Notes under the pieces: generated by a model
What the model was told of the DNA's origin: nothing
Databases searched by the model: none
What the model saw: only the letters and a program-made list of their open reading frames with translations
Translations under genes and position numbers: made by a program
Assembly (NCBI GenBank): GCA_903847465.1
Contig: CAINDQ010000109.1
Span: 1-35,104 of the forward strand
DNA from: an uncultured Candidatus Peregrinibacteria bacterium
Lineage (GTDB): Bacteria > Patescibacteriota > Gracilibacteria > UBA1369 > LOWO2-01-FULL-3
Direction: 5' to 3'
DNA: 35,104 nucleotides
Shown here: positions 1 to 35,104 of the stretch, one piece after another
Numbering within the stretch: position 1 is the first letter of the stretch
How the letters are laid out: each line of letters begins with the position of its first letter

Positions 1-1494
1 GTAAACAAATCATCCTCAAGCAAATCTAGTAACGTCAGACACATCAGTATTAGCATTTCTCTGCTCGTTTCCTTGGCTATTATTATTTTTCTTTCCATAG
101 GAATAGTCAAAGCTTTCAAAGGTATCGATTTTTCAGGATTCCTTTCTTTGGCCGGCACAGAGCTCCAAAAAGACCCTCAAGGACACACCAACTTCCTGAT
201 TATGGGAATTGGCGGAGGCGTTCATGACGGAGCAGACCTCACCGATTCCATTATCGTCGCAAGTCTGGATCCAGACACAAATGCCTTAACTATGCTTTCC
301 ATTCCAAGAGATCTATACGTAAAAGATGATTTACTTTACGACAGCAGAATAAATGAAGTGTACTCAAAAGCTAAAGAGCATTTTGGAAGTTCCGCTCAAG
401 GATTAGAATACGCAAAAAATAAAATCGAAGAACTTTTAGGAGTTCCTATTCACTATTGGATCAAAGTAGATTTCCAAGGATTCAAGCAACTGATTGACGC
501 AATTGGCGGAGTTGATGTTGTTGTTACAGAAGATCTCAACGATCCATTCTATCCAAAAGACGGCACCTATCTTTATGATCCTTTCAACATTACCAAAGGA
601 CCTCATCATTTAGACGGCGAAAACGCCCTAAAATATGCCAGAAGTCGCGAAACAACTTCCGATTTTGATAGAGCACGCCGCCAACAACAAATCATTTTTG
701 CCATCAAAGAAAAAACTTTATCCACAGGCACTCTACTTGATAAAGGAAAAATTCAAAACATCCTCGATGTCTTAAAAAGCAACATCGAAACAAATATCAC
801 GGTTAAAGAAATTCTTACTTTGGGCGGTATCGCCCCAAGTCTTTCTCAAGACAAAATCGTACATCGCCTCATTCATGATGATCCAGGATTATGCGGAGGT
901 CTTTTATACACTCCAAACAGAGAAGACTACAACGGCATGTTTATATTAATAACCGCAGGAGGACCGGAATATCTCTATCGTTATGTAGATCTAAATTTCA
1001 ATTTTGCAGATATAAATCCAGAGACCACAACCATCCAAATTTTGAACGGCACTCCCCGCGTTGGCGTAGCAGCAGAAACCAAACAAGTCCTTCGAAGATA
1101 CTGTTTTGACATCGTGAGATTTGGTAATGCCTCCACAAAAGCCTTAACTCAAACCACTTATTATTACAGACAAAAAACAGACGCCAATGGCAATATAATT
1201 AAAGCCAGACCAAAAGCTTTAGACTATCTTGAGAAACTAATTCCAGGAAAAGAAAGCACCGAAATCCCAGTGCAATACAGCGATTCCACTGCCGAAATCA
1301 TTCTGGAAATTGGCTCAGACTATACAACTTCAGACAAATACATCGAAGATCCTTTCTACGCTCTGCCTCTGTCTGAAACACAATTAAGCGCTCAAGCACG
1401 AGCAGCGGGTGCAACCACCGACACCAATGGAACTATCGTCCCAGCACCTACCACAACCACCCCAGAAACCGCCCCAACCCCAACACAACCCTAA
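1..1494 (+). CDS. LytR-CpsA-Psr (LCP) family protein with C-terminal LytR_C-like domain; 5' end lies outside the window
   Basis: Frame open from base 1 (track start 73 is an internal TTG). N-terminal TM segment, LCP motifs (DSIIVASLDPDTNALTMLSIPRDLYV, KYARSRETTSDFDRARRQQQII), later IQILNGTPRVGVAAETKQVLRRYCFDIVRFGNAS resembling LytR_C; Thr/Pro-rich tail; TAA stop. Confidence 0.9.
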   Translation, partial: VNKSSSSKSSNVRHISISISLLVSLAIIIFLSIGIVKAFKGIDFSGFLSLAGTELQKDPQGHTNFLIMGIGGGVHDGADLTDSIIVASLDPDTNALTMLSIPRDLYVKDDLLYDSRINEVYSKAKEHFGSSAQGLEYAKNKIEELLGVPIHYWIKVDFQGFKQLIDAIGGVDVVVTEDLNDPFYPKDGTYLYDPFNITKGPHHLDGENALKYARSRETTSDFDRARRQQQIIFAIKEKTLSTGTLLDKGKIQNILDVLKSNIETNITVKEILTLGGIAPSLSQDKIVHRLIHDDPGLCGGLLYTPNREDYNGMFILITAGGPEYLYRYVDLNFNFADINPETTTIQILNGTPRVGVAAETKQVLRRYCFDIVRFGNASTKALTQTTYYYRQKTDANGNIIKARPKALDYLEKLIPGKESTEIPVQYSDSTAEIILEIGSDYTTSDKYIEDPFYALPLSETQLSAQARAAGATTDTNGTIVPAPTTTTPETAPTPTQP

Positions 1495-1496
1495 AC

Positions 1497-2192
1497 ATGC
1501 GCATCAATAAATTTATTGCCGCCTATTCTGAACATTCCAGAAGAAAAGCCGACGAACTTATCCAAAAAGGTCTCGTCTTTTTAAATGGCAAACAAGTAAC
1601 GATCATGGGCGTTGATGTCGACCCAACTCAAGACGTCGTAAAAGTCGACGGCCAAACAATCTCTGTCAAAAGCGAAAAAATATACCTCGCCCTCTACAAA
1701 CCAAAAGGCTACATCACCACTCGCAAAGACGAAAAAAATCGCCCAACCGTCATGGAACTCCTTCCTCAAATCGCCAACCTAAAACCAGTCGGCCGCCTAG
1801 ACGAAAATTCTGAAGGCCTTCTCTTAGTCAGCAACGACGGCGAATTCATCAACCACTTCACCCACCCAAAGTTCGAACGCGAAAAAGAATATGTGGCAAA
1901 AGTAAAAGGCCTCCTTTTGGCTTCAGAAAGAAAAATGGTCGAAGACGGAATGATGCTCGAAGGAAAGAAGACCCACCCCGCCAACATCGAAATTATCGAA
2001 CAATCTGAGGAGGAAACGTTTATAAAAATAATAATTCATGAAGGACGCAATAGACAAATTAGAAAAATGTTTGATTCTTTAAACCATCCTGTGAAATACT
2101 TGAAAAGAATTCGCATTGGAAATATCACCTTAGGTGTCCTTCAAAAAGGTGCTTTTCGTCCCTTAACCAAGCAGGAAATCAATGTTCACTAG
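1497..2192 (+). CDS. rRNA pseudouridine synthase, RsuA/RluB family
   Basis: S4-like N-terminus (MRINKFIAAYSEHSRRKADELIQKGLVFLNGK), catalytic GRLDENSEGLLLVSNDG, HEGRNRQIRKMF motif; TAG stop overlaps next gene. Confidence 0.93.
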   Translation: MRINKFIAAYSEHSRRKADELIQKGLVFLNGKQVTIMGVDVDPTQDVVKVDGQTISVKSEKIYLALYKPKGYITTRKDEKNRPTVMELLPQIANLKPVGRLDENSEGLLLVSNDGEFINHFTHPKFEREKEYVAKVKGLLLASERKMVEDGMMLEGKKTHPANIEIIEQSEEETFIKIIIHEGRNRQIRKMFDSLNHPVKYLKRIRIGNITLGVLQKGAFRPLTKQEINVH

Positions 2193-3090
2193 CCTACTTA
2201 GCTTATATATAGCCTCAATCCTCCAGACCGACATCTCTTTTCGCAAAGACGATAATCAACCATCTATCGTAAAAACGGCCAGCTACGACCTGAGTGAAAT
2301 TGACCAAAACGCTCCCGTCCCTTTGAAAAATCACGACTTCATCGCTCCTGTTATTCAAGCCAAATCCAGCCTTTCTATGGACCTTCGCACTGGGCTTGTT
2401 TTATTCGAAGACAATGCTCACCAAAGACTTCCTATCGCCAGTCTCACCAAATTAATGACCACCTTGATAGTTTTGGAAGAAAATAATCTCGACGATGTAA
2501 TTACCGTCAGTTCAAAAGCCGCAACCGTCTCCGGTTCTACAATGTTCCTTAGAAAAGACGAAAAAATAGCTTTAAAAAACCTAGTTTACGGCATGTTAAT
2601 CAGCTCTTCCAATGATGCCGCCATGGCCCTCGCCGAATTTAATGCTGGGAGCGAAGATGCCTTCATCGATAAAATGAACAAAAAAGCTTTGGCTTTAGGC
2701 CTTTTAAATACTCACTTCTCAAATCCAATAGGCCTAGATGGCAAAGACAATTATTCTTCCGCTTATGATTTAGCAAAATTAAGCAGATATGTTTATCAAA
2801 AAACTTTAGTCCAAGAAATAGCTGTCGTAAAAGAAATCAAAGTCACTTCTCTAGACGGCAAAATCACTCACGATTTAGTTTCTACAAACGATCTGCTCGA
2901 CACCAAGTTCATCAGAATCAAAGGCCTAAAAACCGGCACAACAGATCAAGCAGGCTTATGCATCGTATCCGTAGCCGAGAATGACGCCAGTAATGAAATC
3001 ATGACAGTTCTCCTAAATAGTCCTGACCGATTTAAAGAAACAAAAATCTTGGCGGAATGGACATTCCGAGCGTATAATTGGGAAAAATAA
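2182..3090 (+). CDS. D-alanyl-D-alanine carboxypeptidase (peptidase S11, DacF/PBP5-like)
   Basis: SxxK motif (ASLTKLMTTL), SSNDAA (SxN), KTGTTDQAG (KTG). Confidence 0.92.
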   Translation: MFTSLLSLYIASILQTDISFRKDDNQPSIVKTASYDLSEIDQNAPVPLKNHDFIAPVIQAKSSLSMDLRTGLVLFEDNAHQRLPIASLTKLMTTLIVLEENNLDDVITVSSKAATVSGSTMFLRKDEKIALKNLVYGMLISSSNDAAMALAEFNAGSEDAFIDKMNKKALALGLLNTHFSNPIGLDGKDNYSSAYDLAKLSRYVYQKTLVQEIAVVKEIKVTSLDGKITHDLVSTNDLLDTKFIRIKGLKTGTTDQAGLCIVSVAENDASNEIMTVLLNSPDRFKETKILAEWTFRAYNWEK

Positions 3091-3099
3091 CAATTACTT

Positions 3100-4176
3100 A
3101 TGGCTTTTCCATCTTTGCAGGTTGCAATCGCAAATTTTTCTCTTATTTTCGGATCAGGGATTTTTGCCTTCCTGATCGCCTTATTATTGACTCCATGGTT
3201 TACCAGACAACTGATTAAATTTAAAATCGGTAAACAAATTCGCTTAAATGCAATGTCCGGAGAAACCTCCACTTTATTCACCGCTCTCCATTCCAAAAAA
3301 AGTGGAACACCCACGATGGGCGGACTCTTAATCTTGGGCACAGTTTTTATTGTCGTTATTTTTTCAAGAATCGTTTCGGCTTCAGGATATTTCGATCGAT
3401 CTTTATTGAACAGAAAAGAGACTTGGATTCCTTTATTCACCCTCGCCACATGTGGAATTTTAGGCGCAGTTGACGATTATTTAAACATTCGCGGCATTGG
3501 AAAAACCAAAGGATTAAGTGCCCGTTTGAAAATGCTTTGGCTTATTATTTTTGCTGGAGCCGGAGCATATTGGTTTTATTTCAAATTAGGATTTAGCTCA
3601 ATTAGTATTCCAATTCCAGGCTTCTTGCCTATTGAAATCGGAATTTGGTATATTCCTGTTTTCATTTTTATCATTATCGCCACCGCTAACGCTGTAAATT
3701 TCACAGATGGATTAGATGGTTTGGCCAGCGGCTTACTCATTCTTGCCTTTGGTTCTTTTGGAATTTTGGCCTACGCCAGAGGAATGCTCCTCTTGGCCAC
3801 CCTATGTGCTGTAATTTCAGGGGCATTACTCGCCTTTCTATGGTTCAACATTCCTCCAGCGAGATTCTACATGGGAGACGCAGGTTCGCTCGCGCTCGGG
3901 GCCACTCTTGGCGTTATAGCCATGCTCACAGATCAAGCTCTAATCCTTCCAATAGTCGGAATCGTTTTTGTGGTAGAAGCCCTTTCAGTAATCATTCAAC
4001 TTTTCTCCAAGAAATTCTTCCATCGAAAAGTTTTTGCCATAGCACCGCTACACCACCATTTCGAACACAAAGGCTGGGCTGAATTTACAATTGTAATGCG
4101 TTTCTGGATCATCGGCGGATTATTTACGGCATTCGGAACAATCCTTGGCCTGATCAATATCATCAACGCAAATTAA
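3100..4176 (+). CDS. mraY: Phospho-N-acetylmuramoyl-pentapeptide-transferase
   Basis: Polytopic membrane protein; KSGTPTMGG, DDYLN, NAVNFTDGLDGLASG, FMGDAGS-like YMGDAGSLALG, APLHHHFEHKGW. Confidence 0.96.
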   Translation: MAFPSLQVAIANFSLIFGSGIFAFLIALLLTPWFTRQLIKFKIGKQIRLNAMSGETSTLFTALHSKKSGTPTMGGLLILGTVFIVVIFSRIVSASGYFDRSLLNRKETWIPLFTLATCGILGAVDDYLNIRGIGKTKGLSARLKMLWLIIFAGAGAYWFYFKLGFSSISIPIPGFLPIEIGIWYIPVFIFIIIATANAVNFTDGLDGLASGLLILAFGSFGILAYARGMLLLATLCAVISGALLAFLWFNIPPARFYMGDAGSLALGATLGVIAMLTDQALILPIVGIVFVVEALSVIIQLFSKKFFHRKVFAIAPLHHHFEHKGWAEFTIVMRFWIIGGLFTAFGTILGLINIINAN

Positions 4177-5996
4177 TTTCCTAGTCCAGGAGGAAGAGGT
4201 TTATCACCCTGAATGAAAACTCCATAGTTGTCTTCTACGGAAGTATTTATTGTTGGCTCAACAGGAGTAGTTGTAACTATCCCCACCGGAGTTACCTCCG
4301 TATTTGTAACAACCACAGGAGTCTCTGTCGAAACAACTGTTGTTGTAGCAACCGCCGCTTCATCACTTACCGCAGTCAGATATTGCTGAACTTCACTTAC
4401 TTTTCCAACCAAATCTTCTTTTGCTTCAGGAACTTTCGAATCAATTGTATTAATCATTTCCATTACTCCAGCCAATTCTTTTTTTGAATCATCGACTGTT
4501 TCACGAGCCACTTGTGTTTGGCCAAGCATTGCCGCATCTTCAGCCGTTGCCAATTTATCAGACAATTGCTCCAATTTCTTTTCAGCCAATTCTGTTTTGT
4601 CAGACACTCCGATAAGAGCAACATTATCCACCATTTGTTTTACTTCGTAGAGAGGTGAATCAGGCAACACCAGACTCAAATCTTTTTGATGAGCCAAAAT
4701 ACCATTGTCCAAATATTGTTTTAATTCTGCGGAATATTTTTCATCACTATACCCAACTTCTTTAACGATTTTATCTAACATTTTCACTTTGTCAGAAAAA
4801 TCTTGCATCGCTTTTTGAACATTTTGTTTGTCAGTAGCACTCAAGTTTGGATCAGCCAATTTTATTTCAGCCGCAACCAAATTCTTTTCCGCCAAATCAA
4901 ATTCTTTTTTCACTTTTGACACATCATCGAAAGTCAAAAACACCGCTATATTTTCACGCAAAGAATTTCCCATAGAAACATCTTTTGGTGCATCAGTGCC
5001 CATACTCTTCATTTTTGCTGCCAACAATCTATCCTCTACTGAAACCAAATATTCTTTATCACTTTCCAAATTTTCTTGAACCCATGCCACGTTTTTATCA
5101 TTCTCACTCAAATCAACAACCTCTACTTTTCCGTTTATTACAGCCTTTTGTCCTCTTATTACTTTATCAACTAATTGGTTTTGTTTTTGAATATCAACTG
5201 AACGATTAAACACTTCCAATTCAAGTTTCTGATCTTTTAGTTCAGCATTGAAAGTCGCTTTCTTTGCAGTTGCGGAAACATCATTTGCCTTCAAAACAAA
5301 CGCAGAATCATCACCTACCAAACTCAAAACGTGTGACCACATCGTTCCACTTTCCAAAGAAACCTCAATGTATGTTTGAACGCTATTTTGTGGTTTAAAA
5401 AGTTTATCGATCACAACTGTTGTATCCGAAGAAAGTCTTGTAATACTATCATCAAAATATTTCACCACCACCATTCCATCATTTCCTGTGGCAATTTTAT
5501 CACCCTCATACAATTCCATATCTGAATGAATCGCAATTGATTTTCCATCTCTCACCACAACCACTTGTCCCAAAAAAGAATCCAACACTGTAAATGTTTC
5601 CGCTCTCACCACAGACGTATCAACACTTATGAAAGAGAACATTCCCAAAAACATAGTCACAACCGCTAACCCACTGATCATTTTTTTATTGAATATCCAA
5701 AAATTTCTCCAGAAATAACTTCTCTGAGGAATATTTTCAATAGCCGCAAAAACACGCTCCTTCATATCCACGCGTTTGTTCATATCCAAATTCAACATAC
5801 TTACCAACTCTTTAATATAATCGACAACACCCTGTAATGTAGCTGGAATTCTATCCTCTTGAGGAGTACTCATTTGCTTCAAGAGATTTGCTCTCATCAT
5901 CATTTTTTTCTGACTACCCAAAACTGGCTTCTCCATCTTGAGAATTTTTTGAGCAAGCTTCGTAAGTCCTTGTTGTAGTTCTGGCTGTTCAGTCAT
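4173..5996 (-). CDS. Single-pass membrane protein with FecR-like and DUF5667-like regions; probable anti-sigma/partner of adjacent ECF sigma factor
   Basis: N-terminal ~100 aa, TM (ISGLAVVTMFLGMFSFISV), FecR-like segment (VVVRDGKSIAIHSDMELYEGDKIATGNDGMVVVKYFDDSITRLSSDTTV), helical DUF5667-like region (LPDSPLYEVKQMVDNVAL), T/V-rich tail. Confidence 0.7.
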   Translation of the reverse strand: MTEQPELQQGLTKLAQKILKMEKPVLGSQKKMMMRANLLKQMSTPQEDRIPATLQGVVDYIKELVSMLNLDMNKRVDMKERVFAAIENIPQRSYFWRNFWIFNKKMISGLAVVTMFLGMFSFISVDTSVVRAETFTVLDSFLGQVVVVRDGKSIAIHSDMELYEGDKIATGNDGMVVVKYFDDSITRLSSDTTVVIDKLFKPQNSVQTYIEVSLESGTMWSHVLSLVGDDSAFVLKANDVSATAKKATFNAELKDQKLELEVFNRSVDIQKQNQLVDKVIRGQKAVINGKVEVVDLSENDKNVAWVQENLESDKEYLVSVEDRLLAAKMKSMGTDAPKDVSMGNSLRENIAVFLTFDDVSKVKKEFDLAEKNLVAAEIKLADPNLSATDKQNVQKAMQDFSDKVKMLDKIVKEVGYSDEKYSAELKQYLDNGILAHQKDLSLVLPDSPLYEVKQMVDNVALIGVSDKTELAEKKLEQLSDKLATAEDAAMLGQTQVARETVDDSKKELAGVMEMINTIDSKVPEAKEDLVGKVSEVQQYLTAVSDEAAVATTTVVSTETPVVVTNTEVTPVGIVTTTPVEPTINTSVEDNYGVFIQGDKPLPPGLGN

Positions 5997-6033
5997 ACAC
6001 CTGTTTAAACGTATATTTTACCGATCTGTTACA

Positions 6034-6618
6034 CTAAAACTCGTAATTTACCCCCATCTCTTGCAGTTCCTTTTTCAAGGCGGATAAAGCCCTGAATTGC
6101 AAAACTCTCAAACTTCCTTCATTCTTATCTAAAACTTCCGCAATCTCCGCATTTGATAACTCATTTATAAATTTGCAAATAATCACATCTCTATAAGGCT
6201 TTTTTAACTTAGTCAAAGCCATTTTTAGCGCCTTATTGTCCAAGACATTTTCCGTAGTTCTAATTGGATTATGTTCCCTTTTATCATCAGTTATATTCAA
6301 ATCCAACTCTTCAAACTGTTTGTCTTTTGCCGCACGATAATGATCAACCACCAAGTTATGGGTAATCCTAAAAACCCATGCTGTAAAAGACTTCTTTTCC
6401 TCTCGACGATACTTTTTCAGATTCTCCCAGACCTTCAAAAACACATTCTCCACAATATCCTCCACATCCTCGCCCTTGATACGATAAAAAACATATCGAT
6501 ACACTTGATCGATTAACAAATCGTAAATTTTAGCAAAAGCATCTTGGTCCCCACCTTGCGCAAGAGCCACTAATTTATCCAATTCTTTACTGTTTTTTAC
6601 CTTCTCATTTTCATCCAT
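6034..6618 (-). CDS. RNA polymerase sigma factor, ECF subfamily
   Basis: Sigma70 region 2 (DAFAKIYDLLIDQVYRYVFYRI...FTAWVFRITHNLVVDHYR) and region 4 (LKKPYRDVIICKFINELSNAEIAEVLDKNEGSLRVLQFRALSALKKEL). Confidence 0.92.
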   Translation of the reverse strand: MDENEKVKNSKELDKLVALAQGGDQDAFAKIYDLLIDQVYRYVFYRIKGEDVEDIVENVFLKVWENLKKYRREEKKSFTAWVFRITHNLVVDHYRAAKDKQFEELDLNITDDKREHNPIRTTENVLDNKALKMALTKLKKPYRDVIICKFINELSNAEIAEVLDKNEGSLRVLQFRALSALKKELQEMGVNYEF

Positions 6619-6623
6619 AGAAA

Positions 6624-7532
6624 CTAAGCTAAAGCTTTACAGCAACGTTCCACTTCCACCTTACTACCTATATAAATTGGAGTTCTTTGATCAAGTTTTT
6701 CCACCACCTTTTCCAAAATATCAATTTTCCCATCACTAGCCGCTCCGCCCGCTTGGGTCACAAGCAAAGCCATCGGCGCACATTCGAACAAAAGTCTTAA
6801 TTTCCCATTTGGTGCTTCACTATATCCAGGATAAGAAAATATTCCTTTTCCCTTTAACAAAATTTGATTGATGTCTGGAACCATTCCTCCGGAATATCTT
6901 AAGGTGTACTTTTCTTTGCACCAATAATTCACCAACTCCATATAATCCTTTCTCTCACTCGCCGCTCGTAAATTTCCCGGCGCAAACATTTTTCCTTCTT
7001 CAATTTTTATATCGTCGTTGCTCATCACAAATTCTCCATCAATATTCATAACGAATTCTTTCACTCCTTGTTTCACAGTTAGAATAATTGTTGTTTTCGG
7101 TCCATACACCGCAATGAGCACTCCCGTCTGCTGATTTCCTTTTACTCCAACAAACGTTTTTGCCTCATACACGCCGAAAATCGTCCCTACCGCCAGATTC
7201 ACATCAACAAGAGAAGACCCATCAAGTGGATCATAACAAATCGCATAATCAGCATATTCCCCTTCTGACAATTTCATTTCATCAGGCAATTCTTCTGAAG
7301 CAATCAATCCAATATATTCATTTTTTTTGCATTCTTCTTGAATAACTTTATCCGCCAAAATATCTAAAGCCAACTGCTCTTCTCCATAAATATTATAAGA
7401 ACCGGCTTTGCCCGTGCTAGCAGTTTTGATCACATTGGAAATACGTTTCACAGCAGTCACCAATGTTTCTGCGACAGTGAGTCCTCTCTCATCAACTCCA
7501 CAACTTTTTAAATAATCTTTTATAGTCATCAT
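6624..7532 (-). CDS. fbp: Fructose-1,6-bisphosphatase class 1
   Basis: YAICYDPLDGSSLVDVNLAVGTIFGVY, RYSGGMVPDINQILLKGKGIFSYPG, NGKLRLLFECAPMALLVTQAGG. Confidence 0.95.
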   Translation of the reverse strand: MMTIKDYLKSCGVDERGLTVAETLVTAVKRISNVIKTASTGKAGSYNIYGEEQLALDILADKVIQEECKKNEYIGLIASEELPDEMKLSEGEYADYAICYDPLDGSSLVDVNLAVGTIFGVYEAKTFVGVKGNQQTGVLIAVYGPKTTIILTVKQGVKEFVMNIDGEFVMSNDDIKIEEGKMFAPGNLRAASERKDYMELVNYWCKEKYTLRYSGGMVPDINQILLKGKGIFSYPGYSEAPNGKLRLLFECAPMALLVTQAGGAASDGKIDILEKVVEKLDQRTPIYIGSKVEVERCCKALA

Positions 7533-7551
7533 ATTATTTACATTTAAATTT

Positions 7552-8556
7552 CTACAGCATAAACCATCTTATCAGATCTACGATTCTTGCAACATAGCCC
7601 CACTCGTTGTCATACCACGCAACCACTTTCAAATGATCACCATTCAAAACTTTTGTACTTAGTAAATCGACAATACTGCTCCTCTCGTCACCTCGAAAAT
7701 CCACAGACACAAGCGGTTCATCTGTTGTTCCCAAAATTCCTTTCATCTCTCCATTTTCGTATTTTTTGAATGCTTCGTTCACTTCCTCAGCTGTAATTTT
7801 TTTCAACATTTTTGCAGCAATATCAACACAAGAAACTGTTGGAACAGGAACTCTAAAAGCAATTCCATCTACTTTTCCTTCGAGTTCTGGAATCACTCTA
7901 GAGATCGCTTTCATCGCTCCAGTCGTTGTAGGAATAATAGATTCCGTAGTCGCACGTGCTCTTCTGAAATCATCAGGATTAGAATTATCGAGCAAATTTT
8001 GCGTGTAAGTAAATGCATGAATTGTTGAAACCATTGCACTCTCAATTCCAAATTCTTTTTCCAAAATTTCAAGAACTGGCGCAAGACAATTTGTCGTGCA
8101 TGATGCATTGGAAACAATTTTAAATTCTTTTGGATCGTAATCTTTTTCATTCACACCCATTACAATATTTGGAATAGTCAATTCCTTGCAAGGCGCAGTA
8201 ATAAGCACTTTTTTAGCTCCTGCATCTAAGTGAGGTTTTACTGATTCCATCGTCGTAAAATTTCCTGTCGACTCAATCACAACATCAACATCATGACTGC
8301 CCCACATGTTATCTTTTGGTGTCATCATTTGATAAACATGAACCAACTTTCCATCCACAATTAAATTTTTTCCATCCACTTTTATTTCATAATTACACTT
8401 TCCATAAAGAGAATCGTGTTTCAATAAAAATGCATGTGATGTTGCATCGGCACGACTATTGATCGCCACAACTTCTACGTCTTTGATTTTCAATAACTGT
8501 CGATGCAGATCGCGTCCGATTCGACCATACCCGTTAATTCCAATTTTAATTGCCAT
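7552..8556 (-). CDS. Glyceraldehyde-3-phosphate dehydrogenase, GapB-like candidate (NADP-preferring by residue inspection)
   Basis: MAIKIGINGYGRIGRD start; catalytic [17 protein letters not shown]. Start set to ATG at 8556, not the track start 8607. Confidence 0.95.
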   Translation of the reverse strand: MAIKIGINGYGRIGRDLHRQLLKIKDVEVVAINSRADATSHAFLLKHDSLYGKCNYEIKVDGKNLIVDGKLVHVYQMMTPKDNMWGSHDVDVVIESTGNFTTMESVKPHLDAGAKKVLITAPCKELTIPNIVMGVNEKDYDPKEFKIVSNASCTTNCLAPVLEILEKEFGIESAMVSTIHAFTYTQNLLDNSNPDDFRRARATTESIIPTTTGAMKAISRVIPELEGKVDGIAFRVPVPTVSCVDIAAKMLKKITAEEVNEAFKKYENGEMKGILGTTDEPLVSVDFRGDERSSIVDLLSTKVLNGDHLKVVAWYDNEWGYVARIVDLIRWFML

Positions 8557-8581
8557 TTTTATATTAAGGTTAGAATGATAA

Positions 8582-9613
8582 TTAAACGTAAAGATTTGCC
8601 TTGCCACTGCTCAAAAAGCCATCTCTCATCATCATAGAAAGATGTGCAGCAATTGCTTTTTCTGCCTCCAAGAAATCTACTTTATCCCATTCACTTTCGA
8701 ATTGATCCAAAACTTTACGTAGTGGTTTGTTCTGTTCTTTTGCTGTCGCTTCCATTTTTTCCACCAACGCTTTTGGGAAATATTCAAACCAAATATCGGA
8801 CAGTGAAGTCGCATAATTAAATTTTCGCGCACCACTATTCACACAATTATTAAAATTTTCAGGGAGAAGTCCACTGCCTCCATGCATTACTCCAAAAACT
8901 CCAAGTGGACGCACAGCATCACAAATTTCTTTAATTCTGTCGTAACCAATAATCGGTGCTTTCAAATATTGTCCATGACCATTGCCCACAAAAAAGGCTA
9001 AGGCATCAGGTTTTACCATCTCGCACAATTTCACACAATCTTCTACTTTTGAATAATATTCAGCAATTTTACTTTCTACAGCTGGATCGGAAAGTGCCGC
9101 CGCTGTTCCAATTTCTCCATCTTCCACTTCCAAAGAAATTCCCAATGGATGAATTTTATCCACAACTGCTTTGCATTTTGCTGCATTTTCTTCCACCGGC
9201 AATTTTGAAAGGTCCACTTCTACAGAAGAAAATCCTGCCGCAATCGCGCGATCTATACAACCATCAACATCTTTTTGAATATGATCATGATGAATACAAA
9301 CTGGCACACTATATCCATATTTCTTGATCATTCCTTCGATCGCATCATGGGCAAGACTAGAAAGTCTAGCCGGTGCCATATTGCAATAACTCACCTCGCT
9401 CTCGGCGATTTCCAAAATTACTGGTGCTTTTTCCTGCCAAGCAGCCTCAAGCACTCCATTCAACACGAATCTGCTTCTGATATTGCACGCAACCACCCCA
9501 AATTTCTCTCTATCTGCAACGGAAAGTAATGTTCTCAAGTTCGACAAAGTGTATCCACCAGCCAAAACTCGTACATTTGAATTGTTATCCTTGGAAAAAT
9601 TAGCAATAGCCAT
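8582..9613 (-). CDS. fba: Class II fructose-bisphosphate aldolase family
   Basis: VCIHHDHIQ, EVEDGEIG, FFVGNGHGQYL, GVMHGGSGL, ARKFNYATSL metal/substrate motifs. Start set to ATG 9613 (MAIANFSKDNN). Confidence 0.88.
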   Translation of the reverse strand: MAIANFSKDNNSNVRVLAGGYTLSNLRTLLSVADREKFGVVACNIRSRFVLNGVLEAAWQEKAPVILEIAESEVSYCNMAPARLSSLAHDAIEGMIKKYGYSVPVCIHHDHIQKDVDGCIDRAIAAGFSSVEVDLSKLPVEENAAKCKAVVDKIHPLGISLEVEDGEIGTAAALSDPAVESKIAEYYSKVEDCVKLCEMVKPDALAFFVGNGHGQYLKAPIIGYDRIKEICDAVRPLGVFGVMHGGSGLLPENFNNCVNSGARKFNYATSLSDIWFEYFPKALVEKMEATAKEQNKPLRKVLDQFESEWDKVDFLEAEKAIAAHLSMMMRDGFLSSGKANLYV

Positions 9614-9722
9614 TTTTATTAGGTTAAGAATAAGAGTTAGCAAGCCCCCAAGCGAAAATATCGCAAATCCAGATTATCGAATACGGAAAAAACAGTCAAC
9701 CATTCCAAATTGACCAAATATC

Positions 9723-10076
9723 CTATCTCTTGGCTATAGCTGTATCGCTGTTTATGTACACAATTGTACGTGGGCGAACCATCGCCTGATATTTTGAAGT
9801 TTTTTGAATATAATTCAACGATCTTACTGTAGAAATTTTCATATCCACAACCTCACTATCCTTCACTAATTCCTGATGTTTAGCGTCCAAAGCGCTCAAA
9901 GCATAGCCTTTTGTAACCTGTCTCGTAGAAAACGTCAAAGTACTAATAGTAATCAACGCCACAAAGAAAATCAGCGAACCAATTAAGAAAAGTGGCCCAA
10001 ATTCGATCTTTGGGAAAACCATTCTAAACGGACTTCTTCTATATGTATTGCCTCTTGCGAGAACGAGTTGTGACAT
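9723..10076 (-). CDS. FtsL-like cell-division protein (small bitopic membrane protein downstream of rsmH)
   Basis: Position directly after rsmH, one TM (GPLFLIGSLIFFVALITIST) followed by a short coiled-coil-like stretch. The TTG at 10127 in the track would overlap rsmH; ATG at 10076 preferred. Confidence 0.6.
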   Translation of the reverse strand: MSQLVLARGNTYRRSPFRMVFPKIEFGPLFLIGSLIFFVALITISTLTFSTRQVTKGYALSALDAKHQELVKDSEVVDMKISTVRSLNYIQKTSKYQAMVRPRTIVYINSDTAIAKR

Positions 10077-10107
10077 AGGATTTGAGGTGGGAACTTTATG
10101 AGGAAAT

Positions 10108-11064
10108 CTAAACTTCTTCAGGATCAAGGTCTCGTAATTTTCGATAAGCTCTTAATTTTGCGCTTCGACTTCTAGGATTTGCATTTATCTCTTCATCTGT
10201 TGGAATTACTGGCTTTCGGGTCAAACTTTCAAAGAATGGCTCTCCATGGACTCTATACAAACCTTCGTGCACATCTTTGACAGGCGGATTTTCTAATTCT
10301 CTAAAGAAATGCTTCACAATCCTGTCCTCCAGTGAATGATAGGAAATCACTACTATTCTCCCCCCTTTCTTTAACATTTGAGTTGATTCTCGTAGTGATT
10401 CCTTTAGAGCATTAAGCTCATCATTCACTTCTATCCTTAAGGCCTGGAACACTTGCGTGGCCGGATGTACCTTTTTAGCTTTGCCTTTCTTGTAAGGCAT
10501 TATGGAGTACATGAACTCCGCAAACTCTGTCGTTGTAAGGAATGGGGCTGTCTTCCTTCGCTCACAGATCTTTCTGGCAATCATACGACTCAAGCCTTCT
10601 TCGCCATATTCGTAGAAAATATTTGCCAGATCGCTTTCTTTGTAAGTATTGAGAACCTCAGAAGCGGTCAATTTTTGCCTTGGATCAAATCTCATATCGA
10701 GCGGTCCCTCTTTCATGAATGAAAATCCACGCTCTGGATCATCAACATGTGGAGAAGAAAGCCCAAGGTCAAAGAAAATTGCATCAACTTCTTTGATTCC
10801 ACAACCAGTAATCCTATTTTTTAAGTATCGAAAGTTATCGTGAATGTAGATAATTTGCTTTTCGAATTCCTTAAGTCTTTTTTTTGCCTCTTTTAGATTC
10901 CTTTCGTCTTGTTCAAATGCGATTAATTTGCCTTTTTTGCCAACCGCTTTTGCCTCCATCAAGGCATGTCCTCCGAGTCCCAAAGTCGTGTCTACAACAA
11001 TTTCCCCACCTTTTAATGCCAAATACTTTATGACAGGCTCTCTTAGAACAGATACATGCTCCAT
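10108..11064 (-). CDS. rsmH: 16S rRNA (cytosine1402-N4)-methyltransferase
   Basis: HVSVLREPVIKYL, DTTLGLGGHA, DLGLSSPHVDDPERGFSF, ATQVFQALRIEVNDEL, ISYHSLEDRIVKHFF, NPRSRSAKLR. Confidence 0.97.
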   Translation of the reverse strand: MEHVSVLREPVIKYLALKGGEIVVDTTLGLGGHALMEAKAVGKKGKLIAFEQDERNLKEAKKRLKEFEKQIIYIHDNFRYLKNRITGCGIKEVDAIFFDLGLSSPHVDDPERGFSFMKEGPLDMRFDPRQKLTASEVLNTYKESDLANIFYEYGEEGLSRMIARKICERRKTAPFLTTTEFAEFMYSIMPYKKGKAKKVHPATQVFQALRIEVNDELNALKESLRESTQMLKKGGRIVVISYHSLEDRIVKHFFRELENPPVKDVHEGLYRVHGEPFFESLTRKPVIPTDEEINANPRSRSAKLRAYRKLRDLDPEEV

Positions 11065-11166
11065 TTTGGTCTTTAACTAAAGGAAATTGCGGAATGAGTC
11101 TTGGTCGAAGTGTTCAAATCTTGTGTACAGTATGTGTATAACTTTTTTACACTACTTTCATGCCTT

Positions 11167-11195
11167 ACAATAGGGCTGTAATCACTGTGCGTCAA
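11167..11195 (-). promoter_or_regulatory. Candidate promoter TTGACG-N17-TATTGT for rsmH
   Basis: Minus strand TTGACG CACAGTGATTACAGCCC TATTGT in the sua5-rsmH intergenic region. Confidence 0.5.
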
Positions 11196-11234
11196 GAAAT
11201 TAGACACAGGACAGTATAACAAAACTATACACTA

Positions 11235-11259
11235 GCTCTTTTGCGAGAATAAAAAGAGC
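11235..11259. other. Intergenic 8-bp inverted repeat (hairpin) between the Sua5-like gene and rsmH
   Basis: GCTCTTTT-GCGAGAATA-AAAAGAGC; no obvious T-tract, so not a clear intrinsic terminator. Confidence 0.5.
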
Positions 11260-11334
11260 ACACACAAGCCAAAAAACGCCAATTATTTTTCATGTTGAAC
11301 AAAAATAGAGATGTTGCACAATAATTTTGATCGC

Positions 11335-11925
11335 CTACTCTACGACCAAATCTCCCTGCCTCAAAACTTCCAAATTTTCACCAACAATTTTCACTATAGT
11401 TGAAGGCTTGTTTTCCTGTATTTTTCCCCCATCGACCACCAAGTCTAATCCCTCAAAAAACTCCCCAAAAGCGGCCTCGTTCACCTCATACAATTGTGGC
11501 ATCCCCGCCCGATTCGCACTTGTAGTCGTCACCGGCCTTCCAAACATCTTTACCATATCGCTTGAAAACCCCTCACTCGAACACCTAAAAGACACAAATT
11601 CATCCTCAATATTAAAAAACTCAGGCAAATTCTTCCTTGGAACAACAATCGCTAGCGGCCCCGGCCAATATTTCTTCGCCAATTCCAGAGCTTTCAACGA
11701 GAATTCCCCATATTCCAAAGCCATTTCCAAAGAATCCACCAAAACACTCAAAGGTTTATTCCTCTCCATCCCCTTCACCCTATACAACTTATCCAGCGCT
11801 TTCGACTCAAAAACATCTACCGCCAAGCCATAACAAGTCTCGGTCGGATGCATCACTATCCCCGAATTCTTCAAAACTTCTACAGCACTTTTCACCGCAT
11901 CCACTCCCAAATCAATTTTTTTCAT
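11335..11925 (-). CDS. Sua5/YciO/YrdC/YwlC family protein (threonylcarbamoyl-AMP synthase)
   Basis: VMHPTETCYGLAVDVFESKALDKLYRVKGMERNKPLSVLV, WPGPLAIVVPRK, VTTTSANRAGMP. Confidence 0.93.
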   Translation of the reverse strand: MKKIDLGVDAVKSAVEVLKNSGIVMHPTETCYGLAVDVFESKALDKLYRVKGMERNKPLSVLVDSLEMALEYGEFSLKALELAKKYWPGPLAIVVPRKNLPEFFNIEDEFVSFRCSSEGFSSDMVKMFGRPVTTTSANRAGMPQLYEVNEAAFGEFFEGLDLVVDGGKIQENKPSTIVKIVGENLEVLRQGDLVVE

Positions 11926-11976
11926 ATGAAAACATTATGAACATGCTAAAATTAAACAAAATTTAACCTAAAAACA

Positions 11977-12510
11977 ATGGGAAAAAACTTTAATGAAAGC
12001 GACAACAAGTCCGTTAAAGAAAAAATCAAAGAAGGAACTTTGTCCCCAGCAGACCTCAAAAAAATCGAAAAAGGCGTAAAAAGATCCGAACTTCTAGCAA
12101 CCACCCTCGATACCGCAATGCTCGATCCAATCCTCGGCCTATTTACGGGAAGTGGTGATGCCGCAACATCTATAGCTGGTCTATACATAGTTTATCAGGC
12201 CGAAAAAGCAGGCATGTCTTATTGGGAATTGGCCAAAATGCTCGGAAGACAAACGGTCGACTTTACCTTAGGAAGTGTCCCTATTATCGGAGATGTTTTC
12301 GATTTCGTTTACAAAAGTAACAAAAAAAATGCCAAGGCCCTTCGCCAACACTTCGAAAAAATTGAAAGAGAAGGCCTAGAAAATAAATTGGCTAGACTGG
12401 AAAAATTAGAGAAGAAAAAAGTTAAAGCTGAAAAATCCGGAGTCAAAACACGTGACAGATTAGGCCGAAAAATGATCGAAGAAAAAGTGGATGAAGACCT
12501 AGAAGCTTAA
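11977..12510 (+). CDS. DUF4112 domain-containing protein
   Basis: LDTAMLDPILGLFTGSGDAATSIAGLYIVYQAEKAG...LGSVPIIGDVFDFVYKSNKKNAKALRQH matches the DUF4112 pattern. Confidence 0.8.
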   Translation: MGKNFNESDNKSVKEKIKEGTLSPADLKKIEKGVKRSELLATTLDTAMLDPILGLFTGSGDAATSIAGLYIVYQAEKAGMSYWELAKMLGRQTVDFTLGSVPIIGDVFDFVYKSNKKNAKALRQHFEKIEREGLENKLARLEKLEKKKVKAEKSGVKTRDRLGRKMIEEKVDEDLEA

Positions 12511-12527
12511 TCTCTCTATTCAAAACC

Positions 12528-13151
12528 CTACGATCTCCAGCCCATCAACTCTGTAACGGCTCTTTGCAATAAAGCTCTTCCTTTGCGCAAGACCCCATGA
12601 TCACCTTTTTCAGGCCTATCAGCAGCTTGGTCGCCCAGACCTGCCGCAATTTCTCTATAAAATTGTGCAACAAGCTTAAAATTTATATCTTCCAAAGGCA
12701 CCCGCACTTCCCTCGCCTGAGGATTTCGAGGATCTGTCCAAAAAATAGGGCCTGCTACCATTTTTCGACTCACAATCCCCTCCTCAGCCAAAAATCTCTC
12801 AGGACAATCGTATCCATTAGGAATTTCTATCCAATCTCTACAATTTTCACCTTCTTCGTCATCCACACCATCCGTTAAAGATCTTTTTTCTTGCCCCATA
12901 ATTCTTCCATAATATTGATTAACTAAATCCCAATTTACTTTATCCCACTCTATCCTTTGCCACATCCCCGGAATACTCTGCCAATGAGCAGTATGCCAAA
13001 TTCTGTCTCTCGATAAACAACCCTTTACAGCAAGAAATTCCTCAAAACAAGAATATTGCCCAAACGGAACCTCTACTCCATAAGTTGGATTGCCCTCATC
13101 CTCATCCATTTCACCGCCACCACCTCTCGGCAAAGTAAAGTCCACATCCAT
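12528..13151 (-). CDS. Hypothetical acidic protein with two internal ~60-aa repeats
   Basis: Open 207-aa frame, ATG start; internal duplication VEVPFGQYSCFEEFLAVKG..SRD.../IEIPNGYDCPERFLAEEG..SRK...; no known family recognised. Confidence 0.75.
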   Translation of the reverse strand: MDVDFTLPRGGGGEMDEDEGNPTYGVEVPFGQYSCFEEFLAVKGCLSRDRIWHTAHWQSIPGMWQRIEWDKVNWDLVNQYYGRIMGQEKRSLTDGVDDEEGENCRDWIEIPNGYDCPERFLAEEGIVSRKMVAGPIFWTDPRNPQAREVRVPLEDINFKLVAQFYREIAAGLGDQAADRPEKGDHGVLRKGRALLQRAVTELMGWRS

Positions 13152-13236
13152 ATATTTTTTAGCTTAAATAATTAACAGACACCATTTTTAACACAATTTG
13201 GCGCAGTTGTAAAGGGAAACCCGAAATTATTACATC

Positions 13237-13266
13237 TTGAAACCCACCCCGTCCTCCCTTTATACT
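13237..13266 (+). promoter_or_regulatory. Promoter TTGAAA-N18-TATACT for the NAD-type gap
   Basis: TTGAAA 13237-13242, TATACT 13261-13266. Confidence 0.65.
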
Positions 13267-13285
13267 GCCCCGCGAACAATTATAA

Positions 13286-14305
<1,020 letters not shown>

Positions 14306-14331
14306 ATCACTAGACTGCCGCACACAAATCG

Positions 14332-17300
14332 CTACTTCTTAATCTGGAACAAGACTTGTTTCTGGCTAGTTGCCTTCACTTGTTTTGGATTGTAAGCATA
14401 GGCTGTAAGCTTGTGAGCACCTGCGCCAATTCCTTTCGGAATAACCATTCTGAATGCGCCTTTTTGGCTAGCGTCAGAAATCACCGCTGATCCAAATGTT
14501 ACAGACTGATATGCGAGATAAACCATCTTGTTTTCATTATCAAGCGTATCTACTCGACCTTGAACCACGTACACCATTCCACCTGTTCTTGAGAATTCGA
14601 TGTAATCCTTGGCAATAAATATTGGCTCTAATTTCTCAGTATAACTTAGTAAGAATTTCACAAACTCCCCTGCCTCTCCCACATATGGCTCGTGGGCATA
14701 TTCTTCAGTGATAGTCAGCCCTTCAATGCTAAATTCTTGGTCAACTTCTTGACTGACTTTGAATTTCACAGTTTTGCCCGTGATTTTATTTCCACTTCTC
14801 ATTGTGTAGATTGTGGCTGAATATTCGCCATCGACGAGCATGGCATTTAGAACTGCCTTACCTTCATCATCGGTTTCTCCAGTGATTGTATTTATCAATT
14901 TTGATTGTTCTTTAGTTGTCGGATCTTCACTAACTAATTCAATTGTGACAACTTCATTTGGTTTTGAAAGTGCCAAAATTGCAGGGCTGGAACCAACTGT
15001 TCCACTCAAATTTACGATTCTTGGAATTGTAATAATTTCTCCAGGTTTTTTGTTGAATACCACCGCGTCTCCCAATTCTTTTTCGAGAATTGCTTCTGTT
15101 TGATTTTCTTGATCTTTATCCAATCCATACATTCTTTTCAAACATTCATTAGCTTTGTCTCCTGAACATTCCGCTTTGTCATTGATAATCAAAGAAAGTG
15201 CTTCGCTAGCATATGTTGGACTAGAATACACAGCATCCGTATCCACTTCCGAAATATTTGTTGGCGGAGGAAGTGGGGTTTCATCTGTTACCTCAGCCGT
15301 TGTTTCATTCTCCACTCCAGTTTCCGTTCCTACAAAAAGATCTATAGCTTCATCTCCCACCGTCCCTATTGCATCTGTTACCTCCTGCTCATTTGGAGGA
15401 ATAACCTCAGGAATTACTTCTGGAATTATTTCCGGAATCACTTCTGGAATAACCTCTGGCTGAACAATTCTTGGCGGTTGAGTAACTATCAAAATTCCAC
15501 CTCCATCATCCTCTTCTTCCTGACAGGCAGCCGCAGGTCTGCAATAATCTGGGACATCTGCCTCAGGATCACCTTCGGTAGTCACATAAACCATCAACTG
15601 ATATAAACCATTCACAAGCCCGTCTCCAAAAACGCCACTCCATGTATTTCCCAATCCAGTATAAATTTCATCCATCACAACATTCATTTGATCAGCAGTA
15701 TTGGATTCTCCAGAATAAGCAAAATATGCTCCTCCATTGATTGTATTCCCACTAAATGGACCTGGATCTGAACCTTCTAGGTCGCCAAATCCTCCGTCAA
15801 GACGCCAACCGTCTAAATTGTGAACAACGTACTCTCCATCATTAGTTTCATCATTAAAATATATTCCATACCTATCCCCATTTGCAGTTCCATTTGGAAT
15901 AGAGATCGTTCCATCAAAAGAAGTTCCAATAAAATTATTCATAATTCCTCCCTCGCTCCAGTCAAATCCACCTCCCTCCAACGTCGTATAATCCGCTCCA
16001 CCAAGATTAACAACTTCTCCCCCAACCATATGTTGAGCCGCAATTCCACTTCCCTCATTTCCTGCAATCACATTCTCGCTAATCAAGACATGCTCTTGAT
16101 TCATAACTACTGGCCCACCCTCTTCTACGGGCATATCCAGCCCAACATCCATAAGGGCGATTCCTTCTCCAGAAAAATTTAGCGGATCCATTCCTCCCGC
16201 AACATTTGGCAAAGCAGCAGTTCCTATAGCATCCACTCCTATATAATTTCCCAAAATTTGCAGACCATGAGAGCCCCAAGAGAGAATCCCCGCTCCATAA
16301 TTTCCAGAAATCAAATTTCCTTCAAGCAAAGATCCATCCAAGGCTTTATCTCCACCAATAATAATTTCACTACCAGCCCCATCCAAGATGGCAATACCTC
16401 CAGGAAAAAACCCATCTGTGCTTCCATTTGGTATTGCAAAATGTCCAGTCACATCAGTCCCAATATATGCACCCTTAATTTCAATATGTGCATCCCCTTC
16501 CGTCATCACGATAACACCACCCCCTGTATTTCCACTGATTACATTTTTTGTAATAGTTCCATCTGCCGCTTCTCCTAGATAAATAGTTCCCCCCTGCAAC
16601 TCAAGTCCGTAATAATTATTCCCTAAGTCTGTTTCATTCCCATTTATTCCAACTCCAATATAATTTCCCAAAATTCTAGAAACGCCCGTTACCGAACTAT
16701 CAATACGAATACCTTCTCCCCCACTAAACAACCCAGCAATAATATTCTTAGCCGCAGCTTCTATTCCTCCAATCACAATAGATCCAGTTTTACTCGAATA
16801 TCCAATGCCATTTCCACTATCAAGCGACTCCGTTCCAAGAACATTTAATCCAATTATATTCCCTTGCACAGTAACCTCTCCCCCAAAATCAGATTCATCA
16901 TCAATTGAAAGCGAAGTGCCACTATTATTCTCCATATCAAGATGTCCATAACTGATCAAATTCCCTTCATTAGCATTGATTCCCCCAATAGTTATATTGT
17001 CTCCATCCTCTAGCCCAATACCATTCAATCCCAAAACTTCTAAATCATCCCCAGGCACGATCATTCCAGTAAAATCGGTCCCAATATAATTGTTTTGAAT
17101 AGTAATATTTCCCTCGTGTTCAGCGTTATCGCAATACGTTGGATCTAACAACCCCGCCTCTCGATCACACATCATTGATAGAGTGATATACTCCAAAGAG
17201 TAATTCTCCTCAAACAATCTCCTCCCCGAAATAACATTTCTCAACTGAGAAGGATCATCATAATAATTTCCATTGATATTTGTCCCTCCAATTACCAAAT

Positions 17301-19083
17301 CCGTCATCACCGGAGAATAGGCATATATATTCTGAGATCCAGCATTTTGATCGTAGACACCAGTTTCTGGATTACTGGTTAATCCAAATATATTCCCATA
17401 CACATAAGCCGCCCTAGCCTCTCCATTAAAAGCCAAAACAGAACTAACAAAATCCGCATTATTAAAAACATTTCCATAGCCCAAGTCTCCTGCGCCAGGA
17501 ACCACGGCATCATAAAGATTATTTGGTCCACCGATATAAGCAATTCCATCACCAATACCAACTCCCCCATATCCATTTCCCATTCCTATAACCGTCATTT
17601 CGTCATCATCAATTCCAACCAAATTCCCATAGAAATAAACAGGTGTATCGTGAGAATACAAAGTCCCAACCCCAAACCCACTATACAAATTCCCAACAAG
17701 CACATTATTAGTTACAGATATTTCAGGAAGCACACTTCCCATAACCCCCGGAGCACCAGAAACCGAAATTCCATCTCCTCCATTTTGAGCGGATTTATTA
17801 TTAGAAATTGTAATTGCTCCATTTGAAACCGTTGAGATTCCAAATCCATCATTACCAAGTCCCTCAACTATATTCCCATCCTTATCTGTACCCACTTTAT
17901 TATAACCAATTTTTAAATCATCAATAATCTCTGGCTGAACCATAATTCCCACATTATTCCCAGAGACAACATTCCCTTCAGCCTCATCATTAACCCCGTC
18001 TAAATTTGAACCAATAATTAATTGACTCATCATCTCCGTAGGCCCATACACGGCAATTCCGACTCCATCATTCCCCAGTCCAACCTCATTACCATTTATT
18101 CCCACTCCAACATAGTTGTTTTGGATTATCACAGGACCATTCGTATCACCAATATTTCCAATAGTAATTCCATCCAAAGTATTTCCGGAAATAATATTCG
18201 GATCCCCGTTTAGATCCCCAATTTGCAAAGTGACTCCAAAGATAGGAGCGTTCAGACACAACCCATACCCACCATTTGGAATAACCGCAGTTCCAGTAGC
18301 ATTCAACCCTACTATATTTCCAGTGATAGAAAGATTGGAAATTCCGCCCGCATCGTATACTCCAGGACCAACATTTCCACTAATCACATTATTCGTTATC
18401 GCAATTGCACCTACATTCTCAATATCGATTCCGCGAGCCCCATTGGCGTCAGCCGAAAGTCCATCTGCCGTAGTCCCAATTTTATTACGATCGATGTAAA
18501 CACCAGTAGCCCAAACCACCTGGACCCCGTCATCACCATTCCCTCCAATCACATTACCCGCAACAACAAGACCATTTGCAGTATTGGCAGATATTCCCAT
18601 TTCGACATTGTCGGCGATAACGTTATTTGTAATATTCACCCCACTCGCACTATCAACACTCACCCCTGTATATCCACCATTTATCCCCGCAAAATCATGT
18701 ATATGTGTATCAACTGCATCAGCTCCGGAAACATTAAAAACACTCCAACCGGGATCTCCATCAATAACATTTGTCTTATCATCCAAAGCCCCATTTCCAT
18801 CAACATCCACAGTTCGAGTAACATTTAACGATTGCATCGTTAAAGAAAGAGTCTGATTTGTCTCCACGAAAATATTGTTCGGAACACCACTTGAGTTTGA
18901 CGTACTCAAAGCGCTCGGCAAAGTACAATTCCAATTCCCGACACCCATGTCTCCACAAATTCCGCCAACCACTTCTCCATCCGTATCAACGATATATGTC
19001 GCCGCAAAAACCGTCTGCGAAACCATCGCAAACAAGAGAGTCAAACCTACAAATTTTTTGAAAATTTTAAGACCTCGAGACAT
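14332..19083 (-). CDS. Large secreted/surface right-handed parallel beta-helix protein (1583 aa) with CSLREA-like N-terminus, Pro-rich linker and C-terminal Ig-like region
   Basis: Signal peptide (MSRGLKIFKKFVGLTLLFAMVSQTVFA), TYIVDTDGE..CGDMGVGNWNCTLPSALSTSN, many NVISGN.../N.IGTD..GT.. repeats, (PEVI)n linker. Confidence 0.9.
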   Translation of the reverse strand: MSRGLKIFKKFVGLTLLFAMVSQTVFAATYIVDTDGEVVGGICGDMGVGNWNCTLPSALSTSNSSGVPNNIFVETNQTLSLTMQSLNVTRTVDVDGNGALDDKTNVIDGDPGWSVFNVSGADAVDTHIHDFAGINGGYTGVSVDSASGVNITNNVIADNVEMGISANTANGLVVAGNVIGGNGDDGVQVVWATGVYIDRNKIGTTADGLSADANGARGIDIENVGAIAITNNVISGNVGPGVYDAGGISNLSITGNIVGLNATGTAVIPNGGYGLCLNAPIFGVTLQIGDLNGDPNIISGNTLDGITIGNIGDTNGPVIIQNNYVGVGINGNEVGLGNDGVGIAVYGPTEMMSQLIIGSNLDGVNDEAEGNVVSGNNVGIMVQPEIIDDLKIGYNKVGTDKDGNIVEGLGNDGFGISTVSNGAITISNNKSAQNGGDGISVSGAPGVMGSVLPEISVTNNVLVGNLYSGFGVGTLYSHDTPVYFYGNLVGIDDDEMTVIGMGNGYGGVGIGDGIAYIGGPNNLYDAVVPGAGDLGYGNVFNNADFVSSVLAFNGEARAAYVYGNIFGLTSNPETGVYDQNAGSQNIYAYSPVMTDLVIGGTNINGNYYDDPSQLRNVISGRRLFEENYSLEYITLSMMCDREAGLLDPTYCDNAEHEGNITIQNNYIGTDFTGMIVPGDDLEVLGLNGIGLEDGDNITIGGINANEGNLISYGHLDMENNSGTSLSIDDESDFGGEVTVQGNIIGLNVLGTESLDSGNGIGYSSKTGSIVIGGIEAAAKNIIAGLFSGGEGIRIDSSVTGVSRILGNYIGVGINGNETDLGNNYYGLELQGGTIYLGEAADGTITKNVISGNTGGGVIVMTEGDAHIEIKGAYIGTDVTGHFAIPNGSTDGFFPGGIAILDGAGSEIIIGGDKALDGSLLEGNLISGNYGAGILSWGSHGLQILGNYIGVDAIGTAALPNVAGGMDPLNFSGEGIALMDVGLDMPVEEGGPVVMNQEHVLISENVIAGNEGSGIAAQHMVGGEVVNLGGADYTTLEGGGFDWSEGGIMNNFIGTSFDGTISIPNGTANGDRYGIYFNDETNDGEYVVHNLDGWRLDGGFGDLEGSDPGPFSGNTINGGAYFAYSGESNTADQMNVVMDEIYTGLGNTWSGVFGDGLVNGLYQLMVYVTTEGDPEADVPDYCRPAAACQEEEDDGGGILIVTQPPRIVQPEVIPEVIPEIIPEVIPEVIPPNEQEVTDAIGTVGDEAIDLFVGTETGVENETTAEVTDETPLPPPTNISEVDTDAVYSSPTYASEALSLIINDKAECSGDKANECLKRMYGLDKDQENQTEAILEKELGDAVVFNKKPGEIITIPRIVNLSGTVGSSPAILALSKPNEVVTIELVSEDPTTKEQSKLINTITGETDDEGKAVLNAMLVDGEYSATIYTMRSGNKITGKTVKFKVSQEVDQEFSIEGLTITEEYAHEPYVGEAGEFVKFLLSYTEKLEPIFIAKDYIEFSRTGGMVYVVQGRVDTLDNENKMVYLAYQSVTFGSAVISDASQKGAFRMVIPKGIGAGAHKLTAYAYNPKQVKATSQKQVLFQIKK
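15398..15457 (-). repeat. 12-bp tandem repeat, five units, encoding PEVIPEVIPEIIPEVIPEVIP linker
   Basis: + strand units: ggaataacctca ggaattacttct ggaattatttcc ggaatcacttct ggaataacctct. Confidence 0.9.
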
Positions 19084-19124
19084 ATGTTTTGTTTTTATTT
19101 TTGATGTTTATTTTTGAATATAAA

Positions 19125-19147
19125 ATTATACCACAAAATAGCCCCAA
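19125..19147 (-). promoter_or_regulatory. Candidate promoter of the beta-helix gene; -10 TATAAT (19125-19130) with weak -35 TTGGGT, 17-bp spacer
   Basis: Minus strand ..TTGGGT-TTGGGGCTATTTTGTGG-TATAAT..; the listed interval covers the -10 and spacer, with the -35 immediately upstream. Confidence 0.5.
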
Positions 19148-19178
19148 ACCCAAGGACGAAACCCCTCAAAAACCTATT

Positions 19179-19916
19179 CTACAAATTTGCCCACAATTGT
19201 TCAAAAATTGCCTTCTGTGTACGAACCAATTGTTCAGAAAAAATCACCACCGCAGAAACTTCTTTTTCGTCATAAGAAACCATGCAAATTCTATCTTCGC
19301 AAATAAAATTATCAGAATCAAAAGTCGCATCTTTTGGTAGGATTTTAATCTTATGGTTTTTGGTAGCACAATCTTTCTTGTATCGCCTGCCCTTTGGTCC
19401 ATCAACAACAAACTCACGAACATCAAGGCGAGAAGCCTTAATCGCCTTCTCCACTTTCTTGAAATAAATCTCCATCACCGGATTTTCCACCTGCGGATTG
19501 AAATAAGCACAGAAACTTTTTTCCTTCAAAATCCCTTCATACATTTTCATCACCGCTTCTTTTCCCTCAAAAAATTTCACCTTCGGAGTAATCGTAAACT
19601 TGTTTTCAAGAACCTTTAACTGCGGAAGATTTTTATCAAGAATCTCAATTGTATGTCGAATTTTGCTCTCTTTTGCCTCAAGCACATCCGCAATTGCCTT
19701 AACCGAAATACACTTGAAATACCTCATCGCCGCCCTTTCAAACTCCTCCACAATCCCAATTTTTTTCAGATTCTCCAAAATCAAATACATCGACGACCTC
19801 GGCACACCCATATGTCGCGCAATTACACTCACCGGCTGCGCTCCCAATTCCAACAATTTCAAAAACGTTTCCATTTCCTTTTCACTCGCCCCTAAATTTT
19901 TGAACAACTCCTTCAT
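19179..19916 (-). CDS. TrmB-family transcriptional regulator
   Basis: N-terminal wHTH (EKEMETFLKLLELGAQPVSVIARHMGVPRSSMYLILENLKKIGIVEE) followed by TrmB-like sensor region. Confidence 0.75.
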   Translation of the reverse strand: MKELFKNLGASEKEMETFLKLLELGAQPVSVIARHMGVPRSSMYLILENLKKIGIVEEFERAAMRYFKCISVKAIADVLEAKESKIRHTIEILDKNLPQLKVLENKFTITPKVKFFEGKEAVMKMYEGILKEKSFCAYFNPQVENPVMEIYFKKVEKAIKASRLDVREFVVDGPKGRRYKKDCATKNHKIKILPKDATFDSDNFICEDRICMVSYDEKEVSAVVIFSEQLVRTQKAIFEQLWANL

Positions 19917-20014
19917 CGCCAGAAAATTAATCTGTTGTCATAAAACACCGACAGCTACATTTTAGCTCATCCACAGGCTTTTTGCAACCATTTTAAATCC
20001 TCAGTCGCAGATTA

Positions 20015-20043
20015 TTGACAGATGACCAGCTTAATGGTATCAT
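20015..20043 (+). promoter_or_regulatory. Promoter TTGACA-N17-TATCAT upstream of the ORF at 20075
   Basis: TTGACA 20015-20020, TATCAT 20038-20043; the track start (TTG at 20015) coincides with the -35 box. Confidence 0.75.
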
Positions 20044-20074
20044 CGCCTCTCGTTCATATTTAACCAAAACAATT

Positions 20075-21355
20075 ATGACAGACCAAGGCAACCCAACCCC
20101 AACAACTCCAGAAACCGTAGATCCAACACCAGTACAACCAGTCGCGACAGAAACCCTTTCTTCACAGCCAACCGCCGTTGATGATGGCCTCACCTCAACT
20201 AAAGACGATCTTCGCTTAGCAAATATTCCACCGGAAGTTGCCAACTATCTAGGAGACAAAAGCGTCTGCGTCCTCGAAGAAGACCCTAGCTCTCCCCTTG
20301 CCTCAGACATTGCAAAATTACAAAACAAAACAGGCAAACCACCAAAAGTTCTACTGATAGACTATTCAAAAAAAATAGACACAGACCTTCCTCAATTACT
20401 GGAAACTTGCGAAGGAACCCTCTTAGTAGTCCTCTGTGACTCAGAAATGCCAAATCAAAAACACGGACCAGCAAGCCCTACAGAAGGCCCCCGTGCTATT
20501 GAAATGATCACAATCCAAGTAGAAGAATGGAACATAGCCCACCCAAACAAACAAATTCGCTTAGAATTCATGATCGACAAAACCTGGTCTTTTGCCGGCC
20601 ACAATAAAATATTAAAAAAATCCTATCCTGGAGCCGTAACGGTATTCGGAAGAATCGAACATGATAACCCTTGCACCACCGCAGAAGATCTCTCTGCCGC
20701 AATTCAGCAAAAATTAGCAGAAGATCCCCTCCTAATAGATTTCGAACAAAACCTCGCAGAACTAGCAGAAGAATATAACGCGGCCTGCCAAGCCCACGAT
20801 GAAACAGAGAAAGGAGTCATCTTCGAAAGAATCTGCCAATTGGGAGCTGAACAAATCTTGGAAATGAAAGATGATCCAACTGCCAAAGATAAAATCCAAG
20901 CAATAATCATGAAACTAGACATCAATGGCCCAAAAGAATCCCTCTACACAGAAATGACACTCCACGGATTAGGCAGATCTCTCCAAGGCTTGCGCTCGAC
21001 AACCATCGAGGAAGCCAGAAATATCGCTTTTTATCCAGACCTATTCAAAAAGGAATTTCAAGATATGCTATTTGCCAAGAGAGGATTCCAAGATCACGCC
21101 GCAAAAACAGGTGATCAAACCTTCACAGATAGCGCCAACTGGAGACAGACCGAAATGGCCATGAGAGTCGCCCAGCTTCACCCAGTTCACCAAAGACAAG
21201 CTCTCGAAATAGCCGAAGTATGCTTTGCTCAATTTGGAAAAGAATTAACAACAGGCCCTCAAGCTTTACGCAAAGCAGGCCTTCGTGAATTCATCGCTTT
21301 CCACAGAGAAGTACGAAGAGAAATGATTTTACAGAAAGCTGAAACAAGCCATTAA
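20075..21355 (+). CDS. Hypothetical protein, Thr/Pro-rich N-terminus, alpha/beta region possibly receiver-like
   Basis: Long ORF with promoter; start corrected to ATG 20075 (MTDQGNPTPTTPETV). KVLLIDY...TLLVVLCDSEMPN segment. Confidence 0.8.
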   Translation: MTDQGNPTPTTPETVDPTPVQPVATETLSSQPTAVDDGLTSTKDDLRLANIPPEVANYLGDKSVCVLEEDPSSPLASDIAKLQNKTGKPPKVLLIDYSKKIDTDLPQLLETCEGTLLVVLCDSEMPNQKHGPASPTEGPRAIEMITIQVEEWNIAHPNKQIRLEFMIDKTWSFAGHNKILKKSYPGAVTVFGRIEHDNPCTTAEDLSAAIQQKLAEDPLLIDFEQNLAELAEEYNAACQAHDETEKGVIFERICQLGAEQILEMKDDPTAKDKIQAIIMKLDINGPKESLYTEMTLHGLGRSLQGLRSTTIEEARNIAFYPDLFKKEFQDMLFAKRGFQDHAAKTGDQTFTDSANWRQTEMAMRVAQLHPVHQRQALEIAEVCFAQFGKELTTGPQALRKAGLREFIAFHREVRREMILQKAETSH

Positions 21356-22893
21356 TACGTCTCTTTCAGATAGCACTTCTCACAGTAGACCTTCTCATAA
21401 ACTCGCTCACTTTTGCCCGCATGGATTTCGTCATTACAAGATGCACAATTTGTAGTTTTCAATTCCACTACCGAATACGGACGAGCTAATGACATAATCC
21501 TACAAGAGAAACATCTGTCCGGAAGAGCCAATCCAATCTTTGCATAGAACTTTTTCTCAGCCTCCGAAAATACCGAAATTCTTCCGCAAAGAGCACATTT
21601 TCCTTCACCAAAATTTCCGTCAGAAGTTTTCATTTCTGTTCTTGGAAAATATAAATCGGCAATAGTTTCTTCGTAATTAAATGGAGATTTTGCCGGATCA
21701 AAAAACTCTTCAAATTGATTTCCATTCGTAGCCAACTCTGCAAATATCTTATCTTTCAAACGACGATATTCCTCTTCTGTATAACGTTTATTAAAGATAC
21801 AGAAATTTCCTCTTTTCAAACTAACACATCCCAAACATTCCTTACAATCATCACAACTCTCAGACAAATAAGTTTCACTACAACGATTACAACTATTCAA
21901 AAAAGCACATTTATAACACCACCCCGGCTGCAACGTGTTGTAACAAATTTCGATCTTTCCACCAACCACCGAATCATAAGAATTGATATCCTCAGTGCCT
22001 CTCAAAATACTTTTACTATCACGACATCCATCTGAAAAATAAATCTCATTACAATCCTTGCATCCCACCAAATAATCACCATAACAATTTTCACAATTGA
22101 TCATATGTAGCGCCTTCACCGTAAACTTTTCGCGCAGATTATGGAATTCCTGCTTGGCCTTCTTTTGCCCAGCCAAAAGCCCTAAATCATACTCCGCCAT
22201 TTTCTTTTCATACTCTTCTTTGGAAAGCATTTCATTCTGAAAACAGAATTCCTTGCTCCTCAAATTCCAACACATAAAACAATTTTTACATCCTTTGCAA
22301 TCATACAAAAACGCCGAATCATGGCAGTTTTCTGAGTCCTCCGAAAACTTCAAATTGTAACATTTACTGCAGTTTACACATTCGCATAAAAGCTCCGATT
22401 CGATACAGAAAAACGAATTTGCAGAGTCCTTCATTCTAACCGCACGATAACACCCAATCAAATTTTCAGACTGAAAAACTTGGAAACTCAAGTAACAACT
22501 TTTTGAATCAAAAATCAGATGTGCATATTCACTATTTTCCGCACCAACGCGATTTGTACTTGGTCGTGGAACACGTTTTGAGAACTCCCAATATTGCTCA
22601 AAAAAAGGCTTATTCTCATCATAAGTAGCCTCCGGCAAATTCCACTCCCCACTCGTCCAATATTCTTTTTCATACACTGGAAACTCCGTCCCCTCTTTAT
22701 AAACAGAGATCATTGTCTTCCCCGTCGCATCACATTTTCTTTTATAAATTTGATATTCATTTTGCCAAGAAAGCTTTCTTCCCCAGCTACAAATTCGGCA
22801 ATATTCCGGATGACTAATTCCATGCACTAAAAAATATTGTTGATCATTTTCGGAAATTTCAAAATTTGTACCGCATGATTTACAAGTCTTCAT
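21352..22893 (-). CDS. Cys-rich multi-zinc-ribbon protein of unknown function (41 Cys in 513 aa)
   Basis: N-terminal CKSCG..CRIC, central Cys ladders (LLCECVNCSKCY, YDCKGCKNCFMCW, ESCDDCKECLGC), C-terminal CALCGR..CFSCR and CASCND..CEKC. Start set to ATG 22893 (MKTCKSCG). Confidence 0.85.
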   Translation of the reverse strand: MKTCKSCGTNFEISENDQQYFLVHGISHPEYCRICSWGRKLSWQNEYQIYKRKCDATGKTMISVYKEGTEFPVYEKEYWTSGEWNLPEATYDENKPFFEQYWEFSKRVPRPSTNRVGAENSEYAHLIFDSKSCYLSFQVFQSENLIGCYRAVRMKDSANSFFCIESELLCECVNCSKCYNLKFSEDSENCHDSAFLYDCKGCKNCFMCWNLRSKEFCFQNEMLSKEEYEKKMAEYDLGLLAGQKKAKQEFHNLREKFTVKALHMINCENCYGDYLVGCKDCNEIYFSDGCRDSKSILRGTEDINSYDSVVGGKIEICYNTLQPGWCYKCAFLNSCNRCSETYLSESCDDCKECLGCVSLKRGNFCIFNKRYTEEEYRRLKDKIFAELATNGNQFEEFFDPAKSPFNYEETIADLYFPRTEMKTSDGNFGEGKCALCGRISVFSEAEKKFYAKIGLALPDRCFSCRIMSLARPYSVVELKTTNCASCNDEIHAGKSERVYEKVYCEKCYLKETY

Positions 22894-22952
22894 AATCGAG
22901 TTTTTAGATGCTAAGACCATATTGTATGCGGTTTTTGAAATACGACCACTTT

Positions 22953-22981
22953 AGTATAAAACAAAGAAACCATTAACGCAA
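22953..22981 (-). promoter_or_regulatory. Promoter TTGCGT-N17-TATACT for the Cys-rich protein gene
   Basis: Minus strand TTGCGT TAATGGTTTCTTTGTTT TATACT. Confidence 0.6.
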
Positions 22982-23020
22982 AAATGGCTTACAATCAACG
23001 CAAATAGCCATGAAAATTTT

Positions 23021-23773
23021 CTACCTCACAGTAGAATTCCACATCATCTGATACTGAATCAGCTTTGCTTTCGCAAGATCTGGAGACTCGGCACGAAGCA
23101 CTTTTACTTTGCCCTCGGCGTTCTTATAAAAATTCAAATATGTATCACCATAAAGATAAGAGAACTCGACAGGATATTCACCATTCTGAATAAACTTGGT
23201 CTCACGTTTTTCCAAACGATCTCTTCCCGCAAGATCCTGAGAAACATCCGACTGATCAAAAATCAAAGCCGAAGCATGTTTGCCTTTTTTGATTCTAGTT
23301 TTGATAAAACTTTGCTCAACTTCAGGGCCAAAAAACTTCATTACCGCCCCAAAAGAGCCCACGCACCAAATCGCATCATCAATCTTATATGGAATATCCA
23401 AATAATAATCAGTAAGAGAATCCCCTTCGTAAATCTCCGTTTCTGTAGAAATTTTTGACAACTTTCCAAGCTCAAAAAACTTGTCCGCAATCCTACTCAT
23501 TTTTCTTCCATGCACCGCAAATTTCTTGGCAATATTATTCAAAGGAATCGCGATATAATTTACCGGAAAACTCTTTTCGACAGCAGTAATGAATCCTTTT
23601 TCGATCAAAGAATCCAAAATTTTGTAAATTCCGGCAGTACTGTATTTTGTCTCAGATTTGATCGCAGAGGCATCCAAAGCTCCTTTTTGCAACAACGCAA
23701 AATAGACGCTATTTTCGCCCTCAGTAAGGCCAAAAACACTCAACGACTGCTTTATGTAGCTTTGTATGTTCAT
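23021..23773 (-). CDS. TrmB-family transcriptional regulator
   Basis: LSVFGLTEGENSVYFALLQKGALDASAIKSETKYSTAGIYKILDSLIEKGFI wHTH; C-terminal TrmB-like domain. Confidence 0.78.
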   Translation of the reverse strand: MNIQSYIKQSLSVFGLTEGENSVYFALLQKGALDASAIKSETKYSTAGIYKILDSLIEKGFITAVEKSFPVNYIAIPLNNIAKKFAVHGRKMSRIADKFFELGKLSKISTETEIYEGDSLTDYYLDIPYKIDDAIWCVGSFGAVMKFFGPEVEQSFIKTRIKKGKHASALIFDQSDVSQDLAGRDRLEKRETKFIQNGEYPVEFSYLYGDTYLNFYKNAEGKVKVLRAESPDLAKAKLIQYQMMWNSTVR

Positions 23774-23780
23774 AATATTT

Positions 23781-23798
23781 TACTCAACATGTCAAGTA
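23781..23798. promoter_or_regulatory. Imperfect 18-bp palindrome overlapping the -10 of the TrmB-like gene (possible operator)
   Basis: TACTCAACATGTCAAGTA; reverse complement TACTTGACATGTTGAGTA, four mismatched positions. Confidence 0.45.
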
Positions 23799-23842
23799 TG
23801 CCATCCAAGCCCCCAAAAGTCAATAAAATTACAACCAATTTC

Positions 23843-23871
23843 TTGAATTTCTAGAATTAGCACCCTATAAT
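23843..23871 (+). promoter_or_regulatory. hrcA promoter TTGAAT-N17-TATAAT
   Basis: TTGAAT 23843-23848, TATAAT 23866-23871, inside a CIRCE element. Confidence 0.8.
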
Positions 23872-23883
23872 GGGCAGTGCTAA
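23857..23883. promoter_or_regulatory. CIRCE operator (HrcA binding site) upstream of hrcA
   Basis: TTAGCACCC-N9-CAGTGCTAA versus consensus TTAGCACTC-N9-GAGTGCTAA. Confidence 0.9.
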
Positions 23884-23899
23884 TCGTAAATTTCAAAGT

Positions 23900-24619
23900 A
23901 TGTCCGAAGAGCGCCGAAAAAAAGTCCTAAGTGCAATCGTGAAACACTTCATCCAAACTGCTGAACCGGTTGGTTCTCAGACAATTTTGGTGAGCTATCA
24001 TTTTCACGTATCCCCTGCCACTATTCGCAACGACATGATGACTTTGGAGGAAGACGGCTACATTTTCCAACCTCACACTTCAGCCGGCAGAGTCCCTACA
24101 GACAAAGGTTATCGCGCTTTCGTAGATGAAATCGCAGACTACGATCTCGTGCGCGCACAGGCCTTAACCACGATCAAAAATATCCAGTTAGAATATACCA
24201 CTCAAAAAGTCCGCGAAAGCCTATATGACGCTGTTTCATTGCTTGCTCGCGCCACAAACATGGCTAGCTTTGCGACTACTCCAGACAATCCTCGCACCTT
24301 CTTTCTGGGCATGTCGAATGTTCTGCGCCAACCTGAATTCGTCGGCGACACAGTTCATGCTAGCGAAGTTATTGAAGTACTGGAAAAAAGTGATAATTTT
24401 GTAAGAACCTTGGCCTCTTTGAATATTCTCGACGATTCTGCCAAAGCCTTCATCGGTGAAGAAAGTATTCTCCCTCAAATTCAAAGTTGCAGCATCATTG
24501 TCACCAGATACAACAAAGGTGGATTCAAAGGTTATCTCGGAATCCTCGGCCCAAAAAGAATGAACTATCCTTTCAACATAGTGATCTTGGAAGAAGTCAA
24601 AAAACTACTCGATAATTAA
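23900..24619 (+). CDS. hrcA: Heat-inducible transcription repressor HrcA (short form)
   Basis: SEERRKKVLSAIVKHFIQTAEPVGSQTI..., SPATIRNDMMTLEEDGYIFQPHTSAGRVPTDKGYRAFVD, FLGMSNVLRQPEF, IGEES, LGILGPKRMNYP. Track start 23870 lies in the -10/CIRCE, so ATG 23900 preferred. Confidence 0.93.
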   Translation: MSEERRKKVLSAIVKHFIQTAEPVGSQTILVSYHFHVSPATIRNDMMTLEEDGYIFQPHTSAGRVPTDKGYRAFVDEIADYDLVRAQALTTIKNIQLEYTTQKVRESLYDAVSLLARATNMASFATTPDNPRTFFLGMSNVLRQPEFVGDTVHASEVIEVLEKSDNFVRTLASLNILDDSAKAFIGEESILPQIQSCSIIVTRYNKGGFKGYLGILGPKRMNYPFNIVILEEVKKLLDN

Positions 24620-24627
24620 TTATTAAA

Positions 24628-25191
24628 ATGACGGATACAAACCCAATTGACCCAAAAGATGATCTTGCGAAAATGCTCGCAGATGCCAAGAAACAAGCGG
24701 AAAAAAAAGAACAAGGTGGAATGAAACAAATACTCGCAGAAAAAGACTTAGAAATTGAAAAAGCAAAAAAAGAGCTAGAAGAAATGACTGAAATGGCAAA
24801 GCGCACCATGGCCGATATGCAAAACCTGCGCAGAAGAGCAGACGAAGAAAGAGTCGACACTATTTTTATGGCCAATTACGAATTGATCAAAAGAATTTTG
24901 CCAATTTTAGCAAATCTTGAACTCGCCGAAAAACACGTTCCGGACAAAGCGGCAGACTGGTACAAAGGCATCGACATGTCCATAAAAGGCCTATACAAAG
25001 CCATGGAAGAGACCGGCATGCAAAGAATTGAAACAACCGGACAACCATTCGATCCAAACTTTCACGAAGCATTAATTCAAGGACCCGGCGAAAAAGATAT
25101 GGTCGTAGAAGAGCTCGAAGCCGGTTACATTCTCGGCAAACGCGTCATCAAACACGCCAAAGTAAAAGTTGGTAACGGAGAAAAAGCATAA
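24628..25191 (+). CDS. grpE: Nucleotide exchange factor GrpE
   Basis: ADMQNLRRRADEER, GIDMSIKGLYKAMEETGMQRIETTGQPFDPNFHEALIQ, GYILGKRVIKHAKVKVG. Confidence 0.95.
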   Translation: MTDTNPIDPKDDLAKMLADAKKQAEKKEQGGMKQILAEKDLEIEKAKKELEEMTEMAKRTMADMQNLRRRADEERVDTIFMANYELIKRILPILANLELAEKHVPDKAADWYKGIDMSIKGLYKAMEETGMQRIETTGQPFDPNFHEALIQGPGEKDMVVEELEAGYILGKRVIKHAKVKVGNGEKA

Positions 25192-25193
25192 AC

Positions 25194-25724
25194 ATGGATT
25201 ACATCTTTCTCACAGGACTAATCGGCTCACTAATTCTCGTCACAGGCGCCGCTTGGCCAGATAAAAAAGGTCTGACTCATCCCGCAAAATCATTCAAGAA
25301 TTGGCTCTTTGCAATCGGTGGATTCATCATGCTTCTCTATGCAATTTTGGGCTACCTTCAGGGCGGAACCATCTTTTTCGTCCTTCTCCAAATCCTCATC
25401 GTGATCTCCAGCATCTTCATGATGCTAAATACTCCCGACAAAATAGACACCCCGATAATCAGTCTCTGCGGATTAGCGCTTATAATTTGGTCTTTATATT
25501 TATTTGAAGGCTACAATACCATCTTCTTTGTGCTCGGCCTCTCCGGAGTAGGCCTTGGCTACGCCTTCAAAATGGGCTCATTCAGACGCGGCCTCGCCCT
25601 AACCCTCGGCAGTATCCTAATCGCCATTTTTAGCTTCATAGAAATAAACTGGGTTTTCTTCTGGCTCAACGCATTTTTCGCCGTATTCTCAGGCTACTAC
25701 CTCCTGAAAAGCCTAAAGAAATAG
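25194..25724 (+). CDS. Hypothetical multi-pass membrane protein located between grpE and dnaK
   Basis: Multiple hydrophobic helices; starts 2 nt after the grpE stop codon. Confidence 0.8.
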   Translation: MDYIFLTGLIGSLILVTGAAWPDKKGLTHPAKSFKNWLFAIGGFIMLLYAILGYLQGGTIFFVLLQILIVISSIFMMLNTPDKIDTPIISLCGLALIIWSLYLFEGYNTIFFVLGLSGVGLGYAFKMGSFRRGLALTLGSILIAIFSFIEINWVFFWLNAFFAVFSGYYLLKSLKK

Positions 25725-25735
25725 AAAAAAATCTC

Positions 25736-25764
25736 TTGACCACCCACTCTTAGCACTCTATAAT
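25736..25764 (+). promoter_or_regulatory. dnaK promoter TTGACC-N17-TATAAT
   Basis: TTGACC 25736-25741, TATAAT 25759-25764. Confidence 0.85.
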
Positions 25765-25776
25765 AGTGAGTGCTAA
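25750..25776. promoter_or_regulatory. CIRCE operator upstream of dnaK (perfect consensus arms)
   Basis: TTAGCACTC-TATAATAGT-GAGTGCTAA. Confidence 0.97.
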
Positions 25777-25795
25777 CATTTTAACATTCAAAATT

Positions 25796-27730
25796 ATGTC
25801 TAAAATTATTGGAATTGACTTAGGTACTACAAATTCATGCGTCTCCGTCATGGAAGGCGGTGAAGTAAAAGTAATCGCAAATGCCGAAGGCAATCGTACT
25901 ACACCATCCGTTGTTGCTATCAAAAATAGCGAGAGAATGGTTGGTATCGTTGCAAAAAACCAATCAACCACCAATCCTGAAAACACCATTTATTCCGCAA
26001 AACGTTTCATTGGCCGTCAATATGACGAATGCCAAAAGGATATAAAAAGAGTGGGATTCAAATGTGAAAAAGGAAAAAGCGGCGAAGTAGAAATCGTGCT
26101 TGATGGCAAACAACATCGCCCAGCAGAAATCTCTGCAATGGTTCTTCAAAAACTGAAAGCTGATGCTGAAAAATATCTTGGTGAAAAAGTCACAGAAGCT
26201 GTTATCACAGTTCCTGCATACTTCAACGATTCTCAGAGACAAGCCACAAAAGACGCCGGAGAAATGGCCGGACTAACTGTAAAAAGAATCATCAATGAAC
26301 CAACAGCTGCAGCCTTAGCTTATGGCGCTGACAAAAAAGGTGGCGATAAAAAAATTGCTATCTACGACTTTGGTGGAGGTACTTTTGATGTTTCCATTCT
26401 TGAAATGGGCGAAGGAGTTTTCCAAGTAAAATCCACAAATGGCGATACTCAACTTGGTGGTGACGACATGGATCAGATCGTCATGGATTGGATTATGGCT
26501 GAAGTAAAAAAATCTCTCGGCATCGATATTTCCAAAGACAAAATGGCGATTCAGAGAATAAAAGAATCTGCTGAAAAATCCAGAATTGAACTTTCTACTG
26601 TTCACGAAACTACGGTTTCTCTTCCATATTTAACTTCAGATGCCAGCGGTCCAAAACATTTTGAAACAAAATTATCACGTTCGAAATTGGAAGACTTGGT
26701 TTCAGACTTGATCGAAAAAACGGTTGCTCCATGCCAAAAAGCGATGGAAGACGCCAAAATATTCGCAAGCGACATCGATGAAGTTTTGTTGGTTGGAGGT
26801 ATTACCAGAATGCCAGCCGTTCAAGAAAAAGTGAAAACAATATTCGGAAAAGAACCAAATAGAAGTGTCAATCCTGATGAAGCTGTCGCAATTGGCGCCG
26901 CCATTCAAGGAGGAATTTTATCCGGAGATTCAACTGTAAAAGATATTATCTTGGTCGATGTCACTCCTCTTTCTCTTGGAATAGAAACACTTGGTGGAGT
27001 AAATACAGTTTTGATCGACAGAAATTCTGCCGTTCCAACTTCAAAATCTCAGATCTTCTCTACCGCAGCAGATAGCCAAACTTCCGTAGAAGTTCACGCC
27101 GTTCAAGGTGAACGTCCAATGGCTTCTGACAACAAATCATTAGGTAGATTCGTTCTCGATGGAATCCCAGCCGCACCACGTGGCATTCCACAAATCGAAG
27201 TTACCTTCGACATTGATTCCAACGGAATTTTGAAAGTAACAGCTCACGACAAAGCTACCGGCAAACAACAACACATTACAATCACAGGCAGTGGAAACAT
27301 GAGCAAAGAAGACATTGAGAAAGTGAAGAAAGAAGCTGAAAAATTCGCCGAAGATGACAAGAAGAAAAAAGACCTTATCGAAGCCAGAAATCGCGCCGAA
27401 TCAATCGTTCTACAATCTGAAAAAACCTTAAAAGAATCTGGAGACAAAGTTTCTGACGAACTCAAAAATCCAGTCACAGAAAAGATCGCCGAACTCAAAA
27501 AAGTGCTTGAGAACAAAGACGCCACAAAAGAAGAACTCGAAAAAGGCGCCGAAGATTTGAGTCAGGCAATTCAGAAAGTAGGAGCAGAACTTTATAAAAA
27601 TGCTGAAGCTGCAAAGCCAGAAGCAAAAGAAGACGACGGCGTAAAAGTCACACACACCGACGACAAAGAAGAAAGCAAAGATGAGAAAAAAGATGACGTC
27701 GTAGACGCTGAGGTTGTCGACAAAAAATAA
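25796..27730 (+). CDS. dnaK: Chaperone DnaK
   Basis: [59 protein letters not shown]. Start corrected to ATG 25796; track start 25766 lies within CIRCE. Confidence 0.98.
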
Positions 27731-27733
27731 AGT

Positions 27734-28189
27734 TTACGCAGCAGCTTCGTTACTATTTTCTTGAAGATTTGTGCCAAGATGATCAGCGAGTTCTCCTGCC
27801 TCTTTAGCTGCTGTCTGTTGAGCCAATTTCACAGCATCCTTAGAAACTTCAGGTCCTTGTGCGAGAGCGCCTTCATTGGAAGGTTTAGTAGAAACAGCAG
27901 ATCCATCAATCTGTGCCAATAGTTGATTTGCCCTCTTTGAAGCCTCAATTTCCTCCGCTTTCGAACTATTTTTTATATTTTCCAATTCTGCCCCCGCTTT
28001 TGCCTGGGCCATAGCATCCCTTGCGGGACCTACAACACCTTCAATCCCCTTATTCGGATCAGAAACATTAAGATTGTTATCATTTGCCCCATCAGAAACA
28101 GCCTTAGCATTAGCCATTAATTCTTCATTTATTTTATCTTGATCATCCACTGAATGATCCGGCAATTTCTCTACATCATTTGGCGCCAT
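27734..28189 (-). CDS. Hypothetical low-complexity, probably disordered/helical protein
   Basis: ATG start, acidic Ala/Asn/Glu-rich 151 aa; no family recognised. Confidence 0.6.
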   Translation of the reverse strand: MAPNDVEKLPDHSVDDQDKINEELMANAKAVSDGANDNNLNVSDPNKGIEGVVGPARDAMAQAKAGAELENIKNSSKAEEIEASKRANQLLAQIDGSAVSTKPSNEGALAQGPEVSKDAVKLAQQTAAKEAGELADHLGTNLQENSNEAAA

Positions 28190-28226
28190 ATTCAGATTCG
28201 TTAAAAATCATTAGATTATTATACCA

Positions 28227-30122
28227 TTAAATCACCTCCGGCTCAATAGGCATACCCTCCTCTCTCACCAATGGAGCGTCTTCATCTTTCGGTAAAATTC
28301 TAACAACCGTAACATTTCCTGCAAAAACTCCACTGACTTTATCTCTACAGGCATAAGTCACCGCATCAAGCTGAGCTTTTTGAGCATTCCTTATTGCCAT
28401 AAAATTCGGCGACTGTTCTCCCACAAAATCATTTGCGGTCATAAAATCCACAATCATTTTTTTATCATCTCCGAAGAAATTTATAGCGTAATTCAGCTTC
28501 GCCCTAGCCGCATGTCCTGTCATATTCAAAGAACTAACTCCATATTTTTCCAAATCAGGCGCAGCTTGATATTTCTTCCCAACAACACCTCCCTGAATTT
28601 GATTGATATAAAAAATTGGTCTACCCAAAGCGCCTCGCAAAATAGCCTGAAAATCTTTAGAAGCCTGCGTAAATGAAGGATATGTTTCAACCAAGATTGC
28701 TTTCGCCGGAGATTCCTTCACTTCTCTTTCCAACATAAATGGATCAACGGAAATATTTGGCGAAATCAATTTGACCTGATCAGCTCCCCTGAAAGCCACT
28801 GTCTCATTATACTTTCCGTTAAGCTCTGCTTCGCTAATTTTTCTAAAACCATTGGCCCCTTTTTCCGTCAGGAATTTCGGATCTTTATATCTCGCCCCTT
28901 TGAAAGATCCACCTTTTTTGTCAGAAACTTTTTTAGTTTTTGTCGGATCATAAAGTCCACCTTCCAGTCTTATCGCCACAGTTGCCAATCCTTTTTTCTT
29001 CAAAGCTTTCAAATCTGCAAAGGCACTTTTGAAATTTATTGGCGAATCCGATCCCGGATCGTCAATAGGATCCATTCCCGCCGCACCAATCACCGAAAAA
29101 GGACAATTTGGCCCAAGCATCATCTTGAGTAAAGTAAATGCTTCGACAGAAGTATCAGTCCCTATTGTCACAATAAATCCATCAAAAGCACGTCTCTCCT
29201 CAGGCGTAATATCATTCCACGCACACGTCAGCACAATCGCCAGATCTGCAATAAAATCTATTTCTATCTGAGAACTGTCTATCCCATAAGTTGGATCAGA
29301 ATCCTTGTCTTTTTTCGCCCGCGGAAAAACAAAAGAAGCAACTTCATAATTCTCAAATTGTTCTTTGAAATTAGGATCTTGGTCTCTCATGTCTCTAAAT
29401 TTCCACATGATTTGCCCCTCAGTCTCAAGCCCATTTGGCCCATGGCCCATCATAATAGTTCCACCAAGATTTGCGCCAATAACAGCCCTTTTTCCAGCAC
29501 CAATTTCAGGACTATCAAAAGGCCTTTCATGCTCCCAATGAATCGGTCCAAGCGCGTGCACAAGCGACCTATCTATGTACAACCAATTGAAAAATCTCAA
29601 ATTACTACGATCTGTCGGATCATCAAATTCTTGTTGCGGATTATGTTTATATCTCCTTTTAGCACCTTTTGAAACTTCCAAACCAGGCTTGTATTCACTC
29701 AAAATAAGAGAGCCGTTTTGCCCCAAAGTTTCAGTCTCTACCCAAGGTACTTTTCTTTCTACGATTTCTCCAGTTGCCGGATTTCTTAATGGTCGAACTC
29801 CCGGAACATATTCTCCACTCTCCGCTTTGACTGAAGGCAAATTCTGAACATAGTCCGCTTTCGCAACCACATCCGTCCTCGGAAATATCATTGTCCAAAG
29901 CGGAGGTTTTGCAATTAATTCTCCGGTTTTAGGATCAAGCCAAGGAACTGCTTTCAAAACAGCCTGATTCCCCACCATAAAATGCCACCCATTCCGATCG
30001 TGAAACTCAGGCGAAGGTAATTCATTTAATTTCGCTACCACAAGCTCAGCTAGCTGCGGATCACCTTCTCCACCCTCAAAATCAAGCATGGACAAATCTA
30101 TATTTTGATCGTTTTCAGGCAT
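28227..30122 (-). CDS. Asparaginase/glutaminase-like protein with long N-terminal extension
   Basis: LGGTIMMGHGPNGLE, FDGFIVTIGTDTSVEAFTLLKMML, SVIGAAGMDPIDDPGSDSPINFKSA, GVSSLNMTGHAARAKLNYAI align by eye with type I asparaginase motifs. Start set to ATG 30122; 30134 is GTG. Confidence 0.75.
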   Translation of the reverse strand: MPENDQNIDLSMLDFEGGEGDPQLAELVVAKLNELPSPEFHDRNGWHFMVGNQAVLKAVPWLDPKTGELIAKPPLWTMIFPRTDVVAKADYVQNLPSVKAESGEYVPGVRPLRNPATGEIVERKVPWVETETLGQNGSLILSEYKPGLEVSKGAKRRYKHNPQQEFDDPTDRSNLRFFNWLYIDRSLVHALGPIHWEHERPFDSPEIGAGKRAVIGANLGGTIMMGHGPNGLETEGQIMWKFRDMRDQDPNFKEQFENYEVASFVFPRAKKDKDSDPTYGIDSSQIEIDFIADLAIVLTCAWNDITPEERRAFDGFIVTIGTDTSVEAFTLLKMMLGPNCPFSVIGAAGMDPIDDPGSDSPINFKSAFADLKALKKKGLATVAIRLEGGLYDPTKTKKVSDKKGGSFKGARYKDPKFLTEKGANGFRKISEAELNGKYNETVAFRGADQVKLISPNISVDPFMLEREVKESPAKAILVETYPSFTQASKDFQAILRGALGRPIFYINQIQGGVVGKKYQAAPDLEKYGVSSLNMTGHAARAKLNYAINFFGDDKKMIVDFMTANDFVGEQSPNFMAIRNAQKAQLDAVTYACRDKVSGVFAGNVTVVRILPKDEDAPLVREEGMPIEPEVI

Positions 30123-30156
30123 AAATTCAGGCACAGTTATTCAAAAACATTGTATT

Positions 30157-30185
30157 ATTATAACATTTTTATCTCGGCTTGTAAA
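30157..30185 (-). promoter_or_regulatory. Promoter TTTACA-N17-TATAAT for the asparaginase-like gene
   Basis: Minus strand TTTACA AGCCGAGATAAAAATGT TATAAT. Confidence 0.7.
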
Positions 30186-30215
30186 CAACCTCGAAAGACC
30201 TCAAAACTTCCCCCC

Positions 30216-30244
30216 TTGTCCCGCCCCAAAAAATACCGTATATT
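30216..30244 (+). promoter_or_regulatory. Promoter TTGTCC-N17-TATATT for pgi
   Basis: TTGTCC 30216-30221, TATATT 30239-30244. Confidence 0.6.
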
Positions 30245-30269
30245 GCAACTGCTCAACAAAAACAGCCAC

Positions 30270-31544
30270 ATGCTTTACTTAAACTTCGAAAATCTAGCGA
30301 AAATCGGCAAAACTCACGGGATCACTCGTGCAGAAATTCTTGCCCAAGGGAAATTGATTGAGAAATATTTACGCGAAATCGAGAGCAAAAACCAAGGCTT
30401 TTACACAATTATCGACGACAAAAGTCAGCTCCAAAACATCAATAAATACGCCAAAAAAGTCGAAGGAAAATACAAAGACATCGTAGTTCTAGGAATTGGC
30501 GGATCAGCACTTGGCACACTTTGTTTGAAACATGCGCTCAGATATTTACCAAACAAATCAAAAGCACCAAAACTGCACATCGTCACAAACATCGACCCAG
30601 TCAAAATCAAGAAAATAGAATCTGATATCGACTTCAAAAAAACACTATTCATCGTCATCTCAAAGTCTGGCTCAACCATCGAAACCATCAGTCAGTACCT
30701 ATATTTCCGCCAGAAATGCAAAGACAAAAAACTAAAAATCACTGACCATTTTGTATTCGTCACAGATGAAAAAGAAGGCATTCTCCGTATGATCGCGGAC
30801 AAAGAAAAAATCACCTCATTTGACGTTCCAAAAAACATCGAGGGAAGATTTTCCGTACTAACAGTTGTTGGCTTACTGCCTGCCAGATTGATTGGAATAA
30901 AAATTGAAGAATTGATCGAAGGAGCAAAACGAATTCGTGATGAATTTTTGAAGAAAAACATCGAAGAAAATACTCCATTTCAACTCGCTGCAATTCAATA
31001 TTTACTCGCCAAGAAAGGCAAAAACATTAACGTTCTGATGCCATATTCTCAAGAATTGGATTTCCTAAGTATTTGGTATACTCAACTTCTTGCTGAAAGT
31101 ATTGGTAAAAAAGGAAATGGCATTACACCTCTCCGCGCCCTTGGAGTTTCCGATCAACATTCTCAAATTCAACTTTTCAACGATGGCCCAAATGACAAAT
31201 TAATTATGTTCATCGAAGTTGAGAAATTGTCAGAAAATCTTTACATTCCAAACTCGCATCCTGAATTAAAAGAGTTTGAGCTTATGAATAAAAAAATCTC
31301 TTTCAATCGCCTACTCGAACTCGAGAAACAAGGCACAGAAATGGCTCTCACACACAATAATCGCCCAAATATCACTATAAAAATTCCTAAAGTTTCCGAA
31401 GAAAATCTTGGAGAATTATTTATGCTTTTTGAAACGTCAGTTGCATTTCTCGGAGAATTTTATAAGATCTATGCGTTCGATCAACCGGCAGTCGAATTGG
31501 GCAAGAAATTCACAAAAGAACTATTACTAAAAGAATATCTATAA
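30270..31544 (+). CDS. pgi: Glucose-6-phosphate isomerase
   Basis: VVLGIGGSALGTLCLKHAL, FIVISKSGSTIETISQY, GRFSVLTVVGLLPA, GVSDQHSQIQLFNDGPND. Start corrected to ATG 30270. Confidence 0.95.
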   Translation: MLYLNFENLAKIGKTHGITRAEILAQGKLIEKYLREIESKNQGFYTIIDDKSQLQNINKYAKKVEGKYKDIVVLGIGGSALGTLCLKHALRYLPNKSKAPKLHIVTNIDPVKIKKIESDIDFKKTLFIVISKSGSTIETISQYLYFRQKCKDKKLKITDHFVFVTDEKEGILRMIADKEKITSFDVPKNIEGRFSVLTVVGLLPARLIGIKIEELIEGAKRIRDEFLKKNIEENTPFQLAAIQYLLAKKGKNINVLMPYSQELDFLSIWYTQLLAESIGKKGNGITPLRALGVSDQHSQIQLFNDGPNDKLIMFIEVEKLSENLYIPNSHPELKEFELMNKKISFNRLLELEKQGTEMALTHNNRPNITIKIPKVSEENLGELFMLFETSVAFLGEFYKIYAFDQPAVELGKKFTKELLLKEYL

Positions 31545-33472
31545 TGTTCACAAACTTACCAAAACTGGGCGAAAAACTGACACAAGAACAGATCGATTTC
31601 ATGCACGTTTTTACTAAATCTTGCCGCCGAACCATCACCGAAACTCTAAAAATTTCACAAAGCGGACATCCAGGAGGATCACTCTCAAACCTGGATTATC
31701 TCGCCGTTTTGTATACTTTTATTTTGAGCCAGACAGGCGAAAAAATCGTGATCAGCAACGGCCATATCTCTCCTGGCGTATACAGCGTTTTGGCAGAAAT
31801 GGGCTATGCCGACAAAGAAAAAGTCATTAATACTTTCCGCAAATTTGGATCCATGTATGAAGGTCACGTCACCAGATTTGTAGACGGAATTTTTTATGGA
31901 ACAGGACCTCTGGGAGTTGGTGTTTCTGCCGCTTCCGGATTTGCGATGGCGGCAAAACTAAACGGCTCTAATGAAAAGACTTTCCTTACTTTGGGTGATG
32001 GCGAAATGGAAGAAGGACAAGTTTATGAAGCCTTAAATTTCTCAGCACAAAATAATTTAAACAACTTAATCGCCTTCGTTGACTACAACAAAGTTCAACT
32101 CACTGCGAGCTTGAAAGAAGTCCAAAACATCAACGTCAAAAAAATATTTGAAGCAGCAAATTGGAAAGTGATTGAAGTAGACGGACATGATTTCGCCGCA
32201 ATGTGGGAAGCGCTTGCAGAAGCCTATAAAGAAGGTACTCAGCCAGTTGCAATTATCGGCAGCACCATCATGGGAAAAGGAATCGAATTCATGGAACCAG
32301 ATGGAAGAAATTTGATTTCCAAATGGCACGGCAGCCCACCAAAACCAGAAGAAGCCGACAAAGTTTTGGCATCTTTGGTTATGACGGAACAAGAAAAATC
32401 AGACATCGAAGATTTTAAAAAAATGATCAAGTGGCATCCCGACAAAGAAGTATTTCCAGAACTTTTAAGTGACCTAAAAATCAACACCGGCACACCGATT
32501 CTATACAAAAAAGAAGACGTGACAGATTGCCGCACAGCCTATGGAAAAGCGCTTGTAGATCTTGCTAAACTCAACAAAGAAATCCTCGGATTATCAGCAG
32601 ATTTGAAAGGCTCTGTCATGGTGAAATTTGTCTCCGAAGAAACTCCAAAACAATACATTGAATGTGGAATTTGCGAACAACAAATGGTCTCTCTTTCCGG
32701 TTCACTTTCTCTTTCAAATTACATTCCATTTTGTTCAACATTCGGAGCCTTCATGACCAGCCGCGCCAAAGACCAAGCCAGAGTAAATGACATCAATCAC
32801 TGCAACGTAAAAATGGTCGCCACACACTGCGGACTCTCCGTTGGCGAAGATGGTCCAACTCATCAAGCAATCGACGATATGGGCTCATTTATGGGCTTTT
32901 ACGAGACTATGATTATCGAGCCGGCCGACCCAAATCATACTGATCGCATCATCAGATATATCGCCTCTCACTTCGGAAATTTTTATGTCAGAATGGGCCG
33001 TCACAAACTTCCGACAATCACTAAAGAAAATGGCGAAATCCTTTTTGATGAAAATTATAAATACGAATATGGAAAATGCGAATTATTAAAAGAAGGAAAA
33101 GACATCACCTTAGCCTGTTTGGGCGCAATCACTTCTGAAGCTCTAAAAGCGTACGAGAATCTAAAAACAACGCACCCAGAAATTTCTATAGAATTAATAA
33201 TTGTGAGTTCTCCAAAACAATTCGACGACACGCTTTTAAATTCAATTCGCAAAACAAAGAAAGTAATTACAGTGGAAGATCACAACGTCTATAGTGGTTT
33301 TGGCGCACAGCTATCCCGAAAATTACTCACTGAAAATTTCGACATAGATAAATTCGAGATCCTCGGAACCACTCATTACGAACTCTCCGGAACACCAGCC
33401 GCTCTCTACAAAGACGCAGGAATAGACAGCACAGGAATCGAAACAGCCTGCCTAAAATTATCGCAACCATAA
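31544..33472 (+). CDS. tkt: Transketolase (full-length)
   Basis: SQSGHPGGSLSNLDYLAVLY, GDGEMEEGQVYEALNFSAQNNLNNLIAFVDYNKVQ, C-terminal ECGICEQQMVSLSGSLS, GEDGPTHQAIDDMG; TAATG overlap with pgi. Confidence 0.93.
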   Translation: MFTNLPKLGEKLTQEQIDFMHVFTKSCRRTITETLKISQSGHPGGSLSNLDYLAVLYTFILSQTGEKIVISNGHISPGVYSVLAEMGYADKEKVINTFRKFGSMYEGHVTRFVDGIFYGTGPLGVGVSAASGFAMAAKLNGSNEKTFLTLGDGEMEEGQVYEALNFSAQNNLNNLIAFVDYNKVQLTASLKEVQNINVKKIFEAANWKVIEVDGHDFAAMWEALAEAYKEGTQPVAIIGSTIMGKGIEFMEPDGRNLISKWHGSPPKPEEADKVLASLVMTEQEKSDIEDFKKMIKWHPDKEVFPELLSDLKINTGTPILYKKEDVTDCRTAYGKALVDLAKLNKEILGLSADLKGSVMVKFVSEETPKQYIECGICEQQMVSLSGSLSLSNYIPFCSTFGAFMTSRAKDQARVNDINHCNVKMVATHCGLSVGEDGPTHQAIDDMGSFMGFYETMIIEPADPNHTDRIIRYIASHFGNFYVRMGRHKLPTITKENGEILFDENYKYEYGKCELLKEGKDITLACLGAITSEALKAYENLKTTHPEISIELIIVSSPKQFDDTLLNSIRKTKKVITVEDHNVYSGFGAQLSRKLLTENFDIDKFEILGTTHYELSGTPAALYKDAGIDSTGIETACLKLSQP

Positions 33473-34470
33473 TGATCTACGATCGAGAAATAGCTGAGAA
33501 GAGAAATCAGCTGACCGCAAAAATTCGTAATTTTTTTAATAGCGCAGGCTTCTTGGAAGTTGAGACTCCAATCATGGTCACGATTCCCGGAATGGAGCCT
33601 CACCTAATTCCATTCGAGTCAGATTTTATAGATCCACACGGCAAAACAACGCCTCTCTACCTCAACACTTCTCCCGAACTTCAGATGAAAAAACTGCTCG
33701 GAGCAGGTTTCGGAAACATCTATAACTTAACCAAAGTTTTCCGAAACGGTGAAGTTGGTGGTGGCCGTCACAATCCAGAATTCACTATGATCGAGTGGTA
33801 TCGCACCAATGCCGACTACAAAGATCTCATGACCGACTGTGAAAATATGATCACGACCCTCGCCGAAAAAGATACCCTTCAATTCGGCGAACACACAGTC
33901 GACCTCAAAAAACCTTTCACTCGCTTATCTACCAAAGAACTTTTCCAAAAATATTGCCAAATCGATCTCGACCAAAATAAAGACTACGAAACTTTTACCA
34001 AAACAGCCCAAGTCAAAGGCTACAATACCGACGCACTCAAAGATTGGGACGACATATTTTACAAAATTTTCCTAAATGACATAGAGCCATTTCTCGGCTT
34101 TGAAAAGCCAGTTTTCGTCTACGACTATCCAGCCAGCCAAGCCGCCCTTTCCAGAAAAAAACAAGACGATCCATTCTGGGCAGAACGCTTTGAGCTCTAC
34201 ATCGCCGGCAACGAAATCGCCAACGCTTATTCCGAACTGATCGACCCAAAAGAACAACGAAATCGCCTCCTCGAAGAACAAGCCCTCAGAAAGAAACTCA
34301 ACAAACCAGTGTTTCATGTTGACGAAGAATTTCTGACTAGTCTAGAATCCATCACGGTTCCATGCGCCGGAATTGCGCTTGGAATTGATAGATTATTCAT
34401 GGTTTTACTCAACAAAAAAACCATCGAAGAAGTTCTACTTTTCCCTTTATCAAAAATGCTTAACAATTAA
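33472..34470 (+). CDS. epmA: Elongation factor P--(R)-beta-lysine ligase-like protein (EpmA/GenX, LysRS paralogue lacking anticodon-binding domain)
   Basis: Class II motifs VETPIMVTIPGMEPHLIPF, YLNTSPELQMKKLL, VFRNGEVGGGRHNPEFTMIEWYR, GIALGIDRLFMVLL; about 332 aa; adjacent to efp. Confidence 0.88.
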   Translation: MIYDREIAEKRNQLTAKIRNFFNSAGFLEVETPIMVTIPGMEPHLIPFESDFIDPHGKTTPLYLNTSPELQMKKLLGAGFGNIYNLTKVFRNGEVGGGRHNPEFTMIEWYRTNADYKDLMTDCENMITTLAEKDTLQFGEHTVDLKKPFTRLSTKELFQKYCQIDLDQNKDYETFTKTAQVKGYNTDALKDWDDIFYKIFLNDIEPFLGFEKPVFVYDYPASQAALSRKKQDDPFWAERFELYIAGNEIANAYSELIDPKEQRNRLLEEQALRKKLNKPVFHVDEEFLTSLESITVPCAGIALGIDRLFMVLLNKKTIEEVLLFPLSKMLNN

Positions 34471-34474
34471 TAAT

Positions 34475-35035
34475 ATGGCATCAACAACAGACATTAGAAA
34501 AGGAATCGCTGTACTCCACAAAGGACAAACTTGGGTCGTAATCCAAGCTCAATTCGTCAGTCCAGGCAAAGGTTCAGCCTTCACCAGAGCAAAACTAAAA
34601 TGCTTAACCGGCGGACAAACCGCTGAAGTCACTTATAAATCAGGCGAGGCGGTAGAAACCGCCGATGTTCAGTATCGAAAATGCCAATATTTATACAGCG
34701 ATGGCACCAATTACAATTTCATGGACAATGATTCTTTCGAACAATTCACTTTGGACAAGGAATCCATTGGCGATGCCGCAAAACTCCTAAAAGATGGAAC
34801 AGAATGCCACGCTATGCACATCGAAGGCTTAGCAGTTAGCATCCAACTTCCTCCAAAAATGGATTTCAAAGTTACTTTTGCAGAACCAGGAGTAAAGGGA
34901 GATAGCGCTACAGGAGCCCTAAAAGACTGCACTATCGAAACCGGCCTAACTCTAAAAGTTCCACTATTCGTAAACGAAGGCGACATCATCAAAATCAACA
35001 CTGAAGATTTCGCTTACGTCAGCAAAGCAAACTAA
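34475..35035 (+). CDS. efp: Translation elongation factor P
   Basis: TDIRKGIAVLHKGQTWVVIQAQFVSPGKGSAFTRAKLKCLTGG, C-terminal GDIIKINTEDFAYVSKAN. Start corrected to ATG 34475. Confidence 0.94.
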   Translation: MASTTDIRKGIAVLHKGQTWVVIQAQFVSPGKGSAFTRAKLKCLTGGQTAEVTYKSGEAVETADVQYRKCQYLYSDGTNYNFMDNDSFEQFTLDKESIGDAAKLLKDGTECHAMHIEGLAVSIQLPPKMDFKVTFAEPGVKGDSATGALKDCTIETGLTLKVPLFVNEGDIIKINTEDFAYVSKAN

Positions 35036-35046
35036 CCAATTCAATA

Positions 35047-35104
35047 ATGTTTGATGTTAAATTCATAATTGAGAATCCTGAAAAAGTAAAAGCGGGAGCA
35101 AAAA
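35047..35104 (+). CDS. serS: Seryl-tRNA synthetase, N-terminal fragment (runs off the window)
   Basis: MFDVKFIIENPEKVKAGAK resembles the SerRS N-terminus (MLDIKFIRENPEKVKEG...). Confidence 0.75.
   Translation, partial: MFDVKFIIENPEKVKAGAK

What the first reader, a model, noticed from the sequence alone, without database searches (positions are those of the whole stretch)
21352..22893. 41-Cys protein with two duplicated Cys-ladder halves
Two halves each contain serial CxxC ladders and end in a similar segment: KEFCFQNEMLSKEEYEKKMAEY and GNFCIFNKRYTEEEYRRLKDKI, flanked by N- and C-terminal zinc ribbons. Spacing suggests many metal sites or a solenoid built from Cys pairs. Similar Cys-rich proteins of unknown function are, from memory, recurrent in CPR genomes.
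Basis: partly seen in the sequence, partly recalled or inferred. Interest (0 to 1): 0.6.

Follow-up and report, generated by a model that had tools for sequence, protein, structure and literature searches.

The report
Zinc-capped cysteine solenoid arrays beside ATPase
The protein belongs to a large unnamed family of zinc-capped, spring-shaped proteins in one class of ultra-small bacteria, whose genes typically lie beside a gene for a secretion-type motor ATPase, which hints that they may be cargo handled by that motor.

Summary
In detail: a 522-aa protein with 41 Cys and two homologous halves, but on the minus strand (21352-22920; 22893 is the likelier start). The halves match at E=5e-38, and the terminal zinc modules are also duplicates. 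The ladders are not metal sites. Ladder Cys keep a strict period of 3 and swap with Ser, Leu, Val and Asn between paralogs. The best AlphaFold2 model (pLDDT 91) shows two solenoids with 12-residue coils. Zinc sites remain only at the ends: two treble clefs and one ribbon.

New finding: this is a huge unannotated family. This genome holds about 20 copies. In a sample of near-complete genomes of the class, 73 of 143 have it. Two independent links emerged. A dedicated VirD4/TraG-like ATPase without membrane anchor co-occurs with the family (58 both, 1 ATPase only, 15 family only, 69 neither) and usually lies directly downstream of a family gene. TrmB-type regulators sit beside family genes (20 of 63 TrmB genes; 0.5 expected).

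Best reading: a regulated repertoire of cytosolic zinc-capped solenoids that is the cargo of a dedicated type IV secretion-like motor. The linkage is shown. Secretion is inference and unproven.

The parts
21352..22920 (-). Whole gene: 522-aa zinc-capped double-solenoid protein (22893 is an alternative, better-fitting start codon)
22735..22896 (-). aa 9-62: treble clef 1 (Cys 13, 16, 41, 44), PF13451-like, followed by a basic segment
   Evidence: Pfam PF13451 matches in 2 stretches; all 4 Cys kept in 122 of 146 members; mean net charge +4.5
22645..22734 (-). aa 63-92: degenerate duplicate of the C-terminal zinc ribbon (one of four ligands left in this protein)
   Evidence: hhalign aa 55-92 vs 484-522 score 55.6, shuffles at most 12.0; 0-2 of 4 Cys in all members
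22570..22644 (-). aa 93-117: conserved DFDFxRxFFEQF linker
22225..22569 (-). aa 118-232: solenoid 1, 12-residue coils, 13 Cys of which 12 lie in one mod-3 phase
22129..22224 (-). aa 233-264: helical SKEEYE link closing half 1
   Evidence: helices H234-243 and H249-263
21796..22128 (-). aa 265-375: solenoid 2, 15 Cys of which 13 lie in one mod-3 phase; homologous to solenoid 1
21610..21795 (-). aa 376-437: NKxYxxEEY helix (N377 invariant in both alignments, K378 in A1) and conserved linker
21469..21609 (-). aa 438-484: treble clef 2 (Cys 442, 445, 470, 473), PF13451
   Evidence: E = 4.9e-8, above the Pfam cut-off; intact in 58 of 146 members
21355..21468 (-). aa 485-522: C-terminal zinc ribbon (Cys 492, 495, 513, 516), resembles TIGR04272 CxxC-x17-CxxC
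   Evidence: 4 Cys in 137 of 146 members; TIGR04272 in 42 of 82 members
23021..23773 (-). Adjacent TrmB-family regulator, 100 bp upstream, same strand
   Evidence: PF01978 E = 2.9e-14; TrmB-family adjacency is enriched
19179..19916 (-). Second TrmB-family regulator, one gene away; closer relative of the TrmB genes beside other family members
   Evidence: PF01978 E = 8.3e-12; 36% identical to the TrmB next to an L042 family gene

Best explanation
This is one divergent member of an old multi-copy family of cytosolic proteins: two 12-residue-coil solenoids built on stacked small residues, mostly Cys, capped at both ends by zinc modules. The genes form arrays, often with a divergent TrmB-type regulator, and an array typically ends in a gene for a soluble VirD4/TraG-like hexameric-type ATPase. 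I propose that TrmB regulators switch on particular copies in response to a small-molecule signal, and that the ATPase recognises the shared zinc-capped ends and passes the proteins, as alternative cargoes or effectors that differ in their solenoid surface, to the cell's type IV secretion channel. Shown here: the fold prediction, duplication, paralogy, TrmB adjacency, ATPase co-occurrence and ATPase adjacency. Inferred: zinc binding, ATPase-family protein contact, export, and any target.
For: ATPase identity: T4SS-DNA_transf, TrwB_AAD_bind and TraG-D_C domains. Co-occurrence in 143 near-complete genomes of the class: 58 both, 15 family only, 1 ATPase only, 69 neither (Fisher 1e-24, not corrected for phylogeny, but presence and absence alternate within several families). 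An earlier hand-picked set gave 46 with both (3 of them by fragments only), 3 family-only (all under 90% complete), 0 ATPase-only and 31 neither. Adjacency: of 36 distinct ATPase genes with a family member on the fetched stretch, 35 are co-directional, 31 have a co-directional member upstream, and 26 have a gap of at most 200 bp. Both genes lie together in a distant family of the phylum (G072, 177 bp apart). TrmB: 20 of 63 TrmB genes in nine genomes are within 600 bp of a family gene, 0.48 expected; 15 are divergent. No membrane segment in the family protein (maximum 19-residue hydropathy 0.74), as expected for T4SS cargo. Many divergent copies per genome, with the nearest relative usually in another genome (123 of 137), fit a maintained diverse repertoire.
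Against: The linked ATPase has no predicted membrane anchor (maximum 19-residue hydropathy 1.0-1.3), unlike its three paralogs in this genome (2.3-2.9), so it may not act at a membrane channel. No secretion signal was identified; the C-terminal 25 residues average -1.6 net charge. 15 of 73 family-bearing genomes showed no ATPase at the threshold used (one of these reads TGA as sense, which could hide it). In the window's own genome the ATPase is not next to a family gene (C96:346-2565; nearest family member about 17.5 kb away). No other T4SS genes were seen in the arrays. Zinc-finger and basic segments could equally mean nucleic-acid binding.
Confidence: 0.4

Rival explanations
1. Nucleic-acid adaptor for a soluble DNA motor: the zinc ends bind DNA or RNA, the solenoids set spacing or specificity, and the TraG/HerA-like ATPase pumps or processes the nucleic acid inside the cell.
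For: Treble clef and ribbon modules at both ends; treble clef 1 is basic (mean +4.5) with near-invariant Arg/Asn after it; the ATPase lacks a membrane anchor and its family includes DNA translocases.
Against: Solenoid-only forms without zinc ends exist next to the ATPase, though with a separate small zinc-finger gene beside them (L079, L080). Many members lost treble clef 2 (88 of 146). 5-30 divergent copies per genome is odd for a general DNA-handling part.
Confidence: 0.22
2. Cytosolic scaffold or assembly protein: solenoids polymerise or hold partners, and the ATPase remodels the assemblies; no secretion.
For: Solenoid repeats are typical interaction scaffolds; protein and ATPase are both predicted soluble; conserved NKxYxxEEY helices close each solenoid.
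Against: Does not explain why the partner is from the type IV secretion family, or the large divergent repertoire under separate TrmB genes.
Confidence: 0.18
3. Metal-storage or multi-metal protein: the Cys ladders bind many metal ions or Fe-S clusters.
For: 28 ladder Cys in the window protein; serial CxxC spacing.
Against: Ladder Cys are replaced by Ser, Leu, Val, Asn and Thr at the same positions; period-3 spacing fits inward-facing stacking positions; one member has 4.2% Cys.
Confidence: 0.08
4. Anti-phage defence module with a HerA-like ATPase.
For: HerA-related ATPase (DUF87), gene arrays, patchy distribution.
Against: No credible PADLOC match in 82 members (best single-member E 0.004); no nuclease or defence genes recur beside it; the nine-genome TrmB pattern suggests signal control.
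Confidence: 0.06

Closest known systems
PF13451 zf_Tbcl / PF23477 zf_Tbcl_2 (probable treble clef, function unknown)
   Same: Both terminal modules carry the CxxC...CPxCR treble clef; small stand-alone versions occur widely in the phylum.
   Different: Covers only about 48 of 522 residues; says nothing about the solenoids or function.
TIGR04272 CxxC-x17-CxxC domain
   Same: C-terminal ribbon matches in 42 of 82 members.
   Different: A short metal-binding motif only; the window protein itself did not score.
VirD4/TraG-type T4SS coupling proteins of Patescibacteria (PMC12102498: 5,713 homologues in 2,918 genomes, only 148 near virB4, possible exaptation)
   Same: The linked ATPase belongs to this superfamily.
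   Different: It lacks the membrane anchor and sits next to solenoid genes, not T4SS genes.
Insect TmAFP-type antifreeze solenoid (recalled) and phrog_15341 / Campylobacter phage Cys-rich proteins
   Same: 12-residue coils with an inward residue every third position; weak sequence matches to phage proteins.
   Different: No significant structural match in the PDB (best E 0.063); phage similarity may be compositional.
Large Cys-rich exported proteins of Ca. Peribacter (PMC4736985)
   Same: Cys-rich multi-copy proteins in Peregrinibacteria.
   Different: Those average 1,655 aa and mostly carry signal peptides; this family is about 550 aa, without signal or membrane segment, zinc-capped.

Membership tests
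PF13451 zf_Tbcl | Score above Pfam gathering cut-off | tested here: met
   33.2 bits vs cut-off 24
PF13451 zf_Tbcl | Four zinc-ligand Cys present | tested here: met
   Cys 13/16/41/44 and 442/445/470/473 present; zinc binding itself not measured
T4SS effector/cargo family | Genetic linkage to a coupling-protein-type ATPase | tested here: met
   not adjacent in the window's own genome
T4SS effector/cargo family | Linked coupling protein is membrane-anchored | tested here: not met
   max 19-residue hydropathy 1.0-1.3, paralogs 2.3-2.9
T4SS effector/cargo family | Translocation into another cell | not testable with these tools
   needs experiment
T4SS effector/cargo family | Recognisable C-terminal translocation signal | tested here: inconclusive
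   conserved C-terminal ribbon, net charge -1.6 in last 25 aa; signals differ between systems
TmAFP-like 12-residue-coil solenoid | 12-residue coils with inward residue every third position | tested here: met
   period-3 autocorrelation; strand starts at 169, 181, 193
TmAFP-like 12-residue-coil solenoid | Structural match to solved antifreeze protein | tested here: not met
   not among the listed Foldseek hits; best hit E 0.063 to LpxD
Metal-storage Cys protein | Conserved ladder ligands | tested here: not met
   ladder Cys 2-98% conserved with non-ligand replacements
Known defence systems | PADLOC match | tested here: not met

The most novel reading that the evidence does not exclude
A previously undescribed secretion-linked system of Gracilibacteria-type symbionts: up to about 30 divergent zinc-capped solenoid proteins, individually regulated, handled by one dedicated soluble TraG-like motor and delivered to or acting on the partner cell, explaining some of the orphan VirD4-like genes of Patescibacteria.
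Probability: 0.35. Interest if true: 0.88.

Novelty: new variant of a known kind. Interest (0 to 1): 0.68.

Why it matters
Patescibacteria carry thousands of VirD4-like genes away from any T4SS cluster, with no known cargo (PMC12102498). A gene family that co-occurs with one such ATPase subfamily and usually sits beside it gives a specific, testable candidate partner. The family is also large: full-length members in half of a near-complete genome sample of the class, often 5-30 copies per genome, with no annotation beyond an end domain. If the proteins act on partner cells, they would be a repertoire for the symbiosis that defines these organisms.

Tried and rejected
Many-metal ladder: rejected on substitution pattern. 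Known function through Pfam, NCBIfam, PHROGs, PADLOC, PDB sequence and PDB/viral fold searches: nothing beyond end domains. Phage origin: no tblastn match of the window protein in phages or plasmids; weak matches of a solenoid-only relative to Campylobacter and other phages (best E 1e-4); one 41-aa family fragment at the end of an IMG/VR contig carrying a tail sheath gene, possibly an assembly join. My first DNA pattern for that motif had one N too few and found nothing. Mobile element: no relaxase, transposase or integrase was seen to recur next to the arrays, and neighbours look chromosomal. Recent tandem duplication: only 14 of 137 members have their nearest relative in the same genome, 5.9 expected at random. 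Literature: 10 searches of an open-access library found no description of the family; subscription papers were not searched.

Full report
CHECK OF THE OBSERVATION. The 41-Cys protein is encoded on the minus strand, 21352-22920. It has 7.9% Cys against 0.83% in the other window genes (P 1.5e-26). The two halves are homologous over 127 profile columns (score 207 vs at most 20.5 in shuffles). The ends are duplicated too: clef-ribbon, solenoid, solenoid, clef-ribbon. The N-terminal ribbon is degenerate. One outlier shuffle in each of two small zinc-finger tests makes their E-values less secure; the ribbon-only and half-half tests are clean.

WHAT THE LADDERS ARE. In 146 family members Cys frequency has a strict period of three with no slip across each solenoid; autocorrelation at lag 27 is still 0.45 in half 1. 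In the window protein 12 of 13 and 13 of 15 ladder Cys lie in one phase. Written in rows of 12, half 1 of the canonical member lines up with inward residues at positions 3, 6, 9 and 12. AlphaFold2 of that member with 146 sequences gives pLDDT 91.3, pTM 0.91, with strands starting 12 residues apart in half 1; the window protein with 82 sequences gives 80.1 and 0.83, weaker in the solenoids. The same positions hold Ser, Leu, Val, Asn or Thr in paralogs. So the ladder is a solenoid core, not a series of metal sites. Ligand sets are kept only at the ends: clef 1 in 122, clef 2 in 58 and the C-terminal ribbon in 137 of 146. Zinc binding itself is inferred. No PDB or viral structure matched significantly.

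A LARGE FAMILY. The window's genome (1.39 Mb draft) has about 20 copies at roughly 28-36% identity, many in tandem; some are cut by contig ends. 44 of 60 relatives have it. In 143 genomes of the class at least 90% complete, 73 have it at E at most 1e-40. Outside the class a phylum-wide sample gave only two genomes with full-length members (G072, G216), while small stand-alone zinc-end proteins are widespread. One relative is Candidatus Peregrinibacteria RIFOXYB2_FULL_33_20; its genome appears identical to G044, listed in the same order. In G332 family genes contain 15-26 in-frame TGA codons; in the one gene aligned, 11 of 17 fall on columns where Gly is commonest, so TGA is probably read as Gly. 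That points to the Gracilibacteria class, an inference. Paralogs are old: nearest relatives mostly lie in other genomes. Solenoid-only forms of about 320 aa are full homologues of the double solenoid (E 1.9e-50).

LINK 1, REGULATORS. In nine genomes 20 of 63 TrmB-family genes lie within 600 bp of a family gene, against 0.48 expected from random placement, and 15 are divergent. The window shows one directly upstream on the same strand and another one gene away.

LINK 2, A MOTOR ATPASE. Clustering neighbours surfaced a gene of about 745 aa with VirD4/TraG-type domains. It was found through its proximity to family genes, so adjacency in the first loci is partly selected. The class-wide co-occurrence test was run afterwards on a sample drawn by the tool, which includes some genomes of the earlier hand-picked set: 58 both, 15 family only, 1 ATPase only, 69 neither. 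The E threshold (1e-158) was set to exclude a longer paralog present in family-negative genomes and may miss divergent orthologues. Of 36 distinct ATPase genes with a family gene on the fetched stretch, 26 are within 200 bp and 31 have a co-directional family gene upstream. The second batch of 13 was picked from the ATPase list, not at random. In a distant family (G072) the two are 177 bp apart, consistent with joint transfer. The ATPase lacks the N-terminal hydrophobic segment of its three paralogs in this genome. In the window's own genome it lies on contig C96, about 17.5 kb from the nearest family gene.

INTERPRETATION. The linkage is strong; the mechanism is not established. A coupling-type ATPase next to many divergent, signal-less, cytosolic proteins is what a dedicated cargo repertoire would look like, so I place cargo/effector first (0.40). 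The missing membrane anchor and the basic zinc ends keep a nucleic-acid adaptor role alive (0.22). PMC12102498 reports thousands of VirD4-like genes away from virB4 in Patescibacteria and suggests possible exaptation; this family is a candidate partner for one such subfamily. I found no report of the family in an open-access full-text library, which leaves subscription papers unchecked.

Noticed in passing
window 14332-19083 (-): 1583-aa protein with a right-handed beta-helix / NosD-like region.
   Followed up: no
window 20015-21355 (+): 446-aa protein of unknown family, ending tail-to-tail with a 4-bp overlap with the gene studied; no Pfam match.
   Followed up: no
L141 (G332:C4:78000-97900): About ten family genes in 20 kb with many in-frame TGA codons, in the gene aligned mostly at Gly columns: probable TGA=Gly genome.
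   Followed up: partly
L079 5947-7180; L080 6177-7494: Split form: a solenoid-only gene and a separate small zinc-finger gene directly beside the ATPase.
   Followed up: partly
L140 5844-5966: A 41-aa fragment of the family (72% identical) at the end of an IMG/VR contig with a tail sheath gene; real phage gene or assembly join.
   Followed up: partly
L042 14527-15174: Fic-family gene within a family array; related ORFs also occur in the arrays of L040 and L043.
   Followed up: no
L051 11482-13761; L052 16029-17984: Unknown protein of about 650-760 aa between ATPase/TrmB and the array in two genomes of one family; no Pfam match.
   Followed up: no
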